Under the pieces are notes generated by a model. It had not been told where the DNA came from. It did no database searches and was given only the letters and a program-made list of their open reading frames with translations. 64,000 nt of DNA from Shewanella gelidimarina (GTDB lineage Bacteria > Pseudomonadota > Gammaproteobacteria > Enterobacterales > Shewanellaceae), in NCBI RefSeq assembly GCF_023283945.1, contig NZ_JAKIKW010000021.1, positions 1-64,000 on the forward strand, written 5' to 3'. The translations under genes and the position numbers were made by a program. Each line of letters opens with the position of its first letter. Positions within the stretch are counted from its first letter, which is position 1. This document shows positions 1-64,000 of this stretch, in pieces.

Positions 1-167
1 TTCGAGTGATGATTTCTTAATCAGAAGTCAAACTCGAAGCCCTTAAAGCGCTTGTCACCTGAATCAAATCTCCGAAGAGTTTTAACTCTCTAACACTGCT
101 GCAAGTCCCGTACTACCTAGCGTTTGCTAAGAGCGATTGGCCTGCTGTGCCGTGTCAGTGGATGCGT

Positions 168-196
168 ATTATAGGGAAATACTGATGGAGCACAAG
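168..196 (-). promoter_or_regulatory. probable rRNA operon promoter, reading off the left edge
   Basis: Read on the minus strand there is a perfect TATAAT (173..168), a 17-bp spacer and CTTGTG (196..191), with A/T-rich DNA upstream (about 200-230) that could act as an UP element. The start region continues into a GC-rich discriminator and a leader (positions 160 down to 1) rich in small hairpins and free of ORFs. This matches the layout before 16S rRNA genes in Shewanella as I remember it, but no rRNA sequence lies inside the window. The call is inference from promoter strength and leader character. Confidence 0.5.
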
Positions 197-493
197 AGGC
201 TTTCTGCATAAAAAGTAAATAAACCTACTGCCCGTCCAAAATCCATTCAAAACGAGCATATATCATGCAAAACAGGTCGGGGATTAGCATTTACTTTAAT
301 ACACAGCCTTATTACTGTGGTTGCTTTTCGTCTTGATAGGTATTTTAATGGCGAATATAGTAAGGAAGCATTAATTTCATCTATATAAAGGTAAAACTTG
401 CTCAGTTGCTATTAATCTCGTTATCACGCTAGCATGAGTGATGCTGCTTGCATCGTCGACACTAATCATAGATAAAGCTATGGAAGGTAAAAA
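197..493. other. intergenic DNA upstream of the DUF4124 gene
   Basis: A/T-rich spacer between the divergent rrn-type promoter and the first gene. No ORF of note. A Shine-Dalgarno GGAAGGT lies at 482-488 just before the ATG at 494. Confidence 0.5.
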
Positions 494-1003
494 ATGATAT
501 TAGATCCAACAAACGATCTTACTAGAGGCGGACATACTCAAGGTATATTCGCTCAATCGCTTTGGATAACACTTTGTGGTGTATTACTGTTCGCGAGCCT
601 ATTTAGCACTCATTCATATGCTAGCGAAATTTATACATGGGTTGATGAACAAGGCGTAACTCACTTTAGTCAGGAACCTCCCGAGCAAAAAGAAGCTAAA
701 AAGATCTATAGCGAAGACATTCAGCCAGCTAAAATAGGCAGTGTCGCACCAACAGTCTCGGCCCCATTAGTAAAAGTCCCTACTGAGTTAGAGAAGTCGG
801 CACTCGCAATAAAGAAATCAGATAAAGCACAAGCGAAAACAATTTGTGAAAGTGCTAAGCACAGCCTGAACGTATTAAGCAGTCATTCAAAACTTAATAG
901 AAAGAGTGCAGATACAGGCAAAACGATAGCAATGACAGAAGAGCAGCGACAAGCCGCTATTACCGAACAAAAGGAACGTGTCTCTTTATTTTGCGAGAAC
1001 TAA
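494..1003 (+). CDS. DUF4124-domain exported protein
   Basis: 169 aa. The N-terminus has a short charged leader and then a hydrophobic stretch (about residues 21-43) ending in an Ala-containing site, so it is probably a signal peptide or anchor. Directly after it comes IYTWVDEQGVTHFSQEPP, the hallmark of the DUF4124 family of small periplasmic proteins, whose biochemical role is unknown. The rest is charged and low in hydrophobicity, with one Cys near the C-terminus. The start is supported by GGAAGGT five bases upstream. It stands alone, and a symmetrical terminator at 1028-1052 separates it from the convergent lipoprotein gene. Function unassigned. Confidence 0.75.
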   Translation: MILDPTNDLTRGGHTQGIFAQSLWITLCGVLLFASLFSTHSYASEIYTWVDEQGVTHFSQEPPEQKEAKKIYSEDIQPAKIGSVAPTVSAPLVKVPTELEKSALAIKKSDKAQAKTICESAKHSLNVLSSHSKLNRKSADTGKTIAMTEEQRQAAITEQKERVSLFCEN

Positions 1004-1027
1004 CGAATATTGAATGAGCAAATATAG

Positions 1028-1052
1028 AAACAGACTCCGTTTGAGTCTGTTT
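1028..1052. terminator. bidirectional hairpin between convergent genes
   Basis: Perfect 10-bp inverted repeat AAACAGACTC / GAGTCTGTTT with a 5-nt loop. The A/T ends give short U tracts both ways, so it can serve both the DUF4124 gene and the lipoprotein gene. Confidence 0.7.
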
Positions 1053-1064
1053 CAAGTCCACTAG

Positions 1065-1388
1065 CTACTTGCTAGCCGTAAGGTTATACATTGAACGCGT
1101 CACACCATCTTCACATGCTTTAAGACCCGCTTTCCAACCATCATCAAATTTTTCAAGCCCATCAAGAGCTGTATCTTTCGCTACTGAGTCATAAAGTTCT
1201 GCTTGTTGTTTCTTCATTACATAAGCATTTTTACAACCACGATAATATCCATAATGATACAGGCTTTCATATTCTTGATTGCCTTCACCAATATAAGGTG
1301 CCGATGTTTGCTCTTTCTCATGGCTTGAGTCTGCACAACCTACGATTGTCATTGACGCTAAAACGATAATTGCTAACTGACGTTTCAT
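1065..1388 (-). CDS. small predicted lipoprotein
   Basis: 107 aa. A typical lipoprotein signal, MKRQLAIIVLASMTIVGC, places the lipidated cysteine at residue 18. The mature part is hydrophilic with a Tyr/Gly-rich patch (SLYHYGYYRGC) and three further Cys, the pattern of a small secreted domain with possible disulphides. I do not recognise the family. It is monocistronic, with its own terminator at 1028-1052 and about 300 bp to clpB. It is likely an outer-membrane or periplasm-facing lipoprotein; no function can be given. Confidence 0.7.
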   Translation of the reverse strand: MKRQLAIIVLASMTIVGCADSSHEKEQTSAPYIGEGNQEYESLYHYGYYRGCKNAYVMKKQQAELYDSVAKDTALDGLEKFDDGWKAGLKACEDGVTRSMYNLTASK

Positions 1389-1621
1389 ATTATTGCTTCC
1401 CTGTAATCAAATTAAATGCCGCCAATAACCGTGGTACTTGAACACTGCTACTGACCGCTATTTATATTATTTTAATAACATTAAGTATTGTTGAATAATT
1501 GGATAATACAAACATATAGTCAATATGATGCTGAAGTCGCTCTATTCGGTAGGCTTAACACTACAAGGGGAGTAAAGGTGTCACTAGCGGTAGAATATAA
1601 ATGGCTGGCGATACATAAAAA

Positions 1622-1649
1622 AGTGGCATCAACTTTCGTTGATGCCACT
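1622..1649 (-). terminator. clpB intrinsic terminator
   Basis: Twelve-bp perfect stem (1622-1633 with 1638-1649, loop TTTC on the plus strand). On the minus strand it is followed by a run of Ts (1621-1616), the classic rho-independent form, 36 bases past the clpB stop. Confidence 0.85.
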
Positions 1650-1684
1650 ATAAAACGAACTGAATTACCGACTAAACGACAGCG

Positions 1685-4258
1685 CTACTGCGTAAAGCTG
1701 AGTTGTCCCGCGACAACTGAAACTAGGATCGGCGTTCCAGGCTGAAGTTGTCCACTTAAGATCTTTTGAGCGAGTGGATTTTCAACCTCTTGCTGTAGAG
1801 CTCGTTTTAGTGGCCTTGCACCATAAATAGGATCGTATCCCGCATCCGCAATAACGGCTAATGCTTCAGCACTGATCTTAAGCTCGTAGTCTTTTTCAGC
1901 CAACCTAAGCTGTAACGCCTCTATCTGAATCGCAGCAATATGGGCAATGTTAGCTTTATCCAGCGGATGAAAAACCACGGACTCGTCAATACGGTTTAAA
2001 AACTCCGGTCTAAAGTGCTGCGTCACGACCTCCATCACATTAGACTTCATCTCTTCATAGCTTTGTGCACCAAAGCCTGCTTGAATAACATCAGAACCGA
2101 GATTTGAGGTCATGATCACTACCGTATTACGAAAATCGACAGTTCGACCTTGGCCATCAGTTAAGCGGCCATCATCTAATACCTGCAATAAGATATTAAA
2201 CACATCGGGATGTGCCTTTTCGACCTCATCAAGCAAAATAACTGAATAAGGTTTACGTCTTACCGCTTCAGTTAAATAGCCGCCTTCTTCATAACCTACA
2301 TATCCAGGAGGCGCTCCAACCAAACGCGATACAGAGTGCTTCTCCATAAACTCAGACATATCAATTCGTACTAGTGAAGATTCAGTATCAAATAGAAACT
2401 TGGCCAGTGACTTACAAAGCTCTGTTTTCCCCACACCCGTCGGACCTAAAAATAGAAAAGAACCGATAGGGCGACTCGGATCGGAAAGGCCTGCTCTACT
2501 GCGACGAATCGCATTGGATACAGAATCAACTGCTTCGTTCTGACCGATGACGCGTTCATGTAACGCATCTTCCATCTGCAATAACTTTTCCCGCTCGCCT
2601 TCAAGCATCTTTGACACTGGGATCCCGGTCGCTTTAGATAACACTTCAGCGATCTCAACGTCTGTCACTTTATTACGCAGTAAGGTCATATCTTGCATTT
2701 CAGCTTGGGCTGCCAAGTCGAGCTGTTTTTCAAGCGCCGGGATACGGCCATACTGTAACTCTGACATGCGCGTTAAATCGCCGGCACGCCTCGCGACCTC
2801 TAAATCCATTCTAGCCTGCTCTAAATCAGCCTTGATATGCTGAGTCCCAGCAAGCGCGGCTTTTTCGGTGTGCCAAATCTCATTTAGCTCAGCCGCTTTT
2901 GCCTCAACCTCTTTAAGCTCAGTGCGAAGTACCTCTAAACGACGTAAACTCGCTTCATCTTCCTCTTTCCTTACCGCTTGCTCTTCAAGTTTTAACTGAA
3001 TTGCACGACGTTCGAGTCGATCGAGAGATTCGGGCTTTGAATCTATTTGGATTCTGATGCTCGACGCGGCTTCATCAATCAGGTCGATCGCTTTGTCAGG
3101 TAGCTTTCGGTCTGAAATATAGCGATTAGACATGGTCGCAGCCGCGACAATTGCAGGGTCTGTAATTTCAACATGATGATGCAGCTCGTAACGCTCTTTG
3201 AGACCACGTAAAATAGCAATGGTATCTTCAACGTTAGGCTCATCCACCAGCACTTTTTGAAAACGCCGCTCTAACGCAGCATCCTTTTCAATATATTTTC
3301 TGTACTCATCTAATGTTGTCGCACCGACACAATGCAAATCACCACGTGCCAATGCTGGTTTAAGCATATTCCCCGCATCCATTGCACCATCGCCTTTACC
3401 AGCACCGACCATAGTGTGCAGTTCATCAATAAAGAGGATAACTTGACCCTCTTCTTGAGAAAGCTCATTAAGAACCGCTTTTAGACGTTCTTCAAATTCA
3501 CCACGATATTTAGCGCCAGCAATCAATGCGCCCATATCCAAAGATAGTACCCGCTTATTTTTAATGCCTTCAGGTACTTCATTGTTAATAATCCGCTGCG
3601 CTAACCCTTCAACAATGGCCGTCTTACCGACCCCGGGATCACCAATCAATACAGGATTGTTTTTACTACGACGTTGCAATACTTGGATCGTACGACGAAT
3701 TTCGTCATCACGACCAATAACGGGGTCTAACTTGCCCTGCTCTGCTCGCTCAGTGAGATCAACAGTGAACTTTTTCAACGCTTGACGCTGATCTTCAGCG
3801 TTAGGATCATCAACCTTTTGGCCATTACGCATCTGTTCTATGGTCGACTCCATTAACGCTTTTGTTGCACCAGACTTCTTTAACGCCTGTGCTAGGGCAT
3901 CACTGCCTTCGAGCGCGGCTAATACAAATAGCTCACTTGAAATAAATTTGTCTTTGCGCTTTTGCGCTAATTTATCGCACAAATTCAGCACACGGATTAG
4001 CGCTTGAGATAACTGAACATCTCCGCCCGTGCCTTCAACTTGTGGTCGTTGTTCTAACTCTTGGCTCAATAACGAGCGCAGAGTACTCACCTTAATACCC
4101 GCTTGGGTCAATAATGGGTGAATGGAACCGCCGTCTTGATTCAGCAATGCCATCATCAAATGGGCTGGTTCTATAAATTGGTGGTCTCGGCCTAATGCCA
4201 ATGATTGAGCATCCGAGATAGCAATTTGGAATTTATTTGTCATACGGTCGAGTCGCAT
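1685..4258 (-). CDS. clpB: ATP-dependent disaggregase ClpB
   Basis: 857 aa, the same length as the E. coli protein. Hsp100 ring ATPase that, with DnaK/DnaJ/GrpE, pulls polypeptides out of aggregates in the cytosol. Visible in order: Clp N-domain (about 1-145), AAA module 1 with Walker A GDPGVGKT near 205, the charged coiled-coil middle domain (about 400-530), and AAA module 2 with Walker A GPTGVGKT near 605 and the C-terminal D2-small domain. Two ATGs are adjacent. The second ([11 protein letters not shown]) is chosen because it matches the conserved family start and lies 4 nt from GGAGG, while the first abuts the ribosome binding site. A sigma-32 promoter at 4410-4437 fits heat-shock control. 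Confidence 0.97.
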
Positions 4259-4409
4259 CATTCCTCCGATAACTCAGTTAGATTTGTAGTTGGGACATGC
4301 ATGGTGCACCGAGTTGGATACTCTTAATTGGAGTACTTAATCCATTCACGCTTTGATACAAACAAGAATAGGTTTGCTCTACAAGACAGTAAAGCTTCTG
4401 ATAACTAAA

Positions 4410-4437
4410 ATATGGGGGTTAATCAAGAAAATTCAAG
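4410..4437 (-). promoter_or_regulatory. sigma-32 (heat-shock) promoter of clpB
   Basis: Minus-strand CTTGAA (4437..4432), a 14-bp spacer, then CCCCATAT (4417..4410). This agrees with the sigma-32 consensus CTTGAAA-N11-16-CCCCATNT. Transcription would start near 4403, giving a leader of about 145 nt before clpB. Confidence 0.8.
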
Positions 4438-4444
4438 TTATTTT

Positions 4445-5191
4445 TTAAGCATCAAGCCAAATAAATGATGCCATTCTGCCAGTAACACCGTCACGGCGAT
4501 AAGAAAAAAATGATTCATTATCCGTTACCGTGCAACGCGTATCAGCAAAAAGGGTTTTCACCCCAGCTTTGGCTAATCTGAGTTTTGCCAATCCCTGAAG
4601 ATCAGCTAGGTATTTATGGCTAAGATGTTCTCTTACGGGGACAAAAAAGTGCTGAGCCTCTGGGTGCTTTGCTTCGAATTGTTGTTTGACTTCAGAGCCA
4701 ACTTCAAAAGCTTTAGGCCCAATTGCAGGTCCTAAGTAAGCCACGAGTTCTTGTGGAGAGTGAGAAAATTTGTTGATTGCCGCTTCAATAATACCGTCAC
4801 ACAACCCGCGCCACCCAGCATGAACCGCTGCGACCTCGGTTCCGTTTTTATCACACAGTAAAATAGGCAGACAATCAGCAGTCATCACCACACACACTTG
4901 GTTGCTGTTATTACAGTAGCTCCCATCTGCATGATGGACTTCGCTGTTATCGGCATTAACAAGCTTAATACTGTGAGTTTGCTCAAGCCAAGCAGGAGTT
5001 ACAGGAAGGTTTAGGCGTTGCAAAATTATTTGCCGGTTACCGTTGACGCGAGTGATATTATCACCAACATGGGCACCGAGGTTGAGACTATCAAAAGGGG
5101 GTAAGCTTATGCCACCTTGTCGAGTCGAAAAAGCTAAGTTTACCCCCGGAGGAATAAACCAAGCTTGTTTCTCATCGAAAACATCTGTCAT
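4445..5191 (-). CDS. pgeF: peptidoglycan editing factor PgeF (YfiH, laccase-domain fold)
   Basis: 248 aa. The family removes mis-incorporated amino acids from peptidoglycan precursors (UDP-MurNAc-L-Ser) and was long annotated as polyphenol oxidase; some members show purine nucleosidase activity. The zinc/copper ligands are in place: H73 (in QTH), C107 (TADCLP) and H124 (HAGWRG), matching E. coli H71/C107/H124. Its ATG overlaps the rluD stop codon as TAATG, so it is the distal gene of an rluD-pgeF operon, an arrangement conserved in many gammaproteobacteria. The start is fixed by that overlap. Confidence 0.92.
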   Translation of the reverse strand: MTDVFDEKQAWFIPPGVNLAFSTRQGGISLPPFDSLNLGAHVGDNITRVNGNRQIILQRLNLPVTPAWLEQTHSIKLVNADNSEVHHADGSYCNNSNQVCVVMTADCLPILLCDKNGTEVAAVHAGWRGLCDGIIEAAINKFSHSPQELVAYLGPAIGPKAFEVGSEVKQQFEAKHPEAQHFFVPVREHLSHKYLADLQGLAKLRLAKAGVKTLFADTRCTVTDNESFFSYRRDGVTGRMASFIWLDA

Positions 5192-6162
5192 TAAATAACA
5201 GGTGGATTATCAATCGTATCTTGACGAAGAGCTTTAGTCAGCTTCACCATATCAGCAGGGATCGGCGCTCGCCAGCTCATCACTTCACAAGTGAAAGGAT
5301 GTGCTAGTTCAAGTCGAACCGCATGCAATGCTTGTCGTCTGAAAGCCATATAGGTTTCAAAAAAGTCTGGCGCTGCCCCTTTTGGAGGACGCGGTCGACC
5401 TGCATAAACAGGATCACCGACCAATACATGGCCGATATAAGCCATATGCACACGAATTTGGTGTGTACGACCAGATTCTAGGCGAAGGCGTAAACGCGTA
5501 TGCAGTCTGAACTTTTCAGCCACACGATAATGCGTCATCGCCGGCTTGCCATTGTGCACTACAGCCATATGTGTACGTTTGCTTGGGTGACGATCGATAG
5601 GCTCATCGACTGTACCGCCCGCAATAATCCCACCGAGAACAATCGCTTCGTATTCACGAGTGATCTCACGAGCTTGCAGTGCCGTAACCAAATGGGTTTG
5701 CGCTTCAACCGTTTTAGCCACAACCATTAAACCGGAGGTGTCTTTATCTAAACGATGCACAATACCTGCTCGCGGTACCAACTCGATACCAGGGCAATGA
5801 TGCAGTAATGCATTCATTAGCGTACCGTCTTGATTACCAGCACCAGGATGTACTACTAGACCTGCTTGCTTATTGATAACCAAAATATGATCATCTTCAT
5901 AAATAATATCAAGATCGATCGCTTCGGCTTTTGCGGATGTTTCCTCTTCCAGTGTTGCATCTACGACGACGTCCTGACCTTCCAGAACTTTCACTCTGGG
6001 TTTATCAGCAACTGTACCGTCGATGTATACTGCACCGGACAGAATCCACTCTTTAATGCGTGTTCGCGAGTAATCAGGGAACAAATCAGCCAGAGTCTGG
6101 TCCAATCTTTGGCCTGATTGTGTTGATGTTATCTCGCTTTTTAGTTTAATCTCTTGAGTCAT
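5191..6162 (-). CDS. rluD: 23S rRNA pseudouridine synthase RluD
   Basis: Makes pseudouridines 1911/1915/1917 in helix 69 of 23S rRNA. From the ATG at 6162 it is 323 aa: an S4 RNA-binding domain (about 15-75), then the RluA-type catalytic domain with HRLDKDTSG, where D139 is the catalytic aspartate (same number as in E. coli). The motif GRTHQIRVHM follows near 235-245. A GTG five codons upstream (6177) could also start it, but the MTQEIKL beginning resembles known RluD N-termini. It is the first gene of the pair with pgeF and divergent from bamD, the usual arrangement because both genes face the same intergenic region in related genomes. Confidence 0.93.
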   Translation of the reverse strand: MTQEIKLKSEITSTQSGQRLDQTLADLFPDYSRTRIKEWILSGAVYIDGTVADKPRVKVLEGQDVVVDATLEEETSAKAEAIDLDIIYEDDHILVINKQAGLVVHPGAGNQDGTLMNALLHHCPGIELVPRAGIVHRLDKDTSGLMVVAKTVEAQTHLVTALQAREITREYEAIVLGGIIAGGTVDEPIDRHPSKRTHMAVVHNGKPAMTHYRVAEKFRLHTRLRLRLESGRTHQIRVHMAYIGHVLVGDPVYAGRPRPPKGAAPDFFETYMAFRRQALHAVRLELAHPFTCEVMSWRAPIPADMVKLTKALRQDTIDNPPVI

Positions 6163-6284
6163 ATGAACCGTACCCACGTTTCGGGGTCCAAAAATGTTTA
6201 CTATCTGTTACAATCGGATTGTTTCTATTTTATCGTGAAATGGAAAAATTCATAACTATAACTTTAAAAGAATCGAATTCAAGT

Positions 6285-7049
6285 ATGCATAAATTTGCCA
6301 AAAGTGTTGCTGTAGTGCTAATTTCGCTTGCTGCTACGGCCTGTAGTAGTAAACAGGGCGAAGACCCTGCAATGATCAAAAGTTCACCTGAAGTGCTTTA
6401 TTCTCAAGCAAGAACCTCTATGGAGCTGGGAAATTACAGCAAAGCAGTTCGTTCTTTAGAAGCTTTAGATTCCCGTTTCCCGTTTGGACCTCATAAAACA
6501 CAAGTCCAACTCGATTTAATATTTGCTTACTACAAGCTTGATGACCCAGCTTCAGGCATTGCTAACATCGACCGTTTTATTAGATTAAATCCAACACATA
6601 AAGACATTGATTACGTTTATTATATGCGCGGTCTTGTCAATATGCAGTCTGATCGCTACCTGTTCCACGACATGTTAAATATCGATAGATCTGATCGTGA
6701 TCCTAAAGCAGCACAAGATGCATTTAAGGATTTTGACAGACTGGTTAAGTCTTATCCAAACAGTAAGTATGCAGCAGATGCGCAAAAACGCATGCAACAC
6801 TTAAAAAATAGACTAGCACTTTACTCGATCAAGGTAGCTGAATACTACATAAAAATGAATGCATGGAGTGCAGCAGCTATTCGCGCCCAGCTAGTTATGG
6901 AAGGTTATCCAGGTACACCGTCCACCGAAAGAGCATTAGAGATCATGTCTAAAGCATACGGTGAGTTAGGACAAGATAAGCTTAAAGAGCATGCACTTAT
7001 GGTCATGCAAGCCAACTTCCCAAGCAATAAGTTAGTCGCAAAACAGTAA
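6285..7049 (+). CDS. bamD: outer-membrane assembly lipoprotein BamD
   Basis: 254 aa. Essential TPR lipoprotein of the BAM complex, which inserts beta-barrel proteins into the outer membrane; it docks on BamA from the periplasm. The signal sequence ends in LAATAC, giving lipidated Cys20. The body has about five TPR units, beginning SPEVLYSQARTSMELGNY. The reading frame is open further upstream, but the leader peptide fixes the start at ATG 6285, with only a weak ribosome site. A strong terminator follows at 7081-7115. Confidence 0.93.
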   Translation: MHKFAKSVAVVLISLAATACSSKQGEDPAMIKSSPEVLYSQARTSMELGNYSKAVRSLEALDSRFPFGPHKTQVQLDLIFAYYKLDDPASGIANIDRFIRLNPTHKDIDYVYYMRGLVNMQSDRYLFHDMLNIDRSDRDPKAAQDAFKDFDRLVKSYPNSKYAADAQKRMQHLKNRLALYSIKVAEYYIKMNAWSAAAIRAQLVMEGYPGTPSTERALEIMSKAYGELGQDKLKEHALMVMQANFPSNKLVAKQ

Positions 7050-7080
7050 TTAATAACCGTGTTTTATCACGGGTTATAAA

Positions 7081-7115
7081 AAATAAAGGCCTCAAATGAG
7101 GCCTTTATTTTTTTT
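7081..7115. terminator. bidirectional terminator after bamD and the KAS III operon
   Basis: Thirteen-bp stem AAATAAAGGCCTC / GAGGCCTTTATTT with loop AAAT, then five further Ts on the plus strand. The A-rich left arm gives a U tract on the minus strand too. Confidence 0.85.
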
Positions 7116-7122
7116 AATAGAT

Positions 7123-8184
7123 TTACGAATGTTGGTAAACAAATCCACCATATAAGTATTTAGTTGCCTCTGCGCCTAATATCATCACTTTGTCACCCGC
7201 TTCTAATACGCCAGAATTGATCAGTCTAGAGAGGCTGACCCATATTGCCGCTGAGCCTAAATTACCCAGCCATTTAGCATCGTTAATAACACAACTAGGT
7301 TCAATGCTCAGCGCTTCAGCTAACAGAGTATCAATATGACCGTTCGCTTGGTGAGGTAAAATAAAACGAAAGTCATCAAGATGGTGTCCATGAGACTGCA
7401 AAGCCGCTAATCCAAGTTCAAATAATTGGCTACCCTGCTTCCTGACGGCTGCCGTATTATGATGAAACCTCGCCATCTGCTTATTAGCAACATCATTAGA
7501 ACCACCATCAAGATAAAAGCCAGCATCTTTACCAACGCCGATATGACCTAAATAGATATCAGAAATAATCCCAGAGGCACCGTTTGCTTGCTCAATAGGC
7601 GCTAACACTACCGCTGCAGCACCATCTCCCATTTGCACATAATTGACTAACTGCTCAGTATCGATAAATTGATTATCCATATCAAAGAAGACCGAACCGG
7701 TTTCACAACCCACTATTGCTACCGGCTGCTGATTAACAGCACAAAAGGCAGACGCTATCTGCAGACCATTGGCAAAACCGGTGCAGGCTTGGCGTAATTC
7801 TAAATAAGGACCATGGTATGCCTGTTTATCTGCTATCCACGCAGCATTTGGAGGCACCTGAGTATGGGGGGTGCATGTATGGGAAAGCAGATAGTCGAGC
7901 TGTTCCATTTCAACGTTTGCCGCGGCAAGTGCCGCCTTTAACGCTTGTACACTCAGCTCTATACTCGTCGGTGACGGTGTGCTGGTTGCCACATTAAGAT
8001 TGCGAGTTAAATGCCGTCCCTGTATCCCCATTCTGCGAGCAATTGCTTTGGCTTTTCTCGCGGTCAGTGAGCCACATTGATGCTTGAGCTTTTCAAGCAG
8101 CAGTTCATTACTAATGTTGGTATGAGGCAAAGCGTGAGCGATCCCTTTTAAACAAAGCGAATGCTTTGCAAATTTTACCGCCAT
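7123..8184 (-). CDS. KAS III-like beta-ketoacyl synthase
   Basis: 353 aa thiolase-fold condensing enzyme of the FabH/KAS III group. The catalytic triad is visible: C134 in RQACTGFANG, H278 in LPHQANGH and N308 in LGNLGSAA. The Asn context departs from the FabH consensus, and the protein is longer than FabH (about 317 aa), so this is probably not the housekeeping FabH but a specialised synthase making a C-C (or ester) bond from acyl-thioesters. Its ATG overlaps the stop of the diiron gene by 10 nt, so the two are translationally coupled. It is the last gene of the trio with the MMPL exporter. Substrate unknown. Confidence 0.85.
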   Translation of the reverse strand: MAVKFAKHSLCLKGIAHALPHTNISNELLLEKLKHQCGSLTARKAKAIARRMGIQGRHLTRNLNVATSTPSPTSIELSVQALKAALAAANVEMEQLDYLLSHTCTPHTQVPPNAAWIADKQAYHGPYLELRQACTGFANGLQIASAFCAVNQQPVAIVGCETGSVFFDMDNQFIDTEQLVNYVQMGDGAAAVVLAPIEQANGASGIISDIYLGHIGVGKDAGFYLDGGSNDVANKQMARFHHNTAAVRKQGSQLFELGLAALQSHGHHLDDFRFILPHQANGHIDTLLAEALSIEPSCVINDAKWLGNLGSAAIWVSLSRLINSGVLEAGDKVMILGAEATKYLYGGFVYQHS

Positions 8185-8894
8185 TTAGCCTCCAGTTTTT
8201 GATTAAGTCTATCCAAACAGACCCCCATTGACTCAAATGCATCGCCTTGAGTCTGCAGTAACGTCATCAAGTCACCCACGACATACTCATGCTGATGGGA
8301 AAATTGATTCAACGTTGCTCCTAGTGCTATCGCGTGTTTACGACTAACGTAGACGTGCTTTGCTTCATCTTTCTTAATGAGGCCACACAATTGAGAAAAA
8401 CGATGTTCATCACCTAAATCACAATGCTCAAACGCTTGCATGATATGAGTAACACAGGTATCTAATATGGCAATTCTGACAAAATGTTCACTGTAGCTAT
8501 CCACTCGGCCTAAGTGGGCATAAAAGCGTTTTGCTTTTCTCTGCACTTGAGTGAACTCAGGACGTGAGCTTAATGACAAAGCCACATGCTGCAGAGCAAT
8601 GTCATGACGATGCTCATCGGCTTCTACAGCTTGCAAACAAGCCCGCAGCGAGTGTTGTTCTGTCGCTAAACGCTGGATCTCAGTATTAAAAACGAGTTGT
8701 GCTGATTGTTCGCCACATAACAACAGCGGTAATAAACGGCTCATGGCCTCCGTTTGAGTGTCGGTGAACTGCACTGGACGCTGTTGAGCCTCAGCGAGCC
8801 AATGCATGATACGTTGGCTATTAGCGGGCAATGCTGTTTGAGGCGCCGTTATGGTTTTAAGCGGAAAACAGCGAGTAAGCACTTTAGTCTGCAT
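8175..8894 (-). CDS. ferritin-like diiron protein, possible oxygenase
   Basis: 239 aa, alpha-helical. Carboxylate/His pairs fit a ferritin-like diiron centre: E62 (CGEQ), E91/E94-x-x-H97 (VEADEHRH), E156 (QAFEH) and E177-x-x-H180 (KDEAKH). Two ExxH motifs on separate helices, each with an extra Glu helix, are the usual ligand set of diiron oxygenases (AurF-type N-oxygenases, fatty-acyl oxidases). It overlaps both neighbours (10 nt with the KAS III gene, 11 nt with the exporter gene), so the three products are probably needed together. The inferred role is oxidation of the acyl or amino product of the synthase; the actual reaction is unknown. Confidence 0.7.
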   Translation of the reverse strand: MQTKVLTRCFPLKTITAPQTALPANSQRIMHWLAEAQQRPVQFTDTQTEAMSRLLPLLLCGEQSAQLVFNTEIQRLATEQHSLRACLQAVEADEHRHDIALQHVALSLSSRPEFTQVQRKAKRFYAHLGRVDSYSEHFVRIAILDTCVTHIMQAFEHCDLGDEHRFSQLCGLIKKDEAKHVYVSRKHAIALGATLNQFSHQHEYVVGDLMTLLQTQGDAFESMGVCLDRLNQKLEAKWR

Positions 8895-11142
8895 CTATTC
8901 TCCTTAACATCCAACGCTGATAAAGCACAGGTAACATCAATACATCAAAGCCCCAAGCAAATAGAACCACTAAGCAAGAGAGCAAACTCAATTGCGAGAT
9001 AGGGGCAAAGTCGGACATTAATCCAATAGAAAAACCTAAAGAGATGGTCAGTGTGGTGAATGTAATCACAGGCAAAACCTGACTGAATGCATCCCACATA
9101 CTAGTGGTATTGCTGTGACTGCAATCTTTGCTGGGCAATCTAAGCATCAAATGCAATGTATCATCAACAATAATGCCCAGCATCATCCCCAATACAACCG
9201 CGGTACCGAGGCTGATAAAGCCGCCATTGAGCTGCCATAAAGCAAATACCCACAACAGTGGTAAAAAATTAAGCAATAACCCCATAAAGCCAAAGGCTAA
9301 TGAGCGTTTCAACATACTCAGTAGCACTGCTAACGCCAGTAACGCCACACCGAATGAAATCAGCATATTGTTAGCATTGTCGATACTGAGATGGGCAAAC
9401 AATAAATTACTGCCAAGAGACGGGCTGACATCAATATTTTGGGCATTGCTTGCTAACCAAGTATTCACTTTCGTTTCAAATGCCACCAATTCCATCGCCG
9501 TCATTGGCACTAGGTACAAGGTCACTAAACTAGCATTCTTGTGCTTATTTAGTTCGCTTTGTAAGCGTAATTGCACGACTGATTTTTCAGTTAATAAACG
9601 CTTAAACTGGGTCTGCCCCATACCGGTACTTTTAATCCAATCGCCCAGATGCTGAACCTTATTAACCTCAGGTTGTACTTTTAGATAACGGGCGAATTTA
9701 TATATAAAAGCCAATTCAACTTTATCAATCTGAGCACCTTTTTTACTACTAACAACATAGTGTTGTAAGTTAATCCCCGCAAAGTACTGTCGCATTTTTT
9801 GACTAGATACTGTGAAGGAGTTATTCGATTCGAAGTAACCTAAAGGGTCATCATTGAGGGTTAACTTGGATACGCTTATCAGCGAGAGAACACTAAGCAA
9901 TACAATCCCAAGTATTACAGCATTGGGTCTTTTTACATTATATTTGGCGAATAAAAGCACTAAACCAAAGTGCATCCCCTGCTCTTTTATCGGCTTAGAA
10001 AATCCAGCAAAGTAGATTAATGTGGTCAAACTTAATAAGTAATTACATAAAACGGCAAATGCCACCAACAAACCAAAACTTTGGATTGGCGGCGAAGGGC
10101 TAAACATTAATAAGCTAAAACCCAATATGGTCGTCAGCGTCGAATAGAACAGCGGGGCTTGATTAACACTGACGCTATGCTCAAGCGCTTGGGTATTTGA
10201 CTTACCTAAGTTGATTGCACGCCGCCAAGCAAAATAGAGATGAGATGCATACGCCAAAGCCAGTGTCACAATAATCACCGGTACAAAGGCGCTTATCGCG
10301 GCCAATGTCAGCTTTAACCAAGCCGCGATGCCTAAGGTTAAAATAAGGGTTACAACGCTATTAAGACATAACGCAGTGATCCACACTTTTTGCCTGATAA
10401 AAAGCGCTGCCATCAAAAAGATAATACCCAATAACGAGGGTGCAAACCAAAGTAAGTCATGACGTAGCACTTTGGCATATTGCCAATTTAAGGCATGCGT
10501 GCCATTGAGATAACTATTTACATTCATTGGCAGCCAGAAAGCACTTGTTGCAGCATCGATTTCATCGAGCGTGCTCATCAACCACACACTACGCGTCGCA
10601 AAGGATTTAGACTGTGCCTCGTTTAGTTTTAGCTGTAATAGTATGGCTTGGCCATTTTCCGATAAAACAGACGCTAGGCGTGGATGTTTTTTATAATTAA
10701 GTATCTTATCCGCGCTAACATCACCTTGAAGAAACTGATTATAGCCCTGAACACTTATTACATTTGGATTGCCTTTCAGCTGTTCTATAAAGGTGAGAAG
10801 AGGTTCAGCAAGCTCCGCTTCTCGCCAATGTTGCTTACTTTCAAGTAGTAGCCATAATTGGTCGTGGCGTTCGAAACTATCGTTCATCTGGTTAAACGCT
10901 ACAAACCGAGGATCTGTTGGTGAGAAGTAATCACTAAAGTTAACATCGAGGTTGAGTCTATGCAGACCTAACAAAGAAAGCAGGATCAACAAAATGATAC
11001 TGACAAACAGTCCTAAAGGATGGCGCTGAATAGTCCAAACAGTTCGAATGTGAAGCCCCAAGCAATTTCTCCTCGTCGATCTTTTTCTCTGTATAAAGAC
11101 AAGACCGTGGAAAGGCCTAATAAATTCACACAACTTTAACAT
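8884..11142 (-). CDS. MMPL/RND-family exporter
   Basis: 752 aa membrane protein. One TM helix near residues 42-62, a large periplasmic loop, a five-TM bundle (about 230-375), a sixth helix before a second periplasmic loop, and a second bundle at the C-terminus: the duplicated 1+5 plan of RND/MMPL transporters, which use proton flow to move lipids, pigments or siderophores out of the inner membrane. It is the first gene of the operon with the diiron protein and KAS III-like synthase, so it likely exports their product. The ATG at 11142 has GGAG just 2 nt upstream; no better internal Met start exists before the first loop. A lone MMPL gene with no periplasmic adaptor is seen. Confidence 0.82.
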   Translation of the reverse strand: MLKLCEFIRPFHGLVFIQRKRSTRRNCLGLHIRTVWTIQRHPLGLFVSIILLILLSLLGLHRLNLDVNFSDYFSPTDPRFVAFNQMNDSFERHDQLWLLLESKQHWREAELAEPLLTFIEQLKGNPNVISVQGYNQFLQGDVSADKILNYKKHPRLASVLSENGQAILLQLKLNEAQSKSFATRSVWLMSTLDEIDAATSAFWLPMNVNSYLNGTHALNWQYAKVLRHDLLWFAPSLLGIIFLMAALFIRQKVWITALCLNSVVTLILTLGIAAWLKLTLAAISAFVPVIIVTLALAYASHLYFAWRRAINLGKSNTQALEHSVSVNQAPLFYSTLTTILGFSLLMFSPSPPIQSFGLLVAFAVLCNYLLSLTTLIYFAGFSKPIKEQGMHFGLVLLFAKYNVKRPNAVILGIVLLSVLSLISVSKLTLNDDPLGYFESNNSFTVSSQKMRQYFAGINLQHYVVSSKKGAQIDKVELAFIYKFARYLKVQPEVNKVQHLGDWIKSTGMGQTQFKRLLTEKSVVQLRLQSELNKHKNASLVTLYLVPMTAMELVAFETKVNTWLASNAQNIDVSPSLGSNLLFAHLSIDNANNMLISFGVALLALAVLLSMLKRSLAFGFMGLLLNFLPLLWVFALWQLNGGFISLGTAVVLGMMLGIIVDDTLHLMLRLPSKDCSHSNTTSMWDAFSQVLPVITFTTLTISLGFSIGLMSDFAPISQLSLLSCLVVLFAWGFDVLMLPVLYQRWMLRRIDAD

Positions 11143-11295
11143 TACTCCATGGTAACGCTACCAAAGTGATCCATTGCAATGAATCGCTTAGTTCTGCAGC
11201 TAAACGCTGGATAATTCAACGTGCGAACAAAAGAAAGCACCATTTAGCAAAAAATAGTTGACTCAAATCAGTAAAAGCCTTTTAATAGCGCCGTT

Positions 11296-11371
11296 GCCCG
11301 AATAGCTCAGTCGGTAGAGCAGAGGATTGAAAATCCTCGTGTCCCTGGTTCGATTCCGGGTTCGGGCACCA
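11296..11371 (+). tRNA. tRNA-Phe (GAA)
   Basis: 76 nt including encoded CCA. Acceptor GCCCGAA pairs with TTCGGGC, the anticodon stem-loop reads GGATT-GAA-AATCC, and the T-arm is GGTTCGATTCC. A rho-independent terminator follows at 11443-11467. Single tRNA transcription unit. Confidence 0.97.
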
Positions 11372-11442
11372 ATATTTAGTTTAGGTGTAGCAACATTTAA
11401 ACCAGAGTCTAAGGCAAGTTAAGACCTTAAGCACTCAACATG

Positions 11443-11467
11443 AAACCTCGCCTAGCGAGGTTTTTTT
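11443..11467 (+). terminator. terminator of the tRNA-Phe unit
   Basis: Nine-bp stem AAACCTCGC / GCGAGGTTT with a 3-nt loop and a T run immediately after. Confidence 0.85.
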
Positions 11468-11559
11468 GTATCTGCTATTTAAAACACTATCAACACAGCT
11501 TCGAACTCTGTATGCCGGACTCAGCAGGTACCGCTAGACTTACCACCAGCTGCAGATAC

Positions 11560-11592
11560 AAAAAAGCCAATCACCTTAATGACTGGCTTTAT
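11560..11592 (-). terminator. btuB terminator
   Basis: Stem AAAGCCA-A-TCA / TGA-C-TGGCTTT with one mismatch. On the minus strand it is followed by Ts. It sits about 40 nt past the btuB stop. Confidence 0.7.
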
Positions 11593-11630
11593 TTTACTTA
11601 GCGTTGGCAGAGCTTCTACTGCACGCTCTA

Positions 11631-13481
11631 TTACAGCGCGTTGTAGCTCACACTGAAGAAGACTTCTCTTCCAGGGCTGAAGTAGTTTGCCACTGAAATG
11701 ATCTCTTCATCAAACACATTATTGGCTTTTAAGCGCAGCTGCCAATTGTCAGTCACCTTATATCCTAGTCCCAGATCTAACTGATGATATGCGTCTAAGT
11801 ATTGGTCGTAACCTGCGTATCGTTTGCCTTGATAATGGTAGTTAGCCAACAGATCAAAATCTTGCCACTGATAACTCAACGAATAGTTAAACTCATTCTC
11901 GCTACGGCCAGTAAGTGCCTTTTCAGTCGCTTTATCTTCAGTATCTAAATAGGTATACGCTAACTGATGCTCTAGGCCAAACAAGCCAAACTTAGTAAAA
12001 AATTCAGCGCCGGTGATTTCGGCATTGTTAACATTAGCAGGTTTCCAAATCTCCCAACCATTATCGCCAATGATCCCCGTAGGAGCCCAAGCAATGAGAT
12101 TATCGATGTCGTTCTTGAATAGGCTGACATAAGCTTGAACATCATTACGTCGATAGTTTAAGGTCATATCGTAACTTTCAGATGTTTCTGACAACAGTTC
12201 AGGATTACCTGAGCCTGGCCAGTACAAGTCATTAAAAGTTGGTACCTTAAACGCTGTACCGGTTGTCGCCGACAAACGCCATTGTTCATTGAACTGGTAA
12301 GCCAGACTTAGGTTATAAGTCGTTTCGCTATCAACATTTTCTACGTCGTCATAACGAACTGCGACTTCAGCAAGTAGCTTTTGCCATTGCTTCTCAACCA
12401 ACAGATAAGCACCAACGATGTCACGGTCATTTTGCGCATAATCGCCAAGTACGGCTTCATTTGACCAATCAATACCACCGCTTAAGTTTAAGCCATTTCC
12501 AACGAGGTATTGATTGCTCCAATTCACTTGCTTACGCTTAGTTTCATATTTGGCAATTCCGGCTGCCGCGTTATCACCACGGAAGTTCTCGTTATAATCT
12601 CGAGACTGGCTATATGCCAATTTACTCGTGTATTTTCCGCCAGTATATTGCGTACCTAAATTCCAAAGGTAATTAGCATAATCAGACTCATCCACACCAC
12701 CACTGCCATAAATATCATCAAATTGATTGTTGCCTCTGTCGTATTGACCACTCCAGAGTGCCTGCCACTGCTGGCTAAGTAACTGTGAACCTTTAAGTGA
12801 TATAGAGGTACGGTCGTAACCATCAGCATCATTTTCAGATTCTGCACCGTCATAAACATCATAGCCATTTGATTGCTCACGACTTACAACGAGTGTACTA
12901 CTGCCCTCTCCGTGCTCCATTCCAAAACCAGCAGAGCCACGAAGATAATCATTAGTACCGTACTCTGCACCAACAAAGCCTTCGCCGCTTTTAAGTTGGC
13001 GAGTAAATATTTGAATCACGCCGCCGATGGCATCACTGCCCCAAACAGAGGCTCTAGGACCTTTTAAGACCTCTATACGCTCAATATTTTCTGGCGATAT
13101 GCTGTTGAAGCTAACCGAGCCAAGTGTCGCGGAGCCCACTTTTACGCCATCAACAATAACTAAGACATGACTTGAGTTACTACCACGAATGCTAACTGAA
13201 GTAGTTTGACCCGCCCCACCATTACGCGTGACGCTTACGCCAGGCAGAATTTCTAAAACGTCTGCAATGGATTTGGGATTCAGACGCTCTATCTCTTCAC
13301 GTTCAATGGTGTTGATGACGGTAAGCTGCTGATCAGTCGTTCTGTCAAAACGTGCACCGGTAACAGTGATAGTTTCGTCAACGACAAGTTGTTGGCTGGA
13401 TTCTGCGGCCAGTACAGGCAAAGCAGATAAGCTGAGCACGCTGCTGATAAGCAACGCGATTTTTGAAGGTTGTGTACCCAT
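11631..13481 (-). CDS. btuB: TonB-dependent vitamin B12 receptor BtuB
   Basis: 616 aa outer-membrane receptor. Signal peptide (about 1-25, ending VLAAES), then a TonB box ETITVTGARF, the plug domain (SVRGSNSSHVLVIVDGVKVG and following) and a 22-strand barrel ending in an aromatic-rich strand (FFSVSYNAL). Length and plug sequence match BtuB (E. coli 614 aa). The cobalamin riboswitch at 13615-13790 directly upstream on the same strand makes the corrinoid assignment firm. Cobalamin would be passed to the periplasm and on to BtuF/BtuCD, which are not in the window. TonB-ExbBD for energising it is encoded at 40.4-42.5 kb. Confidence 0.93.
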   Translation of the reverse strand: MGTQPSKIALLISSVLSLSALPVLAAESSQQLVVDETITVTGARFDRTTDQQLTVINTIEREEIERLNPKSIADVLEILPGVSVTRNGGAGQTTSVSIRGSNSSHVLVIVDGVKVGSATLGSVSFNSISPENIERIEVLKGPRASVWGSDAIGGVIQIFTRQLKSGEGFVGAEYGTNDYLRGSAGFGMEHGEGSSTLVVSREQSNGYDVYDGAESENDADGYDRTSISLKGSQLLSQQWQALWSGQYDRGNNQFDDIYGSGGVDESDYANYLWNLGTQYTGGKYTSKLAYSQSRDYNENFRGDNAAAGIAKYETKRKQVNWSNQYLVGNGLNLSGGIDWSNEAVLGDYAQNDRDIVGAYLLVEKQWQKLLAEVAVRYDDVENVDSETTYNLSLAYQFNEQWRLSATTGTAFKVPTFNDLYWPGSGNPELLSETSESYDMTLNYRRNDVQAYVSLFKNDIDNLIAWAPTGIIGDNGWEIWKPANVNNAEITGAEFFTKFGLFGLEHQLAYTYLDTEDKATEKALTGRSENEFNYSLSYQWQDFDLLANYHYQGKRYAGYDQYLDAYHQLDLGLGYKVTDNWQLRLKANNVFDEEIISVANYFSPGREVFFSVSYNAL

Positions 13482-13614
13482 TTACCCTTGACTCCTGAAG
13501 GAAAACGGGGCAATGCGTCACGGAATGACAAATAGTTAAGCGCTAAAATTCCATCGCTACATTTGCACACTGCCGCACTTCGAGATCTGCCCGCCGAAAT
13601 CATCGAAATCACTT

Positions 13615-13790
13615 TACGGGCCGGTCTCCGGACTTAGGTTCTATATCGATTTAAGTATCGATATGCGAATACAAGCTTTAATGCGCCTGTCTCTCACCAT
13701 TCACCGTTGCGGGGGCAGTGTCAGAATTTAACTGACTTCCCGATTATCCTTACTCAACATTTAAGCTGAAAGTTAAGGCACCAATAAAGT
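13615..13790 (-). ncRNA. cobalamin riboswitch upstream of btuB
   Basis: On the minus strand the B12 box AAGTCCGGAGACCGGCC lies at about 13635..13619. It is preceded by the core motif with CTGCCCCCGCAAC and a GGTGCC at the 5' end (13783..13778), all in the order of the Cobalamin (adenosylcobalamin/B12) family. It lies 134 nt before the btuB ATG, consistent with B12-dependent repression of receptor synthesis. Confidence 0.92.
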
Positions 13791-14109
13791 TGACTAGTTT
13801 GTTATTGTTAATCGTTGTTACACTGCAATAACCTTAGGTTACCGCTTTGTGCGCGCATTATAGGCGTCTATACGGTTAAATGTCTAACTTATCAAAAAGC
13901 GATTTGTTCTAGCTTAGATTACAAATATTCAACAGAGGATATCTGCAGATAACGAAAAGGGGCGGGCTTAACCAGAAATGTTCACTAATACTTTAGTCAG
14001 AGCCATTCATACTGAAGTCGAAAAGCGACAAATGGCTCAAACATCAGGTGGGACCTGATAATTGAAAAGCTAACCCCCAGCACAAAAGTACTACTGAGCA
14101 CCTAATGCG
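13791..14109. other. intergenic DNA with two hairpins
   Basis: No ORF. It holds an 8-bp inverted repeat GAGCCATT / AATGGCTC (14000-14007, 14031-14038), a 7-bp hairpin ATCAGGT-GGG-ACCTGAT (14043-14059) and the palindrome TATCTGCAGATA (13940-13951). The hairpins are 50-110 nt past the stop of the 14110 gene and could form its 3' end, but no T run follows. Confidence 0.4.
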
Positions 14110-14757
14110 TTAGTTTAACTTGAAAGGCGTTATCGCAGACATAAACTCACGATAGTTAGCTCTTTCAACTGGTGCAGATTTTGAAGTGAACTCCTCCCCT
14201 CTCATCGACTTATGAATAAGGTACAGGTCATTTTCGCCTTTTACCGCAGTGTAATGGCCAATTTCACCTAAGTGTTCTAGCGCTTTATAAGCGTTAGCTT
14301 GTAACCCATTAAGATGCGTGTTGGGCATTCGAGTGCAGCCCATAATGGCACTTGCCGTCTGATGACCATCAATGAATTCGTCATCTACACGTTCATATAA
14401 CACGTCACCATAGCAGTTATCTCGATAAGCCTCCGCCATCGTATCGAGAAAATCGCTAGGCTCAATATTGGCAGACAAATCTTTAAAACCTTGAATACAT
14501 ACCATAGATGACCAGTTTCGTAGCTGTTCATTTTTGGGTAAAAATTCAGCTGTAAACATGCCATCTTCTGACTGAGAAAAAGCTAATTTCCAATCGTGTG
14601 GTAGGTAAAAACTCAGTTTTTGGCTAAAAATAGGCAGGCGTTTGGCTATTTTGTCGATCGCCACATCCACATCGTCGGATGCATAAAGACTTTGCGAAAA
14701 ACTGAAATAGAAAAGTACTGAATAGGAAACCCAGCACCGAAGCTGACTTGCTTTCAT
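14110..14757 (-). CDS. uncharacterised exported protein
   Basis: 215 aa. An N-terminal signal peptide (hydrophobic core about residues 8-22, cleavage probably after SLYAS) is followed by a soluble domain. Two Cys pairs that could form disulphides are seen (SMVCIQ, RDNCYG, MGCTRM). The sentence LPHDWKLAFSQSEDGMFTAEFLP resembles small secreted DUF domains, but I cannot name the family with confidence. Monocistronic. Function unknown. Confidence 0.65.
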   Translation of the reverse strand: MKASQLRCWVSYSVLFYFSFSQSLYASDDVDVAIDKIAKRLPIFSQKLSFYLPHDWKLAFSQSEDGMFTAEFLPKNEQLRNWSSMVCIQGFKDLSANIEPSDFLDTMAEAYRDNCYGDVLYERVDDEFIDGHQTASAIMGCTRMPNTHLNGLQANAYKALEHLGEIGHYTAVKGENDLYLIHKSMRGEEFTSKSAPVERANYREFMSAITPFKLN

Positions 14758-15066
14758 ACCTTTACAATCCTTGTTTAGGGTATTAATTGCGCAACAGTCT
14801 ATCGTTACTCAACGTAAAGTGGTACATAAAAGATGATTTTTCAACAAAAATAATCTATCGATAGCATCACCGTCAGTAACTCTGCCGTTATGAACACTGC
14901 TGGTTAAGCGCACTACAACCCATTATCAGCCTAAATAGCAACGTCACCCTCATAGCTAACATCGCCCAATAGCGATAAGCATGATTTAACCATGCCAAAA
15001 GCCAGCCATAAAAAAACCTAGTGCGAACACTAGGCTTATATCTGCGATAAAAAATTAACCCACACG
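14758..15066. other. intergenic DNA, terminator of aroG gene at its right end
   Basis: About 310 nt without an ORF. It includes the probable promoter of the 14110 gene (A/T-rich 14800-14870, with the short palindrome CTATCGATAG) and the aroG-type gene terminator at 15008-15036. Confidence 0.4.
15008..15036 (-). terminator. terminator of the DAHP synthase gene
   Basis: Stem CCTAGTG / CACTAGG (15017-15023, 15028-15034), loop CGAA on the plus strand. Read on the minus strand it runs into seven Ts. Confidence 0.85.
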
Positions 15067-16116
15067 TTATCGGCGGTTGATAACACTCTGATTCAATACA
15101 CTGAGCATTTTTTCGGTATCATCCCAACCAATGCAAGCATCTGTGACGCTCTGACCATAACAAAGCGGTTGGCCTGCTACTGGATCTTGACGACCTTCAA
15201 CCAAGTTACTTTCAACCATCACACCAAATATTGACGTTTCACCCGCACTGACTTGGCCGGCGACATCGTCAGCGACCGACATCTGCAATGCAAACTGCTT
15301 ACAGCTATTAGCATGGCTAAAGTCGATCATTATATTGTTAGGTAGACCGGCTTTATCTAACTGCTTATTTATTTCAACCACATGTGCAGCACTATAATTT
15401 GGCTCTTTACCACCGCGCAAAATGATATGGCAATCTGGGTTACCCTTAGTTTCAACAATCGCTGAGTGACCGAATTTAGTCACCGATAAAAAATGGTGCG
15501 GAGCATTGGCTGCACCAATCGCATCAATAGCAACTTTAATCGTGCCATCGGTGCCATTTTTAAATCCAACAGGGCTTGAAAGACCAGAAGCTAGCTCTCT
15601 ATGTACCTGTGATTCCGTGGTACGTGCGCCAATGGCGCCCCAACACATCAGATCTGCCACATACTGTGGCGTGATCATGTCAAGAAACTCACCCGCTGCA
15701 GGTAAGCCCATATCATTCAAGTCGAGCAATAACTTGCGTGCTGTGCGCAGGCCATCATTTAACTTAAAGCTGTTATCCATGTTTGGATCGTTGATGAGAC
15801 CTTTCCAGCCGACGGTAGTACGAGGCTTTTCAAAATAGACTCGCATAACGATCTCTAATTGATCTTTATATTGCTTACGTAACTCCACAAGCCGTTTGCC
15901 ATATTCAACCGCAGCAATAGGATCATGAATAGAGCACGGGCCAATAACCACAAGTAAGCGGTCATCTTTTTTAGCCAGAATATTGTGGATGCTTTCACGC
16001 GCATTAAATACGGTCGCTGATGCGTTCTCTGTTGCTGGAAATCGCTCCAAAATAGCAATTGGAGGTAACAACTCTTTAATCTTATTAATTCGAACATCAT
16101 CATTTTTGTAATACAT
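15067..16116 (-). CDS. class I 3-deoxy-7-phosphoheptulonate synthase (AroG/AroF/AroH type)
   Basis: 349 aa. First committed enzyme of the shikimate pathway: condenses PEP with erythrose 4-phosphate. Family landmarks: IGPCSIHDP (about 58-66, metal/PEP-binding Cys), MRVYFEKPRTTVGWKGLINDP, GARTTESQVHRELASG, and the metal-ligand region MIDFSHANS with the final DACIGWDDTE. Length is the usual about 350. Which of the three feedback isozymes (Phe-, Tyr- or Trp-sensitive) it is cannot be told from the sequence with certainty, so no single symbol is given. Upstream lies a GATACTG/CAGTATC inverted repeat (16172-16199) that could be an operator; no clear TyrR box was found. Confidence 0.93.
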   Translation of the reverse strand: MYYKNDDVRINKIKELLPPIAILERFPATENASATVFNARESIHNILAKKDDRLLVVIGPCSIHDPIAAVEYGKRLVELRKQYKDQLEIVMRVYFEKPRTTVGWKGLINDPNMDNSFKLNDGLRTARKLLLDLNDMGLPAAGEFLDMITPQYVADLMCWGAIGARTTESQVHRELASGLSSPVGFKNGTDGTIKVAIDAIGAANAPHHFLSVTKFGHSAIVETKGNPDCHIILRGGKEPNYSAAHVVEINKQLDKAGLPNNIMIDFSHANSCKQFALQMSVADDVAGQVSAGETSIFGVMVESNLVEGRQDPVAGQPLCYGQSVTDACIGWDDTEKMLSVLNQSVINRR

Positions 16117-16526
16117 GGTAATACTGCGCTCCGTCTAGCGTGTGATATATGAAAACATAACTCTCAATTGCGATACTGAGTTCAATTTATCCCAGTATCT
16201 ACTCACATTGCAATCAAGTTAGTAAAAATAACAATAAATAAATTTAAACTATTGTTTTAATTTAATTTATCAAAAATAATTCACACTAACTTCAGATGCG
16301 CAATCAGCATTTAACACTGAGTAAACATTATATAACTTATTCCTATTCGCAATAATGCATTCAAATGCAGCAGACCAACTCCACGGTCTGTAGAATGATG
16401 ACATCGCTTAAAGTGCTATGATTGACAAAAGTAAGCAAAAAAAGCCCGTATGGTTGCGGCTGATAGCAGTTTGCATCGATAAATTTATAGCAATACGTTT
16501 ATGTGCATGCATACAACGGGCTCAGT
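16117..16526. other. intergenic DNA upstream of the DAHP synthase gene
   Basis: 410 nt without an ORF. Contents: a 7-bp inverted repeat GATACTG / CAGTATC (16172-16178, 16193-16199) in the DAHP synthase promoter region, a very A/T-rich stretch (16200-16270), and at the right end the arms AGCCCGT (16443-16449) and ACGGGCT (16516-16522). On the minus strand these arms form a long-loop hairpin followed by seven Ts, the likely terminator of the TPR lipoprotein gene. Confidence 0.5.
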
Positions 16527-17696
16527 TTAGTCGTGCCCTTGAATAGCGTGCAGCTTTGATTGATAGCGGCGCTTATTATTACTGTCATTACTCAAGGCTA
16601 ACGCTTTTTTCATGTTAGCTTCAGCTCTACGCTCGTCCCCCGTAGCCCAATAGGTTCTTGACAGTCCGAAGTAGAATTCATGGCGATAATCCGCTTTCTC
16701 AATCGCACGTTGATACCAGTTCAATGCCGCTTGATACTCTTTATCAAAATACGCTTGTTGCGCCATACCATAGTAATAATACGGGTTACGAATACGAGCA
16801 AGTTCCAAGACTTTGTGTACTCCAGCCCACTCATCAAGCCTGTCTTGCTCGGCCAAAATAATCGCGTAGTTATACAGCGCATTCATATCATCAGGGTTGA
16901 TGTTCAACGCTAACTTATACAATGCTTCAGCTTGCGCATTTAACCCTTTATATCGGTACAAAACGGCCAAAGTGTTGATAGCAGGTAAAAACTGATTATC
17001 CTGCTGTAAGCTTAATTTAAGTAGGCCGTAAGCTTTGTCATAATCCCCTTGCACCAGCGCTTCAGCAGCCACATTATTATAAAACATTGAGGCGACCATA
17101 GATTGGCTCACTCGACGTTTATCGTAGCCTTGCATGGCACGTTCGGGTAAAAAATCTATCTGAATAGCACCTGCAGAAACATTCAGTACATTACCTCTTT
17201 CTTGCGGCAGCAGTTTCAAATTAATGTGTCCATTCACCAGATAGAATCCCCCTTGCTTATCCCAAACAGGCGGAATATCAATCTCCTGATATTCGACTCT
17301 AATATCCAGTTCCTGCGCAATCGCCGCGGTTAATAACACCAAAGATAAGCAGTTGCCCTCTCGGTCGCCAAATGTATCACTTGCTGAACGAGTCAGATTA
17401 TCGGCATAACGAAAGCCACCATCTTGGGCATTAATATAATTAGCTAACCACTGGTGGCGCATGACATTGCTCGATTTTGACAATCTCGCCCTATTGAGGT
17501 CATTGCGTACACTGGTAATATCACTAACAGATAAGGCAAATAGGCTTTCTACAGCAGGAAGATCGTTAACTTGCGTAAAATGCTCATCATAATAATAGCT
17601 TTCAAGCGCATATTGATGGCTTGGCTCATTGGTCGAACTGCAACCTTGCAGCAACATCAGGAGGGAGAACAATAGTGCTAAAGAAATGAATTTCAT
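16527..17696 (-). CDS. lipoprotein with transglutaminase-like and TPR domains
   Basis: 389 aa from the ATG at 17696, where the lipoprotein signal MKFISLALLFSLLMLLQGC begins (Cys19); the frame is open 63 nt further but that extension has no leader character. Domain 1 (about 85-200) has a transglutaminase/papain-like core: GNCLSLVLLTAAIAQEL with the candidate nucleophile Cys near 116, and VNGHINLKL with a His near 165. Domain 2 (about 215-385) holds at least four TPR units (LLKLSLQQDNQFLPAINTLA, ALYKLALNINPDDMNALYNY). This combination occurs in uncharacterised envelope proteins, and a periplasmic peptidase or scaffold role is inference. Confidence 0.75.
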   Translation of the reverse strand: MKFISLALLFSLLMLLQGCSSTNEPSHQYALESYYYDEHFTQVNDLPAVESLFALSVSDITSVRNDLNRARLSKSSNVMRHQWLANYINAQDGGFRYADNLTRSASDTFGDREGNCLSLVLLTAAIAQELDIRVEYQEIDIPPVWDKQGGFYLVNGHINLKLLPQERGNVLNVSAGAIQIDFLPERAMQGYDKRRVSQSMVASMFYNNVAAEALVQGDYDKAYGLLKLSLQQDNQFLPAINTLAVLYRYKGLNAQAEALYKLALNINPDDMNALYNYAIILAEQDRLDEWAGVHKVLELARIRNPYYYYGMAQQAYFDKEYQAALNWYQRAIEKADYRHEFYFGLSRTYWATGDERRAEANMKKALALSNDSNNKRRYQSKLHAIQGHD

Positions 17697-17826
17697 AACG
17701 CTCTCAACGCAAAAAATCATACCTTTAAGCATAGTTGGAAAAAAGAGCCAGTTCGGCAAAAAACGTTACAAAGCGTAAATCAAAAGTACCACTCATTCAG
17801 TAAAGCAATCTACAGTCCCTGTAAGC

Positions 17827-18150
17827 TTAGGGGGTAACCTTTTGCGGCTGTTCTATTTCAATGTAGAGATGTTTATTTTGATATTCATAAGGCCTGTAGA
17901 ACTGGCCACGACAAGTGAAATGACGATAAGGAATAGCCACAGGCAAGCACCCCATAGGCAGTGCTTGTAAGATTTGGATTTGCTGTTGAAATCTGAGCGC
18001 TTCTTGCCACTCATGGTCAGCCAGCACTTGATCGCGCACTGCAAATGCATCAAATGGCTCGCTAGATTTACGCACTACAACCTGTCCAGCTGCCGCTGGT
18101 AAGCTGGTGGTAAATAGTAGCAATAGACTAATGCTGAACACTTTATTCAT
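17827..18150 (-). CDS. small exported protein of unknown function
   Basis: 107 aa from the ATG at 18150 (an upstream TTG at 18165 would add five residues). Clear signal peptide MNKVFSISLLLLFTTSLPAAAG. The mature part has two Cys (GCLPVA, FTCRGQ) that could pair, and a Tyr/aromatic-rich C-terminal third. No recognised family. The frame overlaps no other gene and follows the TPR lipoprotein gene's strand, but 130 nt separate them. Possibly periplasmic. Confidence 0.6.
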   Translation of the reverse strand: MNKVFSISLLLLFTTSLPAAAGQVVVRKSSEPFDAFAVRDQVLADHEWQEALRFQQQIQILQALPMGCLPVAIPYRHFTCRGQFYRPYEYQNKHLYIEIEQPQKVTP

Positions 18151-18282
18151 CCGATAACGGCCCAATAATAGTAGAAACCAGTATTAGCTCATCGTATACC
18201 GTTAACCAGCCCAATTCCATTAAGTCTCAGACATTAATCGCAGAACATGAAATCGCTTAGGGGGTTCATGTTTATCTCAAAT

Positions 18283-18304
18283 AAAAAACAGGGCATAAGC
18301 CCTG
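18283..18304 (-). terminator. glnK-amtB terminator
   Basis: Stem CAGGGC / GCCCTG (18289-18294, 18299-18304), followed on the minus strand by six Ts, 25 nt past the amtB stop. Confidence 0.8.
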
Positions 18305-18328
18305 CTTGTTAGCAATTTCATCACTGCA

Positions 18329-19579
18329 TTAGTTAGCACTTTTCACTGAGACAAATTCAGGGTACGCATCAATACCGCAATCTGATGCATCCATGCCGTT
18401 ATACTCTTCCTCTTCAGTCACGCGGATCCCCATCGTCACTTTGAGTCCAAACCAAACAACTGAAGAGGCCGCAAATACCCAACCAAATATCACTGCAGCA
18501 CCATAAAGCTGAGTGCCAAAAGACGCATCGGCATTAGACACTGGCACCAATATTAAGCCGAGGAGTCCGGCCACACCATGGACAGAGATTGCCCCAACGG
18601 GATCATCAATTTTGATTCGGTCAAATGCAACAATCGAGAATATAACCACGCCGCCAGCCACAAGACCAATCACACCAGCCATCGCTAAAGAGGGAGATAG
18701 AGGGTCAGCGGTAATCGCCACAAGCCCTGCTAATGCTCCATTTAAGATCATAGTTAAATCGGCTTTACCCCAAATCAATCGACATAGCATCAACGCAGAA
18801 AGCGCACCAAACGCCGCCGCAGAGTTGGTATTAACAAATATTTTGGCCACCGCGCTAGCATTTTCAACATCCGAGACTAAAAGCTGTGAACCACCGTTAA
18901 AACCAAACCAACCCATCCACAAGATGAACATACCCAATGTCGCCATCGGTAAGTTAGAACCTGGAATCGGGTTTACTTGTCCGTTAGCGCCATACTTTCC
19001 CTTTCTTGCCCCTAACAATAACACCCCAGAAACAGCCGCTGCAGCACCGGCCATATGTACAATGCCGCTGCCCGCAAAGTCAACGAAGCCAGCTTCAGAT
19101 AAGAATCCACCACCCCATGTCCAGTAGCCTTCAACGGGGTATATCACCGCCGTCATAAACACTGAAAATGCCAAAAACGCCCATAATTTCATCCTTTCAG
19201 CGACGGCACCAGACACAATCGACATTGCCGTTGCAACGAACACCACTTGGAAAAAGAAGTCGGACTCAAGCGCATGGTCTGCTCCATCAGCTTGCGATCC
19301 AATCAATGATCCCAGCGAGGGTAACCAACCACCTTCGGCGTTATCAACGTACATAATGTTGTAACCAACGATTAGATACATGACACAGGCGATTGAATAT
19401 AAGCAGACGTTTTTAGTTAAAATTTCAGTGGTGTTTTTTGAACGAACAAGGCCTGCTTCTAACATCGCAAATCCGGCGGCCATCCACATCACTAGCGCAC
19501 CTGAGATAAGAAAATAAAACGTATCAAGGGCAAAGCGAAGCTCAGTGACCGTTAATCCTAGTTTGGTTAATTCATCCAT
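18329..19579 (-). CDS. amtB: ammonium transporter AmtB
   Basis: 416 aa with about 11 predicted TM helices. Signature stretch AGSGIVHMAGAAAAVSGVLLLG near residues 169-190 contains one pore histidine, and DDPVGAISVHGVAGLLG (about 325-341) carries the second twin histidine. There is no obvious cleaved signal before the first helix (TLDTFYFLISGALVMWMAAGFAM). The C-terminal tail (VTEEEEYNGMDASDCGIDAYPEF) is the cytosolic segment that contacts the P-II protein. It lies 14 nt downstream of glnK in one operon, so gating by GlnK is expected. Confidence 0.95.
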   Translation of the reverse strand: MDELTKLGLTVTELRFALDTFYFLISGALVMWMAAGFAMLEAGLVRSKNTTEILTKNVCLYSIACVMYLIVGYNIMYVDNAEGGWLPSLGSLIGSQADGADHALESDFFFQVVFVATAMSIVSGAVAERMKLWAFLAFSVFMTAVIYPVEGYWTWGGGFLSEAGFVDFAGSGIVHMAGAAAAVSGVLLLGARKGKYGANGQVNPIPGSNLPMATLGMFILWMGWFGFNGGSQLLVSDVENASAVAKIFVNTNSAAAFGALSALMLCRLIWGKADLTMILNGALAGLVAITADPLSPSLAMAGVIGLVAGGVVIFSIVAFDRIKIDDPVGAISVHGVAGLLGLILVPVSNADASFGTQLYGAAVIFGWVFAASSVVWFGLKVTMGIRVTEEEEYNGMDASDCGIDAYPEFVSVKSAN

Positions 19580-19593
19580 TTTCCAATCCCCCT

Positions 19594-19995
<402 letters not shown>

Positions 19996-20054
19996 TTAAA
20001 AGTTATAAAAACAAATAGATAGGATAAAACAGGTGTTGTAAAGTGAATATAAAC

Positions 20055-20069
20055 GCACCAAAAAAGTGC
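20055..20069. promoter_or_regulatory. NtrC-type site upstream of glnK
   Basis: GCAC (20055-20058), seven bases, GTGC (20066-20069), matching the NtrC core GCAC-N7-GTGC. Its centre is about 100 bp upstream of the predicted glnK start, the usual enhancer distance. Confidence 0.55.
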
Positions 20070-20088
20070 AGTTATTCAATAACTGCAC
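20066..20088. repeat. perfect 11-bp inverted repeat upstream of glnK
   Basis: GTGCAGTTATT-C-AATAACTGCAC, preceded by six As on the plus strand. On the minus strand it looks like an intrinsic terminator (hairpin then TTTTTT) although no minus-strand gene ends here. It overlaps the NtrC-type site and may instead be part of the enhancer region. Confidence 0.6.
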
Positions 20089-20192
20089 ACTCATAAGGCA
20101 AAGATGTCGCGACTTAGACTTATCGCCTATTGGTTAAAAGCGACTTTTGAGGTGTACTAGTAACCTTTGCAACAAGCACTAGGAACATTAAA

Positions 20193-20735
20193 ATGTTGAA
20201 GCCAGAAGATTGCGTATTAGTCATTGTTGACGTGCAAGGGCAACTCGCACGAGTCATGCATCAAAGTGAAGAGTTACACCATAAATTAGCGCTATTAATT
20301 AAAGGCATTCAGTTATTCGACATTCCGATCCTATGGCTCGAGCAACTACCCGATAAGTTGGGTGCCACTAGTGACGTATTGGCCACAGAGCTAATCAAAA
20401 CCACGGAGCCCATTGCAAAACAACATTTTAGCGGCTGGCAATGTCCTAAGTTCAGGGCTAAATTGTCAGCAATGGGGCAAAAAAATATCCTTGTCGCAGG
20501 CATTGAAACCCATGTTTGCGTGTACCAAACCTGTATGGATCTATTAGATAATGCTTACCCGACTTACCTCGTTGTAGATGCTATGTCTTCGCGAGATCCT
20601 GTTAATAAAAAACTCGGCATAGAGATGATGCAGGCCCATGGTGCATTACAAACCAATGTAGAGTCATTGCTGTTTGAACTGCAACATGAAGCGATAGGGG
20701 AAAGGTTTAAGGCCTTACTGGCACTGATTAAGTAG
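20193..20735 (+). CDS. isochorismatase-like cysteine hydrolase
   Basis: 180 aa alpha/beta hydrolase of the isochorismatase/nicotinamidase group. Visible catalytic elements: Asp in VIVDVQGQLA (about residue 12), a conserved Lys region near 75-80, and Cys in IETHVCVYQTCMDL (near 109) preceded by the usual cis-peptide segment. The sequence style is closest to YcaC-type hydrolases, whose substrates are unknown. It stands alone between glnK and nrfA and shares a two-way terminator with nrfA. No link to siderophore genes is seen, so it is not an EntB-type enzyme by context. Confidence 0.85.
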   Translation: MLKPEDCVLVIVDVQGQLARVMHQSEELHHKLALLIKGIQLFDIPILWLEQLPDKLGATSDVLATELIKTTEPIAKQHFSGWQCPKFRAKLSAMGQKNILVAGIETHVCVYQTCMDLLDNAYPTYLVVDAMSSRDPVNKKLGIEMMQAHGALQTNVESLLFELQHEAIGERFKALLALIK

Positions 20736-20773
20736 ACCGACATTAAGTTCAAGCGAGTTAATTAAAGACAAAA

Positions 20774-20799
20774 AAAAGCCCTCATCAATGAGGGCTTTT
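20774..20799. terminator. bidirectional terminator between 20193 gene and nrfA
   Basis: Twelve-bp stem AAAAGCCCTCAT / ATGAGGGCTTTT with a CA loop, flanked by As on the left and Ts on the right. Confidence 0.88.
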
Positions 20800-20828
20800 C
20801 TATATAGAGCTAGGTAGAAACAATAGAC

Positions 20829-22232
20829 TTACTTGTAAGTTGCTTCGCGCTTTTCAGCTTCAGCTTCCCACTGTGGTACTAAAGTTTTCTTGAATTCAGC
20901 TTTATCAGCATTCATCTTCTTCATATCCATACCTAGAGCAGCTTGTGCTTTAGCTTTGGTTGAAGTGTCAGGGTAAGCAATTGGTTGCTTAACACCTTTA
21001 ACAGCAAGTAGTTGAGCTAGCTTGATACGAGCATCAGCCGCTTTGTCTACCGCAGTACCTAGTACACGAAGTGCTTCATCAGCTGCGTGAGCAGCAACAC
21101 CATGTGATGCAGTTGCATAGTCCCAACGCCACTGTGAATGACGGATATCCATAAGGATAGGCTTCATTTCAGTTTCAGTTGCACCCGCATCCCAAGCAGC
21201 TTTTGCTTCGAAGTGAGCTTTCACTAGCTGAGCTTCAGCACGTGCTTTAAGATCAGCAACTTTATGCTTACGGTCTTCAGTTAAGTTAACCATGAACTCT
21301 TTGCTTTGCTCGTGACAACTTCCACAAGTTTCTTCAAAGCGATCGAATGGGTTACCGACTTTATGGTCAGTAAACTTACGACCTTTTTCGCTTTTCACTT
21401 TAGGCATGTGACAGTCAGTACAACTTACGTTGTTCTTACCATGAACACCTAGCTGCCAAGTTTCATAACCTGGGTGCTGTGCTTTAAGCATTGGAGTCTT
21501 AGAAACAGCGTGAGTCCAGTCAGAGAACTCGATGTTGTCATAGTAGACTTCCATCTGTTCAACTGTTGTACCGTTATCCCAAGGGAATTTAACAAAGCCT
21601 TTCTTATCTTTAGTCTTCTCGAAGTAGTACTCAACGTGACACTGACCACAAACCATTGATTGCTTGTCTTTCTTAGACGCTTTATCAAATGGTGTACCCA
21701 ATGTTTCCATTGCACGTTCAGCAAATGGACGAGACATACGTAACTTAGAAGAACCTTTTACGTGACAATCAGCACAGCCAAGAGCGTTAACAATTTCTGG
21801 ACCGCCTTTAGACCATTTACCTGCAAAATATCCGTCTTCACCCTGCTCTTCGATCATACGAGGTACATCTGGGCTCTTACAAGACCAACATGCCATTGGC
21901 ATTGGACCGTCATCAGCAGACTTAGGGGCACCGGTACGTAAGGTGTTTCTTAAGTCAGTGATTACATACATGTGACCACGTGGAGCGTTATAATCTTTCG
22001 CAAAACCATAACCCGCCCAAAGCACAACTAAACTTGGAACCTGCTCAAGCATATCAACAACTTCTTTACTTTCTGAAGTTTCATGCCAAGTTTCATATTG
22101 ATTCTTGAACTTATCTTTGTACACTTCGTTACGCGGTTCAGTTTTTTCACTTGCGAATGCGCTACCAGCAATTAAACTTGCTGCAACCATTGCACTCAGT
22201 GCAAAAGCCTTTTTAGTTAATGTTCTCACCAT
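20829..22232 (-). CDS. nrfA: ammonia-forming cytochrome c nitrite reductase NrfA
   Basis: 467 aa periplasmic pentahaem enzyme reducing nitrite to ammonium with six electrons. Signal peptide about 1-27 (GSAFA). Haem sites: CWSCK at 115-119 (the special Lys-ligated active-site haem), CADCH 153, CGQCH 195, CTDCH 271 and CGSCH 303. No nrfBCD or nrfH partner is adjacent, as in Shewanella, where the quinol dehydrogenase CymA is thought to supply electrons. It is divergent from narQ-narP, and the 245-bp gap carries NarP-type and FNR/EtrA-type sites. Confidence 0.97.
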
Positions 22233-22318
22233 CTCATCTCCATTTTACTTTATAATATTTATAGTATAGTCCCACCTATTCCAAGGTCGAAGTTAGCCTC
22301 TTGCACCTAACAAAAACA

Positions 22319-22334
22319 TACCCCATTAGGGGTA
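22319..22334. promoter_or_regulatory. NarP/NarL-type 7-2-7 binding site
   Basis: TACCCCA-TT-AGGGGTA is a perfect inverted repeat of the NarL/NarP heptamer type (TACYYMT) with the 7-2-7 spacing that NarP requires. It is about 87 bp upstream of the nrfA ATG and 144 bp before narQ. Confidence 0.75.
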
Positions 22335-22347
22335 TCCTACTTAAAAC

Positions 22348-22361
22348 TTGCGTTAGATCAA
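22348..22361. promoter_or_regulatory. FNR/EtrA-like site between nrfA and narQ
   Basis: TTGCGTTAGATCAA fits TTGAT-N4-ATCAA with a perfect right half and TTGCG as the left half. It lies 14 bp from the NarP-type site, an arrangement typical of anaerobic nitrite-reductase promoters. Confidence 0.55.
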
Positions 22362-22369
22362 CTTGTAAA

Positions 22370-22385
22370 CGTGTTGTTGCTCACA
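22370..22385. promoter_or_regulatory. CRP-like site upstream of narQ
   Basis: CGTGT-N6-TCACA agrees with TGTGA-N6-TCACA at 8 of 10 core positions. CRP governs much of anaerobic respiration in Shewanella, so the site is plausible on context. Confidence 0.4.
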
Positions 22386-22477
22386 CTTTATGTTTTTAGT
22401 AACATATTGCAGTATGCAATAATGAATAAATGCTATTAATAAAATAGTCTATAACCCCAATAAATGAGAACTCTTGA

Positions 22478-24181
22478 ATGAAAAAAGGCAGACTTACATC
22501 AGCGATATGGGGATTCATGTTAACGCTGATATTGCTGTCCAGTGGACTGGCTATTTTTGCCATCGTTAACTTGTCCTATAGCTTAGGAGATGCCAGAGCA
22601 ATTAATGCGTCAGGATCACTGAGAATGCAGAGTTATCGACTTATGTTTTATGCCAATTCAGGCAGTGAATCGGCGGCAGAAAAAATTGAAGAATTTGAAA
22701 ACACCCTCAATTCTCAAGCGCTTAAAGCATCTCTAACCTGGTATACCCCACAGGAGATGAAGGATAAGTACTTTACCGTTATCGATAAGTGGCAAGTGAT
22801 GCGTTATTACATTGAATCTGAGAACTCACGCCTGTATGCCGCAGCACTAAAAGATTTTGTCGATACCATTGATCTTTTCGTATTAGAAACAGAGCAACAT
22901 GCCGCCTTTAAACTTAAGTTGCTGGCGATTAGTCAGATAGTCGGTTTGGGCATAATGCTGTTGATTGCCTTCGTCACGGTAAGAATCGCCAAACGTAAAG
23001 TTGTTAAACCATTGCAACAATTAATGCAGGCTGCTGATACAATTTCACAAGGCGACTTTAATGTAGTAATGCCTAAAACAGAGTATATCGAATTGAGTGC
23101 ATTAAGCAGCGCTCTCGATAGTACAATAAAAAAACTGGCCAGCGTCTATCAAGGGTTAGAATCTCAGGTACAAGAAAAGACGATCGCATTAACTCGTGCC
23201 AATAATGAGCTAAAATTACTCTATGACAATGTCGTCATGCTGCACTCGAGTAAATTAGACATCAATACGCTGACCGACGCCATTAACCAGCTGCAAACCC
23301 ATGAACCTAACATCAGCCTAAGATTAGTTGTAGTAGAAGATGAACAAGTCCAATACATCATCGATGGTCGAGGTGAGTGGCCGCATGACGTTAAGAATTC
23401 ACAGAAATTTGCACTACAGTTTGAGCAAAATAACCTAGGTTATTTAGAAGTCATCTCAGAGCGACCTTACACAACTGCACTTTATAGTAACTTTGCCATC
23501 ATGCTGGCACGCTCAATGGTGATCCACAACGCAGGTGAGCAACGACAGCAACTCGCACTTATGGAAGAGCGCGGGGTTATCGCGCGTGAATTGCATGACT
23601 CCTTGGGTCAATTACTGTCATTTTTAAAAATCCAAGTTAATTTGCTCTCCAAAGAGTTAGACAAAACATCAAAAAGTCCGCGAGCAGCAGAGCAGTTGCA
23701 AGAGATAAATGAAGGCGTCAATACCGCCTATGCGCAGCTCAGAGAGTTGCTATCTACCTTCAGACTGACAATTAAAGATCCCAACTTAGGACACGCTATA
23801 GAAGCAATGGTTGAGCAATTACGCAGTCAAAGTGATGCTAACATCACACTCGATTATAAACTGCCAGTACAACTACTCGGTGCCCACCAACATATCCATA
23901 TTTTACAGCTCACTCGCGAAGCCACACTCAACGCGATTAAGCATGCTAGTGCCCAGCATATTCATATCAGCTGTCAAAAAATATCTGATGCAAAAGTGAT
24001 TATTAGTATCAGTGACGATGGGCTCGGAATAGAAAAACTCAAAGAAAGAGATCAACATTTTGGTTTAGGGATCATGCATGAGCGCGCAAGTCGTCTATCA
24101 GGTGTGGTAGAATTTAGCCAAAATGAGGAAGGTGGTGCCACAGTGACGTTAACCTTCCCACCTCAACAAGAACCAGTGTGA
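22478..24181 (+). CDS. narQ: nitrate/nitrite sensor histidine kinase NarQ
   Basis: 567 aa inner-membrane kinase. TM1 (about 10-32), periplasmic sensor with the nitrate-binding P-box AINASGSLRMQSY (41-53), TM2 (about 147-167), HAMP (KRKVVKPLQQLMQAAD), a signalling helix, then HisKA_3 with the phosphorylated His373 in RELHDSLGQLL and a HATPase domain (ISDDGLG, HFGLGIMHERA). It phosphorylates NarP, encoded 85 nt downstream. Divergent from nrfA, its likely target. The NarQ-NarP pairing with nrfA is the known Shewanella arrangement for nitrate/nitrite respiration. Confidence 0.93.
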   Translation: MKKGRLTSAIWGFMLTLILLSSGLAIFAIVNLSYSLGDARAINASGSLRMQSYRLMFYANSGSESAAEKIEEFENTLNSQALKASLTWYTPQEMKDKYFTVIDKWQVMRYYIESENSRLYAAALKDFVDTIDLFVLETEQHAAFKLKLLAISQIVGLGIMLLIAFVTVRIAKRKVVKPLQQLMQAADTISQGDFNVVMPKTEYIELSALSSALDSTIKKLASVYQGLESQVQEKTIALTRANNELKLLYDNVVMLHSSKLDINTLTDAINQLQTHEPNISLRLVVVEDEQVQYIIDGRGEWPHDVKNSQKFALQFEQNNLGYLEVISERPYTTALYSNFAIMLARSMVIHNAGEQRQQLALMEERGVIARELHDSLGQLLSFLKIQVNLLSKELDKTSKSPRAAEQLQEINEGVNTAYAQLRELLSTFRLTIKDPNLGHAIEAMVEQLRSQSDANITLDYKLPVQLLGAHQHIHILQLTREATLNAIKHASAQHIHISCQKISDAKVIISISDDGLGIEKLKERDQHFGLGIMHERASRLSGVVEFSQNEEGGATVTLTFPPQQEPV

Positions 24182-24266
24182 TTTTTGCTATATAAAACAG
24201 ATATTAAAGCAAAAATGACATCTTTAACTTTTGAATTGCGAGTTAACCTCAGCAGGAGGCCATTAA

Positions 24267-24896
24267 ATGGGTAAGCCTTATTCAGTACTAGTTATCGACG
24301 ATCACCCGCTATTACGGCGCGGGATCTGTCAGCTTATTACCTCAGACTCCGATTTCACTCTTTTTGGTGAAGCGGGAAGTGGGCTAGACGCACTTTCTGC
24401 CGTCGCTGAAAATGAGCCTGATATAGTGTTACTTGATCTCAATATGAAAGGGATGACAGGCCTCGATACGCTCAATGCTTTACGACAAGAGGGCGTCACC
24501 TCCCGTATTGTTATTTTGACCGTTTCGGATGCTAAACAAGATGTGATTAGACTGGTTCGAGCGGGCGCTGATGGTTACCTACTTAAAGATACCGAGCCAG
24601 ATCTGCTGCTAGAGATGCTAAAGAATGCCATGTTAGGACATCGTATTATTAGCGAGAATGTTAAAGACTACTTATCTGAGTTAAATACCTCAGTTAATGA
24701 GCAGGACTGGATTGAGAACCTAACACCAAGGGAGCTAGAGATATTAAAGCACCTTGCTGAAGGGCAAAGTAACCGCGTAGTCGCTGAGCAGTTACATATA
24801 AGCGAAGGCACCGTTAAAGTGCATGTGAAAAACCTACTTCGTAAAGCCAATGCTAAGTCACGTACAGAGATGGCTGTTAGATACCTAAACCAATAA
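24267..24896 (+). CDS. narP: nitrate/nitrite response regulator NarP
   Basis: 209 aa. Receiver domain with DDHPLLRRG at the start and phospho-acceptor Asp57 in VLLDLNM, conserved Thr/Ser and Lys (YLLKDTE), then a LuxR-type helix-turn-helix (LTPRELEILKHLAEGQSNRVVAEQLHIS region, about 147-200). Strong ribosome site AGGAGG. Cognate of NarQ. The 7-2-7 heptamer pair at 22319-22334 is its probable operator. Confidence 0.94.
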   Translation: MGKPYSVLVIDDHPLLRRGICQLITSDSDFTLFGEAGSGLDALSAVAENEPDIVLLDLNMKGMTGLDTLNALRQEGVTSRIVILTVSDAKQDVIRLVRAGADGYLLKDTEPDLLLEMLKNAMLGHRIISENVKDYLSELNTSVNEQDWIENLTPRELEILKHLAEGQSNRVVAEQLHISEGTVKVHVKNLLRKANAKSRTEMAVRYLNQ

Positions 24897-24901
24897 CTGA
24901 T

Positions 24902-24926
24902 ATCGCTTATCGCTTATCGCTTATCG
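24902..24926. repeat. 3.6 copies of a 7-bp tandem repeat
   Basis: ATCGCTT repeated three times and then ATCG, in the 3' region of narP between the stop codon (24894-24896) and its terminator. A short simple repeat prone to slippage; no coding role. Confidence 0.9.
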
Positions 24927-24942
24927 TGGATAGTTAAACAGC

Positions 24943-24968
24943 AAAAAGGCAGCCTAGGCTGCCTTTTT
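24943..24968. terminator. bidirectional terminator between narP and yacL
   Basis: AAAAAGGCAGCC / GGCTGCCTTTTT, a 26-nt perfect palindrome with A and T runs at the ends. Confidence 0.88.
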
Positions 24969-24987
24969 TAATAGGGTCTATAGCGAA

Positions 24988-25365
24988 CTAGTATTCATCC
25001 AAAAACTTACGCCAGTTAACCAATACCGCATAGAAATCCTCTAAACCACAAAACGCTTCAGACTCTCCATTATAGAATGACATCGATTCATCCATCTCAG
25101 CGTCCTCTTCCTCGCCCTCTTCAATATTATTGGCAAACACTCTGACCTGTTCACAATCAAACTCTATCGACAGTGCCTTACCAATTAAGCGCCAATCACT
25201 TAGCTGGCCAGTTTGTAGCTTTTCAAGCTGCTGACAGATCTCGACATGCTTCTCTGGATTGTCACCAAGCTCCTCCGACAACCAAAAACCCATCGCTTCA
25301 TGATCCATACTGAACCGCGCAAATGCAGTACCGGTCATTGTATTGCGTAAAAAATCGTATTCCAT
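24988..25365 (-). CDS. yacL: YacL (UPF0231) family protein
   Basis: 125 aa from the ATG at 25365; a TTG four codons upstream is less likely because the family begins M-[DE]-Y-[DE]-FLR. Acidic, with an Asp/Glu run near 89-97 and the typical C-terminal stretch CGLEDFYAVLVNWRKFL. Cytosolic protein of unknown function found across enterics, Vibrio and Shewanella. It stands alone, convergent with narP. Confidence 0.88.
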   Translation of the reverse strand: MEYDFLRNTMTGTAFARFSMDHEAMGFWLSEELGDNPEKHVEICQQLEKLQTGQLSDWRLIGKALSIEFDCEQVRVFANNIEEGEEEDAEMDESMSFYNGESEAFCGLEDFYAVLVNWRKFLDEY

Positions 25366-25644
25366 AATCAGGCTCAAAATTCAGTAAGACTTCAACTAAC
25401 CTCATTTTAACTTAATAAACGTCTACTTGCCCTATTCTGTTCATATACTGCAGCTTGGATGGATAACGAACTCTCCATTCAAATGTTCACCATTCAACCC
25501 AGAGTGGATTAAACATAAAAAAACCGAGTCATCAGAGCCATAAAAACGCGAGACCCATGTTCAAGACAAACAGCAGCCATGACTCGATGAGTTAAAAATA
25601 TTGAGCGATTACTCTGCATATTTTAATTCACCACCAAGGCACGT
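25366..25644. other. intergenic DNA before the sigma-54 activator gene
   Basis: No ORF. It contains GAGTCAT (25527-25533) and ATGACTC (25579-25585), inverted 7-mers about 45 bp apart, plus the divergent yacL promoter region. The rest of the gap (25645-25715) is listed with the TATATCGYG sites. Confidence 0.4.
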
Positions 25645-25704
25645 TATATCGTGACCCTACTGTTTAACGTATACTTACGCTAGCTTTGTCACTTCATATC
25701 GCGA
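25645..25704 (+). promoter_or_regulatory. two TATATCGYG-type sites in the activator's own promoter
   Basis: TATATCGTGA at 25645-25654 and CATATCGCGA at 25695-25704, both in the same orientation. The first is just upstream of a TATACT -10 candidate (25670-25675); the second is between that and the ATG at 25716. The same motif recurs upstream of the neighbouring ccoG, so autoregulation is inferred. Confidence 0.5.
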
Positions 25705-25715
25705 CAGGAACCATC

Positions 25716-27176
25716 ATGACAGCTATCAATCTTAAACAAATAACCGCTCATGCAGACTTTCTGCCAGAGAACCAATTGATACTAAATGCGGTCAGCGAAG
25801 GTATTTATGGATTTGATCTCGACGGCAATGCCGTGTTCATTAATCCAGCCGCTGAGAAGATGACGGGTTGGCAAACCCAAGAGTTGTTAGGCAAGAATAT
25901 TCATGACTGCCATCACCATAGCCATAACGATGGTAGCCATTATCCTAAAGAGGACTGCCCCATCTACAACACGCTCAGAGATGGCACTGCAAGAGAGATC
26001 ACCCATGAAGTGTTTTGGCGCAAAGATGGCTCTAGCTTTCCAGTGCATTACACCTCAACCCCGGTGTATAAAGATGGAGTGCTTATGGGCGTTGTCGCGA
26101 TATTTCGTGATATAAGTATTCAAAAGCAAACAGAACAGTCACTCCGCCAAGCGTTAGAGCAAGTTCAAGCCCTGTCAGAGAAGCTATCATTCGAAAATCA
26201 GTATTTGCAATTAGAGCTTGCAGATCGTACAGGAGACGTTGGTATATCAGGTGGAAGCCAACAAATTAACCAGTTGATTCAGCAAATTAAACTCGTTGCC
26301 AATACAGAAAGCACGGTGTTAATTAGTGGCGAGAATGGCACGGGTAAAGAACTCGTCGCCCGTAACCTGCACCGCTTAAGTAACCGTGCAGATAAGCCAT
26401 TAGTGAGTGTCAATTGCGCTGCATTTTCAACATCTTTACTTGAAAGTGAGTTGTTTGGCCATGAAAAAGGCGCGTACACTGGCGCGACAAACCGTCGAAA
26501 AGGCCGTTTCGAACTCGCAAATAATGGCACTCTATTTCTCGATGAGGTGGCTGAACTGAGTCTAGAAGCCCAGTCAAAACTGCTCAGAGTCATTCAAGAA
26601 CAAGAGTTTGAGCGCGTTGGCAGTAGCCAAACAATTAAAGTTGATATCAGACTTATTACCGCTACCCATCACGATCTGTTAAAGCGGGTTGAACAAGGTC
26701 TATTTAGAATGGATCTCTATTATCGGCTTAATGTTTTTCCCATTATCGTGCCGCCATTGCGCAGTCGCCTGTCGGATATTCCAGAACTCGTGAGCCACCT
26801 TATTCAGGAGTTAAACCGTAAATTAGGTAAAAAAATCAGCAAGGTTAGCCAACGAGGTATGCAAAATTTAGCCAAGCATAGCTGGCCTGGTAATGTGCGT
26901 GAACTGCAGAACGTACTTGAAAGAGAGATGATCTTATCCACGGGGCCCGTGCTCGAGTTTGGCCAATTAGCATCAGAGCCTCAAGCTAGAACATCTACTG
27001 CGGCAACCAATGCTAAGCAGACATTAGCTGAAATAGAAAAAGCACATATTTTAAAAATATTAAAACAGAGTCAATGGCGGATCTCAGGGCCAATCGGTGC
27101 TGCAGCAATACTAGGAATGCCGCCCAGCACCTTGCGCTCCCGTATGAGTAAACTCGCTATTGCTCGGCCAATATAG
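25716..27176 (+). CDS. PAS-domain sigma-54 enhancer-binding activator
   Basis: 486 aa from the ATG at 25716 (AGGAA upstream). Order: PAS domain (about 20-135), coiled-coil linker (140-170), AAA+ sigma-54 interaction domain with Walker A GENGTGKE (205-212), the sigma-54 contact loop GAYTGA (252-257), Walker B LFLDEV, then a Fis-type HTH at the C-terminus (GAAAILGMPPSTLRSRM). The PAS holds a His/Cys cluster between 63 and 81 (H63, C65, H66-H68, H70, H75, C81) that could bind a metal or haem. No receiver domain, so it senses its signal directly. The gene ends 145 bp before ccoG, which has a sigma-54 promoter and is its likely target. Confidence 0.88.
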   Translation: MTAINLKQITAHADFLPENQLILNAVSEGIYGFDLDGNAVFINPAAEKMTGWQTQELLGKNIHDCHHHSHNDGSHYPKEDCPIYNTLRDGTAREITHEVFWRKDGSSFPVHYTSTPVYKDGVLMGVVAIFRDISIQKQTEQSLRQALEQVQALSEKLSFENQYLQLELADRTGDVGISGGSQQINQLIQQIKLVANTESTVLISGENGTGKELVARNLHRLSNRADKPLVSVNCAAFSTSLLESELFGHEKGAYTGATNRRKGRFELANNGTLFLDEVAELSLEAQSKLLRVIQEQEFERVGSSQTIKVDIRLITATHHDLLKRVEQGLFRMDLYYRLNVFPIIVPPLRSRLSDIPELVSHLIQELNRKLGKKISKVSQRGMQNLAKHSWPGNVRELQNVLEREMILSTGPVLEFGQLASEPQARTSTAATNAKQTLAEIEKAHILKILKQSQWRISGPIGAAAILGMPPSTLRSRMSKLAIARPI

Positions 27177-27200
27177 CAAGCATTCATCAACGCCAAGACA

Positions 27201-27231
27201 CGATATACGGTGGATTCGTGATATATCGCGA
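27201..27231 (+). promoter_or_regulatory. inverted TATATCGYG pair upstream of ccoG
   Basis: CGATATA (27201-27207) faces TATATCG (27222-27228), the latter extending to TATATCGCGA. The pair is centred about 95 bp upstream of the predicted sigma-54 start, a usual enhancer position, and matches the sites before the activator gene. Confidence 0.5.
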
Positions 27232-27284
27232 TCTAAACCTATGATTAAAAAGTCAATACTACGTAAAAACAATAACTTAAAACA

Positions 27285-27300
27285 TGGCCTAGAGCTTGCT
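27285..27300 (+). promoter_or_regulatory. sigma-54 promoter of ccoG
   Basis: TGGCCTAGAGCTTGCT: exact -24 TGGC and -12 TTGCT with GG and GC separated by 10 bp. Start predicted near 27311. The leader would be only about 10 nt to the ATG at 27321 or about 34 nt to the ATG at 27345. Confidence 0.7.
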
Positions 27301-27320
27301 ATATAGGCACTGAGTGAACA

Positions 27321-28763
27321 ATGTCAGTGCCTATAGAGAAGCCAATGTTAAATAAAAACAATAGCAACGTAATAGAAAACACCCATAGCCAACGACCGAA
27401 TAATCGCATTCCCATTAAGCAGGTCGACAGCCCGCCTAGCGGTAAGATCCATATTCGAGAGCAAAAAGGATATTTTCAACGCATTCGAACTGGGATGAAT
27501 AGCTTATTGGTTGCGCTATTTTTTCTACTACCGTTTGTCTCTTATCAAGGTCGACAAGCCATTCTGTTTAATATTAGCGACCAACAATTCATTTTCTTTG
27601 GCACCACGCTTTGGCCTCAAGATTTCACTATTCTTGCTTGGGTACTTATCGCCGCTGCGTTTTTACTGTTTTTTGCCACTGTATTTTGGGGCCGAGTTTG
27701 GTGTGGATACCTGTGCCCACAAACCGCTTGGACATTCATGTTCGTATGGGTTGAAGAGCAAATTGAAGGCAGCCGCAACAAGCGTATTGCCTTAGACAAA
27801 GCCCCCATGAGTTTAAATAAGATTTTAAAACGAACCAGCAAACATCTGGCGTGGGGCGCAATTGCCCTGCTCACTGGTTGTGGCTTTATCGCTTATTTTA
27901 TTCCAGCCAGAGCGCTATATCTGGATATTTTCACTTTTGATGCCAGCTTTTGGATCAGCACCTGGGTCTGGTTCTTTGCCATCTGTACTTACCTTAATGC
28001 AGGTTGGATGCGTGAGCAGATGTGTTTACATTGCTGCCCTTATTCCCGCTTTCAGTCAGTGATGTTTGACGCCAATACCAAGACAGTGACCTATGACGCA
28101 ACTCGTGGCGAAAGCCGTGGCCCTCGTAAACGCAAACAAGAAACCAGTTTAGGTGATTGCGTTGACTGCAACCTCTGTGTGGATGTTTGCCCCACGGGTA
28201 TCGATATCCGTAACGGTTTGCAATATGAATGCATTAACTGCGGCGCGTGCGTCGATGCATGTAACCAGACCATGGCGCAGTTCGGCTACAAACCTGACTT
28301 AATTAGTTACAGCAGTGAGAATGAATTAGTCGACAAAGCCGTGCCTTTTTATGAATCGTACAAATTTCTTGGCTACGGTATTGCAGCCTTGATCATGCTC
28401 ACCGTGATTGGGATTGATATCAGTAATCGTTCTGCTATTGAGCTAAACATCATTCGTGATAGACAAACGCTGTACCGTGAAACCTTAACCGATGAAGTTG
28501 AAAATAGCTTTACGCTAAAAATCCGTAATAAAACCCAGCAAGCTCGTCACTATCAAATCTATGTGTCAGGTAACAGTAGCTATCAACTCGAAGGAAATAC
28601 CCGTTTGTTAATTAATGCGGGTGAGCTACTCGATTACCCGGTAACCGTCTCGGCAGATCTCAATGAACTTGAAAGTAGCCGCAGCGAAATAATCTTTACC
28701 GTGTCAGAGCAGCACAGCCACAACCAAGTGACGCAGCAATCTAATTTCTTTAGCCCGCTATAA
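27321..28763 (+). CDS. ccoG: CcoG/RdxA/FixG-type membrane iron-sulphur protein
   Basis: 480 aa. Family members help assemble cbb3 cytochrome oxidase, and CcoG has been described as a cupric reductase. Features: TM helices (about 60-80, 100-125, 180-200, 210-235, 350-370), CGYLCPQTAW and CLHCCPY motifs, two 4Fe-4S ferredoxin clusters (CVDCNLCVDVCP, CINCGACVDACN), and an Ig-like FixG C-terminal domain. It is not next to ccoNOP or ccoHIS, and its sigma-54 promoter is unusual, so it may be a second, specially induced copy. The start could also be Met9 (27345), which has the better ribosome site and leader length. Confidence 0.87.
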   Translation: MSVPIEKPMLNKNNSNVIENTHSQRPNNRIPIKQVDSPPSGKIHIREQKGYFQRIRTGMNSLLVALFFLLPFVSYQGRQAILFNISDQQFIFFGTTLWPQDFTILAWVLIAAAFLLFFATVFWGRVWCGYLCPQTAWTFMFVWVEEQIEGSRNKRIALDKAPMSLNKILKRTSKHLAWGAIALLTGCGFIAYFIPARALYLDIFTFDASFWISTWVWFFAICTYLNAGWMREQMCLHCCPYSRFQSVMFDANTKTVTYDATRGESRGPRKRKQETSLGDCVDCNLCVDVCPTGIDIRNGLQYECINCGACVDACNQTMAQFGYKPDLISYSSENELVDKAVPFYESYKFLGYGIAALIMLTVIGIDISNRSAIELNIIRDRQTLYRETLTDEVENSFTLKIRNKTQQARHYQIYVSGNSSYQLEGNTRLLINAGELLDYPVTVSADLNELESSRSEIIFTVSEQHSHNQVTQQSNFFSPL

Positions 28764-28784
28764 CCGTCATCAATCAAGCTTGAG

Positions 28785-28821
28785 TTAACAGGCAAAGCAA
28801 CCGCTGCTTTGCCTGTTAATC
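28785..28821 (+). terminator. hairpin after ccoG
   Basis: Thirteen-bp stem AACAGGCAAAGCA / TGCTTTGCCTGTT with a 5-nt loop, 24 nt past the stop. No long T run, so termination strength is uncertain. Confidence 0.6.
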
Positions 28822-29027
28822 TAAGGGGTTAATCTCGCCTGCAATAAGTAGAGTAAAAAATCTAATTGTTACAGACTGATAGCCATTACTCAGTTCTGCA
28901 GGTATGAAACAATTTATTTCATTGTTGACCATTGACCTAGAGGTGACAATCGCACTAATCTAAACGCCTGTTTGATTCACCAATCAACCCCAAAAACAAT
29001 CAAAAACTGGCTAACGAAGGTATCTCC

Positions 29028-30626
29028 ATGGCATATGATTCAGACTCAACACTCGATCTCTCCCGATACGCCTCACTCAATGATCTGATTGACCTTGCAA
29101 GTGCCCGATACGGTGATAAAGCCGCTTATTCCTGTTTAGGGAAAGAAACCACATTCAACGAGATTAACCATTCTTCACGCCAGTTTGCCGCTTACCTGCA
29201 ACAAGAAACAAATTTAGTACAGGGCGATAGAATTGCGATTCAACTGCCCAATATCACTCAGTTTGTGATTGCCGCTTATGGCGCCATTAAAGCAGGTATG
29301 GTGTTAGTTAATACCAACCCTTTGTATACCCCACGGGAGCTAATCCACCAATTCAATGACTCAGGCGCAAAAGCCCTAGTGGTGCTATCGGATCTGTTGC
29401 CAACATTGACTGAAGTGATTGCCAAAACAAGTATTGAAACGGTTATCTCCACCCATGCAATGGACTTGATTGCACCGCAACCGCAACCAGAAGTCCCCTT
29501 TGCAACCATCGCCTTTTGCGATGTGCTAAAAGCGGGTGAGTTACTGACATATGTGCCAGTGATTAGCGTGCCAGAACAGATTGCCGCGCTGCAATATACC
29601 GGCGGGACCACCGGATTATCAAAAGGGGCAATGTTAACCCACGGTAATTTACTCGCCAACGCCATGCAGATAAAATCGCGTATTGGCAGTCGCCTAGTTG
29701 AAGGTGAAGAGATTTTTGTCGCGCCGCTACCTGTGTACCATATCTACGCCTTCATGGTGAATTTAGTGCTTTATTACGAGCGTGGCGGTTGTTCTATATT
29801 GATCCCAAATCCACGCGACATTTCAGGATTGATCTCAGCACTGGCACAATATCCATTCACTGGGTTTGCGGGGCTCAACACCCTGTTTGTTGGGCTATGT
29901 CACCAACCGGAATTTAGGGCATTGGATTTTAGCCACTTAAAAGTAACCATCTCAGGAGGCACTGCGTTAACTCAAGCAGCGGCTTCGGTTTGGCAGCAAA
30001 CCACCGGCTGCACAATCTCTGAAGGTTACGGCTTATCGGAAACGTCACCGGTGGTGTCGCTCAATGCACCTGGACTCGAACAGCTCGGCACGATTGGCAA
30101 ACCCGTCCTTGGCACCTTGGTAAAAATTCTCGACATGGATGATAACGAAGTCGCCACAGGAGAAACCGGCGAACTTGCCGTCTTTGGCCCACAGGTGATG
30201 TTAGGTTATTGGAATAACCCAGAGGAAACGGCAAAAGTCATGACCAGCGAGGGTTACTTTAAAACCGGTGACATCGCCATTGCCACTGAAGACGGCTTCC
30301 ATAAAATTGTTGACCGTAAGAAAGACATGATTATCGTCTCTGGCTTTAACGTTTATCCAAACGAAGTCGAAGATGTACTGTCGAACCACGAAGCAATATT
30401 AGAATGCGCCGTGATTGGTATTGAAGACGATCATAGCGGTGAAGCGGTTAAAGCGGTTATCGTATTAAACGATATTCATGCCGATCATGAACAAGCTAAA
30501 GCCGCAATCGACAGTTACTGCCGCGAGCAGCTAACCGCCTATAAGATCCCAAAAGTGGTTATCTTTGTCGATGCACTGCCTAAATCTACAGTGGGTAAGA
30601 TATTACGCAGAGAATTGCGTAAGTAA
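29028..30626 (+). CDS. long-chain fatty-acid-CoA ligase (FadD-like)
   Basis: 532 aa ANL-superfamily adenylate-forming enzyme: ATP + fatty acid + CoA to acyl-CoA. Motifs: P-loop YTGGTTGLSKGAMLTH (about 190-205), EGYGLSETSPV (adenylate site, about 334), TGDIA (hinge region Asp near 421), the family VDRKKDMIIVSGFNVYPNEVE stretch around 430-450, and the catalytic Lys in STVGKILRRELR at the C-terminus. Slightly shorter than E. coli FadD (561 aa), lacking some N-terminal residues. Single gene with its own terminator; no beta-oxidation genes nearby. Confidence 0.88.
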   Translation: MAYDSDSTLDLSRYASLNDLIDLASARYGDKAAYSCLGKETTFNEINHSSRQFAAYLQQETNLVQGDRIAIQLPNITQFVIAAYGAIKAGMVLVNTNPLYTPRELIHQFNDSGAKALVVLSDLLPTLTEVIAKTSIETVISTHAMDLIAPQPQPEVPFATIAFCDVLKAGELLTYVPVISVPEQIAALQYTGGTTGLSKGAMLTHGNLLANAMQIKSRIGSRLVEGEEIFVAPLPVYHIYAFMVNLVLYYERGGCSILIPNPRDISGLISALAQYPFTGFAGLNTLFVGLCHQPEFRALDFSHLKVTISGGTALTQAAASVWQQTTGCTISEGYGLSETSPVVSLNAPGLEQLGTIGKPVLGTLVKILDMDDNEVATGETGELAVFGPQVMLGYWNNPEETAKVMTSEGYFKTGDIAIATEDGFHKIVDRKKDMIIVSGFNVYPNEVEDVLSNHEAILECAVIGIEDDHSGEAVKAVIVLNDIHADHEQAKAAIDSYCREQLTAYKIPKVVIFVDALPKSTVGKILRRELRK

Positions 30627-30673
30627 TTCTGAGTTTGGTTCAGGTGATTTAAATTACAGTAGCGAGTGATACG

Positions 30674-30696
30674 AGGGAGCCGAAGGCTCCCTTTTT
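30674..30696 (+). terminator. terminator of the acyl-CoA ligase gene
   Basis: Eight-bp stem AGGGAGCC / GGCTCCCT, loop GAA, followed by TTTT. Confidence 0.85.
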
Positions 30697-30794
30697 GTTA
30701 TGATTGCTACTTGCAATTCTATAGTACCTAACCTCAGTAACAGTCGGCACACCCTCTGATAATTCTAGGTTCACTGACAACGCTGCCAATATAT

Positions 30795-31055
30795 TTAGCT
30801 ATCAATTTTCTCGCAACACACATAGCAGTTGTCAGTTGGTAAACGATACTTAAAAAAACCAAGCATTATTTGGTGCTTTCCACAGTTTGGGCAGGCATAA
30901 ACAATCGCCTTTAATATCAAGTAAGCCCCTAGCGCCATGCCTACGATAAAAAATGAATTCATATAGTATGTGAGTTCGATAGGAATCATTTTGTACATTA
31001 CAGTGACAATTAATTGAACAATCAGCAGTAACTTAAATTTTTTAGCTCTGGTCAT
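30795..31055 (-). CDS. small membrane protein with C-terminal zinc ribbon
   Basis: 86 aa. Two TM helices (about 8-24 and 32-52) and then a four-Cys motif CPNCG...CYVCC (residues 55-81) that looks like a zinc ribbon facing the cytosol. No family recognised. Together with the next two minus-strand genes it forms a stretch of orphan, A/T-rich genes next to the repeat array. It may be a remnant or accessory gene; no function can be given. Confidence 0.55.
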   Translation of the reverse strand: MTRAKKFKLLLIVQLIVTVMYKMIPIELTYYMNSFFIVGMALGAYLILKAIVYACPNCGKHQIMLGFFKYRLPTDNCYVCCEKIDS

Positions 31056-31107
31056 TCCTTTGCCTTACTATGTAGAATTTACGCCAGTTAGGCTAAACTT
31101 ATTGCTT

Positions 31108-31560
31108 CTAGCGGCAACTCCTTGCTTCTCTATTAGGATCATGTGGCCGACTATTGTTATATGCATATGCCACATGATGCTTACCATTATCATCTAAGAT
31201 ATCGCACTTTGCCTTATATGGTTTGCCCAGTCCGGAGCGCCAATAATGATGCTTCTTTTCATATTCAGTTTCAAATAGCACGGTGAGTTCCACAGAAACT
31301 AGCCAAGCTTTGGGGATAGAGCCAGTGGTTAGGTGTGAGTCCAATCTATCTCGATAGGACTCAATTAGTGAATCAAACTCGTCTGTTTGAGGACTGATAT
31401 TCCCAGAAAGAAGATCAATCATAATCTCTTTTTTAGCATTATTCTCAACAAACCTGTGTAATGTTCCGATCCCCCAATAACCACCAATATCATTATTTCG
31501 GCTGCTAAATGAACCTATTAATCCACTAGCTATACTTCCTAGTTCATTTCTCCGAGCCAT
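31108..31560 (-). CDS. hypothetical protein
   Basis: 150 aa, soluble, no signal peptide. An N-terminal Gly/Ser/Asn-rich stretch (SIASGLIGSFSSRNNDIGGYWGIG) is followed by a helical, charged region and a C-terminus ending in RSCR. Not recognised. About 50 nt upstream of the zinc-ribbon gene on the same strand, so possibly co-transcribed. Confidence 0.5.
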   Translation of the reverse strand: MARRNELGSIASGLIGSFSSRNNDIGGYWGIGTLHRFVENNAKKEIMIDLLSGNISPQTDEFDSLIESYRDRLDSHLTTGSIPKAWLVSVELTVLFETEYEKKHHYWRSGLGKPYKAKCDILDDNGKHHVAYAYNNSRPHDPNREARSCR

Positions 31561-31682
31561 ATTATCTAGAAGACCTTAACACCCATTTAAGAGGTTGATG
31601 ACAGTTTGATAAAATGATGTGGCACTACTGCGAAACAACGTAAAATGTTCGCAGTCCCACTAGAAATTAGCCTTGGTGAATC

Positions 31683-32132
31683 TTAGTTCGGAGGCTCGTT
31701 TTGCATTTTAAGTAAAACCCACTTTATGGGGCTTCGAATAAATACCCAGCAGATAAATGCTACTAGTAGGCCAGAAAAGTAAGCACTTAGTGCTATCTGC
31801 TCATGGTAGTTAGCACCATCGACCTCAAGCTTTTTCAATAGGTTATTACCTTTAAGGTACTCCCCTTTTATTGATTTACCACGTATTTCATCACTGTACA
31901 ATTCGCAAAAATTGTATTTTTTAGTCATTAAATAGTAAGTGCCATTTTTTGAAAATTGAACTGAATAGGTACTAAATTTTCCATTGAGTTCACATGATAT
32001 AACGCTATTACTTAAATCTATTTCTTCGAAATTCTCACCTGACCAAATATGGACAAACCAAGCCGATACACTTAAAAGTATTACAGCTAAAATGACAATA
32101 TCAATTTTATGAGTAAGCCAAAATTTGTTCAT
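31683..32132 (-). CDS. hypothetical two-TM membrane protein
   Basis: 149 aa. TM helix 1 (about 10-29), an extracytoplasmic domain with two Cys (SCELNG, NFCELY) and a YxxxF-type beta pattern (about 35-110), and TM helix 2 (about 113-133). Resembles small inner-membrane proteins of unknown role. A/T-rich compared with the flanking core genes. Its stop is 123 nt before the 31108 gene start. Confidence 0.5.
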   Translation of the reverse strand: MNKFWLTHKIDIVILAVILLSVSAWFVHIWSGENFEEIDLSNSVISCELNGKFSTYSVQFSKNGTYYLMTKKYNFCELYSDEIRGKSIKGEYLKGNNLLKKLEVDGANYHEQIALSAYFSGLLVAFICWVFIRSPIKWVLLKMQNEPPN

Positions 32133-32390
32133 TTACCCACTCAGCATAACCGCTTATTCATTTATCGCTCGATAACGCACTCAGAAACAGTGTTAATTTC
32201 GTTCAACTTATCACTGCTAAGATATTGTTGTAAATATTTTATTTATGATGACACTCTCGATAACATAAGCTATTCCAGGCTAAAAAAGAGCTGGTTTTGA
32301 GTTATTTAGTGAGAACTACATTTATATGTAGTCTTTCAATAAACAACAAAATAATTGAATACATCACCTTCCTCGTTGGAAATGTCGCTT
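32133..32390. other. A/T-rich spacer before the repeat array
   Basis: No supported gene; a short plus-strand frame here is not gene-like. It includes the promoter region of the 31683 gene and the left edge of the repeats. Confidence 0.4.
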
Positions 32391-34152
32391 TCCAGAAATT
32401 TCGCCGGGGCACCGATGGTTTGACTCTAATGAAATCATGAGCAGGTACACGCGCTTTCCCCCTTGGCTCTATTCTTGATTACAAGAATGGGCGAAGCGCC
32501 ACGACCTTGGTCAAGCGCAGCTTGATGCACTTTTGGTTCCAATTGCCTGCGGCAAGCGTATGTGCAGACACTACTGAGGCTCGCTTTTCGCCATCCATGG
32601 CCGCTCTGCGGTTTCATCCCTGAAATCGAAGGCCTCAGCCGTATCTACACTGGTTTATAAAAGCGTAAGCTCTCAGCATTTGAGTTTTCCATTTAAAACA
32701 TAAAAGCCAACCGACTGCAGAAATAACAGAAAACACCAATTCCCCATCGAAGTTGCCGCAATGCGTTGGAAACTATTTATAAACCAGAGTCGCGTAAGTC
32801 CAGACATGGATGTCTGGCTAGCTTTCCGGGGCAGGCCGTTTCTTGGCATCCAGCCATCACGGCATTCTTAAATCCATATACATCAGATGTCCCATCGGAA
32901 GCGTTAGGCTATTTCAAATAAGTACGAGGAAGACAACTTCGTCGGGGCGTCATGGTGGATGCTAGGAGGATAGGACGAGCAGCCCTTCTTGCTCGACTCT
33001 TTACAACAGAATGGGCGAAGCGCCACGACCTTGGTCAAGCGCAGCTTGATGCACTTGTGGTTCCAATTGCCTGCGGCAAGCGTATGTGCAGACGCAACTG
33101 AGGCTCGCTGCTAGTACGTCCATGTAAGCTCAACGATGGCATCCATGCCATCGAAGGCCTCAGCCGTATCTACACCGGGTTAGAAAAGCACAATATTTCA
33201 GCTTCAATGCCCTTAATTTAAAAACACAAAAAGTCACAGTTCCGTAAAGCTAACAGAAAACACTAATCCCCATCGAAGTTGCCGAAATGCGTTGGAAACT
33301 CTTTATAAACCAGAGTCGTGTAAGTCCAGACATGGATGTCTGGCTAGCTTTCGGGGGGCAGGTCGTTCCTTGGCATCCATGCCACCACGACATTCGTAAG
33401 TCCATTTACATCAGATGCCCCATCGGAAGCGTTAGCGATTTATCCATAAGTATGAGGCCCGTATCTAATGCATGTAACTTCGTCGGGGCGTCATGGTGGA
33501 TGCAAGGAGGATAGGACGAGCAGTCCTTCTTGCTCGACTCTTTACAACAGAATGGGCGAAGCGCCACGACCTTGGTCAAGTGCAGCTTGATGCACTTGTG
33601 GTTCCAATTGCCTGCGGCAGGCGTATGTACAGACGCAACGAAGGCTCGCTGGGACTATTTATCAAAGAAAGGGCCCATGTAAGCTCAACGAAGACATCTG
33701 ACCTCCAAGGACGGAGGAAATGCCAAATTCTGTATGGAACAGAATTGGCACTGTTTTCGAAGGCCTCAGCCGCATCTACACTGGGTTATAAAAGCGCAAA
33801 CTCTCAGCATTTGAGTTTTCAATATTCAGATACTAAAGCCAACAACCAATTCAGAGCTGATTGGTTACACCAACTCCCCATCGGAGTTGCCGAAGTACGT
33901 TGAAGAAATAGCCGTAATGCCCACACAGACGTGGGCATAGCTTTCGCGGGACAGGCCGTTCCTTGGCATCCATGCCATCACGGCATTCGTAAATCCATTT
34001 ACATCAGATGTCCCATCGGAAGCATTAGGCTATTTCGAATAAGTATGAGGAAGACAACTTCGTCTGGGGCGCTGAGGGATTGACTCTTATGAAATCAAGA
34101 GCGGGGACAAGCGCTTGCCCCCTTGGCTCCGGTGTGGGCGAAGCGCCACGAC
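32391..34152. repeat. tandem non-coding repeat array, unit about 525-580 bp, three units plus partial ends
   Basis: Units start at the same motif, GAATGGGCGAAGCGCCACGA, at 32485, 33009 and 33550, with a partial copy at 34133; spacing is 524, 541 and 583 bp. A related segment (TGACTCT-ATGAAATCA ... CCCCCTTGGCTC) occurs at both ends (about 32421 and 34081). Within each unit are several hairpins, for example TCAAGC-GCA-GCTTGA at 32511, 33035 and 33576 and TTGCC-TGC-GGCAA at 32543 and 33067. The frames through it (for example 33287-33903) are not conserved between units and are not called as genes. No transposase, and no clear target-site duplication was seen. The nature of the element is unknown. 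Confidence 0.85.
32800..33938. repeat. covarying hairpin at the same place in each unit
   Basis: Unit 1 (32800-32817) and unit 2 (33326-33343): CCAGACAT-GG-ATGTCTGG. Unit 3 (33917-33938): ATGCCCAC-ACAGAC-GTGGGCAT. Flanks (GTAA before, TAGCTTTC after) are conserved while both arms change together, so the fold is kept and the sequence is not. Confidence 0.75.
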
Positions 34153-34199
34153 TTTGACTTTTTTAAAAGCAGAGTAATTTCATGCACGCTTGCATAAAC

Positions 34200-34712
34200 C
34201 TAAACCTGTTTAACCCAAATAATCTGCTCAACGCTAAACCCAAGCTGTTTAGCCTGCTCAGTAAACTGCTGTTTGAGCGCATCACTCACCTCTGGTGTAC
34301 GTGACAGAAACCAAAGATAATCACGGTTATAACTGGTAATAAAGGCATATTGGTAACCCTCTTTATCAAGCTCATACACCACGTATGAACCATAAAATGG
34401 CCCAAAGAAAGACACTTTTAAATAACCAATACTCTCATCATCAACAAAGAATGCTTTACCGTCAGCGCTATTCCAAATCTGCTCTTCGGTTTTAAACCCT
34501 CGATTGGTGACTTTAACGCCACCATCTTCACGCATCTCGTAGTTAGCGGTAACTTGCTCCATACCACGCTCAAAACTATGGTCAAGCCGCGCGATCTCAT
34601 ACCAAGTGCCTAAGTATTTAGGCAGTTCAAACTCACCGACAGGCTCAATGCCTTTTGGCAGACTAGTACACGCAGATAATAAAAAGACCGTTAACACTAA
34701 CCATAATCGCAT
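34200..34712 (-). CDS. blc: outer-membrane lipocalin Blc
   Basis: 170 aa. Lipoprotein signal ending LLSAC (Cys15). Lipocalin signature GTWYEIARLDHSFERG (about 31-46), then the beta-barrel with GFKTEEQIWNSADG and the C-terminal WFLSRTPEVSD motif usual in bacterial lipocalins. Binds lysophospholipids or similar hydrophobic ligands at the outer membrane in E. coli. Single gene next to the repeat array; start fixed by the signal peptide. Confidence 0.9.
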   Translation of the reverse strand: MRLWLVLTVFLLSACTSLPKGIEPVGEFELPKYLGTWYEIARLDHSFERGMEQVTANYEMREDGGVKVTNRGFKTEEQIWNSADGKAFFVDDESIGYLKVSFFGPFYGSYVVYELDKEGYQYAFITSYNRDYLWFLSRTPEVSDALKQQFTEQAKQLGFSVEQIIWVKQV

Positions 34713-34831
34713 AAATGAGTTCCTTTAAATTTGAGCAATAAACGCGTTAAAAACCAGTACGTTCATCGCTAGCGTAAAGTTCACTGTGATGGTAATAATC
34801 GGCCGCAATAGAAGATTAATGCTAGAGCGTA

Positions 34832-36715
34832 TTAACTCGATAACCCCACAGCATCATCTGTAAGTAGCTGTAGACTGGCAAACTCACGATAAAGCTCACT
34901 GCTTTGCATTAACTCTTTATGGGTGCCACTTGCCACTACCAGTCCCTTCTCTAGCACTAAAATACGATCAGCATTGATAACCGTTGCCAATCGATGGGCA
35001 ATAATCAAAGTGGTTTTATTCACCATTAGCCTGTCTAGCGCTTGTTTTACTTTTTGCTCACTGATGGCGTCGAGTGCACTCGTGGCTTCGTCCAGCAGTA
35101 AAATCGGTCGGTCAGCAAGAATAGCGCGAGCAATAGCGATGCGTTGCTTTTGTCCACCAGACAAACGAACACCCCGCTCACCTAAATAGGTTTGATAGCC
35201 GTCGGTAAACTCAGCTATAAACTCATCGGCTCTGGCGGCAATACAGGCTTGTTTCACTTCAGCTTCGGTGGCATCCAAACGTCCATAACGCACATTTTCC
35301 AGTACACTGCTGGCAAAAATAACCGACTCTTGTGGCACCAAGGCATATTGCTGGCGCAAGGATTGAGGGCTTAACTTAGCGATATCAACACCGTCTAATT
35401 CAATGCTACCGCTTTTTAACACATAGAAACGTTGCAGTAGTTCGAACAAAGTACTTTTACCGGCACCGCTCGCCCCGACCAATGCAACCCGTTCGGCTGG
35501 CTTGATGTGAATGTCTAAGCCTTGGATGACATCACTCTCTCCGTCTTGCTCAATGCCGCCCTCGCGAATATTGCTGTAAGCAAATCGCACTTGCTTTAAC
35601 TGCAGTTCGCCGCGCACCAACGCTGGTAACGACAGCGGTTCGGCCACAGTCGGAATATCAATCGGAGTTTCCACTAACTCAATAAGGCGCTCAGTTGCAC
35701 CTGCAGCGCGTTGAATTTCGCCGATCACTTCGCTAATGGTTGCCACAGAACCTGCCACCATCACCGCATAAAACATAAAGGCTGATAGCTCACCGCTGGT
35801 GATACTGCCATTCATCACATCGTGTGCGCCAACCCAGGTGACTAACGCTATCGCCAAGATGCTCAAAAACATCACTAACGAAATTAAAATAGAGCGATAC
35901 TTTATTCGCCCTTTGGCGGCGTCCATAATCGCTTCGACCCGATCATTGAATAGCGCTCGATCTCTGTCTTCATGGGAATAGGCCTGCACGGTGTGGATCT
36001 CATGTAGCGTTTCATCGACATAAGCGCCTAAGTCACCCACTTTGTCTTGGCTTTTACGCGACAAGTCGCGCACCTTACGGCCGAAAAAGAAGATAGGGCC
36101 CAACACCATAGGGACTGCGAGTAGCACTAATCCTGTCATTTTAAGACTGGTTATTGCCATCATGACAATGCCACCAATCACAGTCACGCTGGCTCTCAGT
36201 GCCATCGACAAACTTTGACCGACCACCGATTGCAACAACGTAGAATCGGCCGTAAAGCGTGAAATAACCTCACCGGTGCGCAGTTTTGCGTAAAATCCAG
36301 GCGAGAGTTTGAGTAGATGGTCATACACTTTCAAACGAATATCGGCGCTAACGCGTTCACCTAACCAAGTCATTAAGTAGAAACGGCAAAAAATGGCGCT
36401 ACTGCTGAGCGCGGTGATCCCAACCACCAGTAAAATAATTTCATTAAGGCGTGAACCATTGTCTTGCAAAAAGCCTTCATCGACCATTAAGCGCACGCCT
36501 TGTCCCAGCGACAGCCAAGCGAGTGAACCAATAAAGAGGAAGATAATGGCGGCTATCACCTTAACGCGATAGGGTTTTAAAAAAGCACCAATCCATGGCA
36601 AAACGGCGCGATGGCTAACATGTGGCTTATTCGTCGCAGTGTTTTCAAGCAGCGCTTTACTTGGCGCAGTGGTCTCGGCGGTCTTTGATGAGACAGAAGA
36701 TACTGATTGGCTCAA
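34832..36715 (-). CDS. MsbA-like ABC exporter (fused TMD-NBD)
   Basis: 627 aa half-transporter. TMD (about 40-330) with six TM helices, then an ATPase domain: Walker A GASGAGKST, Q-loop, signature LSGGQKQR, Walker B ILLLDEATSALD and H-loop AHRLATV. The fold group includes MsbA/BmrA/LmrA; the substrate is unknown and could be lipid or drug. Start is a TTG at 36715 with AGGA 8 nt upstream; no in-frame ATG with a ribosome site lies nearer. It lies downstream of the hugZ gene on the same strand, but the 36761-36776 hairpin separates them. Confidence 0.83.
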   Translation of the reverse strand: MSQSVSSVSSKTAETTAPSKALLENTATNKPHVSHRAVLPWIGAFLKPYRVKVIAAIIFLFIGSLAWLSLGQGVRLMVDEGFLQDNGSRLNEIILLVVGITALSSSAIFCRFYLMTWLGERVSADIRLKVYDHLLKLSPGFYAKLRTGEVISRFTADSTLLQSVVGQSLSMALRASVTVIGGIVMMAITSLKMTGLVLLAVPMVLGPIFFFGRKVRDLSRKSQDKVGDLGAYVDETLHEIHTVQAYSHEDRDRALFNDRVEAIMDAAKGRIKYRSILISLVMFLSILAIALVTWVGAHDVMNGSITSGELSAFMFYAVMVAGSVATISEVIGEIQRAAGATERLIELVETPIDIPTVAEPLSLPALVRGELQLKQVRFAYSNIREGGIEQDGESDVIQGLDIHIKPAERVALVGASGAGKSTLFELLQRFYVLKSGSIELDGVDIAKLSPQSLRQQYALVPQESVIFASSVLENVRYGRLDATEAEVKQACIAARADEFIAEFTDGYQTYLGERGVRLSGGQKQRIAIARAILADRPILLLDEATSALDAISEQKVKQALDRLMVNKTTLIIAHRLATVINADRILVLEKGLVVASGTHKELMQSSELYREFASLQLLTDDAVGLSS

Positions 36716-36754
36716 TGAAGTGTCCTAAATTTTAATGTAAACAACATTAGAATA

Positions 36755-36778
36755 ACAAAACCCGCATGAGAGCGGGCA
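36755..36778 (-). terminator. terminator of hugA-hutX-hugZ
   Basis: Stem CCCGC / GCGGG (36761-36765, 36772-36776), followed on the minus strand by TTTTGTT. Confidence 0.65.
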
Positions 36779-36866
36779 ATGTTTATAGAAAAGCTTTGTA
36801 TGAGAGTATGTTCCTCTAAACTTGCGCTTAAGGCTTATCTCTGCACGGCATTTGCCGCATTCGTCA

Positions 36867-37415
36867 TTAACTTATCGTGTCAGCAAGTTCCGCTTTAGGC
36901 GTGCCATGGTGGCCGTCACGTTTCCAATTTACATCTAAAAGCTCTGAACCAGAAAGACTAAAGGCTTGGCCAAATCCCTTTACATATAATCCATGATGAG
37001 GGTTAAGTTTAAACAAGTTAAAGTCGGTCAGGGCCGCTAAATTATCAATCATCTCGCCAAAGCGGGCAGACAATGCCGCTACGCCTTTAGTAAAGGTCTC
37101 GCTATCTCGTGCAACAAGCTCTGCAGTGGCATCAAAGGTGAGTCGCTTACGGGCAAATACTGACTTTGCTTCTGATTCATCTTCAAGCAACATAACAGAC
37201 AGCTTATTAGATGCTTTAAGGTTAGTGCCATGGCGTGCAAGTTCACTGACCAGAATATAAAAACCATCGTCAGCCAAGGCAAAAGGCGCATAGCTGGCAT
37301 TGGGCACGCCATTGGCATCTTGGGTGGCTAGCTGCAGGGTTGAACGGGCAGCTTTAAACGCTTCTATTTCAGGTAATAGCTTCTCACGTAATCTTTGTTC
37401 TTTTACAGTCGTCAT
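36867..37415 (-). CDS. hugZ: haem-utilisation oxygenase HugZ/HutZ
   Basis: 182 aa, pyridoxamine-phosphate-oxidase-like split-barrel fold. HutZ-type proteins bind haem and cleave it to release iron. Typical stretch DANGVPNASYAPFALADDGFYILVSELARHGTNL (summarised: beta strands about 30-65), C-terminal NPHHGLYVKGFGQAF where the paired His may be a haem ligand region, and the His-rich tail RDGHHG. Third gene of the minus-strand hugA-hutX-hugZ operon; the hutW gene of the usual hutWXZ group is 11 kb away at 48.3 kb. The name hugZ or hutZ depends on the convention used. Confidence 0.88.
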   Translation of the reverse strand: MTTVKEQRLREKLLPEIEAFKAARSTLQLATQDANGVPNASYAPFALADDGFYILVSELARHGTNLKASNKLSVMLLEDESEAKSVFARKRLTFDATAELVARDSETFTKGVAALSARFGEMIDNLAALTDFNLFKLNPHHGLYVKGFGQAFSLSGSELLDVNWKRDGHHGTPKAELADTIS

Positions 37416-37505
37416 TGCTCGGCTCTCTTATTTTTTAAGTGGCTAGATGCCACATATCAGGTGCTAGGTCGTATTGACGACCAGCGAGGTTATAGGCATG
37501 AGTCG

Positions 37506-38018
37506 CTAGGCGGTCGCGGTTTGTAGCTCTGCTTTTAGCGCATTAAAACGGGCGACTTGCTCAGGTAGTAACACTCGCTTCTTATCTCGGCCTAAATACA
37601 CCTTGAACACCACTTCGCCTTGTCCGCCGAAGAAGTTAATGGAATGGCTCTCGCTGCCTCTAAACGGTTTGCTTATCAGTGCTATTGCACTAATGTCATC
37701 CAGCTTTAAATGCCCGTGTAGTCCCTCGCCTTTAGTGATGAGATTATAATAACCATGGGCATACTTCCCTTTCGGGAAAGCACCTTTAAACTCAAAGATA
37801 CTGCCAGAGACTGACACAATCGTGGTCATGTTGCCCCACTCTGGCAGCGACGTTAATAAGCTGTCTTTTTCAGTGATAGGCAGTAGCGCAAGCTGATCAA
37901 CCGGCAATGCTGACACCACTTCAAACTCACTAATCTTGAGTTCTACGGCAATTTGGCTGGGCATTGCCGCGGGGTTATCGATTAAATGCTGGCGAATGGT
38001 TTCAATGGTCGTTGACAT
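37506..38018 (-). CDS. hutX: cytosolic haem carrier HutX
   Basis: 170 aa from the ATG at 38018, with GGAG 8 nt upstream; the longer open frame starts in unlikely sequence. HutX-type proteins bind haem and deliver it to HutZ. Contains the conserved GKYAHGYYNLITKGEGLHGHL (about 88-105, summarised) and SINFFGGQGEVVFKVYLGRD segments. Sits between hugA (upstream) and hugZ. Confidence 0.88.
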   Translation of the reverse strand: MSTTIETIRQHLIDNPAAMPSQIAVELKISEFEVVSALPVDQLALLPITEKDSLLTSLPEWGNMTTIVSVSGSIFEFKGAFPKGKYAHGYYNLITKGEGLHGHLKLDDISAIALISKPFRGSESHSINFFGGQGEVVFKVYLGRDKKRVLLPEQVARFNALKAELQTATA

Positions 38019-38097
38019 GGAATATCTCCAAAATATTAAAATGGCAAAGAGGCTAATCATTACTGACTTAGCCTCCGGGTTAATTGTTTAGCTTTGT

Positions 38098-40149
38098 TTA
38101 GAAGCTATAACGCGCCGACAATTTATAGTTCCGTCCCTGTTCATACAGAGTTTGCCACGCTTGTTGATATTCCTCATCACCGATATTTTCTACTGCAAAG
38201 TCGACTCTTAGCCCTTCAAAAGTGCCCATAGCAGGTTCCCATGCCACGTATAGATCCCACAGTTTGTAAGAATCGTATGACTCGGTGTAATCGCTAGGTA
38301 ACTGATCTTGCTCTGCTACGTAGGTAAAACGAGTACCAAACTTCATGTCACCTTCCATGATGGCTTGCGACACATCGAAGCCGAGCTTTTTAGCTGGAAC
38401 GTTGGTGAGGTAATCTCCTTCGGTCTTATCTTTGCCTTCTGTTTGGCCGTAATTAAAGCTAACTCGCGTCTGCTCATAGCGGTAACGAGTACTAAATTCA
38501 AAACCAGTGAGTTTAGCTTCATCAACGTTGTCCCATGAGGTTGTTTGCTCAAAGCCAGGAATGCCCATTAGTGGGTTAGAGACTGATTGTTCGATAAAAT
38601 CATCAACATCATTTCTAAACACGTTTAAGGTAATCGCTAACTCATCATCACCGGCAAGTTCAGAGAAACGAAGATCAGCTTTAATCTCCTTGTTTTGGGC
38701 TTTTTCAGCTTGCAAATCTGGATTGATTTCAAAGGTATTACAGAGCCCACCGGGCAAGAATCCCGGAATAGGAGGAATACAGTAATGCGTACCTGTTGAG
38801 TACATCTCTTCAATGCTTGGGGCACGGAACGCTTGGTCAAATCGCGCGCTTAGGGTTAACCATTCCGTGGTGGTCCAAACCAATCCTATTGACGGCGAAA
38901 ATGCATTGTCATCAGATTGCGCGTTAAGGTTGTTACTTTCATTTTTAAACGCGTCGTAACGCACAGCGGCGTCAACAGACCAGTTTTCACTTAAGCTGAT
39001 ATCGGCGCGGGTAAAGGCGCCCCAGACCGTGGTTTCGCCGTCAATATCGTCAGGGCGTTGGCCAGTTTGACCGCTGTCATCACGTACCGTTTTAATTGAA
39101 TCTTTGTAGCCATCAATACCATAGGTCAGCACAGTATTGGAAAATTTAGAGCTATTATTGATACTAAATCCAAGCGTGTCGTATTCGGTGCTATCAACTT
39201 GGTTTTTAGTGACCCTGTCTTCATCGTAATCGGTACCATTCCAATAGAAGGTAGCATTAAGATCGAGATAGTGATTATCCGTTGGGTTTAAGCTGTAATC
39301 CAAGGTCACATTTTGATCATTGGTTTTGCGCTTAACCAAAGGCACTGAACTGCCAACATTAGTCGTCGGATTACTCGGTACCAGCTCATCAATTTTAGAA
39401 AAACGGGTAGACAGTTGCAGACGTTGATCATCTGTCGGTTGCCAACCAAATTTCGCTAAGCCGCTGGTTCCCTCTGAAGCACTGTTTTCAAGCGTCTGAT
39501 CATTACCCACTTTGATGTTGTTACTGTCGTAATAACTACCGTTTAGCAGCCAATCAACGCTTCCAGCATCAGCGGTATCTGCTAAGCCGTAGATTGCACC
39601 ACTGGTTTTAGCGCGATCGCCGTTGGTTTCGAAACCTTGCTTAATGTAGCCACCAAAGGTGTCTTCCTCTTCCAGAAAGTCCTGCGCAGATTTGGTGTTT
39701 TGCGCCACGACGCCGCCTATAGCGCCACTGCCCCAAAGGCTACTGGCTGGACCACGCACCACTTCAATAGAACTCAGTAGTTCAGGGTCCATAAAGTAAG
39801 TGCCGCGATGGCCAGAACTGGTATTTTGACGCGCGCCGTCAATCGTTTGCAATACTCGCTGACCGCCTAAACCACGAATTTCAACCCCTTGAGATGATGC
39901 GCGAGGGCCATTTGAGACATTAACATTGGCTACATTCTTAAGCGCCTGCGCAACCGATGCAGGTTGTTGTTCCTGCAACTGCTCTTCAGAGATCACTGCG
40001 ACAGAGCGGCTGGTTTCAGACACTTTTTCACTCACGCGAGTGGCCGAGACCAATACTTCATCAAATTCGGTAACTTGCTTTACTGGCTCTGCATATACAC
40101 TGGAGCTAAGAGCCATTGCCATAGCGACGACGAGCGGCTTCTTGTTCAT
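38098..40149 (-). CDS. hugA: TonB-dependent haem receptor HugA/HutA
   Basis: 683 aa outer-membrane receptor. Signal peptide about 1-20, TonB box FDEVLVSATR, plug, barrel. The haem-receptor FRAP (AFRAPSIEEM) and NPDL (FEINPDL) motifs flank a loop with a His (GTHYC), the arrangement seen in HutA/HemR-type receptors. C-terminal strand ends KLSARYSF. First gene of the minus-strand operon with hutX and hugZ; Fur box at 40270-40288 in the divergent promoter region with tonB. Confidence 0.9.
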   Translation of the reverse strand: MNKKPLVVAMAMALSSSVYAEPVKQVTEFDEVLVSATRVSEKVSETSRSVAVISEEQLQEQQPASVAQALKNVANVNVSNGPRASSQGVEIRGLGGQRVLQTIDGARQNTSSGHRGTYFMDPELLSSIEVVRGPASSLWGSGAIGGVVAQNTKSAQDFLEEEDTFGGYIKQGFETNGDRAKTSGAIYGLADTADAGSVDWLLNGSYYDSNNIKVGNDQTLENSASEGTSGLAKFGWQPTDDQRLQLSTRFSKIDELVPSNPTTNVGSSVPLVKRKTNDQNVTLDYSLNPTDNHYLDLNATFYWNGTDYDEDRVTKNQVDSTEYDTLGFSINNSSKFSNTVLTYGIDGYKDSIKTVRDDSGQTGQRPDDIDGETTVWGAFTRADISLSENWSVDAAVRYDAFKNESNNLNAQSDDNAFSPSIGLVWTTTEWLTLSARFDQAFRAPSIEEMYSTGTHYCIPPIPGFLPGGLCNTFEINPDLQAEKAQNKEIKADLRFSELAGDDELAITLNVFRNDVDDFIEQSVSNPLMGIPGFEQTTSWDNVDEAKLTGFEFSTRYRYEQTRVSFNYGQTEGKDKTEGDYLTNVPAKKLGFDVSQAIMEGDMKFGTRFTYVAEQDQLPSDYTESYDSYKLWDLYVAWEPAMGTFEGLRVDFAVENIGDEEYQQAWQTLYEQGRNYKLSARYSF

Positions 40150-40269
40150 GTTTCAATCCTCAAGGTAAGTTTATGGGGTAGCGACAACAACTCATTTAGT
40201 CCATTAATTGTGCAGATTCGAACACCCTATCTATTATTTTTGGCACTTTACCTGAGAAAAAAACATAGA

Positions 40270-40288
40270 TCAAATGAAAATCATTATC
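40270..40288. promoter_or_regulatory. Fur box between hugA and tonB
   Basis: TCAAATGAAAATCATTATC matches 14 of 19 positions of GATAATGATAATCATTATC, with the right half complete (AATCATTATC). One box sits in the gap for both divergent operons. Confidence 0.7.
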
Positions 40289-40452
40289 ATTTGCGATCCT
40301 CTTACGATTCGTATATCGTATTGGTAACTTGTTGAGACTATGACATGTAACCTTTTGTAAATTATGTATATTGTAAGCTTTGTAAAGTTTACTGCAGCAT
40401 AAAAAAACACTTAGGGATATTGCTGTAGTGATGATTGAAAAAGAAAACGGCC

Positions 40453-41157
40453 ATGACTCCTAAACGATATTTTGCTTTTGGTTGCTTAACCCTATTGATC
40501 CAAGGGGGGGTACTCGCCTCGCAAAATAGTGAAGCAACAATCCAGCTAAGCTCAGGCTCTGCTATGGGTTCCAATCAGGCGGTTAATCTGTCTATTGCGA
40601 TGCAAGCCAGCCAAGCGCCAGCAAGTGAAACGGCTACACCTAAGGCTAAGGCGGTTAAAAAGCTTGAGCCAAAGCCCGTCGTAAAGAAGGCTGCAAAACC
40701 GATAGCAGAAATCGCGGCTAAGCCTAAACCCGTTGCCAAGCAACTGCCGACGGAGACCGCAAAAACGCTAGCCAGCAAGGTGGAAAAGGTTGTTGAAAAG
40801 CAGCCGCAAAAGCCGAGCAGCCAGCAATTGGCTCACAATCAAGCTCAAGCAAAAGCTAAGCAAGGGGTAAGTAAGCAATCCGTTGCGCTAAACCAGCCGA
40901 CTTTTGCTGCCCCGCCCGCTCAGCCTCACTACCCTAAGAAAGCCCGTAAACGCGGTTTTCAAGGCACTGCGACTATCGAAGTGATGTTCAATCAGGTCGG
41001 CGAGCAAATATCACTCACCTTGGTGGATAGTTCAGGTTACCGATTACTCGATAAAGCTGCGCTTAACGCTGTAGAAAAGTGGCAGTTTTCTGCGCCCTCA
41101 CCGCAAACCGCTTACGCCTATACCGTGCGAGTGCCGGTTAAATTTGAGCTGAACTAA
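40453..41157 (+). CDS. tonB: energy transducer TonB
   Basis: 234 aa from the ATG at 40453 (an upstream TTG at 40435 would add six residues). N-terminal hydrophobic segment (about 5-23), a Pro/Lys-rich spacer (about 50-160) and the TonB C-terminal domain (YPKKARKRGFQGTATIEVMF with the YP motif, then AALNAVEKWQFSAP). It transmits proton-motive force from ExbB-ExbD to outer-membrane receptors, here hugA and possibly btuB. First gene of tonB-exbB-exbD-hutB-hutC-hutD. The N-terminal helix lacks the SxxxH motif I would expect of a TonB1-type anchor, which is unusual. Confidence 0.85.
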   Translation: MTPKRYFAFGCLTLLIQGGVLASQNSEATIQLSSGSAMGSNQAVNLSIAMQASQAPASETATPKAKAVKKLEPKPVVKKAAKPIAEIAAKPKPVAKQLPTETAKTLASKVEKVVEKQPQKPSSQQLAHNQAQAKAKQGVSKQSVALNQPTFAAPPAQPHYPKKARKRGFQGTATIEVMFNQVGEQISLTLVDSSGYRLLDKAALNAVEKWQFSAPSPQTAYAYTVRVPVKFELN

Positions 41158-41238
41158 ATCTGAATTCAAGCCGAGCGTGTAAACCCATCGCGCTAGGCAC
41201 AGCTTATTCCAACTGCCCTTCTAGGAGTGAGAGGCCGC

Positions 41239-41269
41239 TTAACTTCAATCGCAGTGTGATTAAAGTTAA
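41239..41269. repeat. inverted repeat between tonB and exbB
   Basis: TTAACTTCAATC / GATTAAAGTTAA with one mismatch and a 7-nt loop, in the 186-nt tonB-exbB gap. It may be a partial terminator or attenuator; no T run follows. Confidence 0.5.
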
Positions 41270-41343
41270 CCCGTGCGTTTTAGGGACATGCCACCAACAC
41301 CGTTAATACCAGGCGATAAATGCTTATCGCAGAGGAAAAGTAA

Positions 41344-42117
41344 ATGTCTCAACCGCTAACGCCATCACTATCTCAAGGGTTGTCTCAGCCTTTATACCAA
41401 CAACTTTCAGAACAACTTGGCTACCTAACTTGGCCGCTGTTTATCTGCGCTTTTGTAGCCTTAATGATCATTCTCGAACGACTCGCGCTTGTGCTATATG
41501 AGTTGCCTAAACGGGATAGTTGGTTGACTCAACTACGCCAACAAGCTCGCAGTGCGACCCCAGAGCAGCGCCAACAATTAATGGCACAGATAAGCCAAGG
41601 CCGCAGCATGCTGGCTAAAGGCACCGCGCTACTGCTAAGCCATAGCGATCAAAACCGCCTAATGCGCGAAGAGATCGTCAGTCTCTGGCTCGTGAAGCAA
41701 AAAAGTAAACTATTGTCTGGCCTAAAAATATTACAGGTTATCGGAATTATCACCCCGCTACTTGGGCTGTTAGGGACGGTTCTCGGGCTGATTGAGATGT
41801 TCAACCAGCTTGGGTTATCGGACGGTCCAGTCACTCCATCGCAGCTTGCATCAGGTCTTGGCTTAGCGATGAACACCACCGCTGCTGGTCTTATTATTGC
41901 GGTTCCGGCGATCACTATGGCGCACCTATTGACCCTTTGGGCCGAGAGACGCTGCAATAAAATCACTCATGTATTGAACCTACTCAATTTGTGGCTTGAG
42001 GGCTTTGATCAAGCCTTAAGTATCGGCAGCGATACCGCCGCGCAGCTATGCAGCAAAGCGGCTACCTGTAAAGAAGCCAGCTGCCAATCAGCGACAACGC
42101 TGGCGGAGCCAAGCTGA
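41344..42117 (+). CDS. exbB: TonB-system proton channel subunit ExbB
   Basis: 257 aa MotA/TolQ/ExbB-family protein. TM1 near 30-48, then a long cytosolic loop, then the conserved TM2-TM3 pair (IGIITPLLGLLGTVLGLIEMF and SGLGLAMNTTAAGLIIAVPAIT). Forms the pentameric proton channel with ExbD, driving TonB. Its stop overlaps the exbD ATG (TGATG). Confidence 0.92.
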   Translation: MSQPLTPSLSQGLSQPLYQQLSEQLGYLTWPLFICAFVALMIILERLALVLYELPKRDSWLTQLRQQARSATPEQRQQLMAQISQGRSMLAKGTALLLSHSDQNRLMREEIVSLWLVKQKSKLLSGLKILQVIGIITPLLGLLGTVLGLIEMFNQLGLSDGPVTPSQLASGLGLAMNTTAAGLIIAVPAITMAHLLTLWAERRCNKITHVLNLLNLWLEGFDQALSIGSDTAAQLCSKAATCKEASCQSATTLAEPS

Positions 42118-42530
42118 TGATGGGTTGTGACACGAATGACAGCGTTGCACTTTCTGGCCTAGATCTAACGCCGCTGATTGACATCATTTTTATCGTACTG
42201 GTATTTCTTTTACTCACCGCCAATACGCAATTATTGAGCCTGCCTGTGGATGTTCCCACCGAAGCAGATTCCAGTTTAAATGCCCTTTCGCAAGATAAAC
42301 ATGTCGCGATAAATATCATGACAGATCAGCCACACTGGGCGATTGATGGTGTGAGTTATCTGAAGTTTGATGATTTTGAGGTGGCATTTATTAGCGCCTT
42401 GAAAGCCAGCCCGAAAGCTAAAGTCATTGTTGCTGCCGACAAAGCCGCGCCAGTGCAACCGCTGATGAATGTGTTAGCGCTAATGCAACGACAACAGATC
42501 AGCAATACCCAGATTTTGATGGAACCCTAA
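42117..42530 (+). CDS. exbD: TonB-system subunit ExbD
   Basis: 137 aa. One TM helix after a short N-terminus, DLTPLIDIIFIVLVFLL, with the Asp that carries the proton path, then a periplasmic domain. Either of the two adjacent ATGs (42117, 42120) may start it. Overlaps exbB. Confidence 0.92.
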   Translation: MMGCDTNDSVALSGLDLTPLIDIIFIVLVFLLLTANTQLLSLPVDVPTEADSSLNALSQDKHVAINIMTDQPHWAIDGVSYLKFDDFEVAFISALKASPKAKVIVAADKAAPVQPLMNVLALMQRQQISNTQILMEP

Positions 42531-42594
42531 CAACCTTAAACGAGCAATATCGACTTGCTTACGGCATTCCTTTTTATTATTTTGGAGCTTTTTA

Positions 42595-43551
42595 ATGTTC
42601 AACTGTACAACTCATTTAAAAACTAAATTATCAACCCGCTTTAAAACCACTTCTAAGATGGGCGCCACAGCCATCTTCAGTATCTTGGCGCTAATCAGTT
42701 CTTCGGCCTACGCCCATGATGGCGAGCACGTTAATGGGCATGAACAATCATCAACACCGCGGGTTATCAGCGCTGGCGCGGGTATGACCGAGCTGGTTTT
42801 TGCCCTCGATGCGGGTGACGAACTGGTGGCAGTCGATTCCACCAGCCAACTGCCTAAAGACAAAGAAGACATTGCCAAGCTTGGCTACCATCGCATGCTT
42901 TCAGCTGAAGGGATCTTAGCGCTTAGCCCAAGCCTAGTGCTGGGTTCTGACGCTATGGGGCCTAAAGCGACCTTAGATGTTTTAAGTTCAGCCAAGATTA
43001 ATGTCGTGCAGCTGCCTCATGCCAATACTCAAACTCAACTGTTTAGCAATATCGATGCTATGGGCCAGCTACTACAGCGTGAAACACAAGCTAAGCAACT
43101 TAAAACCGAACTACAGCAATCATTTACCGACATTGAGCGCAAGCAACAACGGATTGCTAGCAAAGGCGATGCCCCTAAAGTGTTGTTTCTACTGTTACAG
43201 GCCGACAGACCAGCGCGTGTTGGTGGCGATGATACCGCCGCCGATATCATTATCAAATTGGCTGGTGGCAACAACATCGCTGGTTTCTCTGGCTATAAAA
43301 GTGTCTCTCAAGAGGGCATTCTTGCCCTACAACCAGACGTCATTTTGATCTCAAACCGCGCTGATAAAGCGACTGAAGACCCAGTGCGTTCGCTACTGAA
43401 GAAAATGCCACTGCTGGCACATACTCCCGCAGGCAAAAACGAGCAGATCCAAAACCTTAACCCGCAAGCGCTGATCGGCGGCCTTGGAATTAGTGCTATC
43501 GAAGCGGCTGATAAACTTGCTAGCGATTTTATTAGCGTAAAACGCTACTAA
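42595..43551 (+). CDS. hutB: periplasmic haemin-binding protein HutB
   Basis: 318 aa TroA/BtuF-type binding protein of the haem ABC importer. Signal peptide region about 20-40 (ISSSAYA), a His-rich segment just after (HDGEHVNGHEQ), then the two-lobe fold (RVISAGAGMTELVFALDAGD, VGGDDTAADIIIKLAGGNNIAG). Passes haem from hugA to HutCD. GGAG 9 nt before the ATG at 42595. Confidence 0.9.
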   Translation: MFNCTTHLKTKLSTRFKTTSKMGATAIFSILALISSSAYAHDGEHVNGHEQSSTPRVISAGAGMTELVFALDAGDELVAVDSTSQLPKDKEDIAKLGYHRMLSAEGILALSPSLVLGSDAMGPKATLDVLSSAKINVVQLPHANTQTQLFSNIDAMGQLLQRETQAKQLKTELQQSFTDIERKQQRIASKGDAPKVLFLLLQADRPARVGGDDTAADIIIKLAGGNNIAGFSGYKSVSQEGILALQPDVILISNRADKATEDPVRSLLKKMPLLAHTPAGKNEQIQNLNPQALIGGLGISAIEAADKLASDFISVKRY

Positions 43552-43588
43552 ACCTTGTCCCTACGCCATTATTTAACAGGATTCGTAA

Positions 43589-44605
43589 ATGGATAATCGT
43601 CGTTGGCTTTGGCCCTGTTTGTTGACCGCTTTGGTCATCACTAGCCTGATGTCTGTCAGCATAGGTCCACTGCAAATTAGCCCTAGCGTGAGTTTCAGTG
43701 CCGTCATTAACTGGGCGACTCAAATTGACATAGGCAGTGTTGCCCCACACGAACAGTTAGTGATCGACCAAGTCCGCCTACCGCGTACATTGTTGGCGTT
43801 AGCAGTGGGTGCGGTACTGGCTCAGTGTGGCGCGGTGATGCAGGGGTTGTTTAGAAACCCACTGGCAGATCCCGGTATCATTGGAGTGTCGTCAGGTGCC
43901 GCCTTTGGCGCCGCTATCTGCATTGTGCTGTTTCCTCAAGGCGGTGAATACGCCGTGGCAATCAGTGCCTTTCTAGCTGGGTTAGTAACCACCTTAGTGG
44001 TTTACCGTTTAGCCAGTAGCCCTAGCGGAACCTCGGTTGTATTACTGCTGCTATCTGGCGTAGCCGTGGCAGCGCTTGCAGGCGCGGGCATCGGTCTACT
44101 CACCTATATGGCCGACGATATGGCATTGAGGGATCTCACCCTGTGGCAGCTCGGTTCTATCGCCGGCGCGCAGTGGCATTACGTCATATTAAGCTTGATC
44201 GCCTTAGCGGTGGTTAGTTGGCAGTTTAACCGCTCAGCTAAGGCGCTTAATGCGTTATTACTGGGTGAAGCTGAAGCGCGTCACTTAGGCTTAGATGTTG
44301 ATAAATTAAAACTCAAGCTCATCGTGCTTTGCGCTATTGGGGTGGGAATATCGGTTGCCGCCACTGGCATCATTGGTTTTATCGGCCTAGTCGTGCCGCA
44401 TTTGGTACGGATGATGGTGGGGCCAGATCATAAACAGCTACTGCCACTCAGTGCCATACTCGGCGCTGCATTGCTTGCGCTGGCCGATATCGGTGCTCGC
44501 GCCATTGTTGCGCCATCAGAGCTACCCGTAGGGTTGGTCACAGCGCTTATCGGTGCGCCGTTCTTCATCGTGTTATTACTCAAACAACGCAGTAAGTTGG
44601 TCTAG
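43589..44605 (+). CDS. hutC: haem ABC transporter permease HutC
   Basis: 338 aa FecCD/BtuC-family permease with about 10 TM helices. Typical [38 protein letters not shown] and [10 protein letters not shown] motifs (the latter near 265 contacts the ATPase). Forms the inner-membrane haem importer with HutB and HutD. Confidence 0.92.
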
Positions 44606-44607
44606 CC

Positions 44608-45441
44608 ATGAATAATTCAACCCAGTCACAGCCAGCGGCTATAGCGGCTCATCTATCGAATGTAAGTAGAACGACAGTCATAGAGCTAGAGCACCTTTCA
44701 GTGCGTATTGGTCAAAAACCAGTACTAACCGACATAAACCTCAAGTTAAAAGCCGGTGAAGTCACCGCACTTTTAGGGCCAAATGGGGCCGGTAAATCAA
44801 CCTTGCTAAAAAGTTTATGTCAGGAAATCGAGCTTGAAGCAGGCCGGATTAACATTCACCAGCAACCACTGACGCAATGGGATAGGCAAAATCTAGCAAA
44901 ATCGTTAGCGGTACTGCCACAACACGCCTCACTGACGTTTCCATTTCAAGTTCATCAAGTGGTCGAAATGGGGCTATATCCGTTAACGCTCAGCCAACAA
45001 CAAGGTGAGCAGTTGATTGATTCGCAGTTAGAACAGGTGGCCTTAAGCCACTTAAAATACCGCAGCTACCCGACACTGTCTGGCGGCGAGAAACAGCGAG
45101 TGCAATTAGCCCGGGTATTAACCCAGCTAGCTCAATCGGATAAGCCACCAATATTACTGTTGGATGAACCCACCTCAGCACTGGATTTAGCCCAGCAGCA
45201 CAGGGTATTAAAGCTGGTAAAATCCTTAGCTCATGAACAAAATTACGCCGTCGTAGTGGTACTTCATGACCTTAATCAAGCATCACGCTATGCCGACAGG
45301 TTGGTGATTTTACAACAAGGAGAAGTTGTCAGTGATGGGCCACCACACGAGGCGTTAACCCCTGCAACCATTAGGCAGGTTTGGCAATACGATCCTATTG
45401 TAGTGAATGAGCCTGGACAGCTGACACCACTATTGTTTTAA
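44608..45441 (+). CDS. hutD: haem ABC transporter ATPase HutD
   Basis: 277 aa. Walker [10 protein letters not shown], signature [14 protein letters not shown], Walker [14 protein letters not shown]-loop VLHDLNQ. Two nt after hutC, so coupled. N-terminal extension of about 25 residues before the usual HmuV start is open and could be partly artefactual. Powers haem import. Confidence 0.92.
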
Positions 45442-45514
45442 ACTACGCTTCCTAAAAAGGTTAAAGTCGCTTTATAGCGTCGGTATTTTAAAACCTCTTT
45501 ATAATCCGTATTTA

Positions 45515-45537
45515 AAGTATTGTTATCAACAATACTT
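45515..45537 (+). terminator. hairpin after hutD
   Basis: Ten-bp perfect stem AAGTATTGTT / AACAATACTT with an ATC loop. No T run follows, so it is a weak terminator candidate for the haem operon. Confidence 0.45.
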
Positions 45538-45604
45538 CAGAGTTTGTTCTAGAATCAATATCAGCAACTTATAGGTCTTTATTGATATTGAACTAAATGG
45601 GTGG

Positions 45605-46168
45605 ATGATGACGCTCTATAAATTTAATCGGACAACCAATAACATCAACGCTGAAAAGCTCATGCGGATCAATTATCGCAAAGAGTGCGAATCCGATATC
45701 GACGCCATTGATACGTTGACTCAGCTCGCTTTTGTCAATGTCGAGCATTCAACACATACCGAGCACTTTATTGTTCGCCGCCTAAGAGACGCAAGCGCAT
45801 TAAGCGTGTCTTTGGTTGCAGAAACCAACGGCGAGATTATTGGTCATGTCGCGCTATCGCCAGTAACTATTTCCGACGGCAGCATAAACTGGTATGGTCT
45901 TGGCCCTATTTCGGTCAGGCCTGATTACCAAGATAAAGCCATCGGTTCAAGCTTGATAAGTGAAGCATTGAGCGAACTAAAAAAGCTCGGTGCTGCAGGC
46001 TGCGTATTGCTAGGCCAGCCCAGTTTTTACAGCCGTTTTGGCTTTACGGCAAATACTTCAATCGTACTTGAGGGCGTGCCAGCAGCCTATTTTCTGCAAC
46101 TGACCTTCTCCGATAAAGCGCCTAGCGGCATCGTAAACTACCACAGCGCTTTCTCAGCAACTCGTTAG
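45605..46168 (+). CDS. GNAT family N-acetyltransferase
   Basis: 187 aa. GNAT fold with the acetyl-CoA loop GLGPISVRPDYQDKAIGSSLISEAL (about 100-123) and a C-terminal GQPSFYSRFGF typical of the YhbS-type group. The ATG at 45605 may not be the start: an in-frame Met20 (45662, MRINYRKECE) resembles the usual N-terminus. Acceptor unknown. Not coupled to the haem operon by strand spacing (164 nt). Confidence 0.8.
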   Translation: MMTLYKFNRTTNNINAEKLMRINYRKECESDIDAIDTLTQLAFVNVEHSTHTEHFIVRRLRDASALSVSLVAETNGEIIGHVALSPVTISDGSINWYGLGPISVRPDYQDKAIGSSLISEALSELKKLGAAGCVLLGQPSFYSRFGFTANTSIVLEGVPAAYFLQLTFSDKAPSGIVNYHSAFSATR

Positions 46169-46330
46169 GCCGAGCTTAAAATGATAACAGTAGCCATAGA
46201 TAAGCAAGGCTAGTTTTGAGCTGGTCAAACGCACCGACTCGGCGCGTTTGAGATTTAGCAAACGAGTAATAGATAAAACAGACGGAAGTATATGAAGTAG
46301 CAATAAGGCCAGTCCAGCTGCAGCACCTTG

Positions 46331-47278
46331 TTAACGATTGTTTTTAAAGTGAATGGGTGATTGCCTAGTCTTGTCTACTTGCAGTTTAAATACATCAGGC
46401 CTTGAGTAATGCCCAGCGACATCCAAAGCACGCTTAGAAGTTGAGGCCAAATCAACATCAATATCCAAAATGATATAGCCTTTCTCTTTAGATAATGGCC
46501 CTGACACTATTTCACCGCTAGGCGATACCACAAGCGAACCTCCGGGGTTAATCCATTCTTCATCAGCCGGGTAAATTTCATCTATATTTGGAAAGTCTTT
46601 AGGTAAATCTTTTCGCTCTAAAGCAACACCACAAGATAAAACCCAACACTTACCTTCCCGAGCAATGTGCTGCATAGTGCCAGTCCAAGCATCACCACTG
46701 TCATAGGTTGGTGCAATATATATTTCTATCCCTTGCGAATATAGAGAGTACCTTGCCAGAGGCATATAATTTTCCCAGCATATTAAGCTACCAATTCTAC
46801 CGACTGGAGTATCAATAACATTTAAACCATGCCCATCTCCAAACCCCCATACCATTCGCTCTGGGTTTGTGGGCATGAGTTTTCGATGATGATTGATAAT
46901 TTGACCTTGAGTATCAATGGTGATTACTGAGTTATATATTGTGGATTGGCTATTAGCATTATCTCGTTCGTTAATACCACATACGACTGTAACGCTGTTG
47001 TCTTTGGCTGCTTCGAGCATAGGGTTGAGATCGTCCGAACTTAAATCAATCGCATTTTTAAGTAATCTAACATGTAGCTCTTCACTGATCCCCCAGTCAC
47101 CACCAGGTCTAAGCCGCCATATCCAGGCAGGGTATCCTGCTATGAATGCCTCTGGAAAAACAATCAGTTCAGCCCCTTTGGCGGAGACGGAATTAATGAT
47201 CTCTACAGCTTTTTCTATGGTACGTTTTTTATCAAGAACGTAAGGAGACTCTTGAATAAGTGCGATTTTTTTCATCAT
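46331..47278 (-). CDS. nitrilase (carbon-nitrogen hydrolase)
   Basis: 315 aa. Hydrolyses a nitrile to the acid and ammonia if a true nitrilase. Catalytic triad visible: Glu in VFPEAF (about residue 43), Lys in HHRKLMPTNPERMVWG (about 128), Cys in ICWENYM (about 163). The WGFGDG and PTYD segments match the nitrilase rather than the amidase subgroup. Two adjacent ATGs (47278, 47275). A lone accessory gene between haem genes. Substrate unknown. Confidence 0.85.
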   Translation of the reverse strand: MMKKIALIQESPYVLDKKRTIEKAVEIINSVSAKGAELIVFPEAFIAGYPAWIWRLRPGGDWGISEELHVRLLKNAIDLSSDDLNPMLEAAKDNSVTVVCGINERDNANSQSTIYNSVITIDTQGQIINHHRKLMPTNPERMVWGFGDGHGLNVIDTPVGRIGSLICWENYMPLARYSLYSQGIEIYIAPTYDSGDAWTGTMQHIAREGKCWVLSCGVALERKDLPKDFPNIDEIYPADEEWINPGGSLVVSPSGEIVSGPLSKEKGYIILDIDVDLASTSKRALDVAGHYSRPDVFKLQVDKTRQSPIHFKNNR

Positions 47279-47638
47279 TAACTCCCTTTCGATAAGTCGT
47301 TTAATTAGCGCTCAAAACTTCGAAAAAAGAGTAAGTCCAGAACGTTAGCTGGCAATGATTGTTAAATAACACCGCTGAGAATTGCCATTACAATCATTAA
47401 GTGCACTTAAATAATAGAAGCCTTTAAGTTTCTTTGGTGACTCATCTTAAAAAACAAATTAAGCTAAAAATCATCATCCATGACGATGAAGTACCAGGAT
47501 AGGAAGTCTGAAAAATGAATTTGCCACGCATAAACCAGAACAACATCATTAATGGCACTCTCTTACAGCATCAATTTTTACCTTCATCTATAATACTTTT
47601 CAGCTCAAAGCGTTAGCTTTCTATACCGAGGACATACC
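47279..47638. other. intergenic DNA with interleaved inverted repeats
   Basis: No ORF. AATGATTGT (47354-47362) pairs with ACAATCATT (47390-47398) and the outer GGCAAT (47351-47356) pairs with ATTGCC (47381-47386), so two alternative hairpins are possible upstream of the nitrilase gene. The right half is the promoter region of the RibD/DHFR-like gene. Confidence 0.4.
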
Positions 47639-48172
47639 ATGACCAATATCGTTTTTATCGCCACCAGTCTCGATGGTTTCATTGCAGACAAAGACAATAA
47701 AGTCGATTGGCTCCATGAAACCCCAAACCCTGATAATTCTGATCTCGGTTACAACGCTTTTATCGAGCGAGTAGAGGCGTTAGTCATGGGCCGAAACACC
47801 CTAGAAATCGTTCTCAGCTTCGGTATTGACTGGCCCTATACTAAACCCGTATTTGTGCTCAGCAATACCATGAAGGCGGTACCTGCAGGACTCGAAGATA
47901 AAGTGTTTTTAGTGAAAGGCCCACTGACAGAGATCATGACAAAAATACACGGTCAAGGTTACAACAACCTCTATATTGATGGGGGTTTGACCATACAAAA
48001 CTTCTTAAAAGAAGATTTGATTGATGAGCTGATTATCACCACTATTCCAGTACTCTTGGGCGGCGGGATCCCATTATTTGGCGGGTTGGTCGCACCACTT
48101 AAGTTTAAGCATGTAAAGTCAGAAAGCTTTATTGATTGCTTGGTACAAAATAGCTTTATTAGAGTTCGATAA
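47639..48172 (+). CDS. RibD C-terminal/dihydrofolate reductase-like protein
   Basis: 177 aa DHFR-like fold (NADPH-dependent reductases; RibD_C group). Typical start NIVFIATSLDGFIADKDNKVDWL, the nucleotide-binding GRNTLEIVLSFG and the C-terminal IDELIITTIPVLLGGGIPLFGG. Members of the group are often of unknown substrate, YwjB/YyaP-type. Single gene. Confidence 0.83.
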   Translation: MTNIVFIATSLDGFIADKDNKVDWLHETPNPDNSDLGYNAFIERVEALVMGRNTLEIVLSFGIDWPYTKPVFVLSNTMKAVPAGLEDKVFLVKGPLTEIMTKIHGQGYNNLYIDGGLTIQNFLKEDLIDELIITTIPVLLGGGIPLFGGLVAPLKFKHVKSESFIDCLVQNSFIRVR

Positions 48173-48256
48173 CTTCTACTCGCAAACACAATATCCAAAG
48201 CTTAGATTTACAATGCAAAGCAACAGATATTGATCCATCGCACCACAGCACTATTT

Positions 48257-48275
48257 GATAATGATTATCATTACC
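48257..48275 (+). promoter_or_regulatory. Fur box upstream of hutW
   Basis: GATAATGATTATCATTACC matches GATAATGATAATCATTATC at 17 of 19 positions, 29 nt before the ATG at 48304. A stronger box than the one at hugA/tonB. Confidence 0.85.
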
Positions 48276-48303
48276 TTTGAATTGATTTTACTATTTGAGA
48301 GTA

Positions 48304-49671
48304 ATGATGATCCTAACGCCAACCATGACTGGCATAGCAAGTCCTGAACCATTGCAAAATGCCTTTAAAGTTAAAAGTGCTCCCCATGCCGGTCGCAGTG
48401 GCAGTCGCCCAGTCAACTTAACAACGGCACTTTGGCATCAATGGTGGCAACAACCCAGCAAAAGTGACCAGCGGGCACTGTATATCCATATTCCCTTTTG
48501 CCGTAAGCGCTGTAGCTTCTGTAATTTCTTTGAAAATGGCACTAATCCTGAGCGAATTAGCCGCTATGTTAGCCGCCTATGCGAACAATTAAGGATTGCT
48601 GCAGACACGCCTTTCGCCCAAAGTCAGCCATTTGATACCGTCTATGTTGGCGGCGGTACGCCTACCGATATGCAGGCCGATGAGATCGCGATGTTAGGCG
48701 CAGCGATAAGCAAATTCCCATTGATAAAGAATGCCGAAGTGTCGCTCGAAGGCCGTCTCAATGGCTTTGATGATGACAAATGGCACAGTGCGTTAGATAA
48801 CGGATTTAACCGCTTCTCGTTTGGAGTGCAAAGCTTCGATACTCATGTACGCCAAGCCGCCGGACGCTTTGATGATAAAGACACCTTACTCAGCCGCCTT
48901 AATGAGTTGAGCCAACATCCGAGCGCCAGTATCGTCATCGATCTTATTTTTGGCCTACCCGGTCAGACCTTAGATATTTGGCAACAAGATCTGCAAGCCG
49001 TTATCGACAGTGGTGTACATGGGGTCGATCTCTATCAATTGATAGGCCTCGGCGGCACGCGCATCGACCGGGCTAGCGAGAAAGGCAAAATACTTGGCAC
49101 CGACGAAAGTGAATTTCAGGCCGATAGCCAAACGCGGGCACAGATGTACGCCTATGGCGCCAACTTACTCGAATCAAACCAGTGGCAACGGTTATCCAGC
49201 TGCCACTGGCGCCGCGACAATCGTGAACGCAGCCTCTATAACTCACTTGCCAAAAGCGGTATCGAAATACTGCCGTTTGGCGCTGGTGCTGGCGGCAGTA
49301 TCCATGGCCATGGGGTAATGAATGCCCGCAGCTTAACCGACTGGCACCAAGCCCATTCACAACCCACTGACGTTATAGATGGGGCAACCCCCACTAAAGT
49401 GCCCGGAATGGCACTAAGCCCTAATCCATCGGCGGAACTCGATGCGATTTTTAAACGCGGCCTAGACGGCGGAACACTGCAATTTTCACAACTAGAGGCC
49501 AGCTTACTTCAGCAGTTACAGCCACTCTTTCATGCATGGCAAACCAATGGTCTGGCGCAGCTTAATAACCACGCCCTTACTTTGACCTTGGCTGGGCGCT
49601 TTTGGAACGTGAATATGCAAACGGGTTTGTTTGAATTTTTGGCTGAAAATAAGTCAGTAAATGATAAATGA
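48304..49671 (+). CDS. hutW: HutW/ChuW-type radical SAM haem-utilisation protein
   Basis: 455 aa from the ATG at 48304 (TTG at 48295 also in frame). Radical SAM Cys cluster C66-x3-C70-x2-C73 (FCRKRCSFC), then YVGGGTPTDMQADE and LIFGLPGQTLDIWQQDL of the HemN-like group. ChuW/HutW opens haem anaerobically by methyl transfer, releasing iron. It is separated from hutX and hugZ, with which it is usually clustered, but keeps a Fur box. Confidence 0.88.
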   Translation: MMILTPTMTGIASPEPLQNAFKVKSAPHAGRSGSRPVNLTTALWHQWWQQPSKSDQRALYIHIPFCRKRCSFCNFFENGTNPERISRYVSRLCEQLRIAADTPFAQSQPFDTVYVGGGTPTDMQADEIAMLGAAISKFPLIKNAEVSLEGRLNGFDDDKWHSALDNGFNRFSFGVQSFDTHVRQAAGRFDDKDTLLSRLNELSQHPSASIVIDLIFGLPGQTLDIWQQDLQAVIDSGVHGVDLYQLIGLGGTRIDRASEKGKILGTDESEFQADSQTRAQMYAYGANLLESNQWQRLSSCHWRRDNRERSLYNSLAKSGIEILPFGAGAGGSIHGHGVMNARSLTDWHQAHSQPTDVIDGATPTKVPGMALSPNPSAELDAIFKRGLDGGTLQFSQLEASLLQQLQPLFHAWQTNGLAQLNNHALTLTLAGRFWNVNMQTGLFEFLAENKSVNDK

Positions 49672-49716
49672 GCTCATGTTATAGTGAGCTTATTCTTAGC
49701 TAAGCATTCATAAAAT

Positions 49717-50046
49717 ATGGCACAGCCAATCTCAGACGAAACTAAAAACGAAGCCGTAAAAGTGGCAAAATCAATTCAAAAACCAGGGCAAACTAAAGAG
49801 CAAACGAAGCTCATTGCGCTAGGGATTGAAAAAGGCATTGCGGAGTATAAAAAGCAGCAAAAAGGCAAAGCACGCATTCGCGACAAACAGAAAAAACAGC
49901 AAGTGCGTGCTAAAGCCCGTACCACTGAAAACGAACATGATCTCGAGGATAATATAGAAGATCGCGCTGCTAGTCCTTATCTACCCTGGGGATTATTAAC
50001 CCTCAGCTGGATTGGCTTTATCAGCTATATCGTCATCAGCAAGTAG
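49717..50046 (+). CDS. DUF2956 family protein
   Basis: 109 aa. Basic, Lys/Gln-rich N-terminal part (about 20-70) followed by one C-terminal TM helix (about 88-106), the layout of DUF2956 proteins of Shewanella and Vibrio. Function unknown. Between hutW and the tor operon. Confidence 0.83.
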   Translation: MAQPISDETKNEAVKVAKSIQKPGQTKEQTKLIALGIEKGIAEYKKQQKGKARIRDKQKKQQVRAKARTTENEHDLEDNIEDRAASPYLPWGLLTLSWIGFISYIVISK

Positions 50047-50355
50047 TCCACAATACTGTCGATTAATCATCACCGTTTAGCCGCGCACTTTTCAGCGCGG
50101 CGCTATTATTGAGCCATCATCCTGTTTTATACCCATCCTCGACATTCACGCCTAAAAACCGGATTTACACCAACCGACACAAACAGGTAAGCACCTGATA
50201 TTAAGCAACAAAAACCCAAAACGATACTACGCCGCAATTCTATTCATATTTTGTCATAACTTGTCTTAACTTGTTCATTGTTACCCACATCGCTGTTCAT
50301 AACCTCTCCCTATAATGGCCTCATCAAAGAAAGGGTTAGCTGGAGCTAAACGGTC
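50047..50355 (+). promoter_or_regulatory. torECAD promoter region with TorR-type boxes
   Basis: Boxes resembling the TorR consensus CTGTTCATAT: CTATTCATAT (50240-50249), TTGTCATAAC (50251-50260), TTGTCTTAAC (50261-50270), TTGTTCATTG (50271-50280) and CTGTTCATAA (50293-50302). Three of them abut at exact 10-bp steps, and the last is next to a perfect -10 TATAAT (50311-50316) with no recognisable -35. This fits a strictly activator-dependent promoter. Left part (50047-50230) holds nothing else recognised. Confidence 0.75.
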
Positions 50356-50526
50356 ATGACGAATCAACATCCCCAAAAAAAGCACACGAGTAACAAGAAG
50401 GATGAGCTTAAAGCCTTATGTTTTATCATCTTTATTCTATTCCCTGCGTTAAGTATCACTTTTGTTAGCATTTACGGCTTCATCATTTGGATGATCCAAG
50501 CATTTGGTGGCGTTGTCGCTCACTAA
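50356..50526 (+). CDS. torE: TorE, small membrane protein (NapE/TorE family)
   Basis: 56 aa, ATG at 50356. Lys-rich N-terminus followed by a single TM helix (FIIFILFPALSITFVSIYGF region) and ending IIWMIQAFGGVVAH, the form of NapE/TorE proteins. First gene of torECAD. Role of TorE in TMAO respiration is not established. Too short for length-based gene callers. Confidence 0.85.
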   Translation: MTNQHPQKKHTSNKKDELKALCFIIFILFPALSITFVSIYGFIIWMIQAFGGVVAH

Positions 50527-50567
50527 TCCCCTTTTACACTTTTTAAACTTATTACGAGGATGCGATT

Positions 50568-51746
50568 ATGAGATGGTTGCTTAACATCTGGCGCACATTA
50601 AACAAACCGACACAATACCTCACACTGGGCTCAGTCAGTGTTTCAGCCTTTATTATGGGCATTATCTTTTGGGGTGGTTTTAACACTGCACTTCAAGCAA
50701 CAAATACTGAAGAGTTTTGTATTAGCTGCCACAGCATGGAAAGCATGCCTTATAAAGAGCTGCAAGAGACAGTGCATTGGTCAAATCATTCCGGCGTTCG
50801 CGCAACCTGCCCTGATTGCCACGTACCACATGATTGGAGCCGTAAAATTGGCCGTAAAATTGAAGCCTCTCACGATATGTGGGGCTGGTTACTACAAACC
50901 GTCAATACACCTGAAAAGTTCGAAGACAAACGTCTAGAGATGGCCAGCCGTGAGTGGAAACGATTCGACCGTGATAACTCTCTCGCGTGTAAAAACTGCC
51001 ACAACTACGACTCAATGAAATGGGACAGCATGTCTAAGCTAGCGCAAAAGCAGATGAAACGCGCAGCTAAACTCGACCAGAGCTGTGTTGATTGTCATAA
51101 AGGTATCGCCCACAAGCTACCCGATATGGGCACCGCTCGAGCACCAGAATTGATTGCAGAAGTCGGTTCAGGCGTTAACGGCTTAGAGGTTGACCAAACC
51201 TATTTCTCAGCACTGACTAAACCTGTTTATTTCAACGAAAAAACCGATGTTGAAGCGGGCACATTAAACATCGCCACTAAAGTGAAAGTGTTAGCACTTA
51301 AAGGCAACCGCGCCAAGATTGGTATTAGCGGCTGGAGAAAGAAAATTGGTGCAGGTCGCGTTATCTACTACGATTTCGGCTTAAATATTCTATCGGCTCA
51401 ACTAACCAAAGACGCTGCACTTGAAGAGGGTGTCATCAGCACCTTTGAAGAGAAAGAAGACCCAATGACAGGCCTTAAATGGCAACGTGTAGAAACCGTT
51501 ATCTGGACAGATACCGACTACCTACTCAACGACTTACAGCCACTTTGGGATTATGCGCGTAGCACATATAGCACCAGCTGTAGCGTATGCCATACCCAAC
51601 CGGACGAGAGTCACTTTGACGCCAACACATGGCCAGGTATGTTCCAAGGCATGATCGCCTTCGTCAACATGGACCAAGATACTCAAGCTTTAGTGCAAAA
51701 GTACTTACAAGAGCATTCATCAACTTTCAATAAGTCGGCTCACTAA
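50568..51746 (+). CDS. torC: pentahaem cytochrome TorC
   Basis: 392 aa membrane-anchored c-type cytochrome of the NapC/NirT group. N-terminal TM (about 18-38), tetrahaem domain with CISCH 51, CPDCH 81, CKNCH 141 and CVDCH 173, and a C-terminal extra-haem domain with CSVCH 338 that feeds the reductase. Carries electrons from menaquinol to TorA. 41 nt after torE. Confidence 0.93.
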
Positions 51747-51760
51747 TAGGACATCACATT

Positions 51761-54253
51761 ATGAAAAGAAGAGACTTTTTAAAAGGCTTAGTCGGCACAT
51801 CTTATGTTGTACTTAGCGGGTCGTCAGTCCTTGCGCCATTGAATGCGTTAGCCGCCTCAGCAGCCAAAACTAACGAAGGTTGGCTCACCACAGGATCGCA
51901 CTTTGGTGCTTTCAAAATGAAGCGCAAAAATGGCGTGATAGATCAAGTCATTCCATTTGAAAGAGACAAGTATCCAACTGACATGATTAACGGTGTCAAA
52001 GGCTTAGTCTACAACCCGTCACGTGTTCGCTATCCAATGGTGCGCTTAGACTTTTTACTCAAGGGTCATAAGAGCGACACCACCCAACGGGGCGACTTCC
52101 GCTTTGTGCGAGTGACTTGGGATAAAGCCCTGTCTTTGTTTAAAGATTCGCTTGATGAAGTACAAACAAAATATGGTCCGTCAGGACTACACGCTGGCCA
52201 AACGGGCTGGCGCGCTACTGGTCAGTTGCACTCAAGCACGAGCCATATGCAACGCGCTGTTGGCATGCACGGTAACTTCGTTAAAAAAGTCGGTGACTAC
52301 TCAACGGGTGCAGGCCAAACCATTTTGCCTTACATCTTAGGTTCTACCGAAGTGTATGCCCAAGGCACTTCATGGCCGCTTATTCTTGAACATTCTAAGA
52401 CCATTATTTTATGGTCAAACGATCCGTACAAGAACTTACAAGTGGGCTGGAACGCTGAAACTCATGAGTCATACGCTTACCTTGCGCAGCTAAAAGAGAA
52501 AGTGGCTAAGGGTGAAATACGCGTTATCAGTATCGATCCTGTGGTCACCAAGACGCAGCAGTATTTAGGCTGTGAGCAGCTTTACGTTAACCCGCAAACT
52601 GACGTGGCATTGATGCTCGGCATCGCCCACGAAATGGTCGCTAAAAACCTGCATTACACTCAGTTTATTGAAGGTTACAGCTTAGGTTTCGATAAATTCC
52701 TGCCTTATCTCCAAGGCGAAACAGACGGTGTTGAGAAGACACCTGAATGGGCTGCTGAGATCACTGGCGTATCGGCTGAGATCATCCGCGATCTCGCAAA
52801 AGTCATGACCAAAGGTCGTACTCAAATGCTCATGGGCTGGTGTATTCAACGTCAGCAGCACGGCGAACAACCTTATTGGATGGCGGCCGTACTTGCCACT
52901 ATGACAGGCCAAATTGGTCTGCCTGGCGGCGGGATAAGCTACGGTCATCACTACTCAAGCATTGGTGTTCCATCATCGGGTGCCGCGGCGCCGGGCGCGT
53001 TCCCACGCAATTTAGATGAAGACCAAAAGCCGCTGTTTGATAACAACGACTTTAAAGGCACCAGCAGCACTATTCCGGTCGCGCGTTGGATTGATGCGAT
53101 TCTTGAGCCGGGTAAAACCATTGATTCAAACGGTTCAAAAGTCACCTTCCCAGATATCAAGATGATGGTTTTTTCCGGCAATAACCCTTGGAACCATCAC
53201 CAAGATCGTAACCGCATGAAGCAAGCGTTCCAAAAGCTTGAGTGTGTGGTCACCATCGATATGAACTGGACTGCGACCTGTCGCTTCTCAGATATCGTAT
53301 TGCCAGCGTGTACCACTTTTGAGCGTAACGACATCGATGTATACGGCAGTTATGCTAACCGCGGTGTACTGGCGATGCAGAAGATGGTTGAACCGCTGTT
53401 TGATAGCTTGTCAGATTTCGAGATTTTTACCCGCTTCGCGCGTCTAATGGGTAAAGAGAAAGAGTACACTCGCGGCATGACTGAGCGTGACTGGCTCAAT
53501 AAGCTCTACACCGATTGTAAGAATGCCAACGCGGGCAAGTTTGAAATGCCTGAATTCGATGAATTCTGGAAAGAGGGTTATGTTCATTTTGGTGAAGGGA
53601 AACCTTGGACTCGCCACGCGGCATTTAGAGAAGATCCTGAGATCAATCCATTGGGAACGCCTTCTGGCTTAATTGAGATATACAGCCGTAAAATAGCTCA
53701 GTACCAGTACGATGACTGTCCAGGTCACCCGACTTGGATGGAAAAATCAGAACGTAGCCATGGCGGTCCAGGTTCAGACAAGTTCCCCGTCTGGATGCAA
53801 TCTTGTCACCCCGATAAGCGTTTGCATTCACAGATGTGTGAATCAGAAGAGTTCCGTGGCACTTACACCGTCAAAGACCGTGAGCCCGTCTACCTCAACC
53901 CTGAAGATGCTAAAGCGCGTGGCATTAACGCCGGTGATGTGGTGCGGGTGTTTAACGGCCGTGGTCAGTTACTTGCTGGCGCAGTGGTATCTGATAACTT
54001 CCCTAAAGGCGTTATCCGTATCCATGAAGGCGCTTGGTATGGTCCTGTCGGTGAAGACGGTAGCAAAGAGGGCGGTGCAGAAATCGGTGCACTATGCAGC
54101 TATGGCGACCCGAATACGCTAACGCAAGACATTGGTACTTCAAAGCTTGCTCAAGCTTGCTCGGCTTACACTTGTTTAGTTGAATTTGAGAAGTATAAAG
54201 GTAAAGTACCTGCTGTAAGTTCATTTAGCGGACCCGTTGAGATAACACTATGA
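51761..54253 (+). CDS. torA: TMAO reductase TorA (molybdopterin enzyme)
   Basis: 830 aa periplasmic bis-MGD molybdoenzyme reducing trimethylamine N-oxide. Tat signal [14 protein letters not shown]. Conserved molybdopterin-oxidoreductase blocks, e.g. the [17 protein letters not shown] segment (about 173-189) where Ser is the likely Mo ligand, and [17 protein letters not shown]-terminal molydopterin-dinucleotide binding domain ([19 protein letters not shown]). Follows torC by 14 nt and overlaps torD (ATGA). Confidence 0.94.
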
Positions 54254-54903
54254 GCGCAGCAACAACTAACCCCGTAAATCAAGTCAGAAGCACGATTTAT
54301 CAGCTACTTTCATCATTGTTTGCGAAAGAGGTAGATCATAAAACATTGCATGAATTGACCTGTACTCAAGCACAAGAATTTTGGTCTCAACTTGCTAATG
54401 AGCCCGATTTTAAAGCAGATGTTGATGTGCTGGTAGCAGAGCTAGCAAAGCTTAATAGCGACAAAGCGCTGCTCGAGCTTGCGGCTGATTATTGTGGTTT
54501 GTTTTTAGTCGGCACCAAACACAGTGCCTCGCCATACGCTAGCCTCTATTTAAATAAAAGCTCGAGTGATAAAGCTGCCACAAAAGGCAATGAGCCATTA
54601 CTGTTTGGTCAGCAGCACCAGCAGATGACGCAGTTTTTAAAACAGAGTCAGTTGCAGGTGCAAAGCGAGTTCCCTGAGCCCGCAGATCATCTCGCGGTGA
54701 TATTGGCCTATGTAGCACATATCAGCATGCATAGCAGTCACCAAGAGCAACTGCTGTTTATCCGCGATTATCTTGCAAACTGGTTACCAAAGCTTGTCGC
54801 TAAAGTCGCCAAGGTCGATACCGGCAAGTTCTATATTGCGTTAGCGCAGCTCACATTAGCTTGGGTGGAGTCAGATATTGAATGGCTTGCAAGCGAAAGC
54901 TAA
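54250..54903 (+). CDS. torD: TorA-specific chaperone TorD
   Basis: 217 aa, all-helical TorD/DmsD family. Binds the Tat signal and apo-TorA before molybdenum cofactor insertion. Motif [20 protein letters not shown] (about 139-158) is the conserved family core. ATG overlaps the torA stop, so the four genes are a coupled operon ended by the terminator at 54941-54979. Confidence 0.92.
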
Positions 54904-54940
54904 TACAGACTGAACCACTGGCACTCTGAAAGACAACCGT

Positions 54941-54979
54941 AAAAAAGCCGATAATGATTATGTCATTATCGGCTTTTTT
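54941..54979 (+). terminator. torECAD terminator
   Basis: Seventeen-bp stem AAAAAAGCCGATAATGA / TCATTATCGGCTTTTTT with a 5-nt loop. Confidence 0.9.
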
Positions 54980-55157
54980 GTATCATGAATGTGAGACAAC
55001 ACACTTGTTGTAAACACATTACATTTGTAGACTCAATGAGTTAATATCAACCAATATAAGATGTTATATACACGGCTTATCAATAAGAATAAAAAGAGCA
55101 CTTTACTGCTTTACTCTCTTTAACGAGAGTGCGATACCACAACGGAGATTTTCTATC

Positions 55158-55463
55158 ATGGACGAATTATTCATTACAGTTGGCTTATTCATACTGATTG
55201 TTAGCATCCACACACAGAGGTCAACCGACAAACGGTTGAGAGTCATCGAACACAAAATTGACTCCTTGTTAAAAAACAACGGTATTTTTTTTCATAACAA
55301 CATCAATGTATCTAAAGAAGTATTAACTGCCATTACTCTAGGTAAAAAACTAACCGCTATCAGGCTTTATCGCAAAGATACCGGTGCAAGCTTGAAAGAA
55401 GCGCACGGCATAATCAACAGACTCGTCGAAAAAACAGCGTCACCATTGAGACAAAGCGACTAA
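55158..55463 (+). CDS. membrane-anchored protein with L7/L12 C-terminal-like domain
   Basis: 101 aa. N-terminal TM helix (about 4-18), a short linker with a helical region (RVIEHKIDSLLKNNG), then GKKLTAIRLYRKDTGASLKEAHGIINRL (summarised) which matches the fold pattern of the ribosomal L7/L12 C-terminal domain (helix-K-x-A-I-x-L-Y-R-x-x-T-x-x-x-L-K-E-A). The domain is common in small bacterial proteins of unknown role. Ribosome site GGAG. No operon partner. Confidence 0.75.
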   Translation: MDELFITVGLFILIVSIHTQRSTDKRLRVIEHKIDSLLKNNGIFFHNNINVSKEVLTAITLGKKLTAIRLYRKDTGASLKEAHGIINRLVEKTASPLRQSD

Positions 55464-55556
55464 TGCAGTATCGGCACTGCCACACTCTTTCAACATCAGG
55501 CGATAGCTATTCAGCTAATCGGCAAACGTGTAAATAATAACCAGGCATGACTCAAA

Positions 55557-56096
55557 ATGAATATGAATAAACAAAATGCATCACTTTCCCACCATTCAGG
55601 CTTCACCCTCATAGAGTTGGTTGTCGTGATTATTATTTTAGGCATTTTGTCTGTTACGGCATTACCTAAATTTATTAATATGAAATCAGACGCAAACATT
55701 GCAGTGATAAAAGGCGCCAAAGGCTCGATAAAAACAGCTGTTTCACTCTTTAAAGCTAAAACCATGACTTCAGGTAATAGCTTGACTGATGTGGTCGAGT
55801 TTTCTGGTGTTAAAGGCAGTCATTACCAACCTTGGGCAGCGACAGCTACTGCAAATGGCTTTTCTGCAGATTACTCCTCTCCTCCTGAAATATTTGAGGC
55901 GGCAGGGCTAGATGTTAACGACTGGTCTTACAAAATTTATGTACCCACTAGCTATGCTGTGGTTGCTGCGCCCAAAAGCGTACTCGATAAAAGCCAGCCT
56001 AGCGCTACAGAGGTAAAAGCAACTAACTGCTATTTTGAATATCACTGGCAATCAGCTGGCGAGCCGACAATCACCACGGTGATGACCGACTGTTAG
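55557..56096 (+). CDS. type IV/MSHA-like prepilin
   Basis: 179 aa. Short positively charged leader with the prepilin peptidase site G|FTLIELVVVI (Gly15-Phe16), then the hydrophobic N-terminal helix, a beta-rich head and two C-terminal Cys (TNCYFEYHW, MTDC) able to form a D-loop disulphide. No pilus assembly genes are nearby, so it is an orphan pilin; MSHA or type II secretion pseudopilin use is possible. Confidence 0.88.
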   Translation: MNMNKQNASLSHHSGFTLIELVVVIIILGILSVTALPKFINMKSDANIAVIKGAKGSIKTAVSLFKAKTMTSGNSLTDVVEFSGVKGSHYQPWAATATANGFSADYSSPPEIFEAAGLDVNDWSYKIYVPTSYAVVAAPKSVLDKSQPSATEVKATNCYFEYHWQSAGEPTITTVMTDC

Positions 56097-56169
56097 AAGG
56101 CTTAAATGCTGACAACAACTGATCATATCAGTCTTTAACTAGGCTAACTCTGCATAAAGGATATGTAGT

Positions 56170-56802
56170 TTGAACAATTATTTTGAGAGCCCTTTTGTTG
56201 GAAAGTCACTGCGAGAGCAAGTGACGAATCCTAATATTATTGTGGGTAAGAACAGCTATTACTCTGGTTATTACCACAATCATAGTTTCGATGATTGCGC
56301 TCGTTACCTACTTGCCGATAGAACCGATATTGATAAGCTCATTATTGGTAGCTACTGCTCCATTGGCTCTGGTGCTGTATTTATGATGGCGGGTAACCAA
56401 GGACACCAAAATAATTGGGTGAGCACTTTTCCGTTTTTCTACCAAGAAAACGAACACTTTACTGACGCTAAAGACGGTTTTAAGCGAGCTGGAGATACCG
56501 TTATAGGCAATGATGTATGGATTGGCACTGAAGCTATGATTATGAGTGGCGTTAAGGTTGGTGATGGCGCCATTATCGCCAGCCGTGCTGTGGTCACTAA
56601 AGATGTGGCACCCTACTCTATTGTCGGTTCAAATCCTGCAAAACATATTCGTTTTCGCTTTACTGAAACAGAAATAGCTCAGTTACTCAAGATGCAATGG
56701 TGGCTATGGAGTGATGAACAGCTCAAAGGTGCAATGGCATTAATGTGTTCATCTGATATCAATGGCCTATACCACTATTGGCTGCACTTGAATCAAGAAT
56801 AA
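56170..56802 (+). CDS. CatB-type xenobiotic O-acetyltransferase
   Basis: 210 aa left-handed beta-helix acetyltransferase with the family opening [21 protein letters not shown] (summarised), [22 protein letters not shown] with the catalytic His near residue 79, and [35 protein letters not shown]. Acetylates chloramphenicol or another xenobiotic hydroxyl in CatB proteins; the natural substrate here is unknown. Start is a TTG at 56170 with AAAGGA upstream; the annotation would otherwise start far inside the conserved N-terminus. Confidence 0.88.
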
Positions 56803-57189
56803 GTATTACTATATTAATTCGTTAGGGGGTTAAGTCGGCTTACTCATAAACAGCCGATCCTCTTTTTCCTCTCGCTTTACCTCACAAATTTAATTCTACT
56901 GGCTTCTCTTCCATATAATGAATCAACCAGCCTAAATCTTATCTTCGTGATTCGTATAATTCACTGTCCTTGCGGTTAAAGTCACCACATTTTGGTGCTA
57001 TGTTTGACTATATATAGCGAGTGTTAAACAATCAGTCACTGTAACAAACCAGTAACAACCTGATTAGGCAGGTTTTTACTTAAGCGGCATAAAAAGTGCT
57101 TACTTTGTTGCTCATTAGTTTTCACTTAATCGCTTTAGCAAAACTAACTTACATTGCTAAACATTCAGATAAAGTCAAAGGAGCGACAG
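56803..57189. other. intergenic DNA, terminator near its right part
   Basis: 387 nt without a gene. Contains the hairpin AACCTG / CAGGTT with a following T run (57057-57078), a plausible plus-strand terminator of the CatB gene 250 nt away or of an unrecognised small transcript. Otherwise A/T-rich. Confidence 0.45.
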
Positions 57190-57831
57190 ATGTCAGTCAC
57201 GCTAGAAGATAGACCCATTGAGCAAGTTCGTGAGCAGGTTATCGATAAACTGATTGTTAACTATAGCCATGGGATAATATCAGCGGAGGCATTTGAGCGT
57301 CGCCTCGATGACGCCATGGCCAGTGAATCACATCAAGAGTTACTCGACCTCGTGGCCGATCTGTCGATATCCACTGATGATGAATATAGCAGTAAAAAAG
57401 ATCAGCAATTTACGCCCAATTACGCCAGTAAGCAGGCTGAGGACACTCTCATCATCAGCTGCATTTTAGGTAACAATGAGCGTAGTGGTCAGTGGGTTGT
57501 GCCTAGCGAGATCAAGCTCAACAATGTGTTAGGTGAAACCACGCTCGATTTTACTGATGCTATTTTTCAGCATCAAGATATTACCATCAAGCTCAACTGC
57601 ATTCTTGGCAGCTGTAAAATTTTTATCCCCGAAAACATCAATGTGATATGTAAAACTTACTGCGCTGGAAGCAGCATTGAAAACTGCGCCCCTTCGATGG
57701 CAAATCGCCAAGCACCAGTTATCACCATTGAGGGTAAAGTGGTACTCGGTAGCCTTTCGATATCGGTAAAGCGCACTGTTAAAGAAAAGTTTATCGCCTT
57801 CGCCAATCAGCTAAAAAACGCCTTTAACTAA
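57190..57831 (+). CDS. DUF1707 / LiaF-like domain protein
   Basis: 213 aa from the ATG at 57190, preceded by AAGGAG; a longer open frame upstream lacks a site. N-terminal DUF1707-type helical motif (VIDKLIVNYSHGIISAEAFERRLDDAM), then a beta-rich C-terminal domain with repeated short strands (LIISCILGNNERSGQW, LNCILGSCKIFIPENI, KVVLGSLSISVKRTV) as in the LiaF C-terminal domain family. No TM segment is visible, so a cytosolic or peripheral role is likely; regulation of envelope stress in related proteins is only an analogy. Confidence 0.8.
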   Translation: MSVTLEDRPIEQVREQVIDKLIVNYSHGIISAEAFERRLDDAMASESHQELLDLVADLSISTDDEYSSKKDQQFTPNYASKQAEDTLIISCILGNNERSGQWVVPSEIKLNNVLGETTLDFTDAIFQHQDITIKLNCILGSCKIFIPENINVICKTYCAGSSIENCAPSMANRQAPVITIEGKVVLGSLSISVKRTVKEKFIAFANQLKNAFN

Positions 57832-58080
57832 TCGATATTAACAAGGCAATGCAGCCCTATGGTGGCTGCCATTGCTGCGGTGTTAATTAAAAATGAAGCC
57901 TAGTCAGCTTAGTGCTTTACACGTTAACTCGGCTCTCAGCGCTTAAAACAAGTAGAATCTGCGATTTTTTGTTAACTAGATCGCTAAAATACCTAAATAT
58001 ACCCCTTTGTTAAAATCCATAATGCTGTAGTGTTGGTAGTACAAACATAATAAATTTCAGTTCACCATTCAGGGGTACCT

Positions 58081-58326
58081 ATGCTAAATGAGAATCATGC
58101 ACTTATTTTTGACTTCCCAGAATTTAAACAAGATATTGTTTATTTGAATCATAAAGACGAAGCATTCCAAGAGCTGTCCAAACAGTATCATTTATTAGAT
58201 TATGAAATTCGTCAGCTAGAAATTGACGGTAGTCCCACCGACGACGAACACATGCATCAACTAAAAGTACAGCGCGCTAATCTAAAAGACGTCTTATTCC
58301 AAAAATTAAAAGAGCACCACGCCTAA
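58081..58326 (+). CDS. DUF465/YdcH-type small helical protein
   Basis: 81 aa, predicted helix-loop-helix with the YdcH-like pattern FDFPEFKQDIVYLNHKDEAFQELSKQYHLLDYEIRQLE and LKVQRANLKDVLFQKLKEHH (summarised). Family of unknown function, cytosolic. Single gene. Confidence 0.78.
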   Translation: MLNENHALIFDFPEFKQDIVYLNHKDEAFQELSKQYHLLDYEIRQLEIDGSPTDDEHMHQLKVQRANLKDVLFQKLKEHHA

Positions 58327-58704
58327 CAATCATGTGCTAAAAACTGGCCAGTCATGAGTATACTCAGTCTGGCCAACAGCTTGCAAAAGAGTTCAACAGG
58401 AGAACATCGCTCCTCCCCTTTTAGCTAACTCTTTTATAAAAAAGCAGAATATCTCGAACAAGATGGCTATTCCTGCACTTCATTAAGAATCATCTCACCG
58501 TTCAAATGGAAAACTATGCTTCCGTTAGCTTCACAGTGAAGCGAAATAATCTTACTCAGTACTGAGTATTCACCACACTTCCCATGATATGGCAGCCCTA
58601 CTAACGTTTGGGTTTATTTTAATTATGTGAACTATGCACCTATGTTTCAGCGCACACTTGTACGCATAATGGCTCATTAGCAATATTGACTATTGGAGTT
58701 TGCG
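58327..58704. other. intergenic DNA with two palindromes
   Basis: A cruciform-type hairpin TGGCCAG / CTGGCCA (58345-58351, 58369-58375) with an inner palindrome TGAGTATACTCA follows the YdcH-type gene. A perfect 16-bp palindrome, TACTCAGTACTGAGTA, lies at 58553-58568 before the TM2 gene. No ORF. Confidence 0.5.
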
Positions 58705-59049
58705 ATGCAAGAAATAGATTGCCCACAGTGCAGCCTAAAAATCGACATTAATCTGGTGACCTGCCCCCAATGTCATGCCGCTCAAGGGTTAGAGGCACTC
58801 TCTGGTGTTGATCCCGATATTCGTATTAAAAATCAAAAGCTCGCAGTCTGGTTTAGCGTGTTATTTGGCGGATTAGGCTTACATAAGTTCTATTTAGGTC
58901 AACACTTAAAAGGCAGTTTGTACTTAGTCTTTAGCTGGACCTTAGTGCCAATGGTTGTTGGTTGGGTCGATGCGGTGCGTACCTTAAAAATGAGTCCTTT
59001 TAATTTTCAGCAACGTTATTGTCGAAAAGTGAATCACTACTACGTTTAA
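58705..59049 (+). CDS. TM2-domain protein with N-terminal zinc ribbon
   Basis: 114 aa from the ATG at 58705 (GGAG upstream). Zinc ribbon CPQCSLKIDINLVTCPQC (residues 5-22) and then a TM2 domain: one TM hairpin around KLAVWFSVLFGGLGLHKFYLGQHLKGSLYLVFSWT (summarised) with the conserved GLHKFYLG. TM2 proteins are small membrane proteins of unknown role. Confidence 0.85.
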   Translation: MQEIDCPQCSLKIDINLVTCPQCHAAQGLEALSGVDPDIRIKNQKLAVWFSVLFGGLGLHKFYLGQHLKGSLYLVFSWTLVPMVVGWVDAVRTLKMSPFNFQQRYCRKVNHYYV

Positions 59050-59290
59050 GGTTAGGCGGCTGTTTGAAGAGGGTGCTTGGTATAGAACGTTATACACTTT
59101 ATTTTGCTCAGGCACCGTTTGATGCATTAGGGTCTGCACGCTTACAATGGCTCGCTGCAAACTCATCTATAGCGCTATCGGCAATGTCGAATGGTGTCGA
59201 ACAGAATTAGCTATCTTTATGATGGCCTCTGCCGCATCTGTATCGGCTTATAAAAGCGGAGCAACTTGGTGCTCAAGCAAACCAAGATGA
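59050..59290. repeat. degenerate copy of part of the 32.4-34.2 kb repeat
   Basis: Carries GATGGCCTCTGCCGCATCTG (59221-59240), then TATCGGCTTATAAAAGCGG. Compare GAAGGCCTCAGCCGTATCTA, CACTGGTTTATAAAAGCG of the array (32628-32665). The order of pieces (GATGCA, GGCTCGCTG, then this) also agrees. Decayed, so homology is judged by eye. Confidence 0.4.
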
Positions 59291-59368
59291 CGTTAATAAA
59301 AAGCGGATAAAGGCATACCGCTAGAGTCAATGGGAGCCTCCACGTTAGCTTGGAGGGTCGATATTATT

Positions 59369-59757
59369 GGTAATACTGCTATTGAGCCTAAACCAACCCG
59401 CGATAGAAAAACGATAGGTTTTGCCGCTAACACTTCATGAGGAAACTCTTCATTTAAAAAGACCACTACGCTGCCAAAGTCTGGCGTAACGCTAATGGTA
59501 TGGTCATCAATAACTGCGGAAGTTGATTGTTGATTGTTGTATATCACCAACTCCCCGCCATGCTCTTTAGACCGATATTGGTAGAGATAAACCACCACAG
59601 AAAGAATTCGGTTACTTTCACCGATAACAGCATCTTTGTGCTTTTTATAAAAGTCACCTCTGCATAATATGCAAAATGGCTTTCGAACGAAACCGTCCTA
59701 AAAAGAGTCTTCTATTCAAAAAATCTTGCAGTGCCTGCGTCCAAGCGAGCCAAGCTT
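59369..59757 (-). pseudogene. decayed duplicate of the 2OG-Fe(II) oxygenase gene
   Basis: A direct-repeat copy of 60534-60929, with near-identical stretches such as GAGCCTAAACCAACCCGC. Compared base by base, the copy has single-base deletions near 59428 (ACGAT-AGG against ACGATCACG), 59657 (CACC-TCTG against CACCTTCTG) and 59694 (GAAAC-CGTCC against GAAAACAGTCC), each breaking the frame; the 5' third of the gene is absent. One 101-aa frame remains open through its C-terminal part (59293-59598) but it cannot form the full fold. Confidence 0.75.
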
Positions 59758-59930
59758 TAGCTGCCAGATCCATACCGACTCCAGTCAACTCCGGTCAACT
59801 ACAGGAGTAAAGTCTAGCGCTGCTTCAATCAATAAAATACAGCATATGACACGCTTAGCTGTTACCAACACAAATAAGGTGTTTGCACTATAATTAGTAG
59901 CACATCACATCAGTGGAAAGAGGTAGCACT

Positions 59931-60410
59931 ATGACAATTTCAAACCGATTGAATCAGTATCTGCATGATAATAAGGTGAAATATGATCTGCTGGTCCATC
60001 CCCACAGATTAGATTCGCTTAGTTCAGCCATTGCAGCCCATGTATCACCAACACAACTCGCCAAAGCGGTGATATTAGAAGATCATGAAGGCCGTAAGAT
60101 TATGGCTGTGTTACCTGCCGACCATAAAATTAGTTTACGGTCCCTCGGTGACAAACTAAATCGCGACCTGCACCTGCTCAAGGAACAAGCCGTGCACTCT
60201 ATGTTTGATGACTGCGAGAATGGTGCGATCCCCTCCCTAGGTGGTGCTTATAACTTGGATGCTGTTTATGACGACTTGCTGGTCGAAGCCAAAGATATTT
60301 ACCTCGAAGCGGGTGATCATAGTAGCCTAGTACATATAAGCCGAGATGATTTTTTCAGGCTAATTAAAGACGCGAAACACTTACGATTTAGCCATCAAAA
60401 TGTCCATTAA
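59931..60410 (+). CDS. YbaK/EbsC-type aminoacyl-tRNA deacylase
   Basis: 159 aa from the ATG at 59931 (AGAGGT upstream). Family removes mischarged amino acids from tRNA (Cys-tRNA-Pro, Ala-tRNA-Pro and similar). Characteristic pieces: LSSAIAAHVSPTQLAKAVILEDHEGRKIMAVLPADHKISL (summarised; conserved Lys/His), IPSLGGAYNLDAVYDD and the C-terminal HISRDDFFRLIKDAKH. It sits between the two copies of the oxygenase gene. Which deacylase subgroup it belongs to cannot be told. Confidence 0.85.
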   Translation: MTISNRLNQYLHDNKVKYDLLVHPHRLDSLSSAIAAHVSPTQLAKAVILEDHEGRKIMAVLPADHKISLRSLGDKLNRDLHLLKEQAVHSMFDDCENGAIPSLGGAYNLDAVYDDLLVEAKDIYLEAGDHSSLVHISRDDFFRLIKDAKHLRFSHQNVH

Positions 60411-60510
60411 AATACAATGGAAAGACAGTGATAAAAAAGACCCGTTATCACTTAGAGATGTTATTACTAGCGCCTCGCTAACAGTCTGTTTCAGCCAGTG
60501 CCCATTAAGG

Positions 60511-61188
60511 TTAGCTCGGCGGATCAATACTGTTAGCGATACTGCAGTTGAGCCTAAACCAACCCGCAATAGAAAAACGATCACGTTTTGCAGCTAACAC
60601 TTCATGAGGAAACTCTTCACTTAAAAAGACCACTACGGTGCCAAAGCCTGGCGTAACGCTAATCGTATGCTCATCAATAACTGCGGAAGTTGATTGTTGA
60701 TTGTTGTATATCACCAACCCACCACCATCGTCTTTAGACCAATATTGGTTGAGATAAACCACCACAGAAAGAATTCGATTACCTTCACCGATAAAAGCGT
60801 CTTTGTGCTTTTTATAAAAGTCACCTTCTGCATAATGTGCAAAGTGGCTTTCGAATGAAAACAGTCCTAAAAAGAGTCTTCTATTCAAAAATGCTTGCAG
60901 TGCCTGCGTCCAAGAAAGCCAAGCTTTACCCGCTTCAGTGTCGCCATTAATCCAGCTAATCACGTCTGTACGCACAGAGTCGTTGATCTTAAGATCAACC
61001 GAGCGACCAATGCCAGCACGCTTAAAATTGGCCTTGGGCATATTGGCAATGTGAGATGTTAATAAATGGGCTAAATCCTGTGGCAGTGCTGCAGAATTAA
61101 TACTGTAGCCTTTGCTTGCGATGTCATTTGCAATTGAGGAAAAAAGCGAGGAATCGTCACCTGTTTGAGAGGTGCGAGATAAGATCAA
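60511..61188 (-). CDS. 2OG-Fe(II) oxygenase of the prolyl 4-hydroxylase type
   Basis: 225 aa. Double-stranded beta-helix dioxygenase using 2-oxoglutarate: HxD pair H128/D130 in KKHKDAF, distal H195 in EEFPHEV and Arg (R204 in RDRFSIAGW) for 2OG binding. Most similar in layout to bacterial P4H-like SM-20 family proteins; the substrate may be a protein or small metabolite. Divergent from nothing close; a decayed copy lies 0.8 kb to the left. Confidence 0.82.
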   Translation of the reverse strand: MILSRTSQTGDDSSLFSSIANDIASKGYSINSAALPQDLAHLLTSHIANMPKANFKRAGIGRSVDLKINDSVRTDVISWINGDTEAGKAWLSWTQALQAFLNRRLFLGLFSFESHFAHYAEGDFYKKHKDAFIGEGNRILSVVVYLNQYWSKDDGGGLVIYNNQQSTSAVIDEHTISVTPGFGTVVVFLSEEFPHEVLAAKRDRFSIAGWFRLNCSIANSIDPPS

Positions 61189-61317
61189 CTACATCCAGTC
61201 TTAGGGGTTAAAATTAACATTAGTGAGTTACTTTTATAAACAGAGACCACCAGCATACACCTATAGCAATCAATATAGTCATATATATAGGTTCACGACA
61301 AAAGCGGTGATAAGTGA

Positions 61318-61344
61318 CAAAAAAGCCGCTTCGATAAGCAGCTT
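61318..61344 (-). terminator. terminator of the 61370 lipoprotein gene
   Basis: AAGCCGCTT / AAGCAGCTT stem (one mismatch) with a CGAT loop, then TTTTTT on the minus strand. Confidence 0.6.
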
Positions 61345-61369
61345 AAATGTTAAACGTATTGGTGACTAT

Positions 61370-62596
61370 TTATAGTGTGACATTACTATCACTAAATAGC
61401 GCACTCTCAATCCCACTCAGAATGTTAACGCCATCTCGATTATTCACCATATCGGTAATGATAGTTGCACCATTGTCTTGATTTTCGATGCTGTACTCCG
61501 ATGAGTTCCCAGTAAACTTCACCTCATTTTGACCACTATTCCCGGTAATATTATTATCAAGCTGATTAACCACCACATTGCTGTCGAGGCTACCCGTTAG
61601 CGTAATATCCTTAAGGTATTGAGAATGATGAGTGTAGCTAAGTTTAGGGTTGAATTTAAGGCTGAAGTCACCGGTAAATGTCGCATCGATGCGAGCATTA
61701 TAAGTCAAGTACGAATGAAAGAACTTATTATCTAATAGCGCTGCACCTAAGGGATCTTCACTGCTCATTTCTGCACGTGTTTTTGCAATATAGCCTCCCC
61801 ACATACTGTGAGTTGCACTGCCACTCCATGCGCCCCACAAACCATAATATGCATCGATAACTGACGCTAGGTATTCTTGAGTTAAACTATTCTCAGCCGT
61901 GAGTTCAGTGATCCAACTTGCATCACCTCCCCATAACTTATCATTCAGAGCCGTTATTTGAGCGCTCCTAATTTCAGCTTGATAGTCTGGTAAAGCACCT
62001 ATGAACTCGCTGTTTTGGTCCACGCCTATACCATAGTCGTGCACCATATGTAGGATCTCTTCAAAACTAGCATCTCGATGATCATCAAAGTTCTGGCTGA
62101 TATACCACGCCCCACCTTCAACTTGCATTTCGCCTCGATAAAGCGGCTGACCATTCAGGTTTGATGCTGGATTTGTACCATCATCACTGCCATTGAGGAG
62201 TAATAATATAGCCCCATTATCTGCCATCTTATTTGTGATTTGCGACTTATCGCTACCATATTCCGATCCGGGTAAATTAGTTAGGTAATGCTTCAAAATA
62301 GAGCGTGCACGAACGATCTGATTATCGCTAATTTTATCTTGAGCAAGAATATGGATAGGTTTGCCATTAGGTGCTTTTATTTGAGTGTAGCGATTAAATT
62401 TAAGTGCAGCGCTATACGTCGTTGACAGCGATGCAGGTACAGCCTCGATACTGAGTGCTTTTGTTGCTGCTGACAAGCCAGAGCTGGCATTATTGTTGTT
62501 ACTGTCTGAAGATGTGCTTGAAGAGTCTGAATTACAGGCCGCTAAGGCCATTAAGCTTATTGTAACAACTCCAGCTAATACTACTTTTGCCACCAT
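61370..62596 (-). CDS. lipoprotein with M10-like C-terminal repeat region
   Basis: 408 aa. Lipoprotein signal ending LMALAAC (Cys21), a Ser/Asn-rich linker (about 22-42), a globular domain with EEILHMVHD (about 183-190, an E-x-x-x-H-x-x-H arrangement that could be a metal site, but not the classic HExxH), and a C-terminal stretch NRDGVNILSGIESALFSD like the serralysin/RTX-type tail (DGxDxLxxIExLxF). No homologue named. It is divergent from the response-regulator gene at 62800, so it may be one of its targets. Function unknown. Confidence 0.65.
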   Translation of the reverse strand: MVAKVVLAGVVTISLMALAACNSDSSSTSSDSNNNNASSGLSAATKALSIEAVPASLSTTYSAALKFNRYTQIKAPNGKPIHILAQDKISDNQIVRARSILKHYLTNLPGSEYGSDKSQITNKMADNGAILLLLNGSDDGTNPASNLNGQPLYRGEMQVEGGAWYISQNFDDHRDASFEEILHMVHDYGIGVDQNSEFIGALPDYQAEIRSAQITALNDKLWGGDASWITELTAENSLTQEYLASVIDAYYGLWGAWSGSATHSMWGGYIAKTRAEMSSEDPLGAALLDNKFFHSYLTYNARIDATFTGDFSLKFNPKLSYTHHSQYLKDITLTGSLDSNVVVNQLDNNITGNSGQNEVKFTGNSSEYSIENQDNGATIITDMVNNRDGVNILSGIESALFSDSNVTL

Positions 62597-62799
62597 AGTT
62601 CACTCCTAATATTCCAACGATTTGAGCAATTAAATTAACATGATGATCGCGCTCATGGGGTAAGAGAAAGTAAGCAGTGTAGGCGCTATGTAAGCGCATG
62701 TAAGTGGGCTGTTATTAGCGCCAATTGTCTGTAGAATTAGACTAATCAAGTAGGGTTTTCTATTATGTATTGATAGACTTAACATTAAGGTAAATAGTT

Positions 62800-63486
62800 G
62801 TGAGTAAAGCAAATATACTCATTATTGAAGACGATAAAGAGATCTCACGTCTAACCGCTATGTATCTCGAAGCTGAAGATTACAACACGCATATTATTGC
62901 TGATGGCTTGCAAGCGTTAAGCGCTGTAAGGTTAGAGGAGCCCGACTTAATTACTCTTGATTTAATGCTACCAGGATTAGATGGAGTATCAGTTTGCAAG
63001 CAAGTACGCAAATTTTATCATGGCCCTATCTTGGTATTAACCGCCAGTGCCGATGATATCAGCGAGGTGAGCCTACTTAAACTAGGGGCTGACGATTACC
63101 TCACTAAACCAGTACGTCCACATGTGATGCTTGCCAGAATTGAAGCTTTACTGAGGCGCAGCCGACCGGCAAAGCTTGGCCATAATCAATTGCAAGTTGG
63201 ACAACTCAATATTGATACCTGTAAGCAAATTGTTACCTATAACAATCTGACCCCAGCGCTTACGACAGCAGAGTACGAGATGCTACTGCTACTGGCCTCC
63301 CATGCTGGCAACATTGTGTCTAGAGAAGATTGTTGCCGATCGCTAAGGGGGATAGATTATGATTTTAATGATCGTTCAGTTGATATGCGGATCTCAGGGC
63401 TAAGAAAAAAACTGAATGATGACACGCCCCCCTACAAAACCATATTAACGATACGCAACAAAGGGTATATGCTAATTAATGGCTAA
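62800..63486 (+). CDS. OmpR-family response regulator (RstA-like)
   Basis: 228 aa. Receiver domain (IIEDDKEISR; phospho-acceptor Asp in TLDLMLPG; YLTKPV) and winged-helix domain with RSVDMRISGLRKKL and IRNKGYML. The LRGIDYD-DRSVD run matches RstA-type regulators. Starts at GTG 62800 with AAGG upstream. Overlaps the following kinase gene by 8 nt, so one operon; controls a promoter possibly shared with the 61370 lipoprotein gene. Confidence 0.88.
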   Translation: MSKANILIIEDDKEISRLTAMYLEAEDYNTHIIADGLQALSAVRLEEPDLITLDLMLPGLDGVSVCKQVRKFYHGPILVLTASADDISEVSLLKLGADDYLTKPVRPHVMLARIEALLRRSRPAKLGHNQLQVGQLNIDTCKQIVTYNNLTPALTTAEYEMLLLLASHAGNIVSREDCCRSLRGIDYDFNDRSVDMRISGLRKKLNDDTPPYKTILTIRNKGYMLING

Positions 63487-64000
63487 CTATCTTCCACCAC
63501 TTTTTACACGCCTTTACCTGAGTTTGCTGACTGCACTGTTTGCCAGTATTGTCCTGACTCTATACTTAAGTGAACAGTTTTTAGAACAAAGTGATGTGGT
63601 AGATTTTTATGATGATAGCTATCAAACTTTCATTGAAGTCACCTCAGGCGTATCGCGTACGCACTTATCTGCACCACAATATATTACGAGCGTTCAAGGG
63701 CTACACCCTCAGTTCGATATCAATTGGCAAGCTAATTGGAATGCCAAGCAAGACTGCTCTGAATGTACCTTGTTGAGTAATATAGGGGGGATATCGATAT
63801 ACCAACTGTCTGAAGCGCAACTTTTAGCGATTTATCCACTTGATCGAACTAATGGCGCCATCTTGATCTCCGATAGGTTGCCGAACAGCTTACTGTTTGA
63901 TGAATCCAATAGACAACATCGCAGCAGTTTCATGGCGTTATTGCGTGACGATCCTTCAGAGCTAATCCCCTATTTACTGTTGCTAGTGGTCATTATCACT
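63479..64000 (+). CDS. sensor histidine kinase, 5' part (RstB-like), cut by the window end
   Basis: Open frame from ATG 63479 to the end of the window (174 codons seen). N-terminal TM helix about residues 8-28, then a periplasmic loop with two Cys (CSECTLLS) and start of a second TM helix at about 165. The catalytic domains lie beyond the window. Operon with the preceding regulator gene, frame overlap 8 nt. Confidence 0.8.
   Translation, partial: MANYLPPLFTRLYLSLLTALFASIVLTLYLSEQFLEQSDVVDFYDDSYQTFIEVTSGVSRTHLSAPQYITSVQGLHPQFDINWQANWNAKQDCSECTLLSNIGGISIYQLSEAQLLAIYPLDRTNGAILISDRLPNSLLFDESNRQHRSSFMALLRDDPSELIPYLLLLVVIIT

Follow-up and report, generated by a model that had tools for sequence, protein, structure and literature searches.

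RNA modules resembling TwoAYGGAY and CsrB probably bound exchangeable gene cassettes in Shewanella

The consensus derived by SELEX for the RNA-binding regulator CsrA is RUACARGGAUGU, with the GGA presented in a hairpin loop, and the selected ligands mostly have four base pairs or fewer (PMC7652899). In Shewanella oneidensis, CsrB1 and CsrB2 are expressed in a BarA/UvrY-dependent manner (PMC3171408). The TwoAYGGAY motif was tabulated in 2010 as probably an RNA and not cis-regulatory (PMC2864571), and its Rfam family (RF01731) belongs with CsrB to a single clan, CL00106. The non-coding repeat of Shewanella gelidimarina described here probably consists of RNA modules related to these families that bound exchangeable gene cassettes. 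Profile searches of the window, i.e. the whole 64,000-nt stretch analysed, place the array at 32369-34152, as three tandem A-B-C units with partial flanks in the order B'-C3, A-B-C1, A-B-C1, A-B-C3. The features at this site are as follows, with the basis of each in brackets.

29028..30626, plus strand: AMP-dependent ligase, conserved left neighbour (ORFs, relatives compared)
30795..32132, minus strand: three ORFans of 86, 150 and 149 aa, possible cargo (ORF list)
32369..32410, plus strand: B' module, a short-stem variant of B and left array boundary (nhmmer profile match; the B'-C3 pairing recurs in other islands)
32407..32505, plus strand: C3 module, a hairpin chain with GGGCGAAGCGCCACGAC at its end (repeat families, profiles)
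32534..32665, functional strand minus: A module of unit 1, a three-way junction with two GGA-loop hairpins (profile, covariation; covariance model R2 match at C21:32537-32659, minus)
32740..32949, plus strand: B module of unit 1, TwoAYGGAY-like, holding a nested S (profile, covariation)
32836..32886, plus strand: S mini-element, a double hairpin in the B loop of unit 1, at GG^ATG (covariance model R1; empty and filled loops compared)
32965..33029, plus strand: C1 module of unit 1 (profile)
33057..33190, functional strand minus: A module of unit 2 (profile; R2 match of 132.8 bits at 33061-33184, minus)
33267..33490, plus strand: B module of unit 2 (profile; sub-threshold TwoAYGGAY match of 25.0 bits at 33280-33480)
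33363..33414, plus strand: S mini-element in B of unit 2 (R1)
33506..33570, plus strand: C1 module of unit 2 (profile)
33598..33797, functional strand minus: A module of unit 3, lengthened by an S nested in it (profile)
33698..33748, minus strand: S mini-element in the A loop of unit 3, reversed relative to the S in B (R1)
33875..34068, plus strand: B module of unit 3 (profile)
33956..34007, plus strand: S mini-element in B of unit 3 (R1)
34067..34152, plus strand: C3 module, right array boundary, some 48 bp from where blc ends (profile)
34200..34712, minus strand: blc (lipocalin), conserved convergent right neighbour (family match, relatives compared)

An earlier, sequence-only reading had described a repeat at 32391-34152 built of three units of 524-583 bp without a shared reading frame. 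Its right end holds and its left end moves out to the B' module at 32369. The three units are borne out by start-to-start spacings of 524 and 541 for a 176-nt family (units 2 and 3 sharing 96% identity), 528 and 593 for a 95-nt family, and 524, 541 and 582 for the four copies of a terminal hairpin, and the 20-mer that had been reported recurs at 32485, 33009 and 33550. The spacings stand, while the implied homogeneous unit does not, as each unit is composed of modules A, B or B', and C with nested inserts of 51-52 nt. The ORF list confirms that no reading frame is common to the units, as a known protein repeat would have; the sole ORF of at least 80 aa in the array lies in unit 3 (33493-33903, plus). 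No Rfam family matched the array at its gathering score, and relaxing the search to E values of 5 gave only chance-level matches. None of the four outcomes named in advance as counting against the repeat, namely a decayed gene, a named IS or MITE, a lack of other copies and a lack of covariation, was found.

A single unit used as query gave 81 matches in the 5-Mb genome, merging to 37 islands of which the array is one. Of 35 other Shewanella genomes, 32 gave matches, and 24 further genera yielded two weak cases; the own-genome and within-genus numbers put the repeat far from chance. An exact pattern of the B module, searched in a species-genome collection, returned only Shewanella among the matches listed (89 of 89 stretches), mostly from marine species. 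A covariance model of A recovered the structure more widely, in 46 of the 198 genomes searched and in 15 of 79 genera within the order, frequently with at least 17 matches per genome; in distant copies the loops are retained, whereas the stems have changed in most of their letters. There were no matches in plasmids or phages by blastn in distant mode, and the two viral contigs sharing an exact 19-mer of B contained no modules by profile. The repeat appears to be undescribed in open-access PMC papers, which is weak evidence for absence. In one genome of another family (locus L341 of G153, 1188-2157), six A-type structures lie on both strands within 1 kb; the Yersinia sRNA family Ysr224 matches the antisense strand of one of these copies at 44 bits and, on that basis, may be a relative. 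Within the window, a decayed second A module that has lost its GGA loops lies remote from the array (59144-59258, plus, E 3.6e-7).

Across islands and loci the profiles reveal a common grammar, in which A is followed by B or the short B' and then by C1, C2 or C3, with rare departures from this order or orientation; the C modules are chains of GC hairpins. Poly-C tracts of about 10-14 C occur in the A-B' spacer of two islands (L062 near 5240, L087 near 4930). To determine which strand carries the structure, 81 A and 107 B copies were folded on both strands. The ratio of G-U to A-C in paired columns was 250:43 on the minus strand and 116:123 on the plus strand for A, 332:91 on plus and 167:213 on minus for B, and 125:10 on plus for C2, an asymmetry that identifies minus as the functional strand of A and plus as that of B and C2. 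Both A and B follow one plan of an outer stem, an inner stem and a three-way junction bearing two hairpins with CANGGAUG-type loops, followed by further small hairpins; the inner stem of B was taken from the larger fold.

Covariation in A amounted to 118 cells changed on both sides, compared with 36.5 +/- 5.1 in shuffles, and a score of 0.468, compared with at most 0.10 in slid controls; the corresponding values for B were 138, 51.0 +/- 6.6, 0.466 and at most 0.08, the slid controls scoring 0.05-0.10 overall. A exceeded all 500 shuffles in every measure and B did so for cells paired, both-side-changed cells and score, but not for two measures counting pairs or types. The array is a real, strongly covarying structured element, and the suggestion of a structured-RNA array made from the letters alone gains support from covariation above shuffled and slid controls, from the strand asymmetry and from a weak match of B to TwoAYGGAY. 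For a role in chromosome organisation, which had been suggested alongside, nothing was found in support.

The conserved loops resemble those of CsrA targets. B copies carried on average 2.00 GGA triplets in hairpin loops on the plus strand, compared with 0.37 in shuffles and 0.00 on the minus strand, and A copies 1.32 on the minus strand, compared with 0.27. The motif CA(N)GGA[ACU]G occurred 1.93 times per sequence in B (plus) and 1.85 times in A (minus), compared with fewer than 0.1 in shuffles, and both features were rare on the non-functional strand of either module. In alignments of A (minus) and B (plus), the GGA of the CANGGAUG-type loops is nearly invariant while the stems covary. The array in the window holds nine CA(N)GGA[ACT]G sites with paired flanks and, as in RNAs of CsrB type, multiple GGA hairpin loops. 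The genome encodes CsrA, and its own CsrB, at C5:117693-117974 and outside the islands, has the same loops as A and B. The hairpin loops of the repeat look like CsrA binding sites, with stems often longer than those of the SELEX ligands. A second CsrB-like match of 46.9 bits lies beside the first (L319:865-1170, G000 C5), an arrangement like csrB1/csrB2 of S. oneidensis.

The covariance model RF00018 matched C5:117693-117974 and, weakly, C1:8569 in the own genome, and none of the islands. A signal for RF01731 emerged only in a genome-wide search with that family: on the functional strand, B modules scored up to 38.1 bits in the own genome (25.0 bits for unit 2 in the window), short of the gathering score of 43 bits, which was exceeded in 3 of the 30 genomes searched. 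A (minus) and B (plus) nevertheless each show the defining anatomy of TwoAYGGAY, two AYGGAY-type terminal loops in one branched structure, and we infer that the modules are of the TwoAYGGAY/CsrB kind, with own-genome scores below the curated limit for formal membership of RF01731.

With A functional on the minus strand and B-C on the plus strand, the two ends of a unit face outward from the spacer between them. In the window this spacer is 75-83 bp of AT-rich sequence, and the array consists of three tandem, cargo-less composite units, each with its A and B-C ends outward. In the set of 89 Shewanella loci, the spacing between A and the first B downstream was bimodal, being either 75-83 bp or 0.8-3.9 kb with genes, with few values between; inverted B ends enclose 0.6-2.1 kb, so that cargo between ends spans 0.6-3.9 kb overall, usually of one or few accessory genes and often a single one. 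Among adjacent A/B ends 0.3-4 kb apart, counted over the 89 loci, the own-genome islands and the orthologous regions fetched, 41 pairs faced outward, 2 faced inward and 14 pointed in one direction, whereas outward and inward pairs would be equally frequent by chance (p about 2e-10); the loci were gathered via matches to A or B and are therefore enriched for islands.

The cargo, some of it defence-like, includes two KAP NTPases matching the PADLOC candidate PDC-S20, two CAP12/Pycsar-type TIR proteins, one further TIR, a HEPN protein, an HNH-like protein, an S41 peptidase, DUF4238, DUF5694, LysE and a beta-lactamase-family protein, and many cargo proteins have no family. Two cargo genes (L214:1701-2693 and L263:129-1766) match PHROGs 4780 and 13369, of unknown function, over their N-terminal parts and are possible defence candidates. 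Orthologous loci carry different cargo from one species to the next. Five unrelated cargos occupy the interval from a permease gene to fbp in five genomes (L250, L251, L259, L260, L266), within the same rcC-rcB and B-C ends; the left flank is common to all five at 83-93% identity and the right flank to four, L250 stopping there at a contig end. Downstream of fbp, 19 of the 30 genomes examined have an end that faces this gene from no more than 0.7 kb away, and since 12 of these ends are B and 7 are A, A and B-C appear interchangeable; in the own genome, C2 lies at 0.4 kb and A at 1.2 kb from fbp. Between a GNAT and a 241-aa gene, five species carry, respectively, an MCP, a 732-aa protein, three ORFans, a 291-aa ORFan and nothing. 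The GNAT gene itself, at L063, was rejected as cargo, being present in 6 of 6 relatives examined.

At the window site, nine other species have about 80-220 bp between the AMP-ligase and blc, free of modules and ORFans, where S. gelidimarina has three ORFans and the array and one further genome (G077) a pilin-like gene and a decayed A fragment. The three ORFans have no Pfam match above cut-off and none in PHROGs, and no left end was recognisable beyond them. Elsewhere in the window, a cobalamin riboswitch (RF00174, 77 bits) lies at 13602-13800 on the minus strand. The sequence-only reading had also proposed a mobile non-autonomous element, and this proposal survives in part: the dispersed islands, the element-free site in nine species and the differing cargo agree with it, whereas neither a target duplication nor a transposase turned up, and Y1 is absent from the own genome.

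Movement by an integron integrase, with A and B as divergent attC-type sites, is highly improbable. Small accessory genes with structured ends, integrase genes in the own and many related genomes, and GCGTTAGGC within B would fit such a scheme, but the ends come in outward pairs rather than as one site per cassette in head-to-tail arrays, 13 kb including the own integrase gene contain no A, B or C modules, and four genomes with modules (G002, G005, G010, G011) have no integron integrase above cut-off. The integron was accordingly rejected as mover, as integrase presence does not track the modules and none lie near the own integrase.

Position relative to cargo genes raises the alternative that the ends are only 3' stabilisers or terminators of the mRNAs of cargo and neighbours, the GGA loops being incidental and without a CsrA role. 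The median distance to an end is 82 bp for cargo stop codons, most of which lie at 22-200 bp, compared with 225 bp for start codons (p=0.011, n=19), the gene adjoining a C end is convergent in 24 of 36 cases by eye, and GC hairpin chains such as the C modules would suit this function. However, the terminator scan of the array gave two sites, at chance level, and neither termination nor stabilisation would need two CANGGAUG loops per copy while stems vary freely, making this account unlikely.

The nested S is a double-hairpin mini-element of 51-52 nt within A and B loops. Alignment of filled and empty loops places its insertion exactly at GG^A without target duplication, a case of very small elements set in hairpin loops with single-base precision. 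Covariance model R1, which mixes two S subfamilies and has lost the first stem, was still used to find copies and gave about 50 in the own genome, mostly within islands, of which the window holds four. S also occurs outside A and B, where other palindromes carry it in their loops, for example at CTGAATGG^ATTCAG and CTAAATGG^ATTTAG. An S-like element sits at GTCTGG^AACT in each of three tandem copies of another palindromic repeat (L184:2850-3200; G000 C19:15850-16200), and others lie at the apex of CTAAAT-GG-ATTTAG-type palindromes (L182 and L183; G000 C9:31312 and C28:11667), which represent a different dispersed repeat family with common flanks. Insertion at GG^A in many loops, including those outside A and B, could mean that the modules are selfish hairpins whose GGA loop is retained as an insertion site for S and its relatives without host function; this is very doubtful, as it leaves unexplained the conserved three-way junction, the outward orientation around cargo and the loops in common with the own CsrB.

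The same insertions, which by their exact placement in palindrome loops and lack of target duplication resemble single-strand insertion, also bear on a reading of the repeat as REP/BIME-like palindromes or MITEs moved by an ssDNA-hairpin transposase (RAYT, IS200/IS605 type), with the loops as DNA recognition or target sites. The repeats are dispersed, intergenic and hairpin-rich, and some Shewanella are known to carry GTAG REPs (PMC3733652). Nonetheless, no Y1_Tnp (PF01797) match is present in the own genome, only 1 of 30 Y1 loci of relatives has a nearby A module (L145, G006, 817-931), the units are not visibly framed by a GTAG or CGTC tag, and the excess of G-U over A-C and the one-strand conservation of GGA point to RNA, leaving this reading quite improbable. 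With no Y1 at home and one A near Y1 elsewhere, RAYT/IS200 was rejected as mover in the own genome, and both the strand asymmetry and the GGA/CsrA pattern make a DNA-level triloop element less likely. As regards MITE traits, no duplication was seen by eye at 13 loci; inverted rcBC...BC ends occur, and many units are A...BC.

The preferred reading of TwoAYGGAY/CsrB-like modules bounding exchangeable cassettes is held with more confidence for anatomy, structure and orientation around cargo than for CsrA binding and for how cargo would be exchanged. Of its three steps, the most secure is that the ends probably act as RNA of the TwoAYGGAY/CsrB kind; the second is that, judging by sequence resemblance, the GGA loops may bind CsrA; and the least secure is that cargo may be exchanged by recombination within common ends. 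Given CsrA binding, an end downstream of a cargo gene would form a CsrA-binding 3' module of the cargo transcript, and the whole set of ends may titrate CsrA. Tandem arrays such as that in the window could arise from unequal recombination following cargo loss. Several observations count against the preferred reading: the array shows no sigma-70-like promoter and only a chance-level number of terminator-like sites, the RF01731 scores of the own genome stay below the gathering score, the stems are often longer than those of the SELEX ligands, nested S breaks up the loops expected to bind CsrA, the window site lacks a recognisable left end beyond its ORFans, and an end lying upstream of cargo runs antisense to the cargo gene, yet its structure is conserved as well.

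A broader and more tentative possibility, thought rather less likely to hold than to fail, is a mobile cassette class spread in marine gammaproteobacteria of the order, in which accessory and defence genes lie between outward CsrA-binding RNA structures that control the cargo post-transcriptionally and serve as exchange sites, with hairpin parasites inserting at the CsrA loop; this would explain the role of TwoAYGGAY. Relatives of TwoAYGGAY occurring in dozens per genome, mostly outward and on either side of swappable accessory genes, suggest a testable role for this motif. If confirmed, the arrangement would link a global RNA-binding regulator to newly acquired genes, some defence-like, and help to mark gene hotspots and new defence genes, in Shewanella as well as in related genera.

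Compared with known systems, REP/BIME sequences of the GTAG and CGTC families (PMC3733652) are similarly intergenic, mosaic, hairpin-rich and dispersed, but the present units are about 350-600 bp long with three-way junctions, no visible tag, no resident Y1 and a one-strand G-U signal. Integron cassettes (attC) likewise have small accessory genes, a structured element near the stop codon and some defence-like cargo, whereas here structured ends stand on both sides, face outward and are dispersed, also in genomes without an integron integrase. CsrB/RsmB-type sRNAs (RF00018) share the many GGA loops of CAGGAUG type, but the islands have no RF00018 match and no visible promoter, and are multi-copy, dispersed and beside variable genes. 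Relative to TwoAYGGAY (RF01731; Weinberg et al. 2010, PMC2864571), B in the own genome scores under the 43-bit gathering limit, and tandem composite arrays, divergent A/B pairing, flanking of cargo and nested S are undescribed in searchable papers; the likeness lies in two hairpins with AYGGAY-type loops, a branched fold and the CsrB clan.
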